This document shows positions 1 to 64,000 of a stretch of 64,000 bases of DNA, in pieces. The stretch is taken from NCBI GenBank assembly GCA_001898965.1, contig MKVW01000003.1:165373-229372 (forward strand), written 5' to 3'. The notes under the pieces are model-generated. The model saw nothing but the letters and a program-made list of their open reading frames with translations. It was not told where the DNA came from and did no database searches. Position 1 is the first letter of the stretch; each line of letters starts with the position of its first letter. Source of the DNA: Rhizobiales bacterium 62-17. Lineage in GTDB: Bacteria; Pseudomonadota; Alphaproteobacteria; Rhizobiales; Beijerinckiaceae. Both the position numbers and the translations under genes were made by a program.

Positions 1-723
1 CCGATCGCGCAGCGCCTGCCGGCTCTCGTCGGTAACGTCCGCGTCGACCAGTCGTGGGGTTCCGCGATGTTGTCGGGTGTCGTGCTCGAAAACACGGCGA
101 CCTTCGGCAATGCCAACCTCGCGGTTGTCGGCAATGCCGGTCCGCTCGTGCGCAGCACCGGCTGGGCGGTTAGCGGTGGCCTGAAGGTCAACCTGCCGAT
201 GATCGCTGCTGGCGACAGCATTCAGGTTTGGGCTGGCTATGGCGTCGGCGCTCTCGACTATGTCGTCGGCCCGGGCATGAACGCTGGTTCGACCGCGACC
301 ACGGGTAACTTCCTCGGCGGCTTCCTGCGTTCGGACCGCAACGTCACGCTGTTCTGCGTGAACGCGGCCTGCTCGATCGGTGGTTCGGAACAGACGAAGG
401 CTTGGTCGATCGCCGGCATCTTGACCCACTATTGGACCCCGTCGCTACGTTCGAACCTGTTGGCTTCTTACGCGCGCGTCATGCCGGGCAACGTCACCCG
501 CAACACGGCTTGGGCCAATGGCGGTCTGTCGAATGCCACGGCTTGGAACGTCATGGGCGACATCATCTGGTCGCCGGTGCGTAACTTCGACATCGGTCTG
601 GAACTCTCCTACGCCCGTCTGAACCAGAGCCTGCCTCTGTCGGTTCCGGCTGGTCTCGGCGTTCTCGCCAATGTCAACCCGAGCAACTGGACGGGTCGCG
701 TTCGCGTCGAGCGCACCTTCTAA
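1..723 (+). CDS. Outer-membrane porin, Rhizobiales porin family, 3' part
   Basis: The reading frame is open from base 1 and ends at TAA 721-723, so the N-terminus lies outside the window; the first in-window ATG (67) is internal. The visible 240 residues are alternating polar and aromatic beta-strand stretches rich in Gly, Asn, Ser and Val, with one Cys pair near the middle (FCVNAACSIGG). The protein ends RVRVERTF; a C-terminal Phe is the usual sorting signal of outer-membrane barrels. This fits the C-terminal half of a porin of the Porin_2 type, which lets small hydrophilic solutes through the outer membrane. Two hairpins follow, the second a good intrinsic terminator. Confidence 0.85.
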   Translation, partial: PIAQRLPALVGNVRVDQSWGSAMLSGVVLENTATFGNANLAVVGNAGPLVRSTGWAVSGGLKVNLPMIAAGDSIQVWAGYGVGALDYVVGPGMNAGSTATTGNFLGGFLRSDRNVTLFCVNAACSIGGSEQTKAWSIAGILTHYWTPSLRSNLLASYARVMPGNVTRNTAWANGGLSNATAWNVMGDIIWSPVRNFDIGLELSYARLNQSLPLSVPAGLGVLANVNPSNWTGRVRVERTF

Positions 724-736
724 TCGACAAGAGTTT

Positions 737-763
737 CGGCCGGGGGGCGCAATACCCCGGCCG
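737..763 (+). terminator. GC-rich hairpin after porin
   Basis: Perfect 9-bp stem (CGGCCGGGG at 737-745, CCCCGGCCG at 755-763) with a 9-nt loop, 13 nt after the porin stop. No T-run follows, so it may stabilise the mRNA 3' end rather than terminate on its own. Confidence 0.5.
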
Positions 764-875
764 GACACACCGCACCTTGTGAACCTGGGCAAACCAGTGA
801 GATTGAAATTGGCCTCCGTTTCAATCCGCTCCCTCTGAGCAATAGATCTGGGACTACTAGGATCGAGCGGATCTC

Positions 876-904
876 AAGCCCCGGCATTTGGCCGGGGCTT
901 TTTC
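876..904 (+). terminator. Intrinsic terminator after porin
   Basis: Perfect 10-bp stem AAGCCCCGGC (876-885) / GCCGGGGCTT (891-900), loop ATTTG, then a T-run to 903. It separates the porin transcript from the phosphatase gene at 954. Confidence 0.85.
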
Positions 905-921
905 ATATATGCTGTTCACGG

Positions 922-936
922 GGCGAAATATTCGCC
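922..936. promoter_or_regulatory. Short palindrome upstream of phosphatase
   Basis: GGCGAA-ATA-TTCGCC is a perfect 6-bp inverted repeat between the terminator and the start codon at 954. It could be an operator or a small hairpin in the leader; no regulator is implied by the sequence. Confidence 0.25.
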
Positions 937-953
937 GAGTGATGCGAGCGTGA

Positions 954-1277
954 ATGAAGAACGTCTTGTTTGTTTGCAGCCAGAACCGACTGCGTAGCCC
1001 TACGGCCGAGCAGGTGTTCGCGAATTATCCAAACATCGAAGTGGCGTCAGCCGGCACCAACAATGATGCCGAGACGCCTTTGGATGCCGAATTGGTGCGC
1101 TGGGCCGATATCATCTTCGTCATGGAGAAGGCGCATCGCAGCAAACTCCAACGCCGCTTTAAAGCCGATCTGAATCGGGCGCGGGTCATTTGCTTGGATA
1201 TCCCTGACGACTACGCCTACATGGATCCAAGGCTGGTGCGGATTTTGGAAGAGAAGGTGCCGCGCTTCCTCAAGTAG
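954..1277 (+). CDS. Low-molecular-weight protein-tyrosine-phosphatase-like protein
   Basis: 107-residue protein with the LMW-PTP loop near the N-terminus (VCSQNRLRSPTA; Cys8-X5-Arg14 followed by Ser-Pro-Thr), then SAGT, FVMEKAHR and a C-terminal YMDP segment carrying the candidate general acid Asp. The family hydrolyses phosphotyrosine through a Cys-phosphate intermediate. Typical LMW-PTPs are about 150 residues; this belongs to a shorter proteobacterial subgroup that keeps the catalytic loop but lacks much of the usual C-terminal half. Its substrate is unknown. It is convergent with the glycosylase gene, 6 bp away. The start is the first ATG after the terminator; the ribosome site is weak. 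Confidence 0.82.
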   Translation: MKNVLFVCSQNRLRSPTAEQVFANYPNIEVASAGTNNDAETPLDAELVRWADIIFVMEKAHRSKLQRRFKADLNRARVICLDIPDDYAYMDPRLVRILEEKVPRFLK

Positions 1278-1283
1278 TCTCTA

Positions 1284-1952
1284 TCAGACCAGGGCGGTAC
1301 GCACGGCGGCGAAAACCTGCTGAAACATCTTCGGTGTCAGCACACCCGTATTCGTGTTGTAGCGCGAGCAATGATAGCTGTCGTAGAGACGCACGCTGCG
1401 TCCGTTCGCCAATCGCAAGTCGTGCTGCGCGCCGTGGCCAAAGGGATGCGCCGACAGTTTGGCGCCGACCGCGCGCAACAAGCTTTCATGGGCAATGCGG
1501 CCGAGCGCGACGACGGCTTCGAGACGGTCGTCATCAGCGATGGTGGTGTTAAGAAAACGCCGGCAGGTGTTGATCTCGGCCGGTGTCGGCTTGTTCTGCG
1601 GCGGGACGCATCGCACCGCATTGGTGATCCGGCAGTCGATGAGCTTCAAACTATCGTCGGGGCGTTGTTCGTAGACGCCCTCGGCGAAGCCGTAGTCGCA
1701 CAGCGTGGCGTAAAGCAAATCGCCCGCATAGTCGCCGGTGAAGGGGCGGCCCGTGCGGTTGGCGCCGCGCAGGCCTGGGGCCAGGCCGACGATCAGGAGC
1801 CGTGCATCGGCGGGGCCGAAACTTGGCACCGGCGCGTTGTGCCACAGGGGCTCCTTCGCCCGCGCGTCCAGGCGAAATTCCATCAGCCGCGGGCACAGCG
1901 GACAATCCCGCCCGGGGCCGGTGCTTGAGGCCGCAGCCGCCGCTCTCGCCAT
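1284..1952 (-). CDS. Family 5 uracil-DNA glycosylase (UDGb-like)
   Basis: 222 residues. Cys17-X2-Cys20 near the N-terminus plus Cys115 and Cys130 (C-X14-C) match the four ligands of the [4Fe-4S] cluster in family 4/5 glycosylases. The active-site loop GLAPGLRGANRTGRPFTGD (about 56-74) is the family-5 form, with no catalytic Asp or Asn where families 1 and 4 have one. A C-terminal YHCSRYNTNTG stretch is the leucine-loop region. The enzyme is expected to remove uracil, and in characterised relatives also hypoxanthine and other deaminated bases, from DNA. It lies 9 bp after the NYN gene on the same strand, so the two are probably cotranscribed. Confidence 0.88.
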   Translation of the reverse strand: MARAAAAASSTGPGRDCPLCPRLMEFRLDARAKEPLWHNAPVPSFGPADARLLIVGLAPGLRGANRTGRPFTGDYAGDLLYATLCDYGFAEGVYEQRPDDSLKLIDCRITNAVRCVPPQNKPTPAEINTCRRFLNTTIADDDRLEAVVALGRIAHESLLRAVGAKLSAHPFGHGAQHDLRLANGRSVRLYDSYHCSRYNTNTGVLTPKMFQQVFAAVRTALV

Positions 1953-1961
1953 GACAGACGA

Positions 1962-2570
1962 TCAGTTGTCGGGATCGTCCAGCGGATGGCTCGCTGGGCC
2001 GACCGGCATCGGCCGACGCTCACCCATCGGCCGCTGCGGGCGCTCGGCCTGTTCGCGGCCCACTTTCTGGGCGAGGGAGAGGAGATCGATGAATTCGTCG
2101 GCCTGACGACGCAACTCATCCGCCACCATCGGGGGGTGGGTGGTCACGGTGGACACCACCGAGACACGCACGCCGCGGCGCTGGACGGCCTCGACCAGGG
2201 AGCGGAAATCGCCGTCGCCGGAAAACAGGATCATGTGATCGATGAAGCCGGCCATTTCCATGGCGTCGACAGCGAGCTCGATGTCCATGTTGCCCTTGAC
2301 CTTGCGGCGGCCAAGGGAATCGACGAATTCCTTCGTCGGTTTGGTGACGACCGAAAAGCCGTTGTAATCGAGCCAGTCGATGAGCGGGCGGATCGAGGAA
2401 TATTCCTGATCCTCGACCAGGGCGGTGTAATAAAACGCGCGGATCAACCGGCCGCGCGTTTGAAATTCTTTCAGCAACTTCTTGTAATCGATATCGAAGC
2501 CGAGTGTTTTCGCGGTCGCGTAGAGATTTGCGCCATCAATGAATAGTGCAATCCGTTCGTCGTTTGCCAT
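1962..2570 (-). CDS. NYN (LabA/DUF88) domain putative ribonuclease
   Basis: 202 residues; a PIN-like NYN domain fills about 5-165. Acidic metal-site residues are visible in FIDGANLY (Asp12, Asn15), in GNMDIELAVDAM and in SGDGDF. The C-terminal 35 residues are Pro/Arg-rich and probably disordered. NYN proteins are predicted, and in some cases shown, to be metal-dependent RNases; the target here is unknown. It starts a two-gene minus-strand unit with the uracil-DNA glycosylase, divergent from rpoZ across 437 bp. A NYN gene next to rpoZ/rsh is common in Rhizobiales. Confidence 0.85.
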   Translation of the reverse strand: MANDERIALFIDGANLYATAKTLGFDIDYKKLLKEFQTRGRLIRAFYYTALVEDQEYSSIRPLIDWLDYNGFSVVTKPTKEFVDSLGRRKVKGNMDIELAVDAMEMAGFIDHMILFSGDGDFRSLVEAVQRRGVRVSVVSTVTTHPPMVADELRRQADEFIDLLSLAQKVGREQAERPQRPMGERRPMPVGPASHPLDDPDN

Positions 2571-3007
2571 CGTACTATATCCGCATTTCTCGGAATTATC
2601 GAGTAGTTACAGTTACTTAAAAACTTTGGACAGGCGTAAAACACTCGCCTGCAAACATTCGCAGCCAACGTGCAATATGCGGCCTGTGAGACTGCATACA
2701 CGACATTCGCGGCAATATTTTGCGTCGTATTGGAAGGTATCCTGCCGAGCCGCTTATCCCCATACCATTTGCCGGCACGCCGTAAATTTGTATGTTATTG
2801 GCCGCGCGGGTAAATTTCCAACCGACTCCGATGGGCAAGATAATTGCCGCCATGATTACTGCAAGAGAAAATTGATCGCGCCGGTCAAATTTACTCAAGC
2901 TTTACGAGAGTACCTCGGCGCTTTAGGGTTGCTTTCGCGGCGCCCAACGTGTACCCGAACCGGAATCTCAGCATTTTTGGCGTTCGTTCGCCCGTTTGGA
3001 GGCTCTC
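2571..3007. other. 437-bp intergenic region before rpoZ
   Basis: No convincing gene. The region is more AT-rich than its neighbours and should hold divergent promoters for the NYN gene and rpoZ. A minus-strand open frame (2617-2898) begins with TTG, lacks a ribosome site and resembles nothing known to me. GGAGG at 2998-3002, 5 nt before ATG 3008, is the rpoZ ribosome site. I looked for the two-piece tmRNA gene that can occur in alphaproteobacteria and found no tag-peptide reading or CCA-ended acceptor. Confidence 0.6.
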
Positions 3008-3397
3008 ATGGCCCGCGTCACCGTCGAAGATTGTATCGACAAGGTTGAAAACCGCTTTGACCTGGTGCTCGTCGCCAGCCATCGCGCCCGCATGATCGCA
3101 TCTGGCCAGCCGATCACCGTTGATCGCGATCGCGATAAAAACCCGGTCGTGGCGCTGCGCGAAATCGCCGATGGCACGCTGCAGCCCGACGATCTCCGGG
3201 AGGATCTGATTCACTCGCTGCAGAAGCATGTCGAGGTGGACGAGCCGGAGGCCGAAGTGGTGCCGGCGCTGGCGCCCGCCGGCGAGCAGAGCGATGCGGC
3301 TGGCGACGTCCAGTTCGACCGCATGACCGAAGAAGACCTCTTGCGCGGCCTCGAAGGCCTGGTGCCGCCGGCCGAGACCGAAGAAGACGCCGAATAA
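3008..3397 (+). CDS. rpoZ: RNA polymerase omega subunit
   Basis: 129 residues beginning [17 protein letters not shown], the conserved omega N-terminus, followed by [14 protein letters not shown] and the [12 protein letters not shown] helix. Omega binds the beta' subunit, helps assemble RNA polymerase and forms part of a ppGpp site in enterobacteria. Residues 75-129 form an acidic Glu/Asp-rich tail seen in alphaproteobacterial omegas, hence longer than the 91 residues of E. coli. The ATG at 3008 is chosen over an in-frame ATG 12 bp upstream because GGAGG lies 5 nt before it. It is followed by the (p)ppGpp enzyme, as in many proteobacteria. Confidence 0.96.
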
Positions 3398-3516
3398 GCG
3401 TTTTTTCATCGGCTTACGCTGCGCCAAGGCCGTGTTTGGCTTGCCAGCACCGGCAAATGCCCCGATATGTGGTTCAGGCGCGCCTGTGAGCGCGTCTGAC
3501 TGCTGGCTCGATACCA

Positions 3517-5703
3517 ATGATGAGGCAATACGAACTCGTCGACCGGGTGCGGAAGTATAATCCGCAAGCCGACGAGGATCTGCTTAACCGGGCATATGTC
3601 TATGCGATGAAGGCGCATGGTGCGCAGAAGCGCGCGTCCGGCGATCCCTATTTCTCGCATCCGCTCGAAGTTGCCGCCATTCTGACGGGCCTGCGCCTGG
3701 ACGATGCGACCATTGTCGCGGCGGTTCTGCACGACACTATCGAAGACACAGCCTCGACGCGCGAAGAGATCGATCAGATTTTCGGCGAGGAGATCGGTCG
3801 GCTCGTCGATGGCCTGACCAAGCTGAAGCGTCTCGATCTGGTTTCCAAACAGGCGGAGCAGGCGGAGAATTTCCGCCGCATGTTGCTGGCAGTGGCCGAC
3901 GACATTCGCGTGCTGTTGGTGAAATTGGCTGATCGCCTGCACAACATGCGCACGTTGCAATACGTGCCGCCGGACAAGCGTCGACGCATTGCCCAGGAGA
4001 CGCTCGACATCTATGCGCCGCTTGCCGGCCGCATGGGTATGCAGGCGATGCGCGACGAGTTGGAGAATCTGTCGTTTCGCACCTTGATGCCGGAAGCCGC
4101 CGCCATGATCGACGAGCGGCTTGATGTGCTCAGGCGTTCGAACGGCGAACTGATCAAGCGCATTGAGAAGGAACTCTCCGACGCGCTGAGTGATCGCGGC
4201 ATCACGGCGGAAGTGAAGGGGCGCGAGAAGACGCCTTATTCGATCTGGCGCAAGATGGAGCGCAAGTCGATCGGCTTCGAACAATTGTCGGATATTTTCG
4301 GCTTCCGCGTCATGGTGCCGACGATCGAGGATTGTTACCGCGTCATCGGCGTCGTGCATACGCGCTGGCCAAATGTGCCTGGGCGTTTCAAGGACTATAT
4401 CTCGACGCCCAAGCAGAACGATTATCGTTCGATCCACACCACCGTGGTCGGCCCCGGCAGCCAGCGTGTCGAGCTGCAAGTGCGCACACGCGAGATGAAC
4501 GAAGTCGCCGACAACGGCATCGCCGCGCATGCGCTCTACAAGGACGGCCACACGGTCGATACCGAGCGGCTGTCGAGCGAAAGCCGCGCTTACTTGTGGC
4601 TGCGGCGCACCATCGATGCGCTCAACCAGGGTGACACGCCGGAAGACTTTCTTGAGCATACCAAGCTCGAACTGTTCCACGACCAGGTGTTCTGCTTCTC
4701 GCCGAAAGGCCGATTGATCGCGCTGCCGCGCGGCGCGACGCCGATCGACTTCGCCTATGCTGTTCATACCGACGTCGGCAACCATGCGGTGGGGGCACGC
4801 ATCAACGGCCATATCGCGCCGCTGCTGTCGGAATTGCAGAACGGCGACGAAGTACAGATCGTGACGGCGGAAGGGCAGACGCCGCCGCCGGCCTGGGAGT
4901 CGCTTGTTGTCACCGGCAAAGCGCGCGCCGCCATTCGTCGCGCCACGCGCGATGCGGTGCGTGAGCAATATTCAGGTCTCGGCCGCCAGATCGTCACCCG
5001 CGCTTTCGAGCGCAGTGGCAAGACCTATTCGGACGATCGTCTCAAGGCGGCGCTGCCGCGGCTGGCGCGCCAGAGCGTCGAGGACGTTCTGGCGGCGGTC
5101 GGCCGTGGCGAGATGTATTCCGGCGATGTGGTGAAAGCGGTCTATCCAGACATCGCGCTCGATCGTCCGGCGGCCCGCAGCACCAAGTCGGCGAAAACCA
5201 AGAAGGCGGCCAATGGTGCGACGCCGGCCGCCGCTTCGGTCGAGTCGGCGACGGGCATTCCCATCCGTGGTCTGCGTGGTGATCTGCCGGTGAGTTTCGC
5301 GCCCAATGGCGGCGCGGTGCCGGGCGATCGCATCGTCGGCATTCTGACGCCGGGCGAGGGGGTCGTCATCTACCCGATCCAATCGCCGGCGCTGACCCAG
5401 TTCGACGACCAGCCGGAACGCTGGCTCGACGTGCGCTGGGATGTGGAGAGTGCTTCGGGCAGCCTGTTCCCCGTCCGCCTCCTTGTTTCGGTCCTCAATG
5501 AACCAGGAGCGCTCGGTAATGTCGCCACAGTCATTGGCGAAACTGGCGCCAACATCGATTCCGTCGACATCGCCAAACATTCCGACGATGTGCGGGATCT
5601 GATGCTGGATATCGAAGTGCACGACCTGAAACATCTCAATGCGCTGATCGCGCAATTGAAAGCTCAGACCGTCGTCTCGCGCGTCGAGCGGGTGAATGGC
5701 TGA
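3517..5703 (+). CDS. rsh: Bifunctional (p)ppGpp synthetase/hydrolase, RelA/SpoT family
   Basis: 728 residues with the full long-RSH layout: HD hydrolase domain (about 25-180; His48 and His72-Asp73 visible in FSHP and LHDTIEDT), synthetase domain (about 230-340, with YSIWRKMERK and NDYRSIHTTV), TGS domain (about 385-450, VFCFSPKGRLIALPRGATPIDFAY), helical region, and C-terminal ACT domain (about 650-725). The HD motif HDxxED is intact, so both making and breaking (p)ppGpp are expected. Alphaproteobacteria usually have a single such enzyme for the stringent response. The stop codon overlaps the next start by one base (TGATG), implying translational coupling to the ABC exporter. Confidence 0.95.
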   Translation: MMRQYELVDRVRKYNPQADEDLLNRAYVYAMKAHGAQKRASGDPYFSHPLEVAAILTGLRLDDATIVAAVLHDTIEDTASTREEIDQIFGEEIGRLVDGLTKLKRLDLVSKQAEQAENFRRMLLAVADDIRVLLVKLADRLHNMRTLQYVPPDKRRRIAQETLDIYAPLAGRMGMQAMRDELENLSFRTLMPEAAAMIDERLDVLRRSNGELIKRIEKELSDALSDRGITAEVKGREKTPYSIWRKMERKSIGFEQLSDIFGFRVMVPTIEDCYRVIGVVHTRWPNVPGRFKDYISTPKQNDYRSIHTTVVGPGSQRVELQVRTREMNEVADNGIAAHALYKDGHTVDTERLSSESRAYLWLRRTIDALNQGDTPEDFLEHTKLELFHDQVFCFSPKGRLIALPRGATPIDFAYAVHTDVGNHAVGARINGHIAPLLSELQNGDEVQIVTAEGQTPPPAWESLVVTGKARAAIRRATRDAVREQYSGLGRQIVTRAFERSGKTYSDDRLKAALPRLARQSVEDVLAAVGRGEMYSGDVVKAVYPDIALDRPAARSTKSAKTKKAANGATPAAASVESATGIPIRGLRGDLPVSFAPNGGAVPGDRIVGILTPGEGVVIYPIQSPALTQFDDQPERWLDVRWDVESASGSLFPVRLLVSVLNEPGALGNVATVIGETGANIDSVDIAKHSDDVRDLMLDIEVHDLKHLNALIAQLKAQTVVSRVERVNG

Positions 5704-7517
5704 TGAGCGCGAACGAGGACGAAGCGGAGGCGCCAGCGCCGACGCGCGCGTCCTATCGGCGCGTCCTCACGTTCGTCACCCACTACTGGCTGCGCTGGCC
5801 GGGGCTTCTCGCCGGCATTCTCGCGGCGCGTATCGGCTCGACCCTCGTTGACGTGAGCGTGCCGCTGGCATCGGGCCATCTGGTCGATGCCATTGCGTCA
5901 GGCACACGCGATAATCCGGCTCCCGTCGTGCACGCGCTGATGATCTTCATCGGGCTTGGTGCGCTGTTCGCCTTGTCGCGGCAAATTGTCGGTTTTCTAC
6001 TTAATCGGCTGAGCGCCCGTTCGATCACCGCGATCGGCCGCGATGCCTTCGCCAAGGTGCAGCGTTTTTCGTCGGAATGGCACGCCAATTCCTTCGCCGG
6101 CTCCACGGTGCGCAAGATCACCCGTGGCATGAGTGCTTACGATACGTTCACTGACACCATCATCTTCGGTCTGCTGCCGGCGCTGATCGTCATGCTCGGC
6201 GTCACCGCTGTCTTTACATGGCGCTGGCCGATCCTTGGCCTGATCCTCGCCGCTTCCATCGTGATCTTTCTGACGGTCGTCATCGCCATCTCGCTCGTCT
6301 ATGTACAGCCGGCCAATGTGGCGGCGCGCGAATGGGATTCGCGCATGAGCGGCGCCTTGGCGGATTCGATCACCTCGAACCAGGCGGTGAAGACCTTCGC
6401 CGCCGAAGCACGCGAGGATAAGCTCTTCGCCGATGTCGCGGGCAATTGGGAATGGCGGGCCATCCGGTCCTGGGATCGCGGCGTCGTCAGCGGTGTCGTG
6501 CAATCGATCCTGCTGGTGCTCCTGCAAATCGCCATCCTCAGCACCGGCCTGAAATTATGGATCGACGGCCAGGCAACGCCCGGCGACATCACGACGCTGA
6601 TCACCACCCAAATCCTTCTCAACGGCTATCTCAGAGACATCGGCCAGCATGTGCGCACCATTCAGCGCAACGTCAACGATATGGACGACGTGTTGGAGTT
6701 TCGCGAGACGGACGCGCAGATCGCCGATCGGCCGGATGCCAAGCCGCTTGTCATCACGCGCGGCAAGGTCGAATTCGATCATGTTACCTTCGCTTATGCG
6801 GGCGCCGGCCGCGCCATATTCCGCGATCTGTCGGTGGTCATCGAGCCGGGCCAGCGCGTCGGTCTCGTCGGCCACTCGGGCGCGGGCAAGTCGACGTTCG
6901 TCAAACTGGTGCAACGTCTCTACGATCTGCAAAGCGGTCACATTCTCATCGACGGCCAGGATGTTGCGGACGTGACGCAGGAATCATTGCGCGCCGGCAT
7001 TGGTCTGGTGCCGCAGGAGCCGCTGCTGTTTCACCGCTCGCTGGCGACCAATATCGCCTATGGCCGTCCGCAGGCGAGCCGGGGCGAGATCGAGCAGGCG
7101 GCCAAGCTGGCCCATGTCGATCGTTTCGTCGGCGGGTTGCCGAACGGCTACGAAACCCTGGTCGGCGAACGCGGCATCAAATTGTCCGGTGGCGAACGGC
7201 AGCGGGTCGCCATCGCCCGCGCCATCCTGGCGGCCACGCCGGTGCTCATTCTCGACGAGGCAACATCGAGCCTGGACTCGGTGTCGGAACTCTATATCCG
7301 TGAAGCCATCGACCGGCTGTCGAAGGGGCGGACCACTCTGGTGATCGCCCATCGGCTGTCGACCATTCAGCGTATGGACCGCATCCTGGTTTTCGACGAG
7401 GGAAAAATCGTGGAAGATGGGACGCATGCGGAGCTAATGGCTCGGCCTGATGGCATCTACCGGCAATTGCTGGAGACGCAGATGCGTTCGGGCGAGATCG
7501 CGGCGGCGGCGGAATAG
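5703..7517 (+). CDS. ABC exporter, fused permease and ATPase
   Basis: 604 residues: a six-helix transmembrane domain (about 25-330) and a C-terminal nucleotide-binding domain (about 350-590) with Walker [10 protein letters not shown], signature LSGGERQR, Walker [13 protein letters not shown] and the switch His in IAHRLST. This is a half-transporter of the type I exporter class (MsbA/HlyB-like) and should work as a homodimer in the inner membrane, exporting a lipid or hydrophobic compound; the substrate cannot be told. Its ATG shares one base with the rsh stop, and pdxJ follows 11 bp later, so it sits inside the housekeeping operon. Confidence 0.9.
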
Positions 7518-7528
7518 ACGAGGGCGTG

Positions 7529-8287
7529 ATGGCGCAAGTGCGGCTAGGAGTGAACATTGATCACGTGGCGACGGTGCGCAATGCGCGGGGCGGGGCCTTG
7601 CCCGATCCGGTGCGCGCCGCCTTGATCGCCATTGCCGCTGGCGCCGACGGCATCACCGCGCATCTGCGCGAAGACCGGCGGCATATCCGCGACGAGGACA
7701 TGGCGCGGTTGAAGCGCGAAATCTCGAAACCGCTGAATTTCGAAATGGCGGCGACCGACGACATGGTGGCGATCGCGCTGGCGACGCGTCCGCATGCGTC
7801 TTGCCTGGTGCCGGAGAAGCGCAGCGAACGCACGACGGAAGGCGGCCTCGACGTGGTCGGCGGCCATGATCACCTCAAGATCGTCACGACCGAGTTGAAA
7901 CGGGCCGGCATTCGCGTGTCGCTGTTCATCGAGCCATCGCGCGAGGCGCTAGAAGCCTCGCATTCGATCGGCGCGCCGGTGATTGAATTGCATACGGGCG
8001 CCTGGTGCGATGCGCTGGCGCATGGCGAGACCGAGCGGGCCGCCGCCGAATTCGAACGTATCCGCACGGCGGCTGCTTTCACGCGCGAACTCGGCATCGA
8101 ATGCCATGCCGGCCACGGCCTCGATTTCGACACCGCTCGCACGATCTCGGCGCTGCCGGAGATCGTCGAACTCAACATCGGCCATTTCCTCATCGGCGAG
8201 GCGATTTTCGTGGGCCTGGCCGCCGCCATCGCGCAGATGCGCAAGGCGATGCAGGACGGCCGCGCCGCGGGCGAGACCAAGATATGA
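7529..8287 (+). CDS. pdxJ: Pyridoxine 5'-phosphate synthase
   Basis: 252 residues, a TIM barrel with the PdxJ signatures [17 protein letters not shown] (phosphate and substrate site at the N-terminus), [22 protein letters not shown] and the C-terminal [12 protein letters not shown] / [11 protein letters not shown] segments. The enzyme joins 1-deoxyxylulose 5-phosphate and 3-amino-2-oxopropyl phosphate to pyridoxine 5'-phosphate, the last ring-forming step of DXP-dependent vitamin B6 synthesis. ATG 7529 is preferred over GTG 7526 because GAGGG (7520-7524) is then 4 nt away rather than 1. It overlaps acpS by 4 bp, the usual pdxJ-acpS pairing. Confidence 0.97.
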
Positions 8288-8682
8288 TTCTGGGCATCGG
8301 CTCCGACCTCGTCGACATCCGGCGTATCGAGGATACCCTCGAGCGGTTTGGCGAGCGGTTCACGCAACGCTGCTTCACCGATATCGAGCGGGCCCGTTCC
8401 GACAAGCGGGCGGAGCGGGCGGCTTCCTATGCCAAGCGCTTCGCCGCCAAGGAGGCCTGCGCCAAGGCTCTGGGCACCGGCATCCGTATGGGCATCGCCT
8501 GGAAGGACATGGGGGTGGTCAACATGCCGGGCGGGCGGCCGACCATGGTCCTAGCCGGCAAGTCTGCCATGCGTTTGCAGGAGCTGACCCCGATCGGCCA
8601 GACGGCGCTGATCCACGTGACGATCACCGACGATTACCCCTATGCCCAAGCTTTCGTGGTGATCGAGGCCTTCCGGCCTTGA
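8284..8682 (+). CDS. acpS: Holo-[acyl-carrier-protein] synthase
   Basis: 132 residues beginning [16 protein letters not shown], with the AcpS motif [17 protein letters not shown]. The Asp in GSDLVDI and the Glu in AKEA bind Mg2+. The enzyme moves 4'-phosphopantetheine from CoA to the serine of apo-ACP, activating it for fatty-acid synthesis; it works as a trimer in the cytoplasm. The start overlaps the pdxJ stop (ATGA), so the pair is translationally coupled. After it come 286 bp with no recognisable gene before lepB, which probably contain the lepB-rnc-era promoter. Confidence 0.96.
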
Positions 8683-8968
8683 GAATCACCCGTGGAATCA
8701 GGTGGCGGCGGTTTATTTCGGTCGTGTGGGGTGTCGCGGATGAGGCCCCCCGGGCGGCTCTCCCACTGTTTCCGGGCCTTTCCATCGCGCCCTACAAGAG
8801 CCTGATTTTGGGATCAAATCGCCGTGCATTCGCGGGCGATATCGGGGATTTTGCCAAGGATGAGCCTTGGCGTACCCGGGTTCCAGGACTATACGGACGG
8901 ATGGTTGGCCGTCCGCTCGTGCTCGGCACAACAGCCCGCGTCAGCGGCGCGAACAGACGGATAGCGGC

Positions 8969-9745
8969 ATGTCGGACCGGAAGGTGGAACGGGTGGCAAA
9001 AAAGGCCGAAGGCGGCATAGGCGAGACCATCAAGGTCGTCATCGAAGCCCTTCTTATAGCCATCGTGGTGCGGACGCTGCTGTTCCAGCCGTTCAACATC
9101 CCGTCCGGCTCGATGATCCCGACGCTCCTGATCGGCGACTATCTGTTCGTCTCGAAATATTCCTACGGTTATTCCAAGCATTCGCTGCCGTTCAGCCCGG
9201 ATATCTTCTCGGGCCGCGTGCTCGCCTCCGAGCCGAAGCGGGGCGATGTGGCGGTGTTCAAACTGCCGCGTGACGGCTCGACCGACTATATCAAACGCGT
9301 CATCGGCCTGCCGGGCGACCGGGTGCAGATGATCGAAGGCAAGCTCTTCATCAACGGCCAGCTCGCGCCGCGCTCGCCGATCGCCAAGATCCGCACGCGC
9401 GATGCCTTCGGCCGCGACAGCGAAGTGCCGACCTATAAGGAAACCCTGCCCAACGGCGTCAGCTATACCGTCATCGAGCGCGATGGCGACACCGGTTTCT
9501 ACGACAACACCAATGTCTACACGGTGCCGCCGGGCAACTACTTCATGATGGGCGACAACCGCGACAATTCGACGGATTCACGCGTGCCGGCCAATGACGG
9601 TGGCGTCGGCTATGTGCCGTTCGAGAATTTCGTCGGCCGCGCCGAAGTGATCTTCTTCTCGGTCGATGAAGGCGAGCCGGCGTGGCAGGTCTGGCGTTGG
9701 CCCTGGAGCGTCCGCTGGGATCGCATCTTCACGCCTGTGCGGTGA
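8969..9745 (+). CDS. lepB: Signal peptidase I
   Basis: 258 residues. One membrane anchor near the N-terminus (about 19-40), then the catalytic serine box FNIPSGSMIPTLL (Ser48) and the general-base box TDYIKRVIGLPGD (Lys109), and the conserved GDNRDNSTDSR box near 200. It cleaves signal peptides from exported proteins on the periplasmic face of the inner membrane. The frame is open about 100 bp further upstream, but MSDRKVERVAKK at ATG 8969 gives the normal N-terminus. It is followed by rnc 3 bp later and era: the classic lepB-rnc-era block. Confidence 0.96.
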   Translation: MSDRKVERVAKKAEGGIGETIKVVIEALLIAIVVRTLLFQPFNIPSGSMIPTLLIGDYLFVSKYSYGYSKHSLPFSPDIFSGRVLASEPKRGDVAVFKLPRDGSTDYIKRVIGLPGDRVQMIEGKLFINGQLAPRSPIAKIRTRDAFGRDSEVPTYKETLPNGVSYTVIERDGDTGFYDNTNVYTVPPGNYFMMGDNRDNSTDSRVPANDGGVGYVPFENFVGRAEVIFFSVDEGEPAWQVWRWPWSVRWDRIFTPVR

Positions 9746-9748
9746 GCG

Positions 9749-10462
9749 ATGGCGCGAAAAACCCGGCCCGAATTCGGACCGTTAGAAGAGCGCATCGGGC
9801 ATCAATTCACCAACCGCGATTTACTGGAGGCGGCGCTGACGCATGTCAGCGCGGTGACCACGGCGAAACGGGCGCACTCCTATCAGCGGCTTGAATTTCT
9901 CGGCGACCGCGTTTTGGGGCTCGCCGTAGCCGAAATGCTCTACGAGACCTTTCCGAAGGCGACCGAAGGGGAGATGTCGCAGCGTCTCACCGACCTCGTG
10001 CGGCGGGAAGCCTGCGCCGACGTGGCGACCCAATGGGGCGCCAGCGACTGGTTGCGGCTGGGCGGCGGCGAGGTGAAGACCGGCGGCTCGCAGAAGAAAG
10101 CCATTCTCTCGGACGTCTGCGAATCCATCATCGGCGCTGTGTTTCTGGACGCCGGCTATGACGCGGCGCGCGATCTCGTGCGCCGCAACTGGTCGCAGCG
10201 GATGATGGCGCCGAAAAACCCGCTACGCGACCCCAAGACCGTTCTGCAGGAATGGGCGCAGGCGCGCGGCAAGGAGCCGCCGCATTACCGCGAAACCGGC
10301 CGTTCCGGTCCCGATCACGCGCCGCACTTTACAATTGCCGTCGAAGTGACAGGCTATTTGCCGGCGGAGGCCGAGGGCACGTCGAAACGGGTGGCCGAAC
10401 AGGCGGCGGCGCGTGCTTTCATGACCCGCGAAAAAGTTCGCGACCGCAAGGACAAGGTATAA
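9749..10462 (+). CDS. rnc: Ribonuclease III
   Basis: 237 residues: an RNase III domain (about 10-140) with the signature RLEFLGDRVLGLAV, the second acidic cluster SDVCESIIGAVFLDAG, and a double-stranded-RNA-binding domain (about 165-230). It is a homodimer that uses Mg2+ to cut double-stranded RNA and processes rRNA precursors and structured mRNAs. It begins 3 bp after lepB and is followed after 1 bp by era. An rnc hairpin leader for autoregulation is not obvious, and the tight spacing argues for one transcript from upstream of lepB. Confidence 0.96.
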   Translation: MARKTRPEFGPLEERIGHQFTNRDLLEAALTHVSAVTTAKRAHSYQRLEFLGDRVLGLAVAEMLYETFPKATEGEMSQRLTDLVRREACADVATQWGASDWLRLGGGEVKTGGSQKKAILSDVCESIIGAVFLDAGYDAARDLVRRNWSQRMMAPKNPLRDPKTVLQEWAQARGKEPPHYRETGRSGPDHAPHFTIAVEVTGYLPAEAEGTSKRVAEQAAARAFMTREKVRDRKDKV

Positions 10463-10463
10463 A

Positions 10464-11372
10464 TTGACCACTGAATCGGAAACGCGCTGCGGCTTCGTCG
10501 CCCTGATCGGGGCACCGAATGCCGGCAAATCGACGCTGCTCAACACTTTGGTGGGCGCGAAAGTGTCGATCGTCTCGCGCAAGGTGCAGACGACACGGGC
10601 GCAGGTGCGCGCCATCGCCGTGCACGACAAGACGCAGATCATCTTCGTCGATACGCCCGGTATTTTTCAGCCCAAGCGCCGGCTCGATCGCGCCATGGTG
10701 ACGAGCGCCTGGGGCGGCGCCATCGACGCGGATGCGGTGTGCCTGCTGATCGATGCTCGCAAGGGGCTCGATGACGAAGCGCGCGAAATTCTCGCCAAGC
10801 TGAAAGACGTGGCGCTGCCGAAAGCTCTCGTGCTCAACAAGATCGACACGGTGGAGAATACGACGCTGCTTGGCCTCGCCAAGGCGGTCAATGAACTATG
10901 CGCCTTCGACGAGACGTTCATGGTGTCGGCGCTCAAGGGCTATGGTGTCGATACGATGTTGGCGCGGCTGGCGGGCAAGATGAAGCCCGGGCCGTGGCTG
11001 TTTCCCGAAGACCAGATCACCGAAGCGCCGATGCGCGTCTTCGCCGCCGAGATCACCCGCGAAAAGCTGTTCGAGCGGTTGCACGACGAACTGCCCTATA
11101 ATCTGACCGTCGAGACCGAGCAGTGGAAGGATCTGCCCGATGGTTCGGCGCGCATCGAACAGACGATTTATGTGACGCGCGACGCGCATAAGAAAATCGT
11201 CATCGGCGAGGGCGGCCGCACGCTCAAGGCGGTCGGCAGCGCCGCGCGCAAGGACATCGCCGAGGCGGCCGAGCAGAAAGTGCATCTGTTCCTGTTCGTG
11301 AAGGTGCGCGAGCGCTGGCTCGACGACCCCGATCGCTATCGCGAAATGGGTCTCGAATTTCCCAAGGAATAA
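10464..11372 (+). CDS. era: GTPase Era
   Basis: 302 residues with G1 GAPNAGKST, G2 VQTTRAQ, G3 DTPGIFQ, G4 NKID and G5 SALKG in the GTPase domain (about 8-180), then a KH domain (about 205-290, with KIVIGEGGRTLK). Era binds the 3' end of 16S rRNA and helps assemble the 30S subunit. The only reasonable start is TTG at 10464, one base after the rnc stop; no ATG or GTG precedes the G1 motif in frame. The rare start and minimal spacing suggest expression coupled to rnc. Confidence 0.95.
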   Translation: MTTESETRCGFVALIGAPNAGKSTLLNTLVGAKVSIVSRKVQTTRAQVRAIAVHDKTQIIFVDTPGIFQPKRRLDRAMVTSAWGGAIDADAVCLLIDARKGLDDEAREILAKLKDVALPKALVLNKIDTVENTTLLGLAKAVNELCAFDETFMVSALKGYGVDTMLARLAGKMKPGPWLFPEDQITEAPMRVFAAEITREKLFERLHDELPYNLTVETEQWKDLPDGSARIEQTIYVTRDAHKKIVIGEGGRTLKAVGSAARKDIAEAAEQKVHLFLFVKVRERWLDDPDRYREMGLEFPKE

Positions 11373-11374
11373 TC

Positions 11375-12580
11375 GTGGGGGAGACGGCTGGGGCAGGGCG
11401 CATCGCCAAGGGCACGCCGCAGTATCGGCGCACGTCACTGGCGATTTTTTCCTGCGGCTTTTCGATCTTCGCGCTGCTTTATTGCACGCAGCCGATCCTG
11501 CCGTTGTTCGTCGATGAATTTCATGTCTCGCCGGCACAGAGTTCCCTCGCTCTGTCGCTGACGACGATCACGCTGGCCGTGGCCATGGTCTTCGCCAGCT
11601 CCTTCGCCGAAGCCTTTGGGCGCAAGCCGTTGATGCTGGGCGCGCTGGTTGCCGCCTCCGTTTTGACGCTGCTATTGTCGGTGGCGACGCAATGGAGCCA
11701 GATCCTGTGGTTGCGGGCGCTGGCCGGTGTCGCACTCAGTGGCATGCCGGCCGTGGCGCTCGCTTATCTTGGCGAAGAGATGGAGCCGCAGGCGGTGGCG
11801 CCGGCCGTCGGTCTCTACATCGGTGGTGGTGCGCTGGGCGGCATGTCGGGCCGACTTTTCGTCGCCGTACTCGCCGATTATGGTTCCTGGCGCATCGCAA
11901 TGGCTTTCATCGCCGCGATGGGGCTGGTCTCGGCGGTGATATTTTGGCGGGCTCTGACGCCGTCGCAGCATTTCGTGCCGCGCGGGCTGCATTTCAGCGG
12001 TTTGGCCGCCTCGCTGTTCCGGCATTTCCGCAATCCCGGCATGGTGCTTTTGGTTTGCGAGGGCTTTCTGCTGCTCGGTGGCTTCATGGTGCTTTACAAT
12101 TATGTCGGCTTTCGTCTGCAAGCGCCGCCGTTCAATTTCAGCCAGAGCCTCGCGGGCCTCGTCTTCGCCTGCTATCCGATCGGCAGCCTCGGGTCGGCGA
12201 CCATGGGCAATCTGGCGGCGCGCTTTGGGCGCGGGCGGGTGCTTGTGGCGTCGATCCTGATCATGATCGCCGGGCTCATCCTGATGACGCCGGATACTCC
12301 AGTGACCATTGTCGTTGGCCTCGCCATCATGACCTTCGGTTTTTTCGGTGCGCATGCGATTTGCAGCGGCTATGCGCCGGCGCTGGCCGAGCAAGACAAA
12401 GCGCAGGCTTCCTCGCTCTATCTGCTATTCTATTATGTCGGCGGTGGCATCGCCGGTTCGGCGGGTGGTCTGTTCTGGAGCAGTGCCGGCTGGCCGGGCG
12501 TAGCGCTGTTTTCCGGCCTGCTGATGACGGGTACGTTAATCGCAGGTGTGTTGCTGGCGCGTCGCGCGCCGTCACAGTGA
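11375..12580 (+). CDS. MFS exporter, YnfM-like
   Basis: 401 residues, 12 predicted membrane helices. The loop after helix 2 reads AEAFGRKPLM (MFS motif A region), and helix 1 carries YCTQPILPLFVDEF, typical of the YnfM/drug-efflux branch. Probably a proton-driven exporter of a small molecule such as a sugar, arabinose-like compound or drug; specificity is not readable. It starts with GTG 2 bp after the era stop and ends 7 bp before recO, so it is embedded in the housekeeping operon between two genes that usually sit together. Confidence 0.85.
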   Translation: MGETAGAGRIAKGTPQYRRTSLAIFSCGFSIFALLYCTQPILPLFVDEFHVSPAQSSLALSLTTITLAVAMVFASSFAEAFGRKPLMLGALVAASVLTLLLSVATQWSQILWLRALAGVALSGMPAVALAYLGEEMEPQAVAPAVGLYIGGGALGGMSGRLFVAVLADYGSWRIAMAFIAAMGLVSAVIFWRALTPSQHFVPRGLHFSGLAASLFRHFRNPGMVLLVCEGFLLLGGFMVLYNYVGFRLQAPPFNFSQSLAGLVFACYPIGSLGSATMGNLAARFGRGRVLVASILIMIAGLILMTPDTPVTIVVGLAIMTFGFFGAHAICSGYAPALAEQDKAQASSLYLLFYYVGGGIAGSAGGLFWSSAGWPGVALFSGLLMTGTLIAGVLLARRAPSQ

Positions 12581-12587
12581 GGCGCGC

Positions 12588-13316
12588 ATGGAATGGCGCG
12601 ATGAAGGCATCATCATTGGGTTGCGCAAGCACGGCGAGACCAGCCTCATCGTCGAACTGATGACGCGCGCCCATGGCCGCCACATGGGCATCGTCAAGGG
12701 CGGTCGCTCCCGGCGCATGCAGCCGACCTTGCAACAAGGCAACAGCGTGGAGGTGACGTGGCGGGCGCGGCTGGAGGAACATCTCGGCCTGTTCACGCTG
12801 GAAGTGGTGAAGGTGCGCGCCGCCGAAATCATGAATTCGCCTCTGGCGCTCGCTGGCATCAATCTAATGGGCGAACTGCTGCGGCTGCTGCCGGAGCGCG
12901 ATCCGCACGAAACGCTCTACGACATGGCCACCACCATGGCAGATCATTTGGGCGAGCGGGAACTGGGGCCGGCGCTGATGGTGCGCTTCGAACTCGAAGT
13001 GCTGTCGGAACTCGGCTTCCGCCTCGATCTGTCAGAATGCGCCGCGACTGGAAGGAACGATGAGCTGATCTATGTTTCGCCCAAGACGGGCCGGGCGGTG
13101 AGTGCCGCGGCCGGCGAGCCTTATAAGGATCGACTGCTGCCGCTGCCGGCCTTCCTGAGGGCCCTGTCCTGGCAAGGTGTGCCTGACAAGGCGGAGATCG
13201 CCGACGGCTTCAAGTTGACCGGATATTTTCTCGACCGCGACGTGCTGCAGCCGCGCGGCGGGGCCGAGAAACTGGCCCGGCGGAGTTATCTAGCGGCGGC
13301 TGGGGTCGTGCTATAG
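12588..13316 (+). CDS. recO: DNA repair protein RecO
   Basis: 242 residues beginning MEWRDEGIIIGLRKHGETSLIVE, the RecO OB-fold start, with HMGIVKGGRSRRMQPTLQQGN and VSAAAGEPYKDRLLPLP in the C-terminal part. RecO loads RecA at gaps with RecR and anneals single strands. The zinc-finger cysteines of some RecO proteins are absent: only one Cys (ECAATG) is seen, as in many alphaproteobacteria. The ATG at 12588 gives the family N-terminus; the frame is open 42 bp further up inside the MFS gene. It is the last gene of the run before the accessory region. Confidence 0.94.
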   Translation: MEWRDEGIIIGLRKHGETSLIVELMTRAHGRHMGIVKGGRSRRMQPTLQQGNSVEVTWRARLEEHLGLFTLEVVKVRAAEIMNSPLALAGINLMGELLRLLPERDPHETLYDMATTMADHLGERELGPALMVRFELEVLSELGFRLDLSECAATGRNDELIYVSPKTGRAVSAAAGEPYKDRLLPLPAFLRALSWQGVPDKAEIADGFKLTGYFLDRDVLQPRGGAEKLARRSYLAAAGVVL

Positions 13317-13344
13317 CCATCACGTGAAGCGTTGTCGGGTTGCG

Positions 13345-13497
13345 GAAGCCTCGGTGTCATCCTGGACGCCTGCGTAGCAGGCGATCGAGGATCCGGAGCG
13401 AGTGACGAATGATGCCACAGCGATCGTAGAAACTCCCACACGCCCCTGGTTTCCCGCTCGGCCGCTGCGCGGCCGTCGGGAATGACACCAAGGCTTC
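13345..13497. repeat. Intergenic palindromic repeat element, copy 1
   Basis: A 153-bp element bounded by a 16-bp inverted repeat (13345-13360 and 13482-13497, 15/16 matching) between convergent recO and the CDF gene. It contains further GC-rich inverted pieces. On the minus strand it carries CCAGGGGCGTGTGG (13436-13449), also found in the element at 60796-60927, so the two look like members of one interspersed noncoding family. No coding sequence or transposase. Confidence 0.7.
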
Positions 13498-13505
13498 GGC
13501 TCAAT

Positions 13506-14456
13506 CTATTCGATCACTTCGCGGGGCGTGCCGTCGGCCCATTCCTCGTCGGTGGTGAAGACGATGGTGAGCCAGCGATCGGCCGTATCGCCGCCGATGG
13601 CTTCGCTGATTTCGTCGCGGATCCTGTCCCATTCCTCCAGCCGCTTTGCCGGCCAGCCTGTCGGCACGATGAAATAGAGTTCGATCTGCCGGCCGCGCCC
13701 GACCCGGGCGACATAGGAGCGGTAGGAGAGAAAGCCGTAGCGGGCGACGATGACCTCGGCGACTTCATCGACATGCTGCTTGAGTTCGGCGGGGGTGACG
13801 AGAAGGATGTCGGCCAGCGCCCGGCGCACCGTGCCGAAGGGAATGGGGATCACCACAAGGCAGACGACGGCGAGGATCGCCGGGTCGACATAAGGCGACA
13901 TCCATTGCAGGCGCGTGCCCTGGATGAAATAGCCGAAGATGAAGGCGACGAGCAGGGCGGCGGTGAGGGCCGCCGACATCACCCAGGCCTTGGCGTCCAT
14001 GGCGAGAAAATCGGAGCGGATGGCCTTGTTCGCTTTCATGCCATAGAGGGCCATGCCGATGGACAGGGCCACCGTGACCACCGCATAGACGATGGCGAGG
14101 TCGAAGTTCAGCACGCGCCCGCCTGACATCAAACTGCCGATGGCGTTGATCAGTGCATAAATCGAGGCGCCGATCAGCAAGGTGCCGTTGAGGCCCAGCA
14201 CCATAGGTTCGAGATGCCAGAAGCCCATGGTGAAATTGGCGACGAGCTTGCTCTTCGTCGGGCCGCCTGCCGTCGAGGCGGCGATGAGATTGGTGACCAG
14301 CAGGGAGAGCACCGTCATGCTGGCGTCGGTGAGGGCGTAAAGGCCGTCGAAGACGATCGAGAACGAGCCCGACAGCAGGCCGAACAGAATGCCGAACCCC
14401 GCCAGGACGAAGGTCATGATGATGGAAAAGCGCAGGACGCCTTGTTCTGTGGTCAT
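13506..14456 (-). CDS. Cation diffusion facilitator (CDF) family transporter
   Basis: 316 residues: six predicted membrane helices (about 10-215) and a C-terminal cytoplasmic domain (about 220-300). Helix 2 carries FDGLYALTD with Asp37 and Asp44 in the position of the CDF metal site; helix 5 has the Asp-bearing RSDFLAMDAKAW segment. CDF proteins export Zn2+, Fe2+, Mn2+ or similar ions in exchange for protons. The metal cannot be assigned: the His/Asp pattern differs from the classic zinc HxxxD-HxxxD sites. It stands alone, convergent with recO across the repeat. Confidence 0.83.
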   Translation of the reverse strand: MTTEQGVLRFSIIMTFVLAGFGILFGLLSGSFSIVFDGLYALTDASMTVLSLLVTNLIAASTAGGPTKSKLVANFTMGFWHLEPMVLGLNGTLLIGASIYALINAIGSLMSGGRVLNFDLAIVYAVVTVALSIGMALYGMKANKAIRSDFLAMDAKAWVMSAALTAALLVAFIFGYFIQGTRLQWMSPYVDPAILAVVCLVVIPIPFGTVRRALADILLVTPAELKQHVDEVAEVIVARYGFLSYRSYVARVGRGRQIELYFIVPTGWPAKRLEEWDRIRDEISEAIGGDTADRWLTIVFTTDEEWADGTPREVIE

Positions 14457-14556
14457 CGTGCCGTCCTCGCCGCGCTCTCCGCTCTTCCAGGATAGTTATC
14501 TTGCAGGACAGTTATAGGTCGAACCGTGACGGAGGCGTTACGGCCTTTCGTCCTAG

Positions 14557-14591
14557 AGCAAATCACGTTTCGATAGAAACGTGATTTTGCT
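14557..14591. repeat. Hairpin repeat AGCAAATCACGTTTC
   Basis: Left arm 14557-14571 pairs with 14576-14591 (15 of 16, one extra T), loop of 4 nt. Sequences of this kind, a palindromic ATCACGTTTC flanked by AGAGCAAA, recur in alphaproteobacterial intergenic regions; only this copy is seen in the window. Confidence 0.55.
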
Positions 14592-14872
14592 TAGATTCTC
14601 TTATTTGGACGCGTCTTCATGGCGCTCGACTAAGTCGAGCTGTGAAACGCTATAAAGCGCGATTTTGCCTCCGGCGATCGCTGCGCCGGAATCGGGTGGT
14701 TTTCGTCTGAACGGGTGCCCAGATAGGCGTGATGGAGGCCAGCTCCGTGGCCGGCCTGCAAACCGAGTGATCCGGGAATGTTTTTGAAGAAGCGAACGAT
14801 TTCGCAACCTTTTGGCGGCCATGATGGGTTTCGGCTAAATATTTCGCCGCCTCCCCATAATATAAACGATTG

Positions 14873-14906
14873 GTATCGATGTATATTCGATACGATAGGT
14901 ATCTAT
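14873..14906 (+). promoter_or_regulatory. GTATC half-site array upstream of 2OG-oxygenase/alkB
   Basis: GTATCGA (14873-14879) and TCGATAC (14887-14893) form a perfect inverted repeat with 7-nt spacer. A second overlapping pair, GATAC (14889-14893) and GTATC (14899-14903), adds a third half-site. GGTATCGAT and GGTATCTAT are direct copies 26 bp apart. The array ends 31 bp before ATG 14938, a good operator position. It matches neither the E. coli Ada box nor the alphaproteobacterial LexA box (GTTC-N7-GTTC). Confidence 0.45.
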
Positions 14907-14937
14907 TCTCCGCTCACCGCTGAACGGAGGCTGTCGC

Positions 14938-15657
14938 ATGGCTGATTGCTCCGTGGAGAAGCGCGTTGCCGCTGTCGATTGGGTGGCCGCTGCCGCCGAT
15001 CTCGACGCGCAGGGCTGGACGATCCTGCCGAAACTGCTGCGCGACGAGGAATGCGATGGCATCGCCAGACTCTATGGCGGCGGCGATCAGACGTTCCGCA
15101 GCCGGGTCATCATGGCGCGGCATGGGTTCGGCCAGGGCGAATATCGCTATTTTGCCTATCCCTTGCCGACGCTGATCCAGGATTTGCGCACGGCGGTCTA
15201 TCCGCATCTCGCACCGGTCGCCAACGCGTGGCATGCGCGCATGGGCATGCCGGTGCGCTTTCCGCAGGATCATGCCGCTTTTCTGGAGCGCTGCCACCAG
15301 GCCGGGCAGAGGCGGCCGACGCCTTTGCTGCTTCAGTATGGGCCTGGCGACTACAATTGCCTGCATCAAGATCTTTACGGCGAGCATGTGTTTCCGCTGC
15401 AGCTCGTGGTGCTGCTCTCCCAGCCGGGTGCCGATTTCGAGGGTGGCGAATTCGTGCTCACCGAGCAGCGCCCGCGCATGCAGACGCGGCCCGCCGTGGT
15501 GCCGCTGAAAAAGGGCGACGCGGCGATTTTCGCGGTCAACAGTCGCCCGCACAAAGGCACGCGCGGCGATTATCGCGTCGCCTTGCGTCATGGCGTCAGC
15601 AAGTTGCGCCAGGGCCACCGCCATACGCTGGGCGTGATCTTTCATGATGCGACGTGA
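14938..15657 (+). CDS. 2OG-Fe(II) dioxygenase, prolyl-hydroxylase-like
   Basis: 239 residues of the double-stranded beta-helix oxygenase type. Iron ligands are visible as His143-X-Asp145 (CLHQDLYG) and a distal His205 (RPHKGTRGDYR), with Arg213 or Arg217 as candidate 2-oxoglutarate binder. Such proteins hydroxylate or demethylate a substrate using O2 and 2-oxoglutarate; the substrate here is unknown. It overlaps or touches alkB (GTGA at 15654-15657), so the two should be made together. Proteins of this kind are often found next to alkB or ada in proteobacteria, which suggests a role in the alkylation response. No ada gene is in the window. Confidence 0.83.
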   Translation: MADCSVEKRVAAVDWVAAAADLDAQGWTILPKLLRDEECDGIARLYGGGDQTFRSRVIMARHGFGQGEYRYFAYPLPTLIQDLRTAVYPHLAPVANAWHARMGMPVRFPQDHAAFLERCHQAGQRRPTPLLLQYGPGDYNCLHQDLYGEHVFPLQLVVLLSQPGADFEGGEFVLTEQRPRMQTRPAVVPLKKGDAAIFAVNSRPHKGTRGDYRVALRHGVSKLRQGHRHTLGVIFHDAT

Positions 15658-15659
15658 CA

Positions 15660-16313
15660 ATGCGTGATCTTTTCGCTACCGACCTCTTTGAGGCGGCGCC
15701 GCAGGACATCTCGCTTGGGCCTGGTGCCATGTGGCTCGCGGGGTTTGCCCGTGGCGAAACAGAGAGCCTGTTGCAAGACGTTGCTGAGATCGCGCGGGCC
15801 GCGCCCTTCCGGCATCTCGTCACGCCGGGCGGCTGGACAATGTCGGTGGCGATGACCAATTGCGGCGCGCTCGGCTGGGTCAGCGATCGCAGCGGTTATC
15901 GTTATGATCCGCGCGATCCTGGGTCAGGTCATTCCTGGCCAGCGATGCCATCGTCTTTTCTCGATCTGGCGCAGCGTGCGGCCGCGCGGGCGGGCTTTGC
16001 GGATTTTGCGCCCGATGCCTGCCTGATCAATCGCTATGTGCCGGGGGCACGGCTGACTTTGCATCAGGATCGCAACGAGCGCGGTCTCGCGGCACCGATC
16101 GTGTCCGTGTCGCTTGGCTTGCCGGCGACTTTTCTATGGGGCGGTCTCACCCGTGCCGACAAGACACGGCGTCTCCGCCTCGTGCATGGCGACGTGGTGG
16201 TGTGGGGCGGGCCGGCGCGCATGACGTTTCATGGCGTCGACACCTTGCGTGACGGCGATCATCCGATGACCGGTGCGATCCGCTACAATCTGACGTTCCG
16301 GCAGGCCGGTTAA
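15660..16313 (+). CDS. alkB: AlkB family DNA/RNA oxidative demethylase
   Basis: 217 residues. All AlkB catalytic residues are present: His135, Asp137 (LHQDRNE) and His191 (MTFHGVDT) bind iron, and Arg208 and Arg214 (IRYNLTFRQ) bind 2-oxoglutarate, each offset by four from E. coli AlkB H131, D133, H187, R204, R210. The enzyme removes methyl groups from 1-methyladenine and 3-methylcytosine by oxidation, releasing formaldehyde. An in-frame GTG at 15654 overlaps the upstream stop codon and may be the true, coupled start; ATG 15660 gives the better N-terminal match (MRDLF). Confidence 0.94.
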   Translation: MRDLFATDLFEAAPQDISLGPGAMWLAGFARGETESLLQDVAEIARAAPFRHLVTPGGWTMSVAMTNCGALGWVSDRSGYRYDPRDPGSGHSWPAMPSSFLDLAQRAAARAGFADFAPDACLINRYVPGARLTLHQDRNERGLAAPIVSVSLGLPATFLWGGLTRADKTRRLRLVHGDVVVWGGPARMTFHGVDTLRDGDHPMTGAIRYNLTFRQAG

Positions 16314-16314
16314 A

Positions 16315-17532
16315 TCAGCCTGCCACCAGTGCGCGCTTGGCGACTTCGACGAGATAGCCGGAGGCACGTGGCAGAATGGCGTCGTTGAAGTCGTAATGCG
16401 GGCTGTGCAATTCGCGCCCGCCGTCGGTGGGGCCATTGCCAATCCACACGAAGGCGCCAGGCACTTCGTTCAGGAAGCAGGAAAAATCCTCGCCGGTCAT
16501 GGCCGGCGGGATGTCGCGGCGCAGGTCGCCGCCAGCAATGGCGGCCGCGGCGGCGAGCTCGGCTTCTGCCGCGTGATTGATGGTCGGCGGAATGATACGG
16601 CGGAACTCCAGTTGCCCCGCTACGTCGAAGGTCGCGCCGATGCCGTGCACGATGCGCTGCAAGGCGCTCTCGATGATGTCGCCATCCTCCTGACGCAACC
16701 AGCGGGCCGTGCCGCGCAGGATGGCACTGGCTGGAACCTGATTCATCGCCGTGCCGGCTTCCATCTTGGTGACGGAGATGACGCCTCCGCCGGCCACCGG
16801 ATCGAGATTGCGCGACACCACCGATTGCACGGCGACGATGGCATGGCCGGCGGCGATCACCGGATCGCGGGTAAGGTGGGGCAAAGCGGCATGGCCGCCA
16901 TGGCCATCGAAATGGATATCGAAGCGGGCGCCGGCCGCCATCACGGGACCGTCATGCACGGCGATCGTGCCGGCCGGCAAGCCCGGCCAATTGTGCCAGC
17001 CGAAAATACGTTCCATCGGGAAGCGCTGGAACAACCCGTCCTTGATCATGGACTTTGCGCCGCCGGCGCCTTCTTCCGCCGGCTGAAACACCAGATGCAC
17101 GGTGCCCGACCAATCGGGATCGTCTTGCAGCAGCGCTGCAGCGCCGAGCAGGGCGACGGTGTGACCGTCATGGCCGCAGGCATGCATCACGCCGGCGTTG
17201 CGCGAGCGCCAGGGCAAATCCTTGGTTGCCTCTTCGATCGGCAGCGCGTCCATGTCGGCGCGCAGGCCGACGGATCGATTGCCATCGCGCCGCAAAGTGG
17301 CGACGACACCATGGCCGCCGATGCCTTCGACGATGTCTTCCACGCCGAGCTGTTTGAGTTTTTCGACGACAAAGCCTGCCGTCTCGCCCTCATGCAGGGA
17401 AAGCCCGGGGTGGGCGTGCAGATGGCGACGCCAAGCGGTGAGTGTGTCGACCAAGGATGCGTCCATCGCCGGATGGTGCGCAGCTTTTGCACGCTTGGCA
17501 AGGACAGCTTGCCAAGGGCGGTAGGCGGTCAT
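16315..17532 (-). CDS. M20 family amidohydrolase (hippurate hydrolase-like)
   Basis: 405 residues. Metal-site motifs of the M20D amidohydrolases are clear: ADMDALPI, MHACGHDGHT, FQPAEEGAGGA, a dimerisation-lid segment near 190-300 (FDGHGGHAALPH), and MTGEDFSCFL near the end. The family cleaves N-acyl or N-aroyl amino acids, for example hippurate or N-acetyl amino acids. The natural start may be the second Met, 22 codons in (17466), which would give 383 residues, closer to the family norm; neither start has a clear ribosome site. The stop nearly abuts the convergent alkB stop. Confidence 0.88.
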   Translation of the reverse strand: MTAYRPWQAVLAKRAKAAHHPAMDASLVDTLTAWRRHLHAHPGLSLHEGETAGFVVEKLKQLGVEDIVEGIGGHGVVATLRRDGNRSVGLRADMDALPIEEATKDLPWRSRNAGVMHACGHDGHTVALLGAAALLQDDPDWSGTVHLVFQPAEEGAGGAKSMIKDGLFQRFPMERIFGWHNWPGLPAGTIAVHDGPVMAAGARFDIHFDGHGGHAALPHLTRDPVIAAGHAIVAVQSVVSRNLDPVAGGGVISVTKMEAGTAMNQVPASAILRGTARWLRQEDGDIIESALQRIVHGIGATFDVAGQLEFRRIIPPTINHAAEAELAAAAAIAGGDLRRDIPPAMTGEDFSCFLNEVPGAFVWIGNGPTDGGRELHSPHYDFNDAILPRASGYLVEVAKRALVAG

Positions 17533-17617
17533 CAGAACGCTTCAGCAAAGGCCAATGTTCGCCGCGCTCCGCGCAAGGCGCGCACGCGATCGACGGCTTG
17601 ATTGTTCGGGAAGGTTG

Positions 17618-17809
17618 TTAGCGTGGGCAGACCTGCTGCACGACCGTGCCGGAAATGCCGTAGCCTTCGTCAAGCTGCACTTCGACCTGGCGGCAGTCGC
17701 TGTTCTCGCGCGCTTTGAGCTGCGCCGAAGGCGGCGTCAAGGCGATCAGCGTGAAGCTGGCGAGAAGGGCGAGGCTGAGCGTGAAAGTGACGAAGCGGGT
17801 CATGGTCAT
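17618..17809 (-). CDS. Small secreted protein, hypothetical
   Basis: 63 residues: a hydrophobic signal segment (about 5-27, ending near Ala29) followed by a short polar domain with two Cys (DCRQVEVQLDEGYG and VVQQVCPR), likely disulfide-bonded in the periplasm. Short proteins of this pattern with a central DEGYG are common in Rhizobiales and have no assigned function. A second ATG two codons in is equally possible. It stands alone between the M20 gene and the RND operon. Confidence 0.6.
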   Translation of the reverse strand: MTMTRFVTFTLSLALLASFTLIALTPPSAQLKARENSDCRQVEVQLDEGYGISGTVVQQVCPR

Positions 17810-17999
17810 GCCTGTGGCGACGAACAGCTTTGATCCAGTGGTGTGAAACTAGCCCTCGTGCGACCGGAGCGATGTGTCGAATCGCACGGTGCCGGGGGAG
17901 GCCGTGTAACCTCCCGCTGCAGCGGTATCTAGTGCAAGTCTGCAACAGTTTGGCGTCGCTTTTGATGATATTGTTTTCATTGTATTTTTCCTTAAATTT

Positions 18000-20900
18000 T
18001 TAATCCACAGCGGCGAGAATTCGAGCCCGTTCCGTCTGGGTGGCGGCGCGATGGTCGCGGGCGATCAGAGTATAGACGGTCGGCAGCACGAACAGCGTGA
18101 AGAGCGTGCCAATGAGCATGCCGGTCGAAACCGTGATGCCGATGGCAAAGCGGCTCGCGGCGCCGGCGCCGCTGGCGAGAATAAGCGGTACGAGGCCGGC
18201 GACCATGGCCGCCGTGGTCATGAGGATCGGCCGCAGGCGCACGGCGGCCGAGCGCAGGATGGCGGCGCGTCGGTCGAGCCCTTCGTCGCGTTGCAGATCG
18301 TTGGCGAAGGAGACCATCAGAATGCCGTGCTTGGAAATCAGTCCGATCAATGTGACGAGGCCAATCTGCGTGTAGATGTTGAGCGTCGCAAATCCGAGAT
18401 AGAGCGGGATGAGCGCGCCGCAGACCGATAGCGGCACGGAGACAAGAATGACGAGAGGATCGCGCAGGCTCTCGAACTGAGCGGCGAGCACCAGGAAAAT
18501 GACGACGAGCGCGAAGATGAAGGTGAGGGTGAGACGATCGCCTTCCAGCACATATTGGCGGGACTCGCCGAGCCAATCGATCGAATAGCCTGCGGGTAGA
18601 GGCTGTTTCTGCAAAAAGGCCACCGCATCACCCATGGTGACGCCAGGCAGCGGCACGGCGGAAAAGGTCACCGCGTTCATCTGGTTGAACTGGCTTAGCC
18701 GGTTGGCCTGGCTGCCCGATGTCACCGCGACGACGGTGGACAGGGGGATCAATTGCCCCGAGCCGGTTTTGACATAGTAGCGCCCTAAGGTTTCCGGCGA
18801 CAGCCGGTCGGCGCGCGCCACCTGGGTGATGACATCGTAAGAGCGGCCGCTGAGATTGAAGCGGTTGACGTAATTTTCGCCGACGAGAACAGCCAATGTG
18901 TCGGCGATGTCCTTCATGGTCACGCCAAGCGTATTGGCCTTGCCGCGATCGATGCGGATCTGCACGGAGCGGCTGTCGAAGGTGAGATTGCTGTCGACGA
19001 CCGCGAACAGGCCGCTCTTCATCGCATCGGCCTTCAGTGTTTCCATCGTCTTGTAAATGTCAGTGAAGTCGGCGGGCGCGCGCAACGCCATCTGCACCGG
19101 CAGGCCGGAACTGGAAGCAGGCAGGGGGGGCAGCAGGAAGGTGAAAATGCTTTCGCCTTCGATCGCATTGACGCCAGCCTGGATGAGCCCCTGCAAGGTG
19201 GCGACATCGCGCTTGCGCTTCGCCCAGTCGACCAGATTGACGCCGGCGAAACCGGCATTGGGGCCATCGGTGCCGTTGATGATGAAGCTCATCTCCGCTT
19301 CCGGCAAAGTGCGAAACACCTGTTCGATCTGCGGCGCGTAACGTTCGGTGTAATCGAGATTGGCATATTGCGGGCCTTTGACCACGGCCATGATCGAGCC
19401 CTGGTCTTCCGGTGGGGCCAGTTCGCGCTTGGCGCCCGAGAACAGAAAGACGAGACCGAGCATCACGCCAGCGGCAAAGAGCAGTACGGCGGGCGATGAG
19501 GCGAGGGTGGCGCCAAGGGCCCCTTCATAGGCGCGGGTGACCCGCGCGAAGACATGTTCGATCGCTTTGGCGAAACGGCCTTCCGACACATTGGAGCTGA
19601 GGAGCAGGGAGCCCATCATCGGCGACAAGGTCAGGGCGACGATCCCCGACACGACCACCGAGCCCGCGAGGGTGAAGGCGAATTCGCGGAACAGCGCGCC
19701 GGTGAGCCCGCCCATGAGGCCGATCGGCGCATAGACCGCGACGAGGGTGATGGTCATGGTGATGACAGGCGTGGCGATCTCGCGTGCGCCCATCAAGGCG
19801 GCGCGCGCCGGTGGCGCCCCTTCCTCGATATGGCGATGAATGTTCTCGACGACGACGATGGCATCATCGACCACCAGGCCGATCGCCAGCACCATGGCGA
19901 GCAAGGTGAGGAGATTGAGCGAGAAACCGGCGGCCAGCATCAGCGCCGCCGATCCGACTAAGGCCAGCGGGATGACGACGACCGGAATGATCACGGCGCG
20001 CAGCGAGCCGAGAAACAGGAAGATCACCACCACGACGATGGCAATCGCCTCGATGAGCGTCTTGCGCACTTCGTCGATCGATTCCGTGACGAAGCGGGCG
20101 ACGTCGAAATTATTGGCGATTTCGAGATCGCCCGGCTTGCTGCGCTCCATCGCCGGGATGAGATCGGTGACGCCGCGCACGATATCGATCGGATTGCCCG
20201 ATGGCGTGGCGTTGACGGCGATATAGACGGCACGGCGGCCGTTCATCATCGCGCTGGATTCATAATTCTGGCCGCCGATGTCGATGGTCGCGACATCGCC
20301 CAGCCGCACCAGCCCGCGTCCGTCGGCACCGGCCTTCACCACCATGCCGCGGAAGGCGTCGACGCTGACCAAATCGGTATCGGCAGCGATATTGGCTATT
20401 GTGAGCGAGCCTTTCACCTGGCCTGGGGCGGCCTGCACATTGTTGGCGCGAATAGCGGTTGCCGCGTCGGCGGCGGAGAGGCCATGGGCAGCCAGGCGCG
20501 TCGGATCGAGCCAGACGCGCATGGCGAGATTCTGCCCGCCGAGAACATCGGCGGAGGCGACGCCGGGCACGGTCGTCACCAAAGGCTGGGCGACGCGCAC
20601 GACGAAATCGGTGATTTCGGGGATGGAGAGGCGATCGCTGGCGAAAGCCAGATAGATCACCGCCGTCGGTTCATCGGTCAGTTTGGTGATGACCGGATCG
20701 TAGCTCTCGGCCGGCAGCTTGTAGCGAACCTGCTGCACCTTCGCCATTACCTCGGTCATGGCGCGATCGGCATTGGCGTTGAGGCGCAGGCGCGCCTTGA
20801 CGACACTGCGCCCTTGCGAGGAGACGGAGGTGAGATATTCGATCCCGTCGGCAGTGGCAATCGACTGCGCGATCGGCGTCGTCACGAAGCCTTGCATGAG

Positions 20901-21104
20901 GTCCTGTGAGGCGCCTGGATAGAGGGTTTCGACGCTGATCGTCGCGCTCTCAAGCACCGGATATTGGCGCACGGGCAGGGAGAAGAGCGCGCGGGCGCCG
21001 ATCAGCAGGATCAGCAGGCTGACGACGAGCGACAGCACCGGGCGGCGTACGAAAATATCGGTGAAGCGGGCGCCCTGCTTGTCGCGGCTGGCAGTCTGGC
21101 TCAT
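18000..21104 (-). CDS. RND multidrug efflux transporter, inner-membrane pump
   Basis: 1034 residues, standard for HAE-1 RND pumps: helix 1 (about 22-42), two large periplasmic loops (about 45-340 and 560-870), and helices 2-6 and 8-12. Helix 4 carries the proton-relay pair in GLVVDDAIVVVENIHRH. The protein forms a homotrimer that exports drugs, detergents or other amphiphiles using the proton gradient, with the adaptor encoded next to it and an outer-membrane channel not present in the window. The start codon overlaps the adaptor stop by 4 bp, showing one transcript read from the adaptor. Confidence 0.94.
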   Translation of the reverse strand: MSQTASRDKQGARFTDIFVRRPVLSLVVSLLILLIGARALFSLPVRQYPVLESATISVETLYPGASQDLMQGFVTTPIAQSIATADGIEYLTSVSSQGRSVVKARLRLNANADRAMTEVMAKVQQVRYKLPAESYDPVITKLTDEPTAVIYLAFASDRLSIPEITDFVVRVAQPLVTTVPGVASADVLGGQNLAMRVWLDPTRLAAHGLSAADAATAIRANNVQAAPGQVKGSLTIANIAADTDLVSVDAFRGMVVKAGADGRGLVRLGDVATIDIGGQNYESSAMMNGRRAVYIAVNATPSGNPIDIVRGVTDLIPAMERSKPGDLEIANNFDVARFVTESIDEVRKTLIEAIAIVVVVIFLFLGSLRAVIIPVVVIPLALVGSAALMLAAGFSLNLLTLLAMVLAIGLVVDDAIVVVENIHRHIEEGAPPARAALMGAREIATPVITMTITLVAVYAPIGLMGGLTGALFREFAFTLAGSVVVSGIVALTLSPMMGSLLLSSNVSEGRFAKAIEHVFARVTRAYEGALGATLASSPAVLLFAAGVMLGLVFLFSGAKRELAPPEDQGSIMAVVKGPQYANLDYTERYAPQIEQVFRTLPEAEMSFIINGTDGPNAGFAGVNLVDWAKRKRDVATLQGLIQAGVNAIEGESIFTFLLPPLPASSSGLPVQMALRAPADFTDIYKTMETLKADAMKSGLFAVVDSNLTFDSRSVQIRIDRGKANTLGVTMKDIADTLAVLVGENYVNRFNLSGRSYDVITQVARADRLSPETLGRYYVKTGSGQLIPLSTVVAVTSGSQANRLSQFNQMNAVTFSAVPLPGVTMGDAVAFLQKQPLPAGYSIDWLGESRQYVLEGDRLTLTFIFALVVIFLVLAAQFESLRDPLVILVSVPLSVCGALIPLYLGFATLNIYTQIGLVTLIGLISKHGILMVSFANDLQRDEGLDRRAAILRSAAVRLRPILMTTAAMVAGLVPLILASGAGAASRFAIGITVSTGMLIGTLFTLFVLPTVYTLIARDHRAATQTERARILAAVD

Positions 21105-22213
21105 TGCAGGCTCCCGCCGCGCGACGTTGCCCGGACGGTCTTCTGGTTCCGCATCAGCACTTTCGCGCCGGGCATGATGCGCAACTGGCCTGATGTGATC
21201 ACCACATCGCCGGCAGCAAGCCCTTCGACGATGGTGATACGCTCGCCGACCTGACGACCCGTCTGAACCTGCCGGTGTTCGGCAGTTCCAACGTTGCCCT
21301 GGATGTCACGCACCAGCACGACGCTCGGCCCGGCGGCAGAGGTGAGAACAGCAGTGTCGGGCACAGTGGGCAGTTGCGGTTCAGACGAGAGAACAAGTTC
21401 GGTCTGCACATACATGCCGGGGCGCAGCAGGCGGTCGGGGTTGGCCAAGGTCGCCTGCAAGGTGACGTTGCGCGTATCATTGCCGATCTGCGGTTCGATG
21501 GCGGTGACGCGCGCCGTGAAAATCTTGTCTGGGAAAACGTCGGTCTTCACCTCGACGGTCTGCCCCAAGCGCAATTTGCTGAGCGTCTGCTGCGGCAGAG
21601 CAAAGTTGACGTGGATTTCCGACAGATCAGTCAAAGTGGCGATGGGATCGCCGGCATTAAGGTATTGGCCGACGTTGATACGCCGCAGGCCGAGTTCGCC
21701 GGCAAAGGGCGCGCGCACGGCCTTCTGGGCAATCAAAGCCTGGATGCGCTGGATATCGGCGGAGGCTTGTTCGAATTCGGACTTACGCTGATCGAGGGTG
21801 ACGCGTGTCTGCGCGCCGGTGGGCACCAGGCTTTCCGAACGCCCGAGCTGCGATTGCGCGAATTTCGCCTTGGCCTGCAGGCTCACGAGATCGGCGCGTT
21901 CGGGCGCATCGAACAATTGCACGAGCGGATCGCCTTCGCGCACGCTTGCCCCCGGTGTGAAGGCGATGCGGACGACGCGGCCGGCGATCTCGGGCGCCAG
22001 CGTGACCTGACGCACGGCTTCCAGACTACCGACCGAGAGCAGGCGGACGGGTTCGGGATCGGCCTCGACGACCGCCGTGGCAACTGGCATCGGCGCGGGC
22101 GTGGCGGTTGCCGTGGCGCTGGCAGCCAGGGATTCCCTGGTCTGCTTCCAGAGGAAAAGCCCGCCAAAGGCCAGAAGAAGGAGGGCCGTCACCACTATCA
22201 ATCGCCGGATCAT
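21101..22213 (-). CDS. RND efflux periplasmic adaptor (membrane fusion protein)
   Basis: 370 residues. An N-terminal membrane segment (about 5-22), biotinyl-lipoyl halves flanking an alpha-hairpin (about 100-150, DLVSLQAKAKFAQSQLGR), then beta-barrel and membrane-proximal domains. This is the HlyD/AcrA-type adaptor that links the RND pump to an outer-membrane channel. A TTG two codons upstream (22219) keeps the frame, but ATG 22213 has a GAGA ribosome site 7-8 nt away and starts directly with MIRRLIVV. First gene of the efflux operon, divergent from a PadR regulator. Confidence 0.92.
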   Translation of the reverse strand: MIRRLIVVTALLLLAFGGLFLWKQTRESLAASATATATPAPMPVATAVVEADPEPVRLLSVGSLEAVRQVTLAPEIAGRVVRIAFTPGASVREGDPLVQLFDAPERADLVSLQAKAKFAQSQLGRSESLVPTGAQTRVTLDQRKSEFEQASADIQRIQALIAQKAVRAPFAGELGLRRINVGQYLNAGDPIATLTDLSEIHVNFALPQQTLSKLRLGQTVEVKTDVFPDKIFTARVTAIEPQIGNDTRNVTLQATLANPDRLLRPGMYVQTELVLSSEPQLPTVPDTAVLTSAAGPSVVLVRDIQGNVGTAEHRQVQTGRQVGERITIVEGLAAGDVVITSGQLRIMPGAKVLMRNQKTVRATSRGGSLQ

Positions 22214-22228
22214 CGCCAATCTCTATTT

Positions 22229-22290
22229 TCCAAATATTTTCTTGGATAATAGGAGGGGCGGCTAATATGTCAATAAATAACTTGGAATAA
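22229..22290. promoter_or_regulatory. TCCAA/TTGGA sites between RND operon and padR-like gene
   Basis: TCCAA (22229-22233) and TTGGA (22242-22246) form an inverted repeat with 8-nt spacer. A further TTGGA at 22282-22286 lies in CTTGGAATAA, a near copy of CTTGGATAAT at 22241-22250, 40 bp (about four helical turns) apart. The sites start 16 bp upstream of the adaptor ATG and about 190 bp from the PadR start, so they fit repression of the efflux operon. Confidence 0.4.
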
Positions 22291-22478
22291 TGGTCGGGCA
22301 CGCGCTCTCTTCATGGGGAAGCACGCCGCTTGTATAATCATGCTCAAGCTTGGACGGAGGCGTTGCCTACACAAGGATCTAAGGCTCTCAACTGATGGCG
22401 TATTCATTGCCTTTTGATGAGTACGATATGGTAGCAGAGGATTCGTAACAGCACCGTTCACCGAGCGAGGCACAATTG

Positions 22479-23081
22479 GTGGCAACGAAGAAACGTCGGG
22501 CGGCCGATCGCGACGGGGCGTCGCCGTCGCGGCTCAGCAACCTGTCCTATCAAATTCTGGGCGTGCTGCTGCGTGAGCCGCGCTCGGGATATGACATCGT
22601 CAAGGAGCTGCACAGTTTCCGGCCAGCCAAGACCAGCCAAGTCTATCCGACTCTGGCGGAACTGGAGGAGGAAGGGTTCGTCACCTCCGTCGACGTCGAT
22701 CAGAAGGGCCGGCCGAACAAGCGCGTCTATTCGGTGACGGAAACGGGCAAGGCGATCCTGCTGAGCTGGGTCGGCAGCGAGCCCGAGCCGCCGACACAGC
22801 GCGATGATTTCCTCACCATGATCTATTCGTCATGGATGAAGAAGCCGACCGAGGTCGTCGCCATGTTCGAGCGCCGGCTGGTCTATTTCGACAAGCTGGT
22901 CGAGAGTTTCGAGCGCTCGGCAGCGGAGCTGCGCGCCGATTTCCCGCAAGAAATCCAGGACATGTCGAACTGGCATTTCTCGCGCTACCTCCTGGTGCTG
23001 CGCCGCCTCGAAAGCAATCGCCATGAGGCCAACTGGTGCCGCTCGGTGATCGTCATGCTGCGCGAGAGGATGAAGGACTGA
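22479..23081 (+). CDS. PadR family transcriptional regulator
   Basis: 200 residues: a winged-helix domain (about 20-95, with SYQILGVLLREPRSGYDIVKEL and the wing QKGRPNKRVYSVTETG) and a helical Vir-type dimerisation domain (about 105-195). PadR proteins are repressors released by small, often phenolic, ligands. It faces away from the RND efflux operon and is its probable local repressor. The start is GTG 22479 or TTG 22476; GAGG at 22467-22470 serves either, and GTG is favoured as the commoner codon. Confidence 0.88.
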   Translation: MATKKRRAADRDGASPSRLSNLSYQILGVLLREPRSGYDIVKELHSFRPAKTSQVYPTLAELEEEGFVTSVDVDQKGRPNKRVYSVTETGKAILLSWVGSEPEPPTQRDDFLTMIYSSWMKKPTEVVAMFERRLVYFDKLVESFERSAAELRADFPQEIQDMSNWHFSRYLLVLRRLESNRHEANWCRSVIVMLRERMKD

Positions 23082-23085
23082 GGCT

Positions 23086-23802
23086 TTAAGCGCTCAGCCA
23101 GCGCCGCAGTTCGGCCGCGGCTGCCGTCGGTCTTTCCATCGGCAGCAAGTGGCCGGCACGCGGGATGACGACGACGCGGGCTTCTGGCGCGGCGGAAGCC
23201 GTGCGCTGCATCTCGGCCAGCGGCACCAGCGTGTCGCTTTCGCCCGCCATCACCAGCATTTCACGTTGCAGCTTGGCGAGGAGATGATAGCGCGCCGGTC
23301 GATCAAGCGCCGCGCGGCTGTGGGCGATGTAACGTTCGGCGCCATAATCCTTCACCATCGCGTCGCGCCGCGTCATCAGATCGGCATTGGCCAGACTGTC
23401 GGCGTGAAAGGCCGAATTGGCATTGGCTTTCACCATGGCCTCGTAGTCGCCAGCTTGCGCCCGTGCGATGGCGGCCTCGCGGGCGCCGCGTCGCTCCGGC
23501 TTGTCGGCGCCGGGGCCTGAGCCGATGAAGGCGAGCCGTTCGATCCGCTCGGGCGCTTGTTCAAGCATGGCGGCGGCGACATAGCCGCCGAACGAGAAGG
23601 CGCAAAGGTTGAAGCGCTCCGGGCAGTGGGCCAGCACATCGGCGGCGATGGCATCGAGCGTGTCGAGCGGCGGATATTCCATCGCGATCACATCGGCATC
23701 GTCGGCGAGCAGTCGCCCCATGTCCGCGAAAACCGCGCGCGTGTTGTTGAGACCAGGCAGAAGGACGAGGGACGGTTTGGACACAGGCGGATCCTCAGAC
23801 AT
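23086..23802 (-). CDS. Alpha/beta hydrolase
   Basis: 238 residues with the catalytic triad of the fold: nucleophile Ser in CAFSFGGYVAA, acid in GESDTLVP, base in RAGHLLPMERP, and an N-terminal LLPGLNNT oxyanion segment. An esterase, thioesterase or C-C hydrolase acting on a small molecule; no closer assignment. Last gene of a six-gene minus-strand operon, 10 bp after the TctC-type binding protein, so it probably acts on the compound that operon handles. Its end nearly abuts the PadR gene end (convergent). Confidence 0.82.
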   Translation of the reverse strand: MSEDPPVSKPSLVLLPGLNNTRAVFADMGRLLADDADVIAMEYPPLDTLDAIAADVLAHCPERFNLCAFSFGGYVAAAMLEQAPERIERLAFIGSGPGADKPERRGAREAAIARAQAGDYEAMVKANANSAFHADSLANADLMTRRDAMVKDYGAERYIAHSRAALDRPARYHLLAKLQREMLVMAGESDTLVPLAEMQRTASAAPEARVVVIPRAGHLLPMERPTAAAAELRRWLSA

Positions 23803-23812
23803 TGATGAACGT

Positions 23813-24787
23813 TCACTCGGCGAGCTGGATATCGCCGTCCTTGATGAGCTTGTCGAAGCGCTTGATATTGGCCTTCACCGTGCTGCGAAATTCTTCGCCG
23901 GTCGTGCCACGCACCGTATAGCCGATATTGGTGTAGACCTTGCTGACGTCGGGATCCTTGATGGCTTCGCGCATCGCCGCTTCGAGTTTATGGGCGATGG
24001 GCGCCGGCACGCCTGAAGGCACGACATAGCCGACCCAGCCTTCGGTGACGAGATCGACGCCCTGTTCGCGCAGGGTTGGGATGTCGGGCAGGGAGGCGCT
24101 GCGCTCGTTGCCCGTGACGGCGAGCGGCACGGTCTTGCCGGAGGTGATATAGGCGCGACCGGCGGCGGCGCTGGTCAGCAGAAATTGAATCTGGCCGCCG
24201 GCAAGATCGTTCAAGGCATTGCTGTCACCCTTGTAGACGACATGCACCGTATCGATGCCGAGTTCCTTGCCGAGGATGACGCTGTAGAAATGATAGGACG
24301 TGCCGGCGCCGAGCGTGCCGTAGTTGAATTTGCCGGGATTGGCACGGGCATTGGCGGTAAAATCCTTCAGCGTCTTTCCTGCTTCCGCATTGGCCATCAA
24401 AAGCATGAAGGTGTCGACCGCGATGGTCAGCGGCGTGAATTCTTTTAGGGGATCGATGCCGTAGCTCTTGTCGGTCAGTGGCAGCGAGACCATGGTGGCC
24501 GGGACGACCGTGCCGATGGTGTGGCCATCGTGCGGCGCTTTCAGCATAGCTTGCAGGCCGACTTTACCGCCGGCACCTGGCTGGTTGATGACGATGACGG
24601 GCTTGCCGAGGATTTTGCTGAGTTGGGTCGCCATTGGCCGTGTCACCACGTCGGTCAATCCGCCGGGTGGATAAGGCACGATGACGGTCAGCGTTTTCGT
24701 TGGCCAGGCTTCGTCGGCCTTGGCGAGGGCAGGCATGGCCGCGACAATCGCGGCTCCGATCAATGGCAATAGGCGGCGTAGCATCAT
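23813..24787 (-). CDS. Tripartite tricarboxylate transporter solute-binding protein (Bug/TctC)
   Basis: 324 residues with a signal peptide (about 1-24, ending ALAKADE) and the Bug hallmarks IVPYPPGGLTDVVTRP, VVINQPGAGGKVG and FNYGTLGAGTSYHF. It binds a carboxylated solute in the periplasm. The TctA and TctB membrane partners are absent from the window; orphan Bug proteins are common in this group and may serve shared permeases or sensing. The start has GGGAGGG about 7 nt upstream. Fifth gene of the catabolic operon. Confidence 0.92.
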   Translation of the reverse strand: MMLRRLLPLIGAAIVAAMPALAKADEAWPTKTLTVIVPYPPGGLTDVVTRPMATQLSKILGKPVIVINQPGAGGKVGLQAMLKAPHDGHTIGTVVPATMVSLPLTDKSYGIDPLKEFTPLTIAVDTFMLLMANAEAGKTLKDFTANARANPGKFNYGTLGAGTSYHFYSVILGKELGIDTVHVVYKGDSNALNDLAGGQIQFLLTSAAAGRAYITSGKTVPLAVTGNERSASLPDIPTLREQGVDLVTEGWVGYVVPSGVPAPIAHKLEAAMREAIKDPDVSKVYTNIGYTVRGTTGEEFRSTVKANIKRFDKLIKDGDIQLAE

Positions 24788-24847
24788 GACAAGTCCCTCC
24801 CAGCGATTGTGTAAGCCGCCTTGATCGGCGGTCTTCTTTTTCTCCCC

Positions 24848-25576
24848 TCATACCTCTGCGGTTGTCCGCACCGGCGTGTTTTCCGGCTTAGCCATGTTCG
24901 TCTCGATCCAGCCGATCACGTCGTTCGTGGACGCGACATCGCCGAACAGAGCGTAGAAAGTGCCGAGCGTCGCGTTATGGGCGTCGTCGTCATAGGTGGC
25001 ATTGGCATCGCTCACCATGATGGTCTTGAAATTCAGCATGGCGGCATCGCGGGCCGACGACTCACAGCAGACATTGGTGACGGTGCCGACGATGATCACC
25101 GTGTTGTAACCGCCGGCGCGCAGCCGCGCGGGCAGATTGGAGGCGCCGTCGATAAAGGCGCTGAAGCGGGTCTTCTCAACGCAATCATCTTCAGGGCGGA
25201 CGTCGAGGCCGGCATAAAGCGCGTGGCCTGGCGATCCGGGCTTTTGCGTTTCGAGCGACAGGGCCGTCGCCTCGGGCAGGTTCATGGCGAACCAGTTCGA
25301 CCAGGATTCGACGGTCTCGGGCGTAAACGTGTTTTGGATCCAGAACACTTTGCCGCCACCGCCACGCACCGTCGTGGCCAAGCGGTTGACGTTGTCGACG
25401 ATCGAGAGCGCCGTGGGGATCAGCGAGACAGCGTGTTCCTTCACCATGAAGGCATTCTGCAGGTCGATGACGACCAGCGCGGTCTTCTTCGGATCGAGAT
25501 CGGCATGGGGATGCTCGGCCTTGCGCCGGCGCATCGCGCTCTTGTGAGCCCAGGCGGGGAGATTGGTCTTGTTCAT
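24848..25576 (-). CDS. Isochorismatase-like cysteine hydrolase
   Basis: 242 residues with the triad of the family: Asp in VVIDLQNAF (about 38), Lys in CVEKTRFSAF, and Cys in VTNVCCESSARDAAM (one of two adjacent Cys). Members hydrolyse amides or related bonds, for example N-carbamoylsarcosine, biuret, nicotinamide or ureidoacrylate. The substrate is not readable. GGGAGG lies 8 nt before the start. It lies between an MHS-type importer and a Bug protein, suggesting that it acts on an imported amide-containing or carboxylated compound. Confidence 0.87.
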   Translation of the reverse strand: MNKTNLPAWAHKSAMRRRKAEHPHADLDPKKTALVVIDLQNAFMVKEHAVSLIPTALSIVDNVNRLATTVRGGGGKVFWIQNTFTPETVESWSNWFAMNLPEATALSLETQKPGSPGHALYAGLDVRPEDDCVEKTRFSAFIDGASNLPARLRAGGYNTVIIVGTVTNVCCESSARDAAMLNFKTIMVSDANATYDDDAHNATLGTFYALFGDVASTNDVIGWIETNMAKPENTPVRTTAEV

Positions 25577-25596
25577 CGTATCGCCTCCCGGATGTT

Positions 25597-26904
25597 TCAG
25601 GTCGCCAGCGGGTAACGCCAGCGCCAGATGATTGGTGTCGCGACAATGGCGACCAGCGCAAAGAAAGCTACATAATGGGCCGGGGTGATCGGAACGATCG
25701 GCGCCAGTGCACCAAGGATGACCGGCGAGAAGCCACCGACGATGGCCGCCGCCAGATTGTAGCCGACGGCAATGCCGGTATAGCGAACAGGTGCGGGGAA
25801 GCTGCGGATCATCACCACGTAAAGCATGGTTTGAAAGCCGATCAGCAGGCCGAAGAAGAAAAAGTAGGTGGCGGTCGTCGCCAGGGAATTCGAGACGTTC
25901 AGATAAAAGGCATAGACGGCGACGATGGCCGCCGCGGCGACACTCATGATCGTGCGCACGGCGCCAAAACGATCGACCAGAAGGCCGCAGACGAATGTGC
26001 CGATGGCGAGACCGGCGGACGCCCAGGGTGCCGCGTCATGAATGACATGGCGGTCGATATGCATGAAGGTCTGCAGATAGGTGACCGGATAGAGCAGGCC
26101 GCCGGCGACGATGGCGGCCGGGACCGTCGCGACGACAAAACAGCCGAGCGTTTCCCTGGGATAAAAGCGCAACAGATCCCTCAGCGGCATGGTGCTGGCT
26201 TTTTCCTTGTGCCGGCGCATTTCCTCGAACACCGGCGTCTCGCGCACGTAGCGCCGCAGATAGGCGGAGATCAGGCCGAAGATGCCGCCGAGGATGAAGG
26301 GCAAGCGCCAGCCATAGGAAAGCTGGTCCTGCATGGGCAAGGCGATGATCAAAGCGACGAAGCCGGAGGCGAGAATGCCGCCGATGGCGAGCCCCGAGCC
26401 CATCAGGCCGCAGGCGACGCCAAGCCGGCGTTCATGCAGATGTTCCGACATGAACACCAAGGCGCCGGGAATCTCGCCGCCGATGGCGATGCCTTGAAAC
26501 AACCGGCAGAAGAGCAGCAGAAGCGGCGCGAGGACGCCAACCTGCGCATAGGTCGGCAGAACGCCGATGAGAAAGGTCGGCACGGCCATCAGAATGAGGC
26601 TGACGGCAAACAACCGTTTGCGGCCGAAGAGATCGCCAAGCACCGCCAGGATGATGCCGCCGATCGGGCGGACGAAATAGCCGACCGAGAAAATCGCCAG
26701 CACCTGGAGTTGCGCCATCCACGGCGGCATGTCGGCGGGGAAGAACAGGCGGCTCAAGATCGGCGTCAGATAGATAAAGACGACGAACTCGTAATATTCG
26801 AGCATGCCGCCCAAGGTCGCCAGACCCATGACCCGGACCTGTTCGCGACTGAGATCGTGTTGCAGTCGGGTGTCTTCGTCGCCGGCCGCCAAATCCGTGC
26901 TCAT
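25597..26904 (-). CDS. MFS transporter, metabolite:H+ symporter (MHS) type
   Basis: 435 residues, 12 predicted helices. Family motifs include GDLFGRKRLF after helix 2 and the helix-1 stretch GGMLEYYEFVVFIYL, which is typical of the MHS subfamily that imports organic acids and betaines. The frame is open far upstream, but GGGAGG lies 6 nt before the ATG at 26904 (and directly against the ATG at 26910), fixing the start there. It is third in the operon, 25 bp after the carotenoid-type oxygenase, and is the likely uptake system for the pathway substrate. Confidence 0.88.
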   Translation of the reverse strand: MSTDLAAGDEDTRLQHDLSREQVRVMGLATLGGMLEYYEFVVFIYLTPILSRLFFPADMPPWMAQLQVLAIFSVGYFVRPIGGIILAVLGDLFGRKRLFAVSLILMAVPTFLIGVLPTYAQVGVLAPLLLLFCRLFQGIAIGGEIPGALVFMSEHLHERRLGVACGLMGSGLAIGGILASGFVALIIALPMQDQLSYGWRLPFILGGIFGLISAYLRRYVRETPVFEEMRRHKEKASTMPLRDLLRFYPRETLGCFVVATVPAAIVAGGLLYPVTYLQTFMHIDRHVIHDAAPWASAGLAIGTFVCGLLVDRFGAVRTIMSVAAAAIVAVYAFYLNVSNSLATTATYFFFFGLLIGFQTMLYVVMIRSFPAPVRYTGIAVGYNLAAAIVGGFSPVILGALAPIVPITPAHYVAFFALVAIVATPIIWRWRYPLAT

Positions 26905-26929
26905 GGCCATCCTCCCGCGTGCTTGTCGA

Positions 26930-28432
26930 TCAGATCGTGGTGGAACGGCTTTCGGTGGTGATGCGGTCGCCTTCCACCCAGCAGGCATGCGTGCCGGCGG
27001 AAATGCGGTGGGGCAGGATGATGCGGGCGATCGGCTCGGCGGCGATATTGGCCGCATCGAGAATGAGGCATTCCGACTGATTGGCCTTCATGTCGGTGAT
27101 ATAGGTCAAGAGATAGCCGTCGTCCTCGCTCTTGGCATTGAGACGGCGGGCGATTTGCGGTTCGCTGCCATAGCGCCCTTCGCCGAACTCCATCCGCTCC
27201 GTGGTGTCGCGGACGAGATCGTAACGCTTGAGGCCGCGGAACAGCCACTCGCCGGGCTGATACAGAACGTTATAGCTGAACCGATAGGGACGGCCGACAT
27301 AGTCGTTGCTGCACACCGGGAATTCGGTGATCTCGTCGTCGATCTGATGTTCGGTGGTCTGGCCCGTGCGCAGATTGAAGCGCCAGCGATACATCAAGGT
27401 CGGGTTGTTGTGCTTGTCGAGATGGGCGCGGATGCGTTCATACTGCTCTTGTTTGGTGCCGCCTTCGCCGACACGCGGCTTATGCGGATTGTTCTGGATG
27501 CAGCCATCCATGACCACTTCGTCGCCATCTTCATAGCAATTGGTCAGATGCAGGATGAAACAGGGCTTGGCCTCGAACCAGCGCACCTGGGCATTGTCGC
27601 CACGCCGTGGGATGACGCCGAAGCGGGCCGGAATATCGCGGTGGAAGGCCAGTTTGCGCTGCCCTTTCTTCAACAGTTCGTGGTCGAAGAAGAAAGGCAG
27701 ATCGTGCAGGACCGTGTAGTTCTTGGTGATGCCGAGATCGTGCGGCCAGCGTGGCCCGGGCAGTTCGATTGGCACGTAGTGGACGAGTTGATTGTTGCGG
27801 TCGATGACACCGTAATTCATGAACGGCGCCACTTCCGGGTAGTTGAAGAACATCATCTCCCCGGTTTCCCAGTCCACTTTGTAGTGCGAGGCGAGGCCAT
27901 GCACGACCTTGCGTGCCCAAGATGGATCGGCACCCAAGGTTTCCAGTGTCACCGGATCGAGGCGCCAGGGCTCGCTGCCCTGTGACATGGAAGCGATGAG
28001 CTTGCCGGCGTGGCAGATCACATCCGTGCCGGCATTGTCCTTCATGGCGCCCATGGAGCCCCAGCCGCGGCGCTCGTAAAGCTGCGGCGCGAGAATACCG
28101 GGCCAGAGCGATTTGCCGGCGCCCTGTTCGGCAAGGAAACCGGTGGTGCGTACGAAGCGGTTGCGATAGGTCGCCTTGCCGTCCTCGAAATGCATGGCGT
28201 GCAGCATGCCGTCCCCATCATAGGGGTGATACATGCCAATCGATTCATGCACCTGATTGTGGGTGTTGCGCACATAGATACCATTGAGATCGCGCGGGAT
28301 CTCGCCGATCACTTTCAGCTCGGGCGTGCTGGCCGTATATTCCTTGTCGTTGGGCGTGAATGGCCCGTTGAGAAAGGGATGATCGTTGTCATCAGCGATG
28401 GTGAGCTTGATCTGATTGACGATCTCAAGCAT
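26930..28432 (-). CDS. Carotenoid/stilbene-cleavage-type oxygenase
   Basis: 500 residues of the seven-bladed propeller family. The four iron-binding His are identifiable as His183 (GLASHYKVD), His231 (WPHDLGIT), His295 (FILHLTNCYED) and His482 (SAGTHACWV). The family uses non-haem Fe(II) and O2 to cut C=C bonds of carotenoids, apocarotenoids or stilbenes such as lignostilbene. The surrounding catabolic genes and the lack of carotenoid synthesis genes favour an aromatic or stilbene-like substrate, an inference only. The start overlaps the end of the upstream hydrolase gene by 8 bp. Confidence 0.9.
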   Translation of the reverse strand: MLEIVNQIKLTIADDNDHPFLNGPFTPNDKEYTASTPELKVIGEIPRDLNGIYVRNTHNQVHESIGMYHPYDGDGMLHAMHFEDGKATYRNRFVRTTGFLAEQGAGKSLWPGILAPQLYERRGWGSMGAMKDNAGTDVICHAGKLIASMSQGSEPWRLDPVTLETLGADPSWARKVVHGLASHYKVDWETGEMMFFNYPEVAPFMNYGVIDRNNQLVHYVPIELPGPRWPHDLGITKNYTVLHDLPFFFDHELLKKGQRKLAFHRDIPARFGVIPRRGDNAQVRWFEAKPCFILHLTNCYEDGDEVVMDGCIQNNPHKPRVGEGGTKQEQYERIRAHLDKHNNPTLMYRWRFNLRTGQTTEHQIDDEITEFPVCSNDYVGRPYRFSYNVLYQPGEWLFRGLKRYDLVRDTTERMEFGEGRYGSEPQIARRLNAKSEDDGYLLTYITDMKANQSECLILDAANIAAEPIARIILPHRISAGTHACWVEGDRITTESRSTTI

Positions 28433-29252
28433 GGGCGCTTTCCTTGGCTTTGGCGACGCGGCGCTGAATGAAGTCGAACAGCACGCGGTTGAATTCGGGC
28501 TGGTTCTCGGCCCAGCCGTAATGTCCGGCGCCGGCGATGACGGCGAATTCGGCGTTGGGCACCAGAGCGGCCGCGGCCTTCATGCCTTCCGGCCGGCCGA
28601 CGCTGTCGCATTCGCCGGCGACGAGCAGGGTGGGCACGCGCAATTGCTTGAGGGTTTCGCGGCCATCGTAAGCCATGATGGCGAGGATCGAGGCGCGGAA
28701 CGTGTCGGCCTTGGTGGAGCCGGCGACCTCGGCGACGAGATCGACCATCGGTCCGCTCGCCTTCGGGCCGAACATGGATTTGATCAGCGGCATGGCGGAT
28801 TCCGCCAAGGTCTTGCCCTGGTCGAGGGGCGCCAGCCGCTTGGCGACATACTCCTTCTGATCCTCGGCGCTGCGCGTGGCGAACGAGCCGACGGTGGCCG
28901 AAACGATCACGCCATGCACGAGATCGGGAAAGAGCAGAGCGGCGCGCGGCGCGATGATGCCGCCGAGGCTGTGCCCGAACAGGATATTGGTGCGCCCCGC
29001 CGTTGCCTTCAGCAACAGACCGAAGCTGCGGGCCAGATAATCGATGCTGTAGTCGCCCGCCGGCAGGTCGGGCAGGGCGCTGAGGCCATAGCCTGGCGCA
29101 TCCCATGCCACCACGCGATAGCCGGCGCGGACCAGTTCGGCGATCTCATAGCGCCAGTAATCCTTGGAGCCATAGCCGCCATGCAGGAGATAGACCGTGA
29201 TATCGCCGTCACCGGTGATGGAATGATCGGGAAGCCGTTCTTTTTGGGCCAT
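28425..29252 (-). CDS. Alpha/beta hydrolase
   Basis: 275 residues. Oxyanion motif YLLHGGYGS, nucleophile elbow FGHSLGG (Ser95), acid GECDSVG (about 216) and base GAGHYGW (about 245). It resembles C-C bond hydrolases and esterases of aromatic degradation. The frame runs 93 bp further up, but GGGGGA sits 5 nt before ATG 29252. First gene of the minus-strand operon that continues into the cleavage oxygenase, MFS importer, cysteine hydrolase, Bug protein and second hydrolase. Confidence 0.85.
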   Translation of the reverse strand: MAQKERLPDHSITGDGDITVYLLHGGYGSKDYWRYEIAELVRAGYRVVAWDAPGYGLSALPDLPAGDYSIDYLARSFGLLLKATAGRTNILFGHSLGGIIAPRAALLFPDLVHGVIVSATVGSFATRSAEDQKEYVAKRLAPLDQGKTLAESAMPLIKSMFGPKASGPMVDLVAEVAGSTKADTFRASILAIMAYDGRETLKQLRVPTLLVAGECDSVGRPEGMKAAAALVPNAEFAVIAGAGHYGWAENQPEFNRVLFDFIQRRVAKAKESAHA

Positions 29253-29373
29253 TGTCGTCCCCCTGTCGCCGGGTGCTGACGCTTGTCTTGCCGAGGTCCC
29301 TGGACGCAGATGAGCGTGCATAACGAACATTCTTTCATATGTCAAATATTATATATATAAGCTAGGGTGTCAG
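29253..29373. promoter_or_regulatory. Divergent promoter region of the catabolic cluster
   Basis: 121 bp between two divergent hydrolase genes. Bases 29336-29361 form a block almost free of G and C (CATATG, then AAATATTATATATATAA), unlike the GC-rich surroundings, and should include the -10 regions of one or both operons. The ATTATATATA core recalls the AT-rich elements at 46643 and 49516. No perfect long palindrome was found here. Confidence 0.45.
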
Positions 29374-30282
29374 ATGGCGGAACGGATCATGCGGCGAGAT
29401 GTGACTTTTCAGTCCGAGGGCGATCGGATCAGCGCCTGGTTCTATGAACCGGCGAAAACAGGCACGGGGCCGGCGCCAGGCATCGTGATGGCACACGGGT
29501 TTGGGGCGACGAAAACCATGCGCCTCGACAGTTTCGCCACGCGCTTCGCGGCCGCTGGCTTCGCGGTCGTCGTCTTTGATTACCGGCGTCTTGGTGAAAG
29601 CGGTGGTGTGCCGCGTCAGGAAATCGATCCGGCGACGCAGATCGAGGATTATCGCAACGCCATCACCTGGCTATCGGATCAGCCTGGTGTCGATGCCGGG
29701 CGCATCGGCATCTGGGGCACCAGCTATAGCGGCGGCCATGTGCTCGTCGTTGGCGCGACCGATGCACGGGTGAAATGCGTTGTTGCGCAGGTGCCGACCA
29801 TCAGCGGTTTTGCGGTCGGCAAGCGCCGCTTCGGCACGGCGGACGTCTTGGCGAAACTCAATGCCGATCTCCACGCCGATCGTCTCGCACGGCTCAACGG
29901 CGGTGCGCCGGAAGTGCGTCCGCTCGTGGCCGCCACGCCAGATGATGTGGGCGCGATCTATTCAGCACCCGATGCGGTGCAATGGTATGTAGAGGCGGGG
30001 GTCGGTGGCGGTTGGGTCAATCAGGCGACCTTGCGCTCCGTGGAATATTCGCGCGCTTACGAGCCCGGCGCTTATGTCTCGTTCATCAGTCCACGGCCGC
30101 TGTTGATGATCGTCGCGCGCGAGGATTTCGTCACGCCGACCGATCTGGCGCTGTCGGCTTTCGAGACGGCGCGCGAACCGAAGAAACTCGTGTTGGTTCC
30201 CGGCGGTCATTTCGAACCCTATGGCGCGGCGCTGCCGCAGGCCGCCGGTGCGGCGCTCGATTGGTTCGTCGAACATTTGTAA
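29374..30282 (+). CDS. Alpha/beta hydrolase, dienelactone-hydrolase/X-Pro peptidase-like
   Basis: 302 residues. Visible elements are the MAHGFGATK oxyanion loop, FDYRRLGES, nucleophile elbow IWGTSYSGGH (Ser117), acid AREDFVTP and base GGHFEPY. The G-x-S-Y-S-G-G elbow occurs in the DUF1100/S15-like subset of alpha/beta hydrolases that act on esters or small acyl compounds. It heads a two-gene unit with an SDR dehydrogenase, divergent from the six-gene catabolic operon, and probably serves the same pathway. Confidence 0.82.
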   Translation: MAERIMRRDVTFQSEGDRISAWFYEPAKTGTGPAPGIVMAHGFGATKTMRLDSFATRFAAAGFAVVVFDYRRLGESGGVPRQEIDPATQIEDYRNAITWLSDQPGVDAGRIGIWGTSYSGGHVLVVGATDARVKCVVAQVPTISGFAVGKRRFGTADVLAKLNADLHADRLARLNGGAPEVRPLVAATPDDVGAIYSAPDAVQWYVEAGVGGGWVNQATLRSVEYSRAYEPGAYVSFISPRPLLMIVAREDFVTPTDLALSAFETAREPKKLVLVPGGHFEPYGAALPQAAGAALDWFVEHL

Positions 30283-30300
30283 CCTTGAAATGGAGATCGC

Positions 30301-31068
30301 ATGGCTGTGGACCTTTTTGATCTGACCGGGCAGACCGCGCTTGTCACCGGAAGTGCTTCCGGCATCGGCAGTGCCATCGCGCGTCTTCTTGCGCAGGCTG
30401 GTGCCGATATCGTCGTGCATGGTTTCGATCAGGCGCAGGCAAGCAGTGCGCTCGTCGAGGAGATCAAGGCCATGGGGCGCCGAGCGATCGCCGTCGATGG
30501 CGATCTGACCGATGCGCGTAAGGTCGCCAGCCTTGCCGACACGATCGGCACGCAGATGGGCGGTCTTGCGATCCTGGTAAACTGTGCCGGCGGCTCGCCG
30601 CGCAAGGCCATGTTCGCGACCATGGAGGAAAGTGCCTGGGATCATGTCATCGACAAGAATCTGAAATCGATGTTTCTGACGACGCAGGCGATGCTGCCGC
30701 TGTTGAAAGCGCAGCCGGGCGCCCGCATCGTCAACGTCACATCTTGCGTGACACGTTCGGGCGGCGTTCCCGGCGGCGGCGCCTATGCGACGGCCAAGGG
30801 CGGCGTCGATGTGTTGACGCGGGCGCTCGCCAAGGAGCTGGCGGGCGATGGCATTCGTGTGAATGGGGTGGCGCCGGGATTGGTCGACAGTCCGTTCCAC
30901 GACAGCGACCCGAAGGCAAAATACCCGCATCTGATCGGCCGTATTCCACTCGGCCGCATCGGTGAGCCCGAGGATATCGCCGGGCCGGTGTTGTTTCTCG
31001 TCTCGAAAGCCGCACGCTATGTCACCGCCGAGATCATCGAGGTGAGCGGCGGGACGCGGTTGACGTGA
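30301..31068 (+). CDS. Short-chain dehydrogenase/reductase (SDR)
   Basis: 255 residues, classical SDR: cofactor motif TGSASGIGSAIA (about 17-28), NCAGG, catalytic Ser (NVTSCVTRSG) and YATAKGG (Tyr-X3-Lys), ending with a VSGGTRLT tail. It oxidises or reduces an alcohol/ketone with NAD(P). After the first beta-strand the segment VVHGFD lacks the Arg/Lys typical of NADPH users, so NAD(H) is a fair guess. GGAG sits 5 nt before ATG. Follows the hydrolase by 18 bp. Confidence 0.9.
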   Translation: MAVDLFDLTGQTALVTGSASGIGSAIARLLAQAGADIVVHGFDQAQASSALVEEIKAMGRRAIAVDGDLTDARKVASLADTIGTQMGGLAILVNCAGGSPRKAMFATMEESAWDHVIDKNLKSMFLTTQAMLPLLKAQPGARIVNVTSCVTRSGGVPGGGAYATAKGGVDVLTRALAKELAGDGIRVNGVAPGLVDSPFHDSDPKAKYPHLIGRIPLGRIGEPEDIAGPVLFLVSKAARYVTAEIIEVSGGTRLT

Positions 31069-31078
31069 TCGAATGCAA

Positions 31079-31108
31079 AAGGGGCGGTGGATTGCGCCAC
31101 CGCCCCTT
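31079..31108. terminator. Bidirectional terminator between SDR and yghU-like gene
   Basis: Perfect 12-bp stem AAGGGGCGGTGG (31079-31090) / CCACCGCCCCTT (31097-31108) with 6-nt loop between convergent genes. Read on the minus strand it is followed by TTTT, so it should be strongest for the yghU-like gene. Confidence 0.8.
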
Positions 31109-31132
31109 CACGTCTTCTGCACTAGAGAGGCG

Positions 31133-32005
31133 TTACGCCTTCGCCAATTTGTCCTGTGTCTTGGTGTCGAAGTCGCTGGCGTCGTGGCGTTCGTGCAATT
31201 GGGTTTCCGGCTCGCCGCTGGTGCGATTGACCATGCGGCCGCGCTTCACGGCTGGACGTGCGTAGACCTGATCGGCCCAGCGTTGCAGGTTCTTGTAGTC
31301 CTGCACGGCGAGGAATTCGCCAGCGCCGTAGTTCCAGCCCTTGGCCAGGCCGCCGTACCAAGGCCAGATCGCCATATCGGCGACGGTATATTCGCTGCCG
31401 GCGATATATTCGGTGTTCGCCAACTGCCGGTCGAGCACGTCGAGCTGGCGTTTGGTTTCCATCGCATAACGGTCGATCGCATATTCGATCTTGATCGGCG
31501 CATAGGCGTAGAAATGTCCCAGGCCGCCGCCGACGAAAGGCGCGCTGCCCATCTGCCAGAAGAGCCAGGAGAGGGTTTCGGCGCGGGCCGGCTGTTCGGT
31601 CGGCAGGAAGGCGCCGAATTTCTCGGCGAGATGGACGAGGATCGCGCCGGATTCGAACACGCGGATCGGCGTCTTGCCGCTGCGATCGACCAAAGCCGGA
31701 ATCTTCGAATTCGGATTGACGTCGACAAAGCCGCTGCCGAACTGATCGCCTTCGCCGATCTTGATCAGCCACGCATCATACTCAGCGCCTTTATGGCCAG
31801 CGGCCAGCAGCTCTTCGAGCATGATCGTCACTTTCACCCCATTGGGGGTGCCGAGCGAATAAAGCTGGAGGGGATGTTTGCCGATCGGCAATTCCTTCTC
31901 GTGGGTTGGTCCGGCGATGGGGCGGTTGATGTTGGCGAATTGCCCGCCGTTGCCTTTGTTCCAGGTCCAAACTTTCGGGGGTGTGTATTCGGCTGTCTCG
32001 GCCAT
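31133..32005 (-). CDS. yghU: Glutathione-dependent disulfide-bond oxidoreductase, YghU-like GST
   Basis: 290 residues. N-terminal extension with the YghU pattern (PPKVWTWNKGNGG, ANINRPIAGPTHEKELP), a thioredoxin-fold domain starting near HPLQLYSLGTPNGVKV, and a helical GST C-domain. YghU and YfcG bind two glutathiones and reduce small disulfides such as hydroxyethyl disulfide. The start at 32005 (MAETAEY) has GCGGAG 6 nt upstream, while the ATG 7 codons earlier has none. Stands alone with its own terminator. Confidence 0.93.
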   Translation of the reverse strand: MAETAEYTPPKVWTWNKGNGGQFANINRPIAGPTHEKELPIGKHPLQLYSLGTPNGVKVTIMLEELLAAGHKGAEYDAWLIKIGEGDQFGSGFVDVNPNSKIPALVDRSGKTPIRVFESGAILVHLAEKFGAFLPTEQPARAETLSWLFWQMGSAPFVGGGLGHFYAYAPIKIEYAIDRYAMETKRQLDVLDRQLANTEYIAGSEYTVADMAIWPWYGGLAKGWNYGAGEFLAVQDYKNLQRWADQVYARPAVKRGRMVNRTSGEPETQLHERHDASDFDTKTQDKLAKA

Positions 32006-32120
32006 GATCGGCTCCGCTAAAGGCATGGATGGCCGATAATCTGGGGGCTCCCCGCGTCAATGGCAATCGGAGAGATCAACATTTCGAAAGGCGAATGGAA
32101 TCAGCTTTTCAAGCGATGAG

Positions 32121-32534
32121 TCAGGCGCCGAGTTCGTTCGATCGTTGATCGTAGCTCTGCTGCGCGATGAGCACGGCGTCGAAATTGTTCTCCGCCCACA
32201 GGCGCAGACTGTCGACCGCTTGCGCCAGAGTGCGCCCTAGCGGAGTGATCGCATATTCGACGGTGACGGGAACGGTGGCGATGGCGGTGCGGGTGACGAG
32301 GCCGTCGCGCTCCAAGCTCTTCAGGGTATGCGACGCCATCTTCTGCGATAGTCCGTCGATTTCGCGGCGGAGCTGATTAAAGCGTTGCGGTCCATGGTCG
32401 AGCAGGCCGAGGATCAACACCGCCCATTTGTCGGCGATCCGGTCGAGCACCATCCGGGTCGGACAGATGGCCGAATAGGGATTGGGCGGCAGAGTGCCGT
32501 GAGGGGCGGTTTCGGACAGGTGACTTGAGCGCAT
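32121..32534 (-). CDS. HxlR family transcriptional regulator
   Basis: 137 residues; the HxlR winged helix spans about 20-115 (CPTRMVLDRIADKWAVLILGLL, RFNQLRREIDGLSQKMASHTLKSLERDGLVTR, YAITPLGRTL). One Cys (Cys24) lies just before the first helix, the position that acts as redox or electrophile sensor in YodB/HypR-type members. It is divergent from an NAD(P)-binding oxidoreductase, the usual layout in which an HxlR protein controls its neighbour in response to quinones or other electrophiles. Confidence 0.9.
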   Translation of the reverse strand: MRSSHLSETAPHGTLPPNPYSAICPTRMVLDRIADKWAVLILGLLDHGPQRFNQLRREIDGLSQKMASHTLKSLERDGLVTRTAIATVPVTVEYAITPLGRTLAQAVDSLRLWAENNFDAVLIAQQSYDQRSNELGA

Positions 32535-32558
32535 AGCGGTGCCTTCTTTACAGCAAGA

Positions 32559-32583
32559 TATCCATAGCGCATCTGGTATCCAT
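32559..32583 (+). promoter_or_regulatory. TATCCAT direct repeats between hxlR-like gene and oxidoreductase
   Basis: TATCCAT occurs at 32559-32565 and 32577-32583, 18 bp apart in the same direction, in the 74-bp divergent gap. Position and spacing fit an operator for the HxlR protein next door. Confidence 0.4.
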
Positions 32584-32608
32584 TGGAAACTAATAGAAGG
32601 ATCCTCCC

Positions 32609-33217
32609 ATGAAAATCGCTCTCATCGGCGCCACCGGCAATGCCGGCTCGCGCATTCTCGCCGAACTTTCCCAACGTGGTCATCAGGTTACGGCCATCGT
32701 CCGCAAGCCCGAGGCGGTGCCGGCGCTGCCCGGCGTCACCGCAGTGAAGGGCGATGTCCATGACCAGGCCGGCCTTGCCAACCTGCTGGCCGGCCATGAT
32801 GCGGTGATCTCTTCGGCCCATTTTACTGCCAGCGACCCGAACAAGCTGATCGAAGCCGTGCGCGCCTCGGGCGTGAAGCGCTATCTGGTGGTCGGCGGCG
32901 CCGGCAGCCTGGAGGTGGCGCCGGGCGTGAAACTCATTGATACGCCTGAATTTCCGGCGATTTATAAAGCCGAGGCCTCGGGCGGCAATGTCTTCCTCGA
33001 CATTCTGCGCGACGAGAAGGCGCTCGATTGGACGTTCCTGTCGCCGTCGGCGCTGTTTGTGGCCGGCGAGCGGACCGGCAAGTTCCGTCTCGGCAAGGAC
33101 GCGTTGCTCACCAACGATAAGGGCAGCAGCATTTCCTTCGAAGATTATGCCATCGCCTTGGCCGATGAGCTTGAATCGCCAAGACATTCCCGCCAGCGGT
33201 TCACCGTCGGCTATTGA
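32609..33217 (+). CDS. NAD(P)-dependent oxidoreductase, atypical SDR
   Basis: 202 residues with a Rossmann motif GATGNAGSRI at the very start and VVGGAGSLEV / ALDWTFLSPSALF further on, as in the NmrA/YwnB-like NAD(P)H-binding family. The classic Tyr-X3-Lys pair is lacking; members act as quinone or flavin reductases or as redox sensors. A strong ribosome site, AGAAGGA, precedes the ATG. Divergent from the HxlR regulator and likely induced through it. Confidence 0.87.
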   Translation: MKIALIGATGNAGSRILAELSQRGHQVTAIVRKPEAVPALPGVTAVKGDVHDQAGLANLLAGHDAVISSAHFTASDPNKLIEAVRASGVKRYLVVGGAGSLEVAPGVKLIDTPEFPAIYKAEASGGNVFLDILRDEKALDWTFLSPSALFVAGERTGKFRLGKDALLTNDKGSSISFEDYAIALADELESPRHSRQRFTVGY

Positions 33218-33305
33218 TCGATAAAAGGCGGATCGGGGTGGGAAAAGGCCGGGTTTCCCCACCCAAACCTTGCCCCGACTCGCCCTTTTCTTTACCCGTG
33301 CGGCC

Positions 33306-35558
33306 ATGAGCAAAAATGTGACTCCGCCGGGCGCGTCGGGTGGTTCCGGCGCCGATATTGTTTCGCTGAAGGATGCGCTCGAGGAGCGCTATCTGGCCTA
33401 TGCGCTCTCCACCATCATGGGGCGCGCACTGCCGGATGCGCGCGACGGCCTGAAGCCGGTGCATCGCCGCATTCTGTACGGCATGCAGATACTGAAGCTC
33501 GATCCCGGCACCGCCTTCAAGAAATGCGCAAAGATCGTCGGCGACGTGATGGGTTCGTTCCATCCGCACGGCGACCAGGCGATCTATGATGCGCTCGTGC
33601 GTCTCGCCCAGGATTTCTCCTCGCGCTATCCTTTGATCGAAGGGCAGGGCAATTTCGGCAACGTCGACGGCGACAGTCCGGCCGCCTATCGCTACACCGA
33701 AGCGCGCATGACCGAAGTGGCGCGCATGCTGCTTGAAGGCATCGACGAAGATGCCATCGACTTCCGAGAGAATTATTCGGGCGACCAGAAAGAGCCGATC
33801 GTTCTGCCGGCGGCTTTCCCCAATCTGCTCGCCAATGGCGCGCAGGGCATCGCGGTCGGCATGGCCACGTCGATCCCGCCGCATAACATCGGCGAATTGT
33901 GCGATGCCGCCCTTTATCTGGTGAACCATCCGAAGGCCAATTCGGATCAGCTCAGCGCTTTCGTGCAAGGGCCGGATTTTCCGACGGGCGGCATTATCGT
34001 CGATACGCCGGAACAGATTCAGGAAGCCTATCGCAGCGGCCGCGGCTCGTTCCGCATCCGCTCGCGCTGGAGCAAGGAAGAGGGCGCGCGCGGCACCTGG
34101 AATATCGTCGTCACCGAAATTCCGTACATGGTGCAGAAGAGCCGGCTCATCGAAAAGCTGGCCGAGCTGATCAACGACAAGAAACTGCCGCTCGTTGCCG
34201 ACATTCGCGATGAATCGGCCGAGGATGTGCGCATCGTCATCGAGCCGCGCTCCCGCACGGTCGATCCTGCCGTGATGATGGAAACGCTGTTCCGGCTGAC
34301 CGAGCTGGAGAGCCGTTTCCCGCTCAACATGAACGTGCTGGTCGACGGCGTGATCCCGAAAGTGGTGTCGCTGTCGGAAGCGTTGAAGCAATGGCTCGAT
34401 CACCGCCGCACCGTGCTGGTGCGGCGCTCGCGCTACCGCCTTGGCCAGATCGATCATCGGTTGGAAGTCCTGGCCGGCATGATTATAGTCTATCTCAACC
34501 TCGACGAGGTGATCCGTATCATCCGCGAGGAAGACGAGCCGAAGGAAGCGTTGAAGACGCGTTTCGAACTCTCCGATGTGCAGGCCAACTATATTCTCGA
34601 CACGCGGCTGCGCTCTTTGCGCCGCCTGGAAGAGATGCAGCTCAAGAAAGAACATGAAGAGCTGACGGCGGAGAAGGGCGGCATCGAGGAACTGTTGGCC
34701 GACGAGGCCAAGCAGTGGAAGGCCGTCACCTGGCAGATCCGCGAGATGAAGAAGAAGTTTGCGGCCGACGCTAAGCTTGGCAAGCGTCGCACGACCTTCG
34801 AGACGCCGCCGGCCACCGCCGACATCGACCTGACCGAAGCGCTGATCGAGCGCGAGCCGGTGACCGTCGTGCTCTCCGAAAAGGGCTGGGTGCGCACCCT
34901 GCGCGGGCATCAGGCCGATCTGTCGTCGCTCGCCTTCAAGGGCGACGATTATCTCAAGACCGCTTTCTTCACCGAGACGACGCAGAAGATCCTGTTGCTT
35001 GCCACCAACGGCAAGGTGTTCACGCTCGATGCGTCGAAACTCCCGGGTGGGCGTGGCTTCGGCGAACCGGTGCGCCTGATGGTCGATATCGAGGAAGGCG
35101 CCGACGTGACGGCGCTCTTCCCCTATACGGCCGGCACGAAAATGCTGGTGGCTTCTTCCGACGGACGCGGTTTCGTCGCGCCGCAGGACGAGATGATCGG
35201 CAATACCCGCAAGGGCAAGTCGCTGCTCAATGTCGATGCGGGCGAAAAGGCCGTCGTCATCGTTGAGGCGGTGGGCGATCATGTCGCCACCATCGGCGAA
35301 AATCGCAAGATGCTCGTCTTCAAGCTCGACGAAGTGCCGGAGATGGCGCGCGGCAAGGGCGTGCGCCTGCAGCGCTACAAGGACGGTGGCATCGCCGATG
35401 CGAAAGTGTTCAAACTGTCGGAAGGGTTGACCTGGAAGGACAGCGCCGGCCGCACCTTCACCGTCGAGCGTGGCGAGCTGAAGGATTGGATCGGTGCCCG
35501 TGCTGAAGCGGGGCGCCTGCCGCCGAAGGGCTTCCCGAAGACCAACAAGTTTGGATAA
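33306..35558 (+). CDS. parC: DNA topoisomerase IV subunit A
   Basis: 750 residues. The breakage-reunion domain holds [45 protein letters not shown] and the catalytic Tyr130 in AAYRYTEAR; a C-terminal propeller domain follows (about 490-740). With ParE it forms the ATP-driven enzyme that unlinks daughter chromosomes. ParC rather than GyrA is favoured by the length and the lack of the GyrA box QRRGGKG. ATG 33306 (MSKNVTPPG) is preferred to the ATG 12 codons upstream. It ends in a textbook terminator. Confidence 0.95.
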
Positions 35559-35562
35559 GTGC

Positions 35563-35592
35563 AAGGCCGCTGTGATACACAGCGGCCTTTTT
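35563..35592 (+). terminator. Intrinsic terminator of parC
   Basis: Perfect 12-bp stem AAGGCCGCTGTG (35563-35574) / CACAGCGGCCTT (35578-35589), 3-nt loop, then T-run to 35592, 4 bp after the parC stop. Confidence 0.92.
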
Positions 35593-36659
35593 CACGTCTG
35601 CTGATAGGTGCTCTTCACGCGGTCGAAGCGCCGCGCGGCGAGATCGTCTTCGTGCAACAGCAGAAACGTGTTGCCGTCGCCGGCCATGTCGTGGGGCATC
35701 ATCCGCGTGCCGCTGTAGAACTCGGCGCCCCAGGAGAAGAGATGACGCCAGGGCGTGAGGCCGGGCCAGGCGATTTCGCTGCCGTCGATTTCCTCTTCCG
35801 CATTGCCTTGAATGTCGGAGGGCCAGCCGCCGAGGCGGTCGCCGAAATTGGCCGTGACGGTATCGTCGCCGGCAACGAGATCGGCGCTTGGATGAAAGGC
35901 GAATTTGTGCGCGCCTTCCTGGAACCAATCCCAGATCTTGTTCCATTTGGCGCTGCCGCGCGCGAAAGCATATTTCCAATGGTGCGGCACGGTCAGCGCC
36001 GAGAAGGGGAAGAGCACTTCGGCTTGGGTCAGGCGTTCCCATTGCCAACTGCCGTCCTTGCGTTCGGCGCCCTGGCCGAAGCGGTCTGAATAATCGACGA
36101 GCCGATGCGGCCACTCGCGACGTTCCAGCGTGGTGATGTCAGGATGCCAGTGAACGGAGAGCTGGTCGCCGGTGATATCGTTGAAGATGCTGATGAGGCC
36201 GGTGTCGGGAAAATCCGGCGGGAAGCCGGCTTCGTGGACGAGCGTCGACAGATTGATCTGCGCGACGAAGGCTAATGGCATCGGCACGTACATATAGGCG
36301 GCCATGCCTTTGTGGCGAGCCACGACGCCGTCGAGATGTTCGGGCGGAATGTGCGTGTCGGGATGATCGCGCTGCAATTGTTCGAGCCCGTCACGAATGG
36401 TCGCGCCGCGCTGGTGCAGCGCCTCGGCCCGTTTCGCCGCATCGGGAAAGGCCGCGCGTTCGGGCCAGGCGAAATCCTTGGGCAGGTCGGGATTGCCGCC
36501 GATCTTGCTGAGGCCGACGGGCAGAGGGTCGTCGAGCTGCTGCTGGCGCACGAACAGGATCGACGGACGAACGGTCGCGGCGATGTCGCGGCTTTCGGCG
36601 CCGAGACCGGCGGCCCAAAGCGATTGTTCCAGATCGTGTGTCGAGCGAAAGGCAGGCAT
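35592..36659 (-). CDS. YwqG-like protein (DUF1963)
   Basis: 355 residues. DUF1963 signatures are the N-terminal KIGGNPDLPKDFAWP, PLAFVAQINL, GLISIFND, and the C-terminal LGGWPSDIQ preceding the last beta region. The family's function is not established; members are soluble, cytoplasmic and sometimes linked to toxin-immunity or peptide contexts. No such partner is visible here. It is convergent with parC, its stop overlapping the end of the parC terminator. Confidence 0.85.
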   Translation of the reverse strand: MPAFRSTHDLEQSLWAAGLGAESRDIAATVRPSILFVRQQQLDDPLPVGLSKIGGNPDLPKDFAWPERAAFPDAAKRAEALHQRGATIRDGLEQLQRDHPDTHIPPEHLDGVVARHKGMAAYMYVPMPLAFVAQINLSTLVHEAGFPPDFPDTGLISIFNDITGDQLSVHWHPDITTLERREWPHRLVDYSDRFGQGAERKDGSWQWERLTQAEVLFPFSALTVPHHWKYAFARGSAKWNKIWDWFQEGAHKFAFHPSADLVAGDDTVTANFGDRLGGWPSDIQGNAEEEIDGSEIAWPGLTPWRHLFSWGAEFYSGTRMMPHDMAGDGNTFLLLHEDDLAARRFDRVKSTYQQT

Positions 36660-36837
36660 GACCGAGGCGTTATGGACGATTTCGTGCCGTGGAGAAACCG
36701 GCCACTAGCCAGATGTTCACATGTTCCGCTTCCGGTATCGTCATCTAAGGTGCTGAAATCCGAAGGGAATGGCGTTAACCATTCGCAGGAGCCTTGATCG
36801 TGGCGATGAGCGCCGCGCCGGGCTCTTTGTCATACTC

Positions 36838-37380
36838 TTACTTGATCTTTGGTGTCTTGATGCAGCGATGGAGATCGTCAACCTGCGCGTCGTTGAGCAC
36901 GCGGCGCGGCAGCATGTGGAAGATGCGCGACGAATGATAGAAGAGGATCATGTGGCGATCCTCGGCCCATCGGAACAGATCGCCCCAGGGCAGGGCGGCG
37001 CGTCCCTGCTGGTTCTGCACGTCGATACCGTCCTCCGACCAGCTCAGGGTGAGCGGGTATTGGAAGCCTTTTTGTTCCCGAAAAACTTTGCGGGTCTGCC
37101 GCGGCATGGTGAAGAAATAGGCGACAAACATGCTGGCGGCGCCAACCCAAAACGCACCATGAACGATGATGCCAATCAGTTCGGGCGGCGGCCGATGCCG
37201 GGTCATGATGACAAAGCCGAGATAGGCGAGGGTGACGCAAATGGAGAAGACTAGAAAAAGCGGTCTTCGATATTGTTTGCGCACATGAAGCTTGTTCGCG
37301 GTGACATAGTCTTCCGGATCAAGTTGAAACGTGACGCTGCGGTTTTGCGCCTGGGGCGGTGCGGTGATCGGTTCGGTCAT
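36838..37380 (-). CDS. YcxB-like membrane protein
   Basis: 180 residues: N-terminal polar segment with VTFQLDPEDYVTAN, two membrane helices (about 40-60 and 70-92), then a cytoplasmic YcxB-type domain (LSWSEDGIDVQ, LPWGDLFRWAEDRHMILFY) ending in a conserved LPRR segment. The function of YcxB proteins is unknown; the C-terminal part resembles a PH-like domain. It stands alone upstream of the dodecin gene, separated by a terminator-like hairpin. Confidence 0.75.
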   Translation of the reverse strand: MTEPITAPPQAQNRSVTFQLDPEDYVTANKLHVRKQYRRPLFLVFSICVTLAYLGFVIMTRHRPPPELIGIIVHGAFWVGAASMFVAYFFTMPRQTRKVFREQKGFQYPLTLSWSEDGIDVQNQQGRAALPWGDLFRWAEDRHMILFYHSSRIFHMLPRRVLNDAQVDDLHRCIKTPKIK

Positions 37381-37435
37381 GGAAATGGCTGTGCCTTAAA
37401 GAAAAATCGTTATGCGGGCTGAAATGCCATCGCCC

Positions 37436-37465
37436 AAAACGGCTTTGATGACATGCATCAAAGCC
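37436..37465 (-). terminator. Intrinsic terminator after dodecin
   Basis: On the minus strand, stem GGCTTTGATG / CATCAAAGCC (37456-37465 and 37441-37450) with 5-nt loop, followed by GTTTT (37436-37440). It lies 51 bp past the dodecin stop. Confidence 0.7.
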
Positions 37466-37515
37466 TGGCAACCGTGCGATCGCCAGGCGATGCCGGAAGG
37501 CTTCGTAGCAGGTCG

Positions 37516-37725
37516 TCATTCCTCAAGCGTGAAGCCGACACGTAACGTCACCTGATAGTGGGCGACCTTGTCGTTATCGATGAAGCCACGCGTGTTGGTC
37601 ACTTCGAACCAGCGCATGTTACGCACGGTCTTGCCGGCGCGCGCGATGGCGTTCTCGATCGCCTCCTCGATTGAATCTTCCGAAGAGCCAACGAGTTCGA
37701 GAATTTTGTAGACATGATCTTTCAT
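37516..37725 (-). CDS. Dodecin
   Basis: 69 residues matching dodecin end to end: [26 protein letters not shown], the flavin-stacking Trp in [12 protein letters not shown], and [14 protein letters not shown]. Dodecins form hollow dodecamers that bind flavins (and in some bacteria CoA), acting as flavin buffers. The start at 37725 is favoured over the ATG two codons earlier because GGGGAG is 7 nt away from it rather than 1. Confidence 0.96.
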
Positions 37726-37757
37726 GCTCATTCTCCCCAGTTGGTTGCGCGATCGAG

Positions 37758-37777
37758 CGCGCCGGCTGTCCGGCGCG
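37758..37777 (-). terminator. GC hairpin between oxidase and dodecin genes
   Basis: Perfect 8-bp stem CGCGCCGG / CCGGCGCG (37758-37765, 37770-37777) with a 4-nt loop, 44 bp after the oxidase stop. No T-run; a weak or factor-assisted terminator. Confidence 0.4.
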
Positions 37778-37820
37778 AGGATTATACGATGTCGAGCGGG
37801 GCGAGGCTAAGGATTTTGAT

Positions 37821-39020
37821 TCAAGGCCGTGGACTGGCCTTGCGATCGAAAATACCGGCGAATGTGGCGATTGCCGCTTCGGATTCGGCGCGGTCGGCCG
37901 TCTCATTGTCAATGCCATAGCCCCACATGTCATTCTCGCCAGCCTGTTGGACGACGATGCCATCGGGACGCGGAAGCGCCACGACGTTCCTATAGTAAAC
38001 GCCGTAACGTGCCTCGGGTTGCGCCGGCAGCCAGGCGATCTGGCCGCGCACTGGAATGATGCTCTCGTCCTTCCATAAAGCCCGCGCGCCATAGCCGGTG
38101 CAGTTGACAATGACGGATTGCTTCAGGCGCGCGAGATCGGCCGGCGTGTTGAACGTCATGGTTTCGATCTGACCGCCCTCGCGCAAAAAATCTTCGAGCA
38201 GCAAGCGCGACAGTTCGGTGACGTTGAACTGCATGCTGGTGCCGTGCCTGACGTAGTTCACCGGGAAGGGATGAGCCCCCGGTGCCAGCAGACGAAACGG
38301 TGGCGTGATATCGGCGAGCTGCTTCTTCTCATATTCGGCGAAATGAATGGCGCCGATGGCTCGCGGCTTCGGCGCATCGTCGGAGAGTGCATAGCGATCG
38401 GTCCAGGCGACAGGTTCGCCCGGCAAGCCCAGCAAGGTCTGATAGGTCGCATAGGATGTGCGCGCCATGTCCTCCCATAAAGCGGGGAAGGTCGGTGCCA
38501 CTTTGTCGGCATCGGCGATGCGCGAGTCCGGCGACCATGTGCCGGTGGCGCGAAACGAACGGGTCTGTGGCGGCCGCTCCTTGGCATAGATGGTGACCTT
38601 CGCGCCGGCACGCCGCAGCAACAGCGCGGATGTCAGGCCAAGCGCGCCGCAACCAATGACGGCGATGTCGCGCTTGCCGCCTTCCAGTGCATAACGGGCG
38701 GCGATCGTGCTCGATCCCCAGGAGAGCGACCAGCCGCTGCCGCCGTGACCATAGTTATGCACGACCCGCTTGTGGCCGACGGTCTCGACTTCGAGCCGTG
38801 GCCCGGCGGCCCGGAATGGGCGCATGCAGACGGTGATGCGCGTGATGCGGTCGGCGCTGAGCTTGATCGGCGCGAGCGGCGGCACGACAAAGCGCGGCAT
38901 CTCGTCGGTCATGATCGGCTTTTGGCTCACGTCCTCGGCGAAGGCGTGGCTGGCAACGGTGGCGCCAAGACCGGTCAGGCCGAGCATGAAGGCCCGGCGG
39001 TTGTTCGTCATCTGGTTCAT
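37821..39020 (-). CDS. Tat-exported FAD oxidase, circularly permuted D-amino-acid-oxidase homologue
   Basis: 399 residues. Residues 1-28 are a twin-arginine signal (NNRRAFMLGLTGLG, ending SHAFA), so the folded flavoprotein should act in the periplasm. The FAD motif VIGCGALGLTSALLLRRAG is at 121-139, preceded, not followed, by the DAAO substrate/FAD segment MRPFRAAGPRLEVE and HNYGHGGSGWSLSWG (66-102). In canonical DAAO these lie at the C-terminus. After the Rossmann motif come RSFRATGTWSP and VNCTGYGARALWKD...PVRGQI in normal order, and the protein ends where the displaced segment should begin. It likely oxidises a D-amino acid or amine with O2, giving H2O2; the substrate is unknown. Second Met (codon 4) is an alternative start. 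Confidence 0.82.
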   Translation of the reverse strand: MNQMTNNRRAFMLGLTGLGATVASHAFAEDVSQKPIMTDEMPRFVVPPLAPIKLSADRITRITVCMRPFRAAGPRLEVETVGHKRVVHNYGHGGSGWSLSWGSSTIAARYALEGGKRDIAVIGCGALGLTSALLLRRAGAKVTIYAKERPPQTRSFRATGTWSPDSRIADADKVAPTFPALWEDMARTSYATYQTLLGLPGEPVAWTDRYALSDDAPKPRAIGAIHFAEYEKKQLADITPPFRLLAPGAHPFPVNYVRHGTSMQFNVTELSRLLLEDFLREGGQIETMTFNTPADLARLKQSVIVNCTGYGARALWKDESIIPVRGQIAWLPAQPEARYGVYYRNVVALPRPDGIVVQQAGENDMWGYGIDNETADRAESEAAIATFAGIFDRKASPRP

Positions 39021-39103
39021 CTTTGTCTCGGGATGGCGAGTAAGAGGCGCCGATCTTGATTATAAAGACGGCAAGATTGCGGGCTGTCCTACGTTACCCA
39101 CAT

Positions 39104-40486
39104 CTAGCCGAGCAGCCCGCTCGTATAAACGGCGAGCGCAAAGCAGGCGGCGGCGATCGCCAGTATGAACCAGTAGAAGCCGGTCGAATGTTCCAAGGTG
39201 GCGTTCGACGGATTAGCCGGATCGTAGTGGACGTCGAGGACCTTGCCGACTGGATAGCGGGCAGTCGTCTTCTCGGCAGATTTACGTGAGCCAGACGTAG
39301 TGATGCCGTAGTTGATCTGGCGGCCGTGATAGTCGTGCCCATTGACCTGATAAACATATTCGACCGCCGGCGTATAGCGGGTGCGCGAATGTCCCTCTGG
39401 CGCATTGTTGACGGTCTTCACTTCGCTGACGACGATACGGCCTTGTACCGTGGGCCAATTGGCGGCGATGCGTGAGGCGCGTCGGCCGGTGATAGAGATC
39501 AGGAGCAGAAGCAAGCCGAAGCAGGTGGCAAAGACCGTCAGGGGCGGATTGCCCTTTGGCAGATACTGCCCGAGAAGGCTCGTCGCGTTGGTGACGAGAT
39601 ACCAAACGACAATGCCAAACAGGATGAGCGCGGCAAGCCCGATCAGGCAGCCTTTGCCGAGGCCGGCCGGCGGATCGCGTTCCAGCACGCAGTCCTTGGG
39701 ATCTTTAGGATTGTAAAACACTTTGACAGTGGCGCCGACCGGATAGCGCTGCAAAGTCGCTTCGGTATTGGCGCCGCCCGTGTCGTCGCCGAGGCTGATC
39801 CGCTGGCCGGTCCATTTGCGGCCCAGCGCGGTGAATTCATATGCAATAGCGGGCTCGTTGTGGACTTGAACCGTGTCGCTGGTGCCCTGGCTACGGCGCG
39901 CCCTGATGGCGGAGCGAGTGACACGGCCCATGGCGCTTGGCCAGTGCGCTGCCTTGCGCACCGCGATCAGCTTGACTGCCAGAGCCAGCACGAGGAGCAA
40001 GACCATCGGCGCGAAGATCAGGCTGATCCAGAAGTAGTCCGAGCTGGGCAAGGCGTCGCGCCAGCTATCACTGATGGCATCCATCAGATTGAAGCCAATG
40101 AAGAAGGTGGCGATGGTGCCGACGAAGACGGCGATGGCCCAGGCGGGCGGTTCCGACTTGCTGCTGATGCCTGTGGCGGGCGCGTTGTTGTCGTCCTCGC
40201 TCTTCCAGTCGCAAGCGCGATGCCAGGACGGATCGCGACGCAGATAGAGGCCGAGAATGTCTTTCAGTTGCGCCGCGTCGACCGTGTCGGCCGAGCGCCA
40301 GCTCTGGTCCTTGCGTTCGCAGTGGAGGCGGAAGGCACGATCTTCTGGGAAGGCTTCGATGTAAGTGCCGTCATCGGCTTCGAGATTGATATACCAGCCG
40401 GCGGGATAAGGGGCGGCGTCGATCGCAGCCGCGATATCGTTGAGCGTGGGTTTGGCGATGATGCGATCGTTGACGTTCAGTTCCAC
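39104..40486 (-). CDS. Membrane protein with two DUF3592 repeats
   Basis: 460 residues. An N-terminal soluble domain (about 1-95, with GWYINLEADDGTYIEAF) resembles an immunity-like fold. Then come helices near 115-135 and 150-172, a first DUF3592 unit (about 180-268; WPSAMGRV, YEFTALGRKWTGQRIS, RYPVGATVKVFYNPKDP), helices near 275-345, a second unit (about 355-435; WPTVQGRI, YVYQVNGHDYHGRQIN, RYPVGKVLDVHYDPANP) and a final helix. DUF3592 has no known function. The start is GTG with GGAG 7 nt upstream; the nearest ATG is out of frame. Confidence 0.8.
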   Translation of the reverse strand: MELNVNDRIIAKPTLNDIAAAIDAAPYPAGWYINLEADDGTYIEAFPEDRAFRLHCERKDQSWRSADTVDAAQLKDILGLYLRRDPSWHRACDWKSEDDNNAPATGISSKSEPPAWAIAVFVGTIATFFIGFNLMDAISDSWRDALPSSDYFWISLIFAPMVLLLVLALAVKLIAVRKAAHWPSAMGRVTRSAIRARRSQGTSDTVQVHNEPAIAYEFTALGRKWTGQRISLGDDTGGANTEATLQRYPVGATVKVFYNPKDPKDCVLERDPPAGLGKGCLIGLAALILFGIVVWYLVTNATSLLGQYLPKGNPPLTVFATCFGLLLLLISITGRRASRIAANWPTVQGRIVVSEVKTVNNAPEGHSRTRYTPAVEYVYQVNGHDYHGRQINYGITTSGSRKSAEKTTARYPVGKVLDVHYDPANPSNATLEHSTGFYWFILAIAAACFALAVYTSGLLG

Positions 40487-40564
40487 GGCCCAGCTCCATG
40501 GTTATCCATGGTCAGCCTAGACCTGTCTTCTTGTCGACGAATGTGCGCGGACGCACCGAGAGGT

Positions 40565-41311
40565 TCAGTCGAACACTTCCCAGCCGTCCATGCCGAGCCG
40601 TTCCTGCGGCAGAAAGCGGGCCTTGTAGGCCATCTTGCGCGAGCCATCGACCCAATAGCCGAGATAGAGATGGGGCAGGCCGAGGCGACGCGTGCGCTCG
40701 ACGTGGTCGAGGATCATGAACGTGCCGAGCGAGCGGTTGGCTTCGTCGGTATCGTAAAATGAATAGACCATCGACAAGCCATCGGAGAGCACGTCGGTCA
40801 GGCAGACGGCGACGAGCGGGCCGGTGCCGCGACCATTGATGGAGCTGTCGGGACCACGGCGGCGATATTCGACCAGCCGGGTTTCGACATGGGTGTCCTC
40901 GATCATCATCGTGTAGTCGAGCACGTTCATGTCGGCCATGCCGCCATCGCCATGGCGCGCGTCGAGATAGCCGCGGAACAGTGAATATTGTTCCGAGGTC
41001 GGCCGGGCGGGCAGAGAGGCGCCGATGAGGTCGCTGTTGGCGTCGAGCACACGGCGCATGTTGCGGGTCGGCTGAAATTCGTCGACGCGGACGCGCACGG
41101 AGACACAAGCTCGGCAGTCTTCGCAGGCGGGGCGATAGGCGATTGTCTGCGAGCGACGGAAGCCGCTTTCGGTCAGGGCATTGTTGAGGGCCACCGCCTT
41201 GCGGCCAACCAGATGGGTGAACACCTTCCGCTCCTCCCGCCCGGGCAGATAAGGGCAGGGCGAAGGGGAGGTGAGGTAGAATTGCGGGGCGTCGCGCGGT
41301 TCGCTCGTCAC
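40565..41311 (-). CDS. bpt: Aspartate/glutamate leucyltransferase
   Basis: 248 residues. Bpt hallmarks are [19 protein letters not shown] at the start, the Cys pair [12 protein letters not shown], and the acyltransferase core with [21 protein letters not shown] and [16 protein letters not shown]. The enzyme moves Leu from Leu-tRNA to N-terminal Asp or Glu of proteins, creating an N-degron for ClpS-ClpAP. GTG 41311 gives the family N-terminus; an in-frame ATG 11 codons up (41344) lacks a ribosome site. Usual length is about 250. Confidence 0.94.
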
Positions 41312-41421
41312 GCTCCGAAGACTCCGACGTTCATCATTTGCCATGAGGTTAGCAAAAAGGCCTGCGAAAGCCAGAACATCTTGGCCGTGGACACTAGATA
41401 TTGAGCGAAAATGGCCTCCCC

Positions 41422-42048
41422 TTACCGCATGAGGGCATAAGGACCGCCGCGTTCGACGGCAGCGAGATAGGCCGGGCGGGCGTGGATGCGCTTGAGATAA
41501 GCAGCGGTTTTCGGCCGGGCCTTGCCGTCGCCCCGGCTGGCTGCCGCCTCGACCGGAAAGCTCATCTGGATGTCGGCGGCGGTGAAGGCATCGCCGGCGA
41601 ACCATTCGGATTGACCGAGCGCCTGTTCCCAATAATCCGCGTGCTGGCCGATCTGCGGATCGACGAAGCCAGCGATGGCGCCCTCGCCACCGGGAACCCG
41701 CGATAGAACCAGTTTCATCAAAAGCGGCGGCATGGCGGAGCCTTCGGCGTAATGCATCCACATGCGATAGCGGTGTCGCTCAGGCGTGCCCGCCGGCGGG
41801 ATCAGCCGGCCGTTGCCGTAGGTGTCGACCAGATATTCGAGAATGGCGCCGGATTCGGCGAAGGTCTGGCCATCGTCGGTGATGACGGGCGATTTGCCGA
41901 GCGGATGGATGGCGCGCAGGGCCGGTGGCGCCAGCATGGTTTTGGGGTCGCGCTCGTAGCGGACGATCTCGTAGGGGACGGCGAGTTCTTCCAGCAGCCA
42001 GAGCACCCGCTGCGAGCGGGAATTATTGAGGTGATGAACCGTGATCAT
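41422..42048 (-). CDS. Glutathione S-transferase
   Basis: 208 residues: thioredoxin-like N-domain (about 1-77; [18 protein letters not shown], with Ser/Asn/Arg at the catalytic position, and [11 protein letters not shown] for glutathione binding) and helical C-domain (about 90-200; [10 protein letters not shown]). A beta-like cytosolic GST conjugating glutathione to an electrophile; the substrate is unknown. The start at 42048 has AGGAT 5 nt upstream; the open frame extends 19 codons further. A TGAATGT palindrome lies 32 bp upstream of the start. Confidence 0.9.
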
Positions 42049-42079
42049 GAGGATCCTGAAGGGCTGGAGGGCTTGAATC

Positions 42080-42104
42080 TGAATGTAAATAGAATTAACA
42101 TTCA
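42080..42104. promoter_or_regulatory. TGAATGT-N11-ACATTCA palindrome
   Basis: Perfect 7-bp inverted repeat (42080-42086, 42098-42104) with an 11-nt AT-rich spacer, in the divergent gap between the GST gene and the DUF2306 gene. Spacing and symmetry are typical of LysR or TetR operators. Confidence 0.4.
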
Positions 42105-42201
42105 AAAATCAAAGAAGCAACTGCGGGCCGGCCGGCTTCGCTGCCATCGCGGACACCGGGACTTAGGTTACGGCTGAGCGTGGCGAAACTGGAGAAAAAC
42201 C

Positions 42202-42600
42202 ATGTCGCTTGCGCCATTGCTGGCCGCGCCGCTTGCCATTCAAATTCACGCCTTCGCGGCGATGAGCGCTTTCGCGCTGGGCCTGGTGCAGTTCGCGGCG
42301 CCCAAAGGCACGCTGCCGCATCGAACCATCGGCTGGCTCTGGGTGGGTTTGATGCTGGCGGTGGCGCTGTCATCGTTCTGGATTCATGAGCTGCGTCTGT
42401 TCGGACCGTGGAGCCCGATCCACTTCCTATCGATCTTCACCTTGGTGACGCTGCCGCTCGCGGTCTATGCGGCGCATAAGCATAAAGTGGCCACGCATCA
42501 GCGGGCGATGACCGCGATATTCCTGGGTGCGCTGGTCATCGCCGGCCTGTTCACCTTCATTCCCGGGCGTTTGATGGCGCGGGTCGTCTTTGGTGGTTAA
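42202..42600 (+). CDS. DUF2306 membrane protein
   Basis: 132 residues with four predicted helices and the DUF2306 pattern: QIHAFAAMSAFALGLVQF, PKGTLPHRTIGWLWV, FWIHELRLFGPWSPIHFLS, and HKVATHQRAM before the last helix. Conserved His residues at helix ends suggest haem or metal binding, as in the cytochrome-like relatives; the function is not established. GGAGA lies 7 nt before the start. Its end overlaps the convergent MFS gene by 4 bp. Confidence 0.82.
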   Translation: MSLAPLLAAPLAIQIHAFAAMSAFALGLVQFAAPKGTLPHRTIGWLWVGLMLAVALSSFWIHELRLFGPWSPIHFLSIFTLVTLPLAVYAAHKHKVATHQRAMTAIFLGALVIAGLFTFIPGRLMARVVFGG

Positions 42601-44006
42601 GCGGGGCAGCGCTGCTCAGCTTGCTGCTTGGCATCGTCGGCCGTGCGCTGCGGTGCTTTGAGCCCAAGAAATATCAGAAGCGCGCTGCCCAATAAGAGAA
42701 CGACAGCCAAGGCGAGAGACAGCAGCATGCCGCGCATGAAAGCCGCTTCGGCGATATCGCGAACGAGATAGCCGCAGACCGCCACCCCCAACATGCCGCC
42801 GATTTGCCGGGCGGTGTTGAGAACGCCCGAGGCCAGGCCGGCGCGCGAGGGGTCCACGGCCGAGAGCGTCACGTTGGTGATGGTCGGGACGACCAGGGCG
42901 AGGCCGCCGGCCGCCATCAGCATCGGCACGATGAGCATCGCATAGGAGCCGGTGGTCACAGCTGCAAGAAGCAGCAGATAACCGCTGGCCGCCAACACTT
43001 TTCCCAGCACCATCAGGCGCCGCGCACCCAGTCGTGTGATCAGGAGGCCGCTGGCGATATTGGCGACCATGAGGACAATGGTCATCGGCAGAAAGGCCAG
43101 GCCGGTCTCTTGCGGCGAGAATTTCTGCTGTCCTTGGAAGTACAGACTGAACACGAAGATCAGCCCGTAATAGGCGAAATTCAGCAGCGCGCCGCTGATG
43201 GAGGCGATGGTGAAGGTGCGCGACTGAAAGAGCGGGAGAGGCAACATCGGTGCCGTGGTCCTGGCTTCGATCGCGAGGAAAGCCGCCGTGGCGACGATGG
43301 CGACCGACGCCGCGATGAGGATCGCCGGATGCGTCCAGCCGAGTTGACCGGCCTCGATGAGCGCCAGGGCCAAAGCGGCGAGCCCAACGACGGCGATCAC
43401 TTGGCCGGGCCAGTCGAGGGATCGCTTTGCGTTGACGGGACTTGGCGGTGCGTAGCGCAAGGTGATCGCCACGCCGATCAAGCCGATCGGCAGATTGATG
43501 AGAAAGATGCTGCGCCAACCGAAATGGGCGACGAGAAAGCCGCCGACGACCGGTCCGGCCGCGAGCGCCATGCCGCCGATGGCGCTCCACCAGCCGATGG
43601 CGCGATGGCGGGCCGCCTCAACCGGGAAGGCCTGCTGCACAAGCGACAGCGAATTGGGAATGAGCAGCGCCGCGCCGGCCCCTTGAATGAGACGCGCCAC
43701 CACCAGCGTCAACAATGTGGGGGCGAGGCCGCAGGCGATCGAAGCCGCCGTGAACAGAACGAAGCCGATGAGGAAAACTTTGCGTGCGCCGAAGCGGTCG
43801 CCGAGCGTGCCGCCGGTGAGCAGGAGAGCGGCGAAGATCAGCGTGTAAGCATTCACCACCCATTCGAGGCCGGCGACGTTGGTTGCGAAATCGGACTGGA
43901 AGGCATCAAGCGCGACATTGACGACGCTGACGTCGAGGACAACGACGACGAAACCGAGCGCGGCGCCGATGAGCGTCAGGCGCGGGCGAGATTGAGACGG
44001 GGACAT
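42597..44006 (-). CDS. MFS drug exporter, DHA2 (14-helix) family
   Basis: 469 residues with 14 predicted helices. DHA2 signatures are LDVSVVNVALDAF (motif D1) in helix 1, GDRFGARKVFLIG (motif A) and GAGAALLIPNSLSLV (motif C region). EmrB/QacA-like, proton-driven export of drugs or toxic organics. The frame is open 51 codons upstream, but MSPSQSRPRL at 44006 gives a normal N-terminus. It is divergent from a LysR regulator at 44125, which probably controls it. Confidence 0.88.
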   Translation of the reverse strand: MSPSQSRPRLTLIGAALGFVVVVLDVSVVNVALDAFQSDFATNVAGLEWVVNAYTLIFAALLLTGGTLGDRFGARKVFLIGFVLFTAASIACGLAPTLLTLVVARLIQGAGAALLIPNSLSLVQQAFPVEAARHRAIGWWSAIGGMALAAGPVVGGFLVAHFGWRSIFLINLPIGLIGVAITLRYAPPSPVNAKRSLDWPGQVIAVVGLAALALALIEAGQLGWTHPAILIAASVAIVATAAFLAIEARTTAPMLPLPLFQSRTFTIASISGALLNFAYYGLIFVFSLYFQGQQKFSPQETGLAFLPMTIVLMVANIASGLLITRLGARRLMVLGKVLAASGYLLLLAAVTTGSYAMLIVPMLMAAGGLALVVPTITNVTLSAVDPSRAGLASGVLNTARQIGGMLGVAVCGYLVRDIAEAAFMRGMLLSLALAVVLLLGSALLIFLGLKAPQRTADDAKQQAEQRCPA

Positions 44007-44113
44007 CGAGACAAATCCGAATGACACAGGGGGTTGCCTCGAAATAGGTCCGTGCGGTCCCTGCGAAAATTCGGTATATCTGCGACTGATCCTTGAGATT
44101 TCGCACAGATGGG

Positions 44114-44158
44114 TCGATTGGCGAATGGTCGATTGGCAAATAATCGATTGGGAAGACA
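44114..44158 (+). repeat. Three 15-bp tandem repeats at the LysR gene start
   Basis: TCGATTGG recurs at 44114, 44129 and 44144, exactly 15 bp apart; the units differ only in their last seven bases. The array spans the start codon ATG 44125 and encodes a repeated (V/I)DW in the first ten residues. It could have arisen by replication slippage or act as a binding array for the regulator itself. Confidence 0.75.
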
Positions 44159-45027
44159 TCCGGCATTTCCTCGCCGTGGCGCAGAGCGGGACGCTGTCCG
44201 GCGCCGCCCGCAGCCTGAAGGTCGATCATGCGACCGTCAGCCGGCGGCTGACCGCCCTTGAAGCGGCGCTCGATGTCCGGCTCGTCGATCGCCTGCCGCG
44301 ATCCTGTCGGCTCACCATGGTCGGCAGACAGGTGTTCGAACGCGCCATGGAGATGGAAGCCGGCGCCCATGGCATCGCCCGATTGGCCAAGGCGGCCCAT
44401 GCGCCGCTGGTCGATAAAGTAGCGCTCAGTGCCGCGCCGGTCCTAGTCACGCATTTGCTGGCGGAGCATCTGACGCGCTTCCGCGCGGAATATCCGGATA
44501 TTCGTCTGTCGCTCTCGTCGGAAGGCCAACGGATTTCGCTGAGCCGCCGGGAAGCCGATGTGGTGCTCCGGATGGCGCGGCCGGACGAGGCGAGCAGCGT
44601 GGCGCGCAAAATCGGGACAATGGCCTTCGGCCTCTATGCGCACCGAACTTACGTTCATCTGGCGACGCCGGCGAAGTGGCAATTCATCGCCTTTGATGAA
44701 AGCTTCGCCGATATGCCGCAACAGCTGTGGCTGCTGGGCCTCGCCGGCAAGCGGCCGGTAGCCTGCGAATTGAATCTGATCAGCGAACATCTCATTGCCG
44801 CGCGGGCGGGCGCCGGCGTGGCGGGGCTGCCTTGCTTTCTTGGTGAGCGCGAACGCGATCTCGTGCGCATCGACCAAGATGTCCCGCCGTTCTCGCGCGA
44901 CATCTGGCTCGCGGTTCACCGCGACCTACGCAAGGCCCCAGCGGTGCGCGCGGTGATGGATTTCGTCACCGGCGCCGTTTCGGACAATCGCGACTTGTCG
45001 TTACGTGCTAATCGCGCCGGCGCGTGA
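44125..45027 (+). CDS. LysR family transcriptional regulator
   Basis: 300 residues: N-terminal HTH (about 8-68; FLAVAQSGTLSGAARSLKVDHATVSRRLTALE) and a LysR substrate-binding domain (about 95-290). The helix-turn-helix variant with HATVSRR is that of the family branch that usually controls a divergent transporter or oxidoreductase, here the DHA2 exporter. Its start lies inside a 15-bp tandem repeat, so the first residues (VDWQIIDWED) are a repeat product. The 3' end overlaps the convergent RDD gene by 20 bp. Confidence 0.9.
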   Translation: MVDWQIIDWEDIRHFLAVAQSGTLSGAARSLKVDHATVSRRLTALEAALDVRLVDRLPRSCRLTMVGRQVFERAMEMEAGAHGIARLAKAAHAPLVDKVALSAAPVLVTHLLAEHLTRFRAEYPDIRLSLSSEGQRISLSRREADVVLRMARPDEASSVARKIGTMAFGLYAHRTYVHLATPAKWQFIAFDESFADMPQQLWLLGLAGKRPVACELNLISEHLIAARAGAGVAGLPCFLGERERDLVRIDQDVPPFSRDIWLAVHRDLRKAPAVRAVMDFVTGAVSDNRDLSLRANRAGA

Positions 45028-45484
45028 TGATCACGTCGGACAAGATGTCGTGCAGACAGCGCTTGTTGCGGGTGAACAGACAGACCAGCAGCGAGAACGG
45101 CGTCAGGATCGTGAAGCTCAGATAGAACATCACCGCATGGGCGGCGGCATTGATGAACGGCACCGGATGGCCGTCGGTGAGGCTCGCTTCAAGATCCATG
45201 AAGCGCATACCGGGCGTGCCGTGGCGCCAACCCGAAACCGTCAGGCCGTTGTAGAAAAAGGCGACCAGCGGAAACAGGAAGGGGATCGGCAGCCAGGCGA
45301 GGCCAAAGGTGACGACACCCAGGACGCCCAGCACCATGAAGGCGATGGTGACCAGAATGGTGACGAGGATCAGGTCAAGACAGACCGCGATCACCCGGCG
45401 CGTCCGCACGCCCTCAAGGGCTGCGGCCGGCAGATCGTTTTCCAGGATCACCGGAGACGGGGAGTTTTGGCCGGAATAGCTCAT
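45008..45484 (-). CDS. RDD family membrane protein
   Basis: 158 residues with three to four helices and the RDD pattern: RTRRVIAVCLDLILV (Arg then Asp in helix 1), WRHGTPGMRFMDLEAS between helices, and NKRCLHDILSDVIITRR at the end. The function of RDD proteins is mostly unknown; some act as Na+/H+ antiporters. GAGAGG lies 6 nt before the ATG at 45484, which fixes the start; the frame is open 22 codons more. Confidence 0.86.
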   Translation of the reverse strand: MSYSGQNSPSPVILENDLPAAALEGVRTRRVIAVCLDLILVTILVTIAFMVLGVLGVVTFGLAWLPIPFLFPLVAFFYNGLTVSGWRHGTPGMRFMDLEASLTDGHPVPFINAAAHAVMFYLSFTILTPFSLLVCLFTRNKRCLHDILSDVIITRRRD

Positions 45485-45625
45485 CTTGGTCCTCTCGAGG
45501 CGGCGCAAACCGCGACGCCTATCATTTGGGGAACGCCGGGCGGCGCGCAAGGTTCAAACGCCGCCAGCGTGCCCCAAGAGTCTGATTTATTGTGAGGGAG
45601 GAGCAATTTCAGGGATTTTTGCCGG

Positions 45626-46555
45626 TTACTGACCTTTTTGCTCCCGATTGGCGCCGTCCCAGGCGAGGATCACGTCCTTCATCGCGTCCGTGAAAATGGC
45701 GACGCCGCGGCCGCCGAAATGGCAGCCGTCCATGCGGTCCTCCGCCGAGATCAGGCGATCCGTATCGACGCCGGCGTAAATGCCCTTGGTCGGATCGGGC
45801 ATCTGATCCAAGGCGATGCCGACCGGATTTTCGCGGACCCATGGACTGTCCGGTTCGCAAAAGGTGGCACGTGTGACGAAAATCGGCGCGCGCAGACCTT
45901 TGCCGCGCAGGCCGTCGACCAGTCCGAGAAAGCGTTGGCGATAGGCGGCCGTGTCCGTGCCTTGACTGCGATCCTCTTCGCCTTGAACCCAGACGATGTG
46001 CGTGGGTTGGTAGGTCGGTGTCAGTTTGTCCAACTGCTGCATCAGCATGGCGAAAAGATTGCCGCCGGGCGCCCAGCGCTCGACCTTGGTGCCGCCAATC
46101 GCCAAGGGCACGATGACCACCTTGTCGTAGGCACCGGCTTCGATGAGCTTGTTGGCCAAGGTCGTCCAGCTCTCGCCGCGCTCGCCGCTGGTGCCGAGCA
46201 GGGGCGATTCCGCAATCTGGCATTTGCCTTCGAACCACGAAACGATGTTGGCGCCATGGTGCGATTTTCCGCGTTCGCCGGCCTCGTTGGAGGCATTCGA
46301 TTGACCGATCGCGAGGATGACGGCTGTGCGCGGGCCGGCGGCAGGACAGGCCACATCGGATTTATGGGGATAGGCGACAAGCCTGCCCAAGTTGTCGATC
46401 TCGATGCGCCGCTCGGCGGGCGTCCGCCATTCGGCTTCGAAACGCCGGATGGGATTGGCCGGCCACTGTCCCTGATGATCGCGTACCGCGCCGTAAAGGA
46501 AGGCGAGGACGACGACCAGCGCAACGACTGCAAAACGCACAAATTTCGCGATCAT
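45626..46555 (-). CDS. Secreted SGNH/sialate O-acetylesterase-like hydrolase
   Basis: 309 residues. An N-terminal hydrophobic segment (about 3-23) acts as signal or anchor. The catalytic domain has block I AIGQSNASNE (nucleophile Ser), VWVQGEEDR in place of block III, and DGCHFGGRG carrying the Asp-X2-His of block V, typical of the DUF303/CE6-like acetylesterases that deacetylate sugars. GGGGA sits 5 nt before ATG 46555; an ATG 9 codons upstream (46582) has no ribosome site. The sugar substrate is unknown. Confidence 0.83.
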   Translation of the reverse strand: MIAKFVRFAVVALVVVLAFLYGAVRDHQGQWPANPIRRFEAEWRTPAERRIEIDNLGRLVAYPHKSDVACPAAGPRTAVILAIGQSNASNEAGERGKSHHGANIVSWFEGKCQIAESPLLGTSGERGESWTTLANKLIEAGAYDKVVIVPLAIGGTKVERWAPGGNLFAMLMQQLDKLTPTYQPTHIVWVQGEEDRSQGTDTAAYRQRFLGLVDGLRGKGLRAPIFVTRATFCEPDSPWVRENPVGIALDQMPDPTKGIYAGVDTDRLISAEDRMDGCHFGGRGVAIFTDAMKDVILAWDGANREQKGQ

Positions 46556-46642
46556 CGGAATCCCCGGTTCGCGTTTTCTCATAGACGTATAGGGACATTG
46601 CGACCGGACGCGAAATGTCGACTTGAGCGCGGCTGCATTGAC

Positions 46643-46676
46643 ATTATATATTAAGTCTATAGTTTAAATATATTAT
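46643..46676. promoter_or_regulatory. AT-rich palindrome upstream of nitroreductase
   Basis: ATATATT (46646-46652) and AATATAT (46667-46673) are symmetric about CTATAG (46657-46662). The block contains ATTATATATTAA, which also occurs in the palindrome at 49516-49545 together with CTATAG. It ends 20 bp before ATG 46696, overlapping the likely promoter. Confidence 0.45.
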
Positions 46677-46695
46677 ATTCGAGCAGGACGTCCCC

Positions 46696-47298
46696 ATGTT
46701 TCCAACGATAAACGGTCGGCAAGCCGATCATCCGGTCAGCGGTATTTTCCTCGAACGCTGGTCGCCACGTGCCTTTGCTCCCGAGGCCATTCCGGACGAC
46801 GTGTTGCACACCATTTTCGAAGCTTCGCGCTGGGCGCCCTCGGCGACGAACATTCAGCCGTGGCACATTCTGTTCGCGCGTCAGGACACGCCGGACTTCG
46901 CGCGCTTTCTCGAGGTCATCTATCCTCGCAATGCGCGCTGGGCGGAACGCGCCTCGGTGCTGGCTTTCATTTTGTCCAAGAAAGAGCGGATCGTTCAGGG
47001 CGAAAGTGTCCCATCGCTCAACCGCAATCATGCTTTCTATGCCGGTGCCGCCTGGGCTTATCTGGCGTTGCAATCGAGCATTCTTGGCTGGGTCGCGCAC
47101 GCGATCGGCGGTTTCGATCAGGACGCCGCACGGCAAAAACTCGACATATCCGACGACTATCATATCAATATCGCGGTCGCGATCGGCAGGCAGGGCGACA
47201 AGACGATGCTGCCGCCCGACCTGCAAGCCCGCGAAGCGCCCACGACGCGGCATCCGATCAGCCATTTCGTCAGCGAAGGCGTGTTCAGAAAGCCCTGA
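46696..47298 (+). CDS. Nitroreductase family flavoprotein
   Basis: 200 residues: FMN-site motif ERWSPRAFAPEAIPDD at the N-terminus, EASRWAPSATNIQPWH, and the C-terminal IAVAIGRQGDK segment. The family reduces nitro groups, quinones or enones with NAD(P)H and FMN, or removes hydrogens in specialised members. AGGA lies 7 nt before ATG. The next gene, an LLM flavoprotein, begins 84 bp later on the same strand, so an operon is likely. Confidence 0.9.
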   Translation: MFPTINGRQADHPVSGIFLERWSPRAFAPEAIPDDVLHTIFEASRWAPSATNIQPWHILFARQDTPDFARFLEVIYPRNARWAERASVLAFILSKKERIVQGESVPSLNRNHAFYAGAAWAYLALQSSILGWVAHAIGGFDQDAARQKLDISDDYHINIAVAIGRQGDKTMLPPDLQAREAPTTRHPISHFVSEGVFRKP

Positions 47299-47381
47299 GC
47301 TTGGCCCATGGGTTGCTTCGGCTCGGTTGCAACGACGGCCGAGGCGCTGTCCATCAAGAAGAACCATGAAAGGTTGCAACC

Positions 47382-48485
47382 GTGGAATTCGGAATCTTCT
47401 CAAACGGCTTTCGCCCGCATTCAACGGCGGCCGAAAGCTATGCCGAAGACATTCGTGAGATCGTGCTGGCGGATGAGCTCGGTTTTCGCGATGCCTATAT
47501 CAGCGAACATCATGGCGAGCCGCCGCATATCGGCAAGGTCGATACCATTCCCGTGCCCGATCTGCTGATCTGCAAGGCCGCCGGATTGACGCGCAACATC
47601 CGCATGGGATCGGCGGTGAAGCTCATTCATCTACAGCATCCGGTCGATGTCGCCATCCAGGCGGCGGTGACCGATCATCTGCTGGGGCCAGGTCTGTTGG
47701 GGGCTGGCCGTTATATCTTCGGCTTTGGCACCGGCTTTTCGGCGCCGCGATTTTCCGAGGAGCGCGGGTTGTCGTTCGACGATCGGCAGGCGCGGCTCAT
47801 GGAATCGCTGCAGATCATTCAGCAGTGCTGGCAGACCGAACAACCGTTCGATGTCGACGGCCGATTTTGGAAGGGCAAGGGTATTCTCGCCTTGCCGAAA
47901 CCCCTAGCTGCGCAAGGTCCACCCATGGCGACCGCGACCCACAGCGATGCGATGCTGAAAATTGCTGGCGAACACGGCTACACGCTGCTGTTTGCTTTTC
48001 TCGATCAGCCGCAGCTCATCAACGCGCGCGTCGAGAAATATAATGATTTCGCCGCGGCGGCTGGGCGGCCACGGTCTCGCAAGAATGTCACTGTATCGCG
48101 CCTGGTCTACATTGCCGACAGTCGCGAACAGGCGATCGAGGATCTGCGTGACGCGGTGGCCTATGAAGTGGGCGTGCAGGCGCAGCGCGGTTTCCTGGCG
48201 ATGTTGAAACGCAACTACAATATCGACGTTCCCAACGATCGCAGCGCCATCGACGTTCTCGCGGGCAGCGGCTTGTATGTGCTGGGAACGGCCGAAGAAG
48301 TGACCCGGCAGCTCGAAGATTTCTATCATCAGTGCGGCGGCTTCGGCACCTTGCTCATCGTTGCTGGAAAGTCCTGGGCGAATTCGGAAAAACGCGCACG
48401 GTCGATGCGCGCTTTCATGCAGGATGTGGCGCCGAAACTCCGTCTATTGGATGACGCCCAGACGCAACTCGCCACGGCGGAATGA
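47382..48485 (+). CDS. Luciferase-like (LLM class) flavin-dependent oxidoreductase
   Basis: 367 residues, luciferase-like TIM barrel: MEFGIFSNGFRPH, ELGFRDAYISEHHGEP, NIRMGSAVKLIHLQHPVDVA, GRYIFGFGTGFSAPRF. Such enzymes use FMNH2 (from a partner reductase) and O2, or F420, to oxygenate small molecules. The upstream nitroreductase-type flavoprotein could supply reduced flavin. Starts with GTG 47382, with AAAGG 7 nt upstream. Ends before a symmetric hairpin. Confidence 0.9.
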   Translation: MEFGIFSNGFRPHSTAAESYAEDIREIVLADELGFRDAYISEHHGEPPHIGKVDTIPVPDLLICKAAGLTRNIRMGSAVKLIHLQHPVDVAIQAAVTDHLLGPGLLGAGRYIFGFGTGFSAPRFSEERGLSFDDRQARLMESLQIIQQCWQTEQPFDVDGRFWKGKGILALPKPLAAQGPPMATATHSDAMLKIAGEHGYTLLFAFLDQPQLINARVEKYNDFAAAAGRPRSRKNVTVSRLVYIADSREQAIEDLRDAVAYEVGVQAQRGFLAMLKRNYNIDVPNDRSAIDVLAGSGLYVLGTAEEVTRQLEDFYHQCGGFGTLLIVAGKSWANSEKRARSMRAFMQDVAPKLRLLDDAQTQLATAE

Positions 48486-48498
48486 TCGAAAAGAGAAT

Positions 48499-48529
48499 GC
48501 CTAAGCGCGTGCAAACGACGCGCTTAGGC
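48499..48529. terminator. Bidirectional hairpin between LLM and TctC genes
   Basis: Perfect 12-bp stem GCCTAAGCGCGT (48499-48510) / ACGCGCTTAGGC (48518-48529), 7-nt loop, between convergent genes; no T-run on either side. Confidence 0.6.
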
Positions 48530-48536
48530 CGGCCGC

Positions 48537-49502
48537 CTATTCGATACGGAACTGTTTGGCGGGCGCTTCCCACTGTTCGAACGCCGCCTTCTGAATGTCG
48601 CTCAACTCCTGTGGTGTAGAGCCGACGAGGTCGAAACCGAGACGGCCGAAAGAATTCTGCGCTTCAGGAGATTTCACCGCCGCCGCGACCAGCGCCGAAT
48701 ATTTCTGGATGATCTCATCAGGCGTGCCTTGCGGGGCATAGAGCGAATACCAGCCGTCACCCGTGAGCTTGTATCCAAGCTCGCTGAACGTGGGAACGTC
48801 GGGCAGGAGGGTGGAGCGCTTTGTACCTGATGTCGCGACAATGCGGATTTTATTGCCCTCGTGCAGCGCCACGGCATCGGATGTCGGTGTCACGCCGAGG
48901 GCGACCTGCCCGGCGGCCACATCGTTGAGAATAGGCATGCTGCCGCGATAGGGCACATGGCGAATATCGAGCTTGGCCTGTTCGCCAAACAGGATGCCGA
49001 GAAACTGCGGGATGCCGCCATTGCCCGGCGAGCCGAAAGCCCCATTCTTGGGATGTTGCCGCAGCCAGACCACCGCATCCGGCAATTCTTTCGCTGATGT
49101 CAGCGGACCGGTCGACAGTGCGTATTCAAAACGGGCGACCAGCGAGATCGGTTTGAGATCGGTCAGCGGATTGTATTGCAGGTCGGGATAGATGGTGGGG
49201 TGGATGACGATCGGCGCGATCGGGCTGAACAGCAGGGTCCGGCCGTCGGCGGCCGCGGTGATGCCGGCACGCACGCCGATGCGGCCATCGGCGCCGACGC
49301 GGTTTTCGACGATGACCTGTTCGCCACTGTCCTTGCGGACAGCTTCCGCGATGAGCCGCGCGAGGCCATCGCCGCCACCGCCCGGCGCGAAGGGGAAAAT
49401 GATGCGTATCGGCTGCGCGATCTGGGCTTGGGCCGCGCCGGCAAGGGTCAGCGAGAAGGCGGCAACGAGGGCCTTAAGCCCTGTCTTGAATGTCGTTGTC
49501 AT
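48537..49502 (-). CDS. Tripartite tricarboxylate transporter solute-binding protein (Bug/TctC)
   Basis: 321 residues. Signal peptide about 1-27 (ending GAAQAQ), then RIIFPFAPGGGGDGLARLI, VIVENRVGADGRIG and a FGSPGNGG loop, all Bug-family marks. Binds an organic acid in the periplasm; TctAB are not nearby. ATG 49502 is chosen because GGAG, embedded in the upstream in-frame ATG codon region, lies 6 nt away. It is convergent with the nitroreductase/LLM pair and has a strong palindrome in front of it. Confidence 0.92.
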   Translation of the reverse strand: MTTTFKTGLKALVAAFSLTLAGAAQAQIAQPIRIIFPFAPGGGGDGLARLIAEAVRKDSGEQVIVENRVGADGRIGVRAGITAAADGRTLLFSPIAPIVIHPTIYPDLQYNPLTDLKPISLVARFEYALSTGPLTSAKELPDAVVWLRQHPKNGAFGSPGNGGIPQFLGILFGEQAKLDIRHVPYRGSMPILNDVAAGQVALGVTPTSDAVALHEGNKIRIVATSGTKRSTLLPDVPTFSELGYKLTGDGWYSLYAPQGTPDEIIQKYSALVAAAVKSPEAQNSFGRLGFDLVGSTPQELSDIQKAAFEQWEAPAKQFRIE

Positions 49503-49515
49503 CGGATGCTCCATT

Positions 49516-49545
49516 AATATATAATTTCTATAGAGATTATATATT
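49516..49545. promoter_or_regulatory. 30-bp palindromic operator candidate
   Basis: Arms AATATATAAT (49516-49525) and ATTATATATT (49536-49545) are perfectly complementary, and the centre TCTATAGA (49527-49534) shares the same dyad; only the 49526/49535 pair mismatches. It begins 14 bp upstream of the TctC start and shares CTATAG and ATTATATATTAA with the element before the nitroreductase gene. Confidence 0.6.
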
Positions 49546-49664
49546 TTAAGGCGAGTCAATCCAGTTAGCCGCTCGGTGGCTCGCATTTCCGCGGCGATTG
49601 CACTTCGATCACCTTGGCTGTGTTATCGCCGGAGTGGATTCGCACGATCCGGAGAAAATGCCAG

Positions 49665-50354
49665 ATGAAGCGTCACCTCAGGCGGGCCGTCATTGCCGCT
49701 TCCCTATCGGCCGCTGCCGTTTTGCCGGCCTCCGCCCAAGGGCTTCCGCCAGGCTTTGCACGGGTTGCCGATGTAGTGCCGGGCATTTTGCAGGACGTGC
49801 GTTATGCCGGCAGCGACAATTTCTATGGCCGGCCGGTGCCTGGCTATGGTGCGGCCGAGTGCTGGCTGCTGAAGCCAGTGGCCGAAGCGCTGGGCAAGGT
49901 GGAGGCTGATGCGCGGGCGCGCGGTCTGCGGCTCGTGCTGTGGGATTGCTATCGGCCGCAGCGGGCGACGGATGCTTTCGTGCGCTGGGCGGCCGATCCC
50001 AACGATCAGGCGACCAAGGCGCGCTATTATCCCAACATCGACAAGAGTGCGTTGTTTGCGGCGGGCTATATCGCCAAGAACTCTTCGCATTCGACCGGCA
50101 CGGCCGTCGACCTCGGCCTGGCGATGGCCGATGGGCGCGTGCTCGACTTCGGTTCGTCCTATGATCTTTCAGATCCGATGTCGTCGACCGCGTCCACTGC
50201 CGTGTCGGCGGCGGCGCGCAGCAATCGCGCCGTGTTGCGCTCGCTCATGGAGGCGCGCGGCTTCAAGAACTATCACCGCGAATGGTGGCACTATTCCTAC
50301 CCGCCCGCCGGCCGGCAGCCGGCGCATGATGTGCCGATCACGGCGGGGCGCTAG
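49665..50354 (+). CDS. D-alanyl-D-alanine dipeptidase (VanX/DdpX-like, M15D)
   Basis: 229 residues. Signal peptide about 1-25 (ending ASAQG). Zinc ligands are complete: His142 and Asp149 in SSHSTGTAVDLG, His209 in REWWHYSY with catalytic Glu206; Arg97 (CYRPQ) is the substrate-positioning Arg. It cleaves D-Ala-D-Ala. With a periplasmic signal and no van cluster, it likely recycles peptidoglycan-derived dipeptide as in DdpX rather than giving resistance. ATG 49665 follows GGAGA about 10 nt upstream and starts the signal peptide cleanly. Confidence 0.92.
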   Translation: MKRHLRRAVIAASLSAAAVLPASAQGLPPGFARVADVVPGILQDVRYAGSDNFYGRPVPGYGAAECWLLKPVAEALGKVEADARARGLRLVLWDCYRPQRATDAFVRWAADPNDQATKARYYPNIDKSALFAAGYIAKNSSHSTGTAVDLGLAMADGRVLDFGSSYDLSDPMSSTASTAVSAAARSNRAVLRSLMEARGFKNYHREWWHYSYPPAGRQPAHDVPITAGR

Positions 50355-50355
50355 A

Positions 50356-50814
50356 TCATCGGTCGAGAACGGTCGGCGTGCTGCCGTCGGAAATGAATGA
50401 CGCGCGATATTGACCGGTCTGCGCGGTGGCTTCGCACTCCACCGTGGCTCTGCCTGCATAAGGGTTGGTGAAGCGGCAGGAGCCGACGGCTTGCAGCCGT
50501 CGCGTATTGCCCTTGTTGCCGAAAACGATGAGGTCGACGGGCTGCACGACGGCATCCTCGCCTTGCTTGACCTGATGTTTCCCCATGCCGCTGAAGGTGA
50601 TGATCTGCTTGTCGCGGCTGACGAAATAAAGGCCCGAACGACCATCAGGGTAGGACGTGTTCATCAGCGTATCGTGGCACGGACCGCTTTTCAGCCCGGG
50701 GCCGGAAAGATGCTGGCAAGTGCCTTTCAGGGTCAGCAGCTTGGTTTGCGCGGCCGCCGGAAAGGCAACACCTGTGGCAAGGCTCAGAACAATCAAAGAA
50801 AATAAATTTCGCAT
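50356..50814 (-). CDS. Secreted protein, hypothetical
   Basis: 152 residues with a signal peptide (about 1-22, ending FPAAAQ) and four Cys in the mature part (GTCQHLSG, SGPCHDTL, GSCRFTN, TVECEATA) that could form two disulfides. The rest is beta-rich, with FVSRDKQIITFSG and VQPVDLIVFGN. I recognise no family. The start at 50814 fits the signal peptide; GGGGA lies 9 nt upstream. It is convergent with the dipeptidase gene, separated by one base. Confidence 0.65.
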   Translation of the reverse strand: MRNLFSLIVLSLATGVAFPAAAQTKLLTLKGTCQHLSGPGLKSGPCHDTLMNTSYPDGRSGLYFVSRDKQIITFSGMGKHQVKQGEDAVVQPVDLIVFGNKGNTRRLQAVGSCRFTNPYAGRATVECEATAQTGQYRASFISDGSTPTVLDR

Positions 50815-50888
50815 GATCAAAAATCCCCGGAAGATAACGATCCGGACGCGCAAATGTTCCCGCAGGTTCCATGACGCGCGACATGCTC

Positions 50889-50917
50889 CTGTCACACAGG
50901 CGACGCGCGAGCGTCAC
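50889..50917 (+). promoter_or_regulatory. Possible Pho box upstream of btaA
   Basis: CTGTCAC (50889), GCGACGC (50900) and GCGTCAC (50911) repeat with an 11-bp period, the layout of PhoB boxes (CTGTCAT plus 4 bp). Two of the three units keep GTCAC. The intervening bases are not AT-rich as in the consensus, so the match is partial. The site ends 38 bp before the btaA ATG. Confidence 0.35.
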
Positions 50918-50955
50918 GCGACTCGCATAACCGGCTCGCACAATGAGCGGGGCGC

Positions 50956-52224
50956 ATGCTCCGTCAGTTCGGGAGCCAGCCCTTGTCCGATGTCGCCGCC
51001 GCGGTTCGCCGCCACACCACGAGCAATCTCAAACAGGCCGTGCATAAAAACGGCACGTTGTCGCGCGAAGGGGCGATGGAACGGCTGTTCACCTTCGCCT
51101 TTCGCGGCCTGGTCTATCCGCAGATCTGGGAAGATCCGGTGGTCGACATGGACGCGCTGGCGATCCGCCCAACCGATCATGTGGTGACGATCGCCTCGGG
51201 CGGCTGCAATGTGATGAGCTATCTGGTGGCTGGGCCTGCCAAGATCACCGCGCTCGATCTCAATGGCGCTCATATCGCGCTCAACCGGCTGAAGTTGACG
51301 GCGGTGCGTACGCTGCCGGGCCATAAGGAATTCTATCGCTTCTTCGGTTGCGCCGATCGTCGTGACAATGTCGGTCTCTATGAACAGCATATTCGATCGG
51401 AACTGGACGAGACTTCGCAGCGCTATTGGGAAAAGCGCGGCCTGTCCGGCCGTCGCCGCATCGGCGCCTTCTCGCGCGGTTTCTATCGCACGGGGCTGCT
51501 CGGCTCCTTCATCGGCGCGGCCCATTTGGTGGCGCGTCTGCACGGCTGCGATCCCAAGCGCATTTTGAAAGCCACCTCGCGCGAGGAACAGCGTGCGCTG
51601 TTCGAGAAACATTACGCGCCCGTCTTCGACAGCTTCCTGTTGCGCCGCATCGTCGCCAATCCAGCGTCGCTTTACGGGCTTGGCATTCCGCCGGCGCAAT
51701 ATCGCGCGCTCGCTGGCGATGAAGGCATGCCTATTGTCTTGAAGAAGCGGCTCGAGACTTTGTGCTGCGACTTCGACATCGCCGACAATTACTTTGCCTG
51801 GCAGGCCTTCGGCCGTCGCTACGACACCGGCAGCAATCCGAGCTTGCCGCCTTATCTGCAGCAGCGCCACTTCGAAACCGTGCGGGCTCGGGCGAGCCGT
51901 GTCGACGTGCGCCATCAATCGATGACGCGCTTCCTGCACACGAGCCCCGGCGCCAGCGCCGATTGCTATGTGCTGCTCGATGCGCAGGATTGGATGAGCG
52001 ACGTCGACCTCACCGAATTGTGGGAGGAGATCACCCGCACGGCGCGGCCGGGCGCACGCGTCATCTTCCGCACCGCCGCCGACGAGCGTTTGCTGCCAGG
52101 GCGCATTCCCGACCGCATCCTGTCGCGTTGGACCTATGAGGAGAGCCGCAGCCGCGTGCTTGGTGCCCGCGATCGCTCGTCGATCTATGGCGCGTTCCAT
52201 CTCTACACCTTGCGGGGTGCGTGA
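50956..52224 (+). CDS. btaA: S-adenosylmethionine:diacylglycerol 3-amino-3-carboxypropyltransferase
   Basis: 422 residues of the DUF3419/BtaA family: LFTFAFRGLVYPQIWEDP near the N-terminus, the SAM-fold segments VVTIASGGCNVMSYL and ITALDLNGAHIALN, FFGCADR, and a C-terminal DVDLTELWEEI / ARVIFRTAAD part. It transfers the aminocarboxypropyl group of SAM to diacylglycerol, giving diacylglyceryl homoserine, the first step of the phosphorus-free betaine lipid DGTS. btaB follows 1 bp later. In rhizobia this pair is induced by phosphate limitation through PhoB. Confidence 0.93.
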   Translation: MLRQFGSQPLSDVAAAVRRHTTSNLKQAVHKNGTLSREGAMERLFTFAFRGLVYPQIWEDPVVDMDALAIRPTDHVVTIASGGCNVMSYLVAGPAKITALDLNGAHIALNRLKLTAVRTLPGHKEFYRFFGCADRRDNVGLYEQHIRSELDETSQRYWEKRGLSGRRRIGAFSRGFYRTGLLGSFIGAAHLVARLHGCDPKRILKATSREEQRALFEKHYAPVFDSFLLRRIVANPASLYGLGIPPAQYRALAGDEGMPIVLKKRLETLCCDFDIADNYFAWQAFGRRYDTGSNPSLPPYLQQRHFETVRARASRVDVRHQSMTRFLHTSPGASADCYVLLDAQDWMSDVDLTELWEEITRTARPGARVIFRTAADERLLPGRIPDRILSRWTYEESRSRVLGARDRSSIYGAFHLYTLRGA

Positions 52225-52225
52225 G

Positions 52226-52873
52226 ATGTCCGGCGCCGCCGAACATATGGATCGCATCTATCGGTGGCAGGCGCCGATCTACGATCTGACGCGCAAGCCT
52301 TATCTGCTCGGCCGCGACAGGCTGATTGCAGCACTCGATCCGCCGCCCGGTGGAACGGTGCTGGAGATCGGCTGCGGCACGGGGCGCAATCTCATTGCCG
52401 CGGCGCGGCGTTGGCCGCGCGCGCGTTTCTATGGCTTCGACATTTCGTCGGTGATGCTGGCCAATGCGCGCCGCGCCGTTCGCGATGCGGGCCTCGACAA
52501 GCGCATCATGCTGGCGCCGGCCGATGCGGCTTTGTTCGATCCGCAGCAGGTGTTCGGGCGCGGCAGTTTCGATCGCGTTTTCATGTCCTATACGCTGTCG
52601 ATGATCCCGCCGTGGCGGGAAGCCTTGGCGCGCGGCTGTGACGTGCTGTCGCCGGACGGCGAATTGTTCGTTGCCGATTTCGGCGATCAAGCTCATCTGC
52701 CCAAGGCCTTTCGGGCGATGCTTTATCGCTGGCTGGCCGCCTTTTCGGTCACGCCGCGTCTTGATCTCGAAGAGGAGCTTGGCCGGCAGGCCGAGGCGCG
52801 CGGGCGCGTTTCGAAGTTCGAACGGCCTTATCGCGGCTATGCCTTCCTGGGACATATTGGCCCAGGGGTCTGA
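52226..52873 (+). CDS. btaB: Diacylglyceryl homoserine N-methyltransferase
   Basis: 215 residues, class I SAM methyltransferase: motif I VLEIGCGTGRNL (about 43-54), FYGFDISSVML, and motif with DRVFMSYTLSMIPPW. The N-terminal MDRIYRWQAPIYDLTRKPYLLGRD is typical of BtaB. It adds three methyl groups to diacylglyceryl homoserine to make DGTS, the membrane betaine lipid. The start lies 1 bp after the btaA stop. The assignment rests on the family pattern plus the btaA neighbour. Confidence 0.91.
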   Translation: MSGAAEHMDRIYRWQAPIYDLTRKPYLLGRDRLIAALDPPPGGTVLEIGCGTGRNLIAAARRWPRARFYGFDISSVMLANARRAVRDAGLDKRIMLAPADAALFDPQQVFGRGSFDRVFMSYTLSMIPPWREALARGCDVLSPDGELFVADFGDQAHLPKAFRAMLYRWLAAFSVTPRLDLEEELGRQAEARGRVSKFERPYRGYAFLGHIGPGV

Positions 52874-52932
52874 TGCAACCAAATGAATAAGCAGGCCGTT
52901 GCCTTCCTGGATTGTTTTTCGGGAAGACTGTC

Positions 52933-53100
52933 ATGCGCTTTCTCATCGGCCTTATTTTTGGCATTGCTCTCACCATCGGCGTGGCCTGGGTCATCGATCA
53001 CACGGGCTCCGGCGGCCCGGAAAGCCGCCTCGTCAATTGGGATCAGTTCGAGAAGACCGTCGATGGCGTCCGCCAGAGCGTGCGGCGCCTGGCGGAGTGA
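52933..53100 (+). CDS. Small single-pass membrane protein, hypothetical
   Basis: 55 residues: a hydrophobic helix (about 3-20, FLIGLIFGIALTIGVAWVI) followed by a soluble tail with an amphipathic end (QFEKTVDGVRQSVRRLAE). GGAAG is 6 nt before ATG. No family recognised. It lies 59 bp after btaB and 77 bp before the M50 protease on the same strand, so it may be the tail of the lipid operon or a partner of the protease. Confidence 0.55.
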   Translation: MRFLIGLIFGIALTIGVAWVIDHTGSGGPESRLVNWDQFEKTVDGVRQSVRRLAE

Positions 53101-53177
53101 AGGATAATCTGGCTCCGACCAATTGCTTCCGGTCTTTCCCGCGCGCCATAATGGCCGTGTAAGCGACGAGGCGCACC

Positions 53178-54275
53178 ATGGGTTGGTCGGTCATGATCGG
53201 GCGCATTGCCGGAACGGCGGTGCGCATTCACATCACATTCCTGCTGTTTCTTCTGTGGATCGGTTTCGCCTCCTGGCGTACCGGCGGTTCGGACGCCGCG
53301 TGGAACGGCGTCGCCTTCATGGTGCTGCTGTTTGCCTGCGTGCTGGCGCATGAATTCGGCCACATCTTCATGGCGCGCCGTTTCGGCATCGCCACGCCCG
53401 ATGTGACCCTGCTGCCGATCGGTGGCGTGGCGCAGCTTGAGCGCATGCCCGAAAAGCCGATGGAACAGCTTTGGGTGGCCATCGCCGGGCCGGCTGTGAA
53501 CGTGGTCATCGCTTTGGTGTTGATCTTCGCTTTGGGCGCGACGACCGATGTGCAGCAATTGGCGCAGATCGAGGACGGGCGGCACAATCTCATCGCGCGG
53601 CTCGCCAGCGCCAATTTATTCTTGGCCATCTTCAATCTCATCCCCGCCTTTCCGATGGACGGCGGGCGCGTGCTCAATGCCATTCTCGCCATGCGTATGG
53701 ACCCGCGCCGCGCCGTGCAGATTTCGGCGCGCATCGGCCAGGGCTTTGCCTTGCTGCTGGGCTTCCTGGGCCTGTTCGGCAATCCGCTGCTCGTCTTCAT
53801 CGCCATCTTCATTTATATGGCCGCCGCCGCCGAGGCGCAGGGCAGCACGTTGCAGAGCACGACGTCAGGCCTTTCTGTTTCCGATGCGATGGAGACGAAG
53901 TTTCTCACCATTCCGGTCGAAGCTGATCTCGCGCACGCGGTCGAAACGCTGCTGGCCTCATCGCAGCATGAGTTTCCGGTGGTCGATGCTTTCGGCAAGC
54001 CGATCGGTGTTTTGACCCGCGACGATCTGCTGTCGGCCTTGAAAACCAAGACGCCGGATGCGCCGGTGAGCGAAGCGGTCAATGCCGGTGCGCCAAGCGT
54101 TCACCCGCGCGACAGTCTCGACAGCGCCTTGCGCACGCTCAATGCAACCGGCGCGCCGGCGATCAGCGTTATCGACGAGCAGGGCCGTGCAGTGGGCATG
54201 CTGACGACACAGAACGTTCTGGAAATGATGATGGTGCGCAACGCACGGCCGGAATGGAATTTCGGGCGTAAATGA
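53178..54275 (+). CDS. Site-2-type intramembrane metalloprotease (M50B) with two CBS domains
   Basis: 365 residues. Zinc motif His58-Glu59-X2-His62 in VLAHEFGHIFMARRFG, and third ligand in NLIPAFPMDGGRV (about 158-170); about five to six helices in the first 215 residues. Two CBS domains follow (about 235-290 and 300-355). Members of the Rip3/SpoIVFB-like group cleave membrane-bound regulators, and CBS domains let adenosine nucleotides tune activity. The substrate, for example an anti-sigma factor, is not in the window. Confidence 0.9.
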   Translation: MGWSVMIGRIAGTAVRIHITFLLFLLWIGFASWRTGGSDAAWNGVAFMVLLFACVLAHEFGHIFMARRFGIATPDVTLLPIGGVAQLERMPEKPMEQLWVAIAGPAVNVVIALVLIFALGATTDVQQLAQIEDGRHNLIARLASANLFLAIFNLIPAFPMDGGRVLNAILAMRMDPRRAVQISARIGQGFALLLGFLGLFGNPLLVFIAIFIYMAAAAEAQGSTLQSTTSGLSVSDAMETKFLTIPVEADLAHAVETLLASSQHEFPVVDAFGKPIGVLTRDDLLSALKTKTPDAPVSEAVNAGAPSVHPRDSLDSALRTLNATGAPAISVIDEQGRAVGMLTTQNVLEMMMVRNARPEWNFGRK

Positions 54276-54339
54276 AGAAGTGCGGCTTTCGTTCCCCTTA
54301 AGCCGATCACTTTAGAGTGACAGCCTTCCGCTGATCTAC

Positions 54340-54349
54340 GGAGGTGATC
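54340..54349 (+). promoter_or_regulatory. Unusually long Shine-Dalgarno match
   Basis: GGAGGTGATC is a 10-base complement of the 3' end of 16S rRNA, far longer than other ribosome sites in the window. It lies 8 nt before ATG 54358, in frame with the Met/His-rich gene whose signal peptide begins at ATG 54403 behind its own GGAGG (54387-54391). Either the protein has a 15-residue N-terminal extension or a short leader is translated first. Confidence 0.5.
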
Positions 54350-54402
54350 CCACCGTTATGGATTCGGTCACACCGGCCATCCTTGAGGAGGGAGCACTCG
54401 TT

Positions 54403-54852
54403 ATGAAGACAATCTCCAAACTCGCGTTCGCCGCCGCCTTTCTGAGTTCAGCTTCGCTGTTCACGCCGATGGCCTCGGCCGCACCGTTCAGTCCGACACC
54501 GCTCGCGACCCAGGGCGATGTCGAAATCGTTCCCGCTGCCATGACGCGCCGTGAGCGTATGATGCATCGCCGTGCCATGAAGAAGCATCATACGATGCGC
54601 GGTCATCGGTCGATGCGGCGCGCACCCATGCGTGGCCATCGCACGATGGGTCGCAAAGACATGACGAATTCCGATGCGGGCGCGCCCATGACCTCACCCC
54701 GCGCGCCGACGAGCCAACGCGGCCCGATGACCCCGCCGAAGGATATGTCCACGTCCGATGCCGGTGCGCGTAACAACTCGCGGGCGCCTGCAAGTGTGCC
54801 TGGCCCTCGGACGCCGCCGAAAAATATGTCGACGACTGACTCGCCCCGATAA
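54403..54852 (+). CDS. Secreted Met/His/Arg-rich repeat protein, hypothetical
   Basis: 149 residues. Signal peptide about 1-25 (LAFAAAFLSSASLFTPMASAA). Mature residues 45-85 are packed with Met, His and Arg (RRERMMHRRAMKKHH, MRGHRSMRR, MRGHRTMGR); residues 86-149 consist of about 2.5 copies of a 28-residue unit starting D-M-(T/S)-x-S-D-A-G-A and ending (M/R)TPPK. Probably intrinsically disordered and periplasmic; Met and His clusters suggest copper or silver binding, an inference. No homologue family recognised. An in-frame upstream ATG (54358) has an exceptional ribosome site. Confidence 0.7.
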   Translation: MKTISKLAFAAAFLSSASLFTPMASAAPFSPTPLATQGDVEIVPAAMTRRERMMHRRAMKKHHTMRGHRSMRRAPMRGHRTMGRKDMTNSDAGAPMTSPRAPTSQRGPMTPPKDMSTSDAGARNNSRAPASVPGPRTPPKNMSTTDSPR

Positions 54853-54877
54853 GTTGGATACTGGGCCTATCACCTGG

Positions 54878-54907
54878 TTCCCGGATCACGCTGCGCGTGT
54901 CCGGGAA
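54878..54907. terminator. Hairpin between convergent genes
   Basis: TTCCCGGATCACGC (54878-54891) pairs with GCGTGTCCGGGAA (54895-54907) with one bulged base and a 3-nt loop, between the Met/His-rich gene and hemB. No T-run; it may be a bidirectional terminator or a short intergenic repeat. Confidence 0.55.
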
Positions 54908-54937
54908 TACACAAAGGTCCGGGCTCAAGAGTCGGGC

Positions 54938-56068
<1,131 letters not shown>

Positions 56069-56192
56069 TTAACCGCAGGCAATATCATGTTGCCCAGGTT
56101 GGCAAAACCGACGCGTTGACGCGGGGAACCGTCGGTTCTATCCGGAAATCCCCCCTCCGCACCGATTCATATGGTGCGTCCGGAGCTTGCGC

Positions 56193-56702
56193 ATGCCGAT
56201 CGTCCAGGCGGACCGATCAGACCCATTCGACGACCGCGAGGCCATTCAGGTTGGGCCGGAGGCGGAGCGCCGCCGCCGTGCCTCGCTGCGCTGGGCCATC
56301 ATGCTGGTGGTTTACATGCGGGCCCTGGCGGCCCTGTGGATGATCCTCGGCCTCGTTAACTGGATGAAGTTACTTTTCCCGGCCGGAGGCCCGCCAAACC
56401 TTCCTGAAAGCCTAAATACGACGATCGCCGTTCTGGCGGTTGTGCAGGTGGTGGCCGCCGCCGGGCTCTGGTTGGCTAATCCCTGGGGCGGGGTTTTGTG
56501 GCTGGTGGTGGCTTTGGGGGAGGCGCTGGCGGCACTCTTCGTGCCCGATTTCCCCAACGGCGGAGGCCTGCTGATGGCCCTCTATGCGCCGCTTATTTTA
56601 GTCTATTTCCTACTGACTTATCTGGCTTCTCGGGAAACCGAGGCGCGTTACGGAGGCCGTCCGAGACCGCTTATGAGACGCTTCAAACGCTCGGGAAGTT
56701 AG
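56193..56702 (+). CDS. DUF6163 membrane protein
   Basis: 169 residues, four predicted helices (about 38-60, 78-98, 103-122, 128-148) with basic ends (ERRRRASLRW, PRPLMRRFKR). This protein is regularly found between hemB and ldtR in Rhizobiales; its function is unknown. ATG 56193 is chosen because GGAG (56182-56185) is 7 nt away; an in-frame TTG lies 6 bp upstream. The region between it and ldtR (161 bp) is AT-rich and may contain the ldtR promoter. Confidence 0.75.
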   Translation: MPIVQADRSDPFDDREAIQVGPEAERRRRASLRWAIMLVVYMRALAALWMILGLVNWMKLLFPAGGPPNLPESLNTTIAVLAVVQVVAAAGLWLANPWGGVLWLVVALGEALAALFVPDFPNGGGLLMALYAPLILVYFLLTYLASRETEARYGGRPRPLMRRFKRSGS

Positions 56703-56863
56703 GTAATTTTTACTCAAAAAACAGGCGGTTAGTTAAGCATCGCAAAAGCCCAAAGGGTAAATCTGGGATTCATTCTGTTATTTAAACTCGTCTTCATTCG
56801 CTCAACCTATGTTCCTTACCAACGAGCCGGCAGAGACCGGCCGGGCAAGGTGTTAACGGGGTG

Positions 56864-57382
56864 ATGAAAATGAGTACGGCTTTGAAGTCTGAACAGTCCC
56901 AGAACCGGGCCGAGCGCACTGCGCAGGTGCGCCCCGCCTATCTGGAATCCCTGACGCTGGTGGAGCGGCTGCATCGTCGCCTGCTCGATGTGATCAAGGA
57001 TGAATTCGACCGTCGTGGCCGCAGCGACATCAACGCGGTGCAGGCGCTGCTGCTCTATAACATTGGCGGCAGCGAACTGACGGCGGGCGAGCTGCGCACA
57101 CGCGGCTACTATCTCGGCTCCAACGTCTCCTACAACGTCAAGAAACTGGTCGAGATGAACTATCTGCACCACGCCCGGTCTCGCGTGGATCGCCGCTCGG
57201 TGCGCATCAGCCTCACCGACAAGGGCAAGGAAGTGCACGACGTCGTCGCCGCGCTCTATGAAAAGCATGTCCTGACGGTCGAGCAGATCGGCGGCATTCA
57301 GGCGGAAGATTTCGTCCGTATGAACCAGGCCCTGGTGCGTCTCGAGCGCTTCTGGACCGACCAGATCCGTTATCGCCTGTAG
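56864..57382 (+). CDS. ldtR: MarR family transcriptional regulator LdtR
   Basis: 172 residues with a long N-terminal helix and MarR winged helix (about 55-125; VQALLLYNIGGSELTAGELRTRGYYLGSNVSYNVKKLVEMNYL and the wing RSRVDRRSVRISLTDKG). It matches LdtR, described in Liberibacter and Sinorhizobium as a regulator of an L,D-transpeptidase and of osmotic tolerance. No ldt gene is in the window. A GTG directly before ATG 56864 is an alternative start. A terminator-like hairpin follows at 57447-57486. Confidence 0.88.
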   Translation: MKMSTALKSEQSQNRAERTAQVRPAYLESLTLVERLHRRLLDVIKDEFDRRGRSDINAVQALLLYNIGGSELTAGELRTRGYYLGSNVSYNVKKLVEMNYLHHARSRVDRRSVRISLTDKGKEVHDVVAALYEKHVLTVEQIGGIQAEDFVRMNQALVRLERFWTDQIRYRL

Positions 57383-57446
57383 GATTGTTAGAAACGAGCG
57401 TTTTCTTGTGCTCCCGCGGGAAGGTACAAGAAGTATCTAGTTTTGA

Positions 57447-57486
57447 AAAGCATCTGGCAGGCAGGTGGCTGCTTACCGGATGCTTT
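57447..57486 (+). terminator. Hairpin after ldtR
   Basis: AAAGCATCTGG (57447-57457) pairs with CCGGATGCTTT (57476-57486) with one G-U pair and an 18-nt loop, then CTCTTATG. Probably the ldtR terminator; it marks the left side of the foreign-looking segment. Confidence 0.6.
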
Positions 57487-57610
57487 CTCTTATGTAACTA
57501 TATTAGCAGCTCGATAAAGCGTCGGATGTGTGGGTAACGCTACCGGAGGCCTTTTCTCTGGAATACGCCCGTACGAAAATGACTGAATCTGACGTTTTAG
57601 GGAGAGGGCC

Positions 57611-58912
57611 GTGACGGCCGGAAATCGTATTTACCAATCCACCGCCGTATTCGGCATAAGCAGCCGCATATTGGAGCTGTCTTATGTCGATCGCGGTGAG
57701 CTCGACAAGGAGCTTCAACGTCTCCTGCAACGACCGACGCACATCGCCCTAAAGGGCGAGTCCAAGTGCGGCAAAAGCTGGCTGCGGCAGAGGAACATTC
57801 CGAATGCGATAACGGTTCAGTGTCGTCTCAATAGGACGGTGCTTGATCTCTACGTTGACGCTCTAAGCCAACTGGGTATCCGGCTTACGCTGGAAACTGC
57901 AAATCGCACCGGTATTAAAGGAACGGTCGAGGGGACCGCTGAGGGTGGCTGGAGCATTCTTGCCAAGGTGACGGCCAAGGTAGGCGGCACTGTTGAGAAG
58001 GAACGCACAGAGAAGACGAAGCCCGTAGGTCAGGACATCAACGACCTTCGTTTTATCGCCGACATTATTCGAGAGAGCGGTCGGCGGCTTGTCATTGAGG
58101 ATTATCATTACCTCTCACAACACGAACGGGCGGCGTTTGCTTTCGATCTCAAAGCACTCTGGGACTATGAGTGCTTCGTCGTTATTATCGGCATATGGCC
58201 CGAAAACAATATGCTACTGGCTCTGAATCCTGATCTGTCGGGCAGGGTTACGGAAGTCTCGATCTACTGGAGCTCGGAAGACCTCTACAAAATCATCCTT
58301 CAGGGAACGAAGGCATTGAACATTGAGGTCTCAAGGCCAATCGCGAAGCGATTGGTAGAGGACTCGTTCGGCACGGCAGGGGTCCTGCAGGCGCTGATGC
58401 TCAAAATGCTGGATGAGCAAGGTATAGAAGAAACCGGCGATCAGCTTCGTGTATTGGACGAGATGAAGGCCTATGAACACGCCGCCTGGTCCTATGCGGA
58501 TCAGTTGAATGCTGTCTATCAGAGCTTCGCCTCGCGTGTTGCTCGAGGCATTCGAGCCCGGCCTAATAGTACGGGCATCTATGCCCATTCATTGGCAGTT
58601 ATTTTGGACGCTGATGATGAAACTTTGCTTAAGGGTATGCATTTGAACGATATCTATTCCCAGGCGAGCGAGCGGGAGCCGCGAGTGCAGAAGGGCAATC
58701 TGAGGCAGGCGTTAGATAAGATGGATGAGCTACAGATTGATGATGACGGGCGCGGTCTGGTTCTCACTTATGATGGCAATTCCGGTCTAATGGTCGTTGT
58801 GGACAAACAACTGCTTTTCTACCGAAAGTATGCGAGCGTTCACTGGCCTTGGGAACAAATGGTGGCAAGCAACGACGAAAAAGAGACGCTGACTTTCGGC
58901 GGCGAAAAGTGA
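57611..58912 (+). CDS. Orphan P-loop (AAA/STAND-like) ATPase, hypothetical
   Basis: 433 residues. Walker A GESKCGKS (49-56), Walker B-like LVIEDYHYL (Glu163-Asp164), a sensor-1-like VVIIGIW strand (191-196), an Arg-finger candidate in LSGRVTEV (Arg212), and a helical lid with SFGTAGVLQALMLKML (about 255-275). Between the Walker motifs is a Gly/Thr/Glu-rich insert (96-140), probably a beta-hairpin. The C-terminal third (345-425) looks like a winged-helix-type domain. No effector domain is fused. It starts with GTG; GGAG is 6 nt upstream. Base composition and codons are visibly less GC-rich than in both neighbours, and it has its own terminator. Possibly a defence or stress ATPase; function unproven. 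Confidence 0.7.
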   Translation: MTAGNRIYQSTAVFGISSRILELSYVDRGELDKELQRLLQRPTHIALKGESKCGKSWLRQRNIPNAITVQCRLNRTVLDLYVDALSQLGIRLTLETANRTGIKGTVEGTAEGGWSILAKVTAKVGGTVEKERTEKTKPVGQDINDLRFIADIIRESGRRLVIEDYHYLSQHERAAFAFDLKALWDYECFVVIIGIWPENNMLLALNPDLSGRVTEVSIYWSSEDLYKIILQGTKALNIEVSRPIAKRLVEDSFGTAGVLQALMLKMLDEQGIEETGDQLRVLDEMKAYEHAAWSYADQLNAVYQSFASRVARGIRARPNSTGIYAHSLAVILDADDETLLKGMHLNDIYSQASEREPRVQKGNLRQALDKMDELQIDDDGRGLVLTYDGNSGLMVVVDKQLLFYRKYASVHWPWEQMVASNDEKETLTFGGEK

Positions 58913-59024
58913 AGATCCGCTTCGTCGAATGATCTGGTAAAATGAGCCACGGAAGACTTGAAATAAACAAGTAAAGTCAAATAATTATGCTTCGTTTGTA
59001 GTTCTTCACTGAGTCCCTTGAAAG

Positions 59025-59047
59025 CAGCCCGGTGAGGGGCTGTTTTT
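59025..59047 (+). terminator. Intrinsic terminator after orphan ATPase
   Basis: CAGCCC (59025-59030) / GGGCTG (59037-59042), 6-nt loop, followed by TTTTT (59043-59047), 112 bp after the ATPase stop. Confidence 0.82.
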
Positions 59048-59130
59048 GCTTGTGGGGAGGTCACCAGTGCCCGCTTGGATTTCGCTTACGCATGTCCGAC
59101 GATGCAAGCGAATGCGAGGGGTTGAGATTC

Positions 59131-60792
59131 ATGCTGCCGAATTGGCTCGTTCGTTTCTGGTCTTCGTTCTCGATGACCGGACTGTTACTGGCGACATTGT
59201 TCTTCGCGGCGTCCCTCACGCCGACCCTGATCCCCCGCAACTATCTCACGCAAGGCGTGCTCTCCGGTGTGGCCGCTGCTGCCGGCTATGGCCTCGGCTT
59301 TTTTCTGCGTTGGCTCTGGCGCTATCTGGAACTGCCGGAGTTCAGGGCGCGCACCCAGTTCATCTCGAAAATCATCGCCTCGGTCGTCTGCGGTCTCATC
59401 GGCCTCGCTTTTCTATGGCAGGCGGCCGAGTGGCAGAATTCGATCCGCCGGCTGATGCATCTCGATCCGGTGGATACGGCCCACCCCTTCGAGGTCGGTG
59501 CCATTGCGCTGCTCACCTTCATCATCGTGATCGCGCTGGCGCGGTTGTTCAATCTTTTGCTCTATTTCATTTCCGGCCAGCTCAATCGCTTTGTGCCCAA
59601 GCGCATTTCCTATGTGGTGGGCACGGCGATCGCGGTTCTGCTGTTCTGGTCGGCGGCCAATGGCGTCATCTTCCGCTATGGCCTGCGCGTGCTCGACAGC
59701 TCCTTCCAGCGGCTCGATGCGCTGATGCCGCCCGACATGCAGGCTCCGACCGATCCGACGAAGACCGGCAGCGCTGCCTCTTTGGTGCGCTGGCAGGATC
59801 TCGGCCGTATGGGCCGCTCCTATATCGCGACGGGGCCGAGCGCCGCCGATATCAACGCTTTCACCAAGGAGCCGGCGAAACAGCCGGTGCGGGTTTATGT
59901 CGGGCTTGAATCAGGCTCGACGCCGCAGGAGCGGGCGCGGCTGGCGCTGGAGGAATTGAAGCGGGCAGGCGGCTTCAATCGCAAGACCCTCGTCATCATC
60001 ACGCCCACCGGCACCGGCTGGGTCGATGAACAGGCGATCGATCCGATCGAATATTTGCACCATGGCGATATCGCCAGCGTCGCCACGCAATATTCCTATC
60101 TCGCGAGCTGGATGTCGCTTCTGGTCGAGCCCGGCTATGGCGCCGAACAGTCGCGCGCTCTGTTCAGCGAAATCTATGGCTATTGGCGCAACCTGCCGCG
60201 CGATGGGCGGCCGAAGCTTTATCTGTTCGGACTGAGTCTGGGCTCGCTCTCGACCGAACTCTCGAACGACCTGTTCGAAGTTTTGGGCGAGCCCTATCAG
60301 GGCGAACTTCTGGCTGGGCCGCCCTTCGCCAGCCGCATCTGGCGCTCGATCACCAATCGCCGCAATCCCGGCACGCCCGAATGGCTGCCGCAATTCCGCG
60401 ACGGCTCCTATGTGCGCTTCACCGCGCAGGAGAATGCGCTGGAAATCCAGGATGCGCATTGGGGGCCGTTGCGCGTCGTCTATCTGCAATATGCCAGCGA
60501 CCCGATCGTCTTCTTCGAGCCACGTTCATTCTACCGCCAACCCGATTGGATGAAGACACCGCGCGGCCCCGATGTCTCGCCCGATCTGCGCTGGTATCCG
60601 GTCGTCACCTTCCTGCAACTGGCGCTCGATCTCGCGGTGGCGACGACCGCGCCTATTGGATTCGGCCATGTCTATGCGGCGGAGAATTATATCGATGCGT
60701 GGAAGGAAGTGGCCAATATCGATTACTGGTCGCCGGTGGAGACGGATCGGTTGAAGGAGCTTTTCATCGCGAAGCGGGCGGGGAAGAAGTGA
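59131..60792 (+). CDS. Membrane-anchored alpha/beta hydrolase (Abhydrolase_9 type)
   Basis: 553 residues. About five helices in the first 200 residues (FFAASLTPTLIPRNYLTQG is the family's opening motif), then a hydrolase domain with nucleophile elbow FGLSLGSLSTE (Ser about 368) and late segments FVYLQYASDPIVFFEP-like (seen as YLQYASDPIVFFE) and IGFGHVY for the acid and His. The function is unknown; the active domain is predicted outside the membrane. ATG 59131 follows GAGGGG by 9 nt and matches the family start; an in-frame ATG at 59092 is possible. Confidence 0.82.
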   Translation: MLPNWLVRFWSSFSMTGLLLATLFFAASLTPTLIPRNYLTQGVLSGVAAAAGYGLGFFLRWLWRYLELPEFRARTQFISKIIASVVCGLIGLAFLWQAAEWQNSIRRLMHLDPVDTAHPFEVGAIALLTFIIVIALARLFNLLLYFISGQLNRFVPKRISYVVGTAIAVLLFWSAANGVIFRYGLRVLDSSFQRLDALMPPDMQAPTDPTKTGSAASLVRWQDLGRMGRSYIATGPSAADINAFTKEPAKQPVRVYVGLESGSTPQERARLALEELKRAGGFNRKTLVIITPTGTGWVDEQAIDPIEYLHHGDIASVATQYSYLASWMSLLVEPGYGAEQSRALFSEIYGYWRNLPRDGRPKLYLFGLSLGSLSTELSNDLFEVLGEPYQGELLAGPPFASRIWRSITNRRNPGTPEWLPQFRDGSYVRFTAQENALEIQDAHWGPLRVVYLQYASDPIVFFEPRSFYRQPDWMKTPRGPDVSPDLRWYPVVTFLQLALDLAVATTAPIGFGHVYAAENYIDAWKEVANIDYWSPVETDRLKELFIAKRAGKK

Positions 60793-60795
60793 CGG

Positions 60796-60927
60796 GATAA
60801 CCGTCATTGCGAGGAGCACAGCGACGAAGCAATCCAGGGGCGTGTGGTAGGGCCCGTAGCACAGACATATCGGCATCGATGATCGAGCCTCCTGGATTGC
60901 TTCGCTGCGCTCGCAATGACAGTTATC
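60796..60927. repeat. Intergenic palindromic repeat element, copy 2
   Basis: 132-bp element: left arm 60796-60838 pairs with right arm 60891-60927 (about 37 pairs, with a few extra bases in the left arm). The interior has CCAGGGGCGTGTGG (60834-60847), identical to the core of the element at 13345-13497. It lies between convergent genes and could also stop transcription. Confidence 0.75.
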
Positions 60928-60930
60928 TTG

Positions 60931-61869
60931 CTACCTCCGCTTCACCTCATGGGGCGTCTTCCCAAACGCCGCCTTGAACGCGCGGCTGAAGTGGGAGAGG
61001 TCGCTGAAGCCATAGGTCAGCGCCGCATCCGTCACCTGCTGCACCTGGCCTTCGCTCAGCGCGCGATAGCTCAAAGTCAGACGCTGCTGCCAGAGCCAGC
61101 GGATCGGTGTCGTCGCTTCCGCCGCGAACAGGCGGTTCAGGGTGCGGGGCGCCATGTTCTGGGCTTGCGCGATCGTTTCCAGATCGAGATCGGGATCGTG
61201 CAGGTTCGCGCGGATAAAGGCTTTCACCCGTTCGAGGCGCGGGTCGCCGCGTGACGTCTCGGCGACGAGTTCGCTTTCCAATGTGGTGGCGAACATGTCG
61301 AGCGCCGACTGGCTCAGTCGGTCGACCACCGTGTCGGCGACATCGTCGAGTTCGGTCATCCGGCGAATGAGAGTGCCGCAAAGAACACCGAGCTTCGATG
61401 AGTGTGGAACAGCGCGCGCCGCCAAGGTCGCAGCTTCGGGTAGGCGCGCGGTGAGCAGGGGCCTTGGGATCGACACCATTATCGCGCGGGCACGTGGCCC
61501 GAATTCCAAAGCGAACGGCTGCGATTGGTCGTGCAGCACCATGTCGCCTGGGTGCAGCGGCGCCTCGCGGCCGCACTGGCTCAAAATGGTTTCGCCGCCG
61601 AGCGACAGCCACAGCATGAAATAGTCGCGTGGGTCCTTGCGGATATCTTGCGGGCTGCGGGTAACGTGGATGCGCTCGCCGTCGCGCGTCGCCGACCAGA
61701 TGTCGTTGATGTGGAGTGCGCCGAACCGGCGGATGGCGACGCGCGCGCGAAAGGCCTGCGGCGCGCGGCGGCATTCGGTGCGCGAGAAATCGCGGCAGGT
61801 CACCTGATGCCAGTGATCGAAACCATCGCCGGGCCGAACGGCGGTGACATCCAGGATGGGAGCCGACAT
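60931..61869 (-). CDS. AraC family transcriptional regulator
   Basis: 312 residues: an N-terminal AraC-binding-like domain (about 5-195; HWHQVTCRDFSRTECRR, GDMVLHDQSQPFALEFG) as in FeaR/NphR-type regulators, and the C-terminal double HTH (about 215-310; DLETIAQAQNMAPRTLNRLF, VTDAALTYGFSDLSHFSRAFKAAFGKTP). Such proteins usually activate a neighbouring catabolic gene when an aromatic or amine ligand binds. It is divergent from an isochorismatase-like hydrolase. Confidence 0.92.
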   Translation of the reverse strand: MSAPILDVTAVRPGDGFDHWHQVTCRDFSRTECRRAPQAFRARVAIRRFGALHINDIWSATRDGERIHVTRSPQDIRKDPRDYFMLWLSLGGETILSQCGREAPLHPGDMVLHDQSQPFALEFGPRARAIMVSIPRPLLTARLPEAATLAARAVPHSSKLGVLCGTLIRRMTELDDVADTVVDRLSQSALDMFATTLESELVAETSRGDPRLERVKAFIRANLHDPDLDLETIAQAQNMAPRTLNRLFAAEATTPIRWLWQQRLTLSYRALSEGQVQQVTDAALTYGFSDLSHFSRAFKAAFGKTPHEVKRR

Positions 61870-61944
61870 GGGCGTTCTCCGACGCGTGAACGGGGCGCAT
61901 TAAGCCCCCGATGTCAGGCTCTGGCAAGATTCCGGCCAAGCTTT

Positions 61945-61964
61945 CCAAAGATCGCGATCTTTGG
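61945..61964. promoter_or_regulatory. Perfect 20-bp palindrome in AraC/hydrolase intergenic region
   Basis: CCAAAGATCG at 61945-61954 is directly followed by its exact reverse complement (61955-61964), with no spacer. It lies 76 bp from the AraC start and 87 bp before the cysteine hydrolase start. AraC proteins normally bind direct repeats, so another dimeric regulator, such as the IclR protein at 62806, may be the reader. Confidence 0.55.
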
Positions 61965-62050
61965 CACGCAGAGGCCAAAAGCTGGCCACGGCAGGCAAGC
62001 GCGCTGGCGGTGCGCGGTGCTAGGCAGGAACATCAGAGCGGGAGGTTTTC

Positions 62051-62713
62051 ATGCCATATCAAGTCAGCAGCATCGATCCGGCCAAGACGGTTTGCATCGT
62101 CGTCGACATGCAGAACGATTTCGTCGCCAATGGCGCCAAACTGCAATCGAAACAGGCCCATGACATGGTGCCGAAACTGGCGCAGACGTTGAAGGCCTAT
62201 CGCGAGAAGGGCATCCGCATCATCTATACGGCGCATGTGCATCGCAAGGACGGCAGCGACATGGGCCTCTACGACGATCTCTATGGGCCGATCGCCGACC
62301 GCTCCTCGCTGGTCGACGGCTCCACCGGCGCGGAGATTTACAACGATCTGGCACCGGCGGCGGGCGAGCACATCATCAAGAAACACCGCTACAGCGGTTT
62401 CTTTGGCACCGATCTCGACATCATCCTGCGCGAATGGGGCATCGAGACCGTCATCGTCACCGGCACGACGACGGAAAACTGCTGCCACGCGACGGCGCGC
62501 GACGCCATGTTCCACAATTACAAAGTGGTCTTCCTGTCCGACTGCACCGGCACGTTCGATTATCCCGATGTCGGGCAGGGCGCGATGGCGGCTGCCGACG
62601 TGCATCGTGCGACGTTGACCATCCTTGCCTTCTCCACCGCTCATGTGATGACGGCGGACGAATGTCTGGCCCGGGTCGAGGGCGCGCCGGTGCCGCTGCG
62701 CAAAGCCGGCTGA
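62051..62713 (+). CDS. Isochorismatase-like cysteine hydrolase
   Basis: 220 residues with Asp in IVVDMQNDFV, Lys in IIKKHRYSGF and nucleophile Cys in TGTTTENCCHATARDAM. Related enzymes hydrolyse amides or carbamoyl compounds (biuret, N-carbamoylsarcosine, ureidoacrylate, nicotinamide). GGGAGG lies a few bases before ATG. Regulators on both sides (AraC divergent, IclR downstream) and a sulfatase gene beyond suggest a small catabolic locus. It is only a distant relative of the hydrolase at 24848-25576. Confidence 0.88.
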   Translation: MPYQVSSIDPAKTVCIVVDMQNDFVANGAKLQSKQAHDMVPKLAQTLKAYREKGIRIIYTAHVHRKDGSDMGLYDDLYGPIADRSSLVDGSTGAEIYNDLAPAAGEHIIKKHRYSGFFGTDLDIILREWGIETVIVTGTTTENCCHATARDAMFHNYKVVFLSDCTGTFDYPDVGQGAMAAADVHRATLTILAFSTAHVMTADECLARVEGAPVPLRKAG

Positions 62714-62805
62714 TTTGTGCGGGTGAGATGTGAACGAGTTATGCGATTTGCGAGTGGCTATGTTAGTGTCTGCGACATGCATGGCTTTCGCAATCAGGCC
62801 CGACA

Positions 62806-63651
62806 TTGAGCACACCGACCAAGGGTAAACCCGCCGCACGGCGTTCGGTGAGCGCGACCTCGCTCACCACCAAAACCGATAAAGGCAGCGTGCAATCGGC
62901 CGAGGTCGGCCTCAATCTGCTCGTCACCCTGGCCGAGAATGGCGGCGACCTGACCTTGTCGGCGCTATCAGCGCACGCGCAGATGGCGCCGGCCAAGGCG
63001 CATCGTTATCTCGTCAGCCTCGTGCGCGCCGGTTTCGTCGAGCAGGACGCACGCTCCGAGCGTTATACGCTGGGGCCGCAAGCGATCCGCGTCGGGCTGG
63101 TGGCGATCGGCCGTCTCGACATGATGGAGGAGGCGACCAATGCGCTCTATCGGCTGCGCGACCGCATCGACGAGACCGTTCTGCTCGCCGTGTGGGGCGC
63201 CCATGGTGCGACGGTGGTGCGGCGTGTCGATGCCAGCCGGCCGGTGACAGTCAATGCGCGGGTCGGATCGGTGCTGCCGCTGTTGCGCTCGGCGACCGGA
63301 TTGGTGTTCGGCGCCTTCCTGCCTAGGGACACGGTGGAGCCGGTGCTGACAACCGAACTGGCACGGGCGCGGGAAGGCTCGCCGCCGGCGTTGGCGACCA
63401 CCGAACAGGCGGCTTATCGCCTGTTCGAGGGCGTGCACCAGCGCGGCATCGGCTTCGTCGATGGCGCAAGATTGATCGGCATTCAGTCGTTCAGCGCGCC
63501 GGTCTTCAATGCCGAGGGCGATCTCGCCTGTGCGCTGACGACGCTTGGCCCCACAGGCAGTTTCGACGATCGCCCCGATGGCCCGACCGCGCTTGCCGTG
63601 CTCGACGTGGCGCGCGATCTGTCGGTGAGGCTCGGCAGCTTCAAGGTGTGA
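62806..63651 (+). CDS. IclR family transcriptional regulator
   Basis: 281 residues: winged helix (about 30-90; GLNLLVTLAENGGDLTLSALSAHAQMAPAKAHRYL) and IclR effector domain (about 105-275; MMEEATNALYRLRDRIDETVLLAVWG). IclR proteins control catabolic operons in response to small acids. The start appears to be TTG 62806, with AGG 7 nt upstream; no ATG is available before the HTH. It follows the cysteine hydrolase by 92 bp on the same strand and is convergent with a sulfatase. Confidence 0.9.
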   Translation: MSTPTKGKPAARRSVSATSLTTKTDKGSVQSAEVGLNLLVTLAENGGDLTLSALSAHAQMAPAKAHRYLVSLVRAGFVEQDARSERYTLGPQAIRVGLVAIGRLDMMEEATNALYRLRDRIDETVLLAVWGAHGATVVRRVDASRPVTVNARVGSVLPLLRSATGLVFGAFLPRDTVEPVLTTELARAREGSPPALATTEQAAYRLFEGVHQRGIGFVDGARLIGIQSFSAPVFNAEGDLACALTTLGPTGSFDDRPDGPTALAVLDVARDLSVRLGSFKV

Positions 63652-63663
63652 AGCGGCCGGGTT

Positions 63664-64000
63664 TTACGCCCGACCGGTGGGGAATGGGCTCCAGTCGCAC
63701 ATTTCCATCATGGTGCGCGACATCTCTTCGAACAGACCGGCGCGGATGCGGGCGCCCTCCGGTGTGTCGGCGAGATTGGTCTGCTCCAGCGGATCAGTGC
63801 TGAGATCGTAGAGTTCGACGAGCGGCAGCTTGTCGTAAATGCTCATGCGATGGCGCTGGGTGACGATGGAGCGCGTGCGCAACGGGCCATCGAAGCAGGG
63901 AAAGGCTTCGTGCCCGTCTTCCTCGATCAACACCGCCTTGCGCCAATCGGCTTTCGGATCGTGCAGCAGCGGCCGCAGGCTGCGGCCTTGCATGCCGTGG
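63664..64000 (-). CDS. Sulfatase family protein, C-terminal part
   Basis: The frame is open past base 64000, so only the last 112 or so residues are seen. They match the C-terminus of type I sulfatases: GRSLRPLLHDPKADWRKAVL, then LYDLSTDPLEQTNLADTPEGARI, the usual ELYDL-DP-E-NLA closing motif. The catalytic formylglycine site would lie beyond the window. Could be an aryl, choline or carbohydrate sulfatase. Confidence 0.82.
   Translation of the reverse strand, partial: HGMQGRSLRPLLHDPKADWRKAVLIEEDGHEAFPCFDGPLRTRSIVTQRHRMSIYDKLPLVELYDLSTDPLEQTNLADTPEGARIRAGLFEEMSRTMMEMCDWSPFPTGRA

Follow-up and report, generated by a model that had tools for sequence, protein, structure and literature searches.

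A widespread bacterial variant of the D-amino-acid oxidase family with circularly permuted segment order

A flavoprotein gene located in the analysed 64 kb stretch of DNA (the window) very probably specifies a flavoenzyme that arose by natural circular permutation within the D-amino-acid oxidase (DAAO)/D-aspartate oxidase family, which is the best overall explanation of the data. In this protein, the segment that closes the chain of canonical DAAOs precedes the FAD-binding Rossmann domain. The permuted order belongs to a whole family and not to one protein, which amends an earlier interpretation made from the letters of the window (the sequence-only reading). The permuted proteins represent a widespread new variant within the known DAAO family with a putative enzyme activity. 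The gene and its mapped parts are as follows.

37821..39020, minus strand: gene of the permuted DAAO-family flavoprotein, 399 aa (open frame; Pfam DAO, E 2.5e-25)
38937..39020, minus strand: twin-arginine signal peptide, residues 1–28 (NNRRAFMLG ... SHAFA, then ED; cleavage site placed by eye)
38685..38849, minus strand: segment homologous to the DAAO C-terminus, residues 58–112 (matches to C-termini of DAAO and D-aspartate oxidase; pLDDT)
within segment 58–112, minus strand: predicted strands 61–70, 75–81 and 84–90 and predicted helix 100–112 (model)
38820..38822, minus strand: Arg67, which corresponds to Arg283 of human DAAO (profile alignment, human residues 271–328)
38739..38759, minus strand: HNYGHGG motif, residues 88–94, with Gly94 as equivalent of human Gly313 (profile alignment)
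38670..38684, minus strand: junction where the old C-terminus meets the old N-terminus, residues 113–117, a 5-residue loop (model; spacing in relatives)
37824..38669, minus strand: FAD Rossmann and substrate domain in normal order, residues 118–399 (Pfam DAO 1–289/353 on 118–383; model)
38637..38654, minus strand: GCGALG dinucleotide-binding motif, residues 123–128 (Pfam match; alignment)

The open frame starts with an ATG at 39020, ends with a stop codon at 37823–37821 and comprises 399 codons with no internal stop. The FAD-binding GxGxxG Rossmann domain of the DAO superfamily is recognized in residues 118–383 (Pfam DAO, 90.2 bits, cut-off 27.9). NCBIfam matches are weak (best 1.3e-7) and all 25 listed, out of 83, are far below their own cut-offs. 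The genome itself contains one match to the protein. The GLRP...HNYGHGG signature is present and homologous, but N-terminal: MRPFRAAGPRLE forms residues 66–77 and HNYGHGGSGWSLSWG residues 88–102, whereas TGTWSP and VNCTG...PVRGQI come after GCGALG. The sequence-only reading had placed the DAAO C-terminal signatures ahead of the FAD Rossmann motif and the two mid-protein motifs behind it in normal order. Both claims are borne out, including the residue positions of the motifs.

Homology of the displaced segment is evident from a phmmer search against solved structures. Residues 58–113 align with residues 319–374 of the fungal DAAO 7ct4 (i-Evalue 7.7e-8) and residues 59–108 with residues 309–358 of the D-aspartate oxidase 9vpf (i-Evalue 1.5e-7); residues 281–334 of the D-aspartate oxidase 6rkf are also aligned by the N-terminal segment. 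The match of residues 117–332 to the N-terminal part of 7ct4 is weaker (i-Evalue 0.0011), as is generally the case when the chain from residue 117 is placed on the N-terminal portions of these structures. In a search of the own genome, Pfam DAO matches one frame twice: the C-terminal part takes up profile positions 1–290 (E 1.0e-18), and the N-terminal part takes up positions 289–351 (E 4.6e-5; 24.9 bits, which alone is below the curated cut-off of 27.9). A split in reverse order of this kind is what a circular permutation looks like. A profile of the window protein and 76 relatives finds 18 PDB sequences at E ≤1e-5, comprising 17 DAAOs or D-aspartate oxidases and one styrene monooxygenase, and the same split order is present in the five alignments shown.

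Residues 45–399 were rotated in steps of 6 and aligned locally to nine canonical bacterial DAAOs. The native order has a mean score of 138.6, which rises to 203.6 when the chain is cut at 111. All nine canonical proteins give their top score at cuts 105–117, and rotation restores one colinear alignment. As a control, a canonical protein (L128) was rotated at 24-residue intervals and aligned to the other eight; it scored best unrotated (434.6). In tblastn searches of plasmids, the rotated query (limit 1e-3) lists five Streptomyces/Streptantibioticus records among 11, with E-values from 7e-8 to 3e-5 and query coverages of 89–94% in four records and 48% in one. None of the five is among the six records listed by the native query, for which the limit was 1e-5 and not 1e-3; two of the five have E-values of 3e-5. 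Four of these records are canonical on reading, and the fifth is another entry for the same strain.

An AlphaFold2 model derived from 77 aligned sequences has a mean pLDDT of 90.2 and a pTM of 0.85. In ten-residue blocks covering residues 51–120, pLDDT is in the range of 96–98 except for residues 91–100 (88). Helix 100–112 of the model runs through five residues into Rossmann strand 118–122. The modelled chain ends after helix 377–395, where a canonical chain would continue into the GLRP strand, in agreement with the claim of the sequence-only reading that the chain stops at the place of the missing segment. Foldseek ranks 1–33 among 50 listed matches are DAAOs or D-aspartate oxidases (E 2e-13 to 2e-10), four of them from entries 4qfc and 4qfd, which we take to belong to these enzymes. 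Target TM-scores of these matches are in the range of 0.48–0.65 because the Foldseek alignments are sequential. The placement of residues 58–112 in the fold is predicted from homology and model confidence.

Further family members with HNYGHGG before GxGxxG, for which the sequence-only reading had proposed a search, were found in a scan of the GTDB genome collection. At least 571 relatives were detected and the best 80 were kept. H[NHQ]YGHGG precedes the Rossmann motif in all 80, and none shows the order Rossmann first, HNYGHGG last. This selection favours the permuted order, since the scan patterns require the HNYGHG region and similarity to the permuted query decided which 80 were kept. According to organism names, the best 80 include 65 Pseudomonadota, 11 Acidobacteriota and one member of the Verrucomicrobiota (a MAG); three are without a phylum. 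A relative with 89% identity in another genome of the window's genus has the same permuted order. In this genus the gene is seen in two of 37 genomes, many of which are incomplete, a patchy presence as with gain by transfer or repeated loss.

More divergent permuted proteins are encoded on plasmids of Niveispirillum, Kozakia, the actinomycete Nonomuraea, Bradyrhizobium and Rhizobium, and in genomes of the window's order. In the divergent set, 10 of 11 loci are permuted, the window's own gene among them, and the eleventh (L029) is broken and was left out. This locus on a Mesorhizobium onobrychidis plasmid (L029:2807-3870) contains a permuted relative whose gene is apparently broken, since the annotation divides it into two neighbouring FAD-dependent oxidoreductase genes; a TPP enzyme is encoded next to it. 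A very divergent permuted member comes from the window's class (L127:1138-2412, genome G194, 1.9 Mb); its signal looks Sec-type and has no twin arginine.

Two genome samples complement the scan. A class sample of 289 genomes yielded at least 14 genomes with a permuted protein (the window's own included) and, among the loci read, at least one with a canonical protein (G297); these are lower bounds, with at most six candidates scored per genome among the matches listed. The other listed matches mostly cover no more than a short region at the Rossmann motif. Among 398 genomes sampled from the phylum, the rotated query has matches at E ≤1e-6 in 20. All of these are permuted by coordinates; 19 were read as proteins, all permuted, and the twentieth is the window's own. 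The rotated query should favour the canonical order, yet 20 of 20 matches are permuted, which counts for a permuted family. Canonical forms do exist in the window's phylum (L128 and a Burkholderia plasmid).

The profile splits, the single peak of the rotation scan, the order in 80 of 80 relatives and the confident model support the natural circular permutation proposed in the sequence-only reading. At the level of sequence the permutation is as good as proven, and it is almost certain that a DAAO-type chain has been permuted.

In an unrooted tree, one branch with a support of 100/100 splits 36 permuted sequences (a chosen spread, rotated to canonical order) from nine canonical sequences, all bacterial; the program flags long branches (L127, for which the branch is very long, and L128) and odd composition in some rows. 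A short-search tree with the join removed, then without the long-branched L127, gives a support of 99. The split by one branch is consistent with a single permutation event in the ancestor of the permuted members seen here. Related families have the Rossmann domain first, and by analogy with them the canonical order is probably ancestral.

The N-terminus of the permuted proteins carries an export signal. Twin arginines and a hydrophobic core, read from the whole open frame, are present in 78 of the best 80 relatives; the two misses are L050, which is cut by a contig end, and L036, which is without such a core. In the alignment, for which starts were chosen to include a nearby RR, the twin arginines occupy 74 of 77 rows and the other three are gaps. 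The frequency of the signal in the 80 relatives supports the Tat export claimed in the sequence-only reading, which is highly probable. A lipobox follows the signal in 51 of the 80 relatives. A soluble periplasmic form of the window protein is likely because SHAFA-ED is found where others carry the lipobox. In one divergent group, L026–L028 are without a signal as read and L163 has one.

The active site of DAAO includes Arg283 and Tyr228, which bind the substrate carboxylate, and Gly313, which binds the amino group (PMC6279847). The equivalents of Arg283 and Gly313, Arg67 and Gly94, are invariant in 77 of 77 aligned rows of the window's subfamily. The Tyr228 column, aligned by sequence only and beside a variable loop, contains Val347 in the window protein. 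Over the 77 rows it contains Ser (40), Asn (11), Gly (8), Leu (7), Tyr (3) and other residues (8), and the canonical rows have Tyr in seven of nine cases and Phe in two. The first glycine of the GG following this column is replaced by Gln358. This glutamine is invariant (77/77), as are Cys65 and Trp97 (77/77). Tyr228 appears to be mostly lost in the window's subfamily. Due to the loss of Tyr228 and GG, D-amino-acid activity of the window protein should not be assumed. In the joint alignment, the permuted rows outside the window's group keep Tyr and GG in 14 of 14 cases, and for this reason the pocket change looks separate from the permutation. An amine- or amino-acid-type substrate of the putative enzyme is somewhat more likely than not.

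The same observations bear on another explanation, according to which the permuted fold is retained and the pocket has been rebuilt for a substrate other than an amino acid, such as another carboxylate, an amine or a cyclic amide, with a mode of action unlike that of DAAO. The losses at Tyr228 and GG, the three invariant residues and the 14 divergent rows that keep the canonical pattern would fit such a change. Hydantoinase/oxoprolinase genes, which adjoin the permuted gene in three loci (L064, L072 and L104), would fit it as well. The Arg283 and Gly313 equivalents, however, stay invariant, and a substrate of this kind is a serious possibility that falls somewhat short of probable.

The gene neighbourhood was inspected at further loci. 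A DUF3592 protein is encoded upstream of the window gene. Downstream, at a distance of 89 bases on the same strand, lies the gene of a dodecin, a flavin-binding protein:

37516..37731, minus strand: dodecin gene, neighbour (Pfam PF07311, E 2.1e-30)

By motif search, a dodecin near the permuted gene was found in two of eight loci checked, the window locus and that of the close relative L002, and dodecin was rejected as a partner. Neighbours were clustered for 72 of 79 loci with a crude gene caller; seven loci were dropped since the central gene was not picked, and L086, the 80th, was outside the set. No conserved operon partner was seen among the neighbours of the 72 loci. The largest cluster, consisting of response-regulator-like proteins, is present in 14 of 72 loci in scattered places and on both strands. 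The 118 immediate neighbours of at least 110 aa include, as raw counts, four TonB receptor barrels, four HATPase_c proteins, three hydantoinase/oxoprolinase A proteins, two S9 peptidases and two M28 peptidases. In single cases elsewhere, prolyl oligopeptidase-type, beta-lactamase-family, hydantoinase/oxoprolinase or TonB-receptor genes adjoin the permuted gene. The neighbours at most hint at peptide or amino-acid use.

On the Kozakia plasmid (L178, record 19328-31748), two serine hydrolases, an alpha/beta hydrolase, two FAD oxidoreductases (one of them permuted) and a cytochrome c are encoded together, with a CocE/NonD hydrolase and a TonB receptor on the other strand. This is a possible locus for peptide or D-amino-acid utilisation. 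Permuted proteins without a signal are found in compact runs on a Bradyrhizobium plasmid (L027:2360-6687) and a Rhizobium plasmid (L028:1473-5699). The runs also encode a TPP enzyme and an FAD-binding oxidoreductase, which in L027 is of the FAD_binding_4/BBE type, and they may represent a small cluster for biosynthesis.

In bacteria, flavoenzymes of the periplasm often deliver electrons to the respiratory chain. The window's subfamily, with the same permuted fold, could accordingly consist not of oxidases but of periplasmic dehydrogenases that pass electrons to cytochrome c or quinone. The predicted exported location points in this direction, and in Kozakia baliensis the gene following the permuted flavoprotein encodes a cytochrome c. 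Yet a small CXXCH protein lies within two genes in only one of 72 loci, by which a cytochrome c partner is rejected as a general rule. A dehydrogenase is less likely than not, and oxygen is about as likely as not to be the main electron acceptor of the putative enzyme.

The join between the two old termini bears on the origin of the segment order. In the relatives, the spacing from HNY to the Rossmann motif is 33 residues in 70 of 80 cases, 34 in two, 35 in six and 38 in two. The distance from the start of HNYGHGG to the chain end is 25–34 residues in eight of nine canonical proteins and 52 in the ninth. A spacing of 33–38 residues in the permuted proteins compared with 25–34 residues to the canonical end fits head-to-tail joining with almost no linker. 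A C-terminal HNYGHGG copy hidden by a frameshift, which the sequence-only reading had named as counter-evidence, was looked for in the six frames of the 64 kb window; a regular-expression scan found one motif in total and no second HNYGHG-like motif.

From the order of segments alone, fusion of a short domain resembling the DAAO C-terminus ahead of an FAD protein that had lost its C-terminus independently would look identical. Such a fusion is very improbable: no second copy of the segment is found, with one HNYGHG per frame across the 79 loci counted, what was lost corresponds exactly to what was gained (Pfam positions 1–290 and 289–351), the spacing at the join equals the old C-terminus plus a short old N-terminus, and the predicted structure is of high confidence across the join. 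Furthermore, if the added domain took the place of the lost one in the fold, the outcome would amount to a permutation. An assembly or frameshift artefact at one locus has a negligible likelihood. Nothing at the window locus points to it, although a broken gene is known for one plasmid relative (Mesorhizobium, L029). The frame in the window is unbroken, and the permuted order recurs in 80 of 80 relatives from other genomes and in the 89%-identical relative, by which assembly error is ruled out.

The natural circular permutation can be pictured as follows. The canonical chain would have been joined end to start, so that the old C-terminal helix passes directly to the Rossmann strand of the old N-terminus, and a new opening would have formed in the loop that precedes the GLRP strand. 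In the simplest scenario, a tandem duplication or a fusion took place and the outer parts were then lost, a single time, in the ancestor of the permuted members. The chain should adopt the predicted DAAO fold and presumably binds FAD in the cytoplasm. It would then be exported in the folded state by Tat to the periplasm, in many relatives probably as a lipoprotein. There it most likely oxidizes an amine or an amino-acid-like carboxylate; Arg67 would hold the carboxylate and Gly94 the amino group, and electrons would pass to oxygen or the respiratory chain. Homology, permuted order, spread, signal and conserved residues can be read directly from the sequences. The fold is a prediction, and export, FAD content, mechanism, the single event and the substrate class are deductions, of which those on export and mechanism, like the predicted fold, have a good basis. 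The fuller account, in which one ancient permutation founded a mostly exported bacterial family with several deep groups and with members in four phyla, and the active site of the window's group was then rebuilt, giving a putative periplasmic flavoenzyme with an undescribed reaction, may or may not hold with about equal likelihood.

To our knowledge, no natural permutant of DAAO has been described. The literature matches listed, from a collection without most subscription journals, contain no description of one, a negative weakened by the fact that motifs of the HNYGHGG type are seldom printed; no paper with HNYGHGG in the article text was found, and no assayed or solved member of the permuted family. 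A term search in CIRPIN (PMC12667903) gave no hit for oxidase, FAD or flavin. The many members that share one cut offer natural material on how the FAD Rossmann fold tolerates moved ends and on where new termini place an export signal or lipid anchor. The recurrence of the rearranged order in several bacterial phyla makes it a natural case for studying protein rearrangement. Family databases pass over permutants: Pfam calls the window protein a plain DAO, in two pieces, and annotated plasmid relatives are only named 'FAD-dependent oxidoreductase', which hides the permutation and the likely change of substrate.

DAAO (EC 1.4.3.3) is a textbook flavoenzyme, represented by the human (2du8), pig (1kif) and Rasamsonia (7ct4) enzymes and by canonical forms in Streptomyces. 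The window protein shares with it the FAD Rossmann motif, VNCTG, PVRGQ, the GLRP arginine, HNYGHGG and the predicted fold. It differs in the rotated segment order, the export signal and the loss of Tyr228 and GG in most of its subfamily. The same features are shared with D-aspartate oxidase (human 6rkf, Cryptococcus 9vpf), which is among the best sequence and fold matches, and the same three differences apply. The wider Pfam PF01266 DAO superfamily (glycine oxidase, sarcosine oxidase, L-2-hydroxyglutarate dehydrogenase) is matched above the cut-off in sequence and more weakly in fold. Its known members have the Rossmann domain first; the window protein, in contrast, matches the Pfam profile in two pieces. 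The cpRAS GTPases, natural circular permutants according to PMC2430557, represent the same kind of rearrangement in an unrelated fold.
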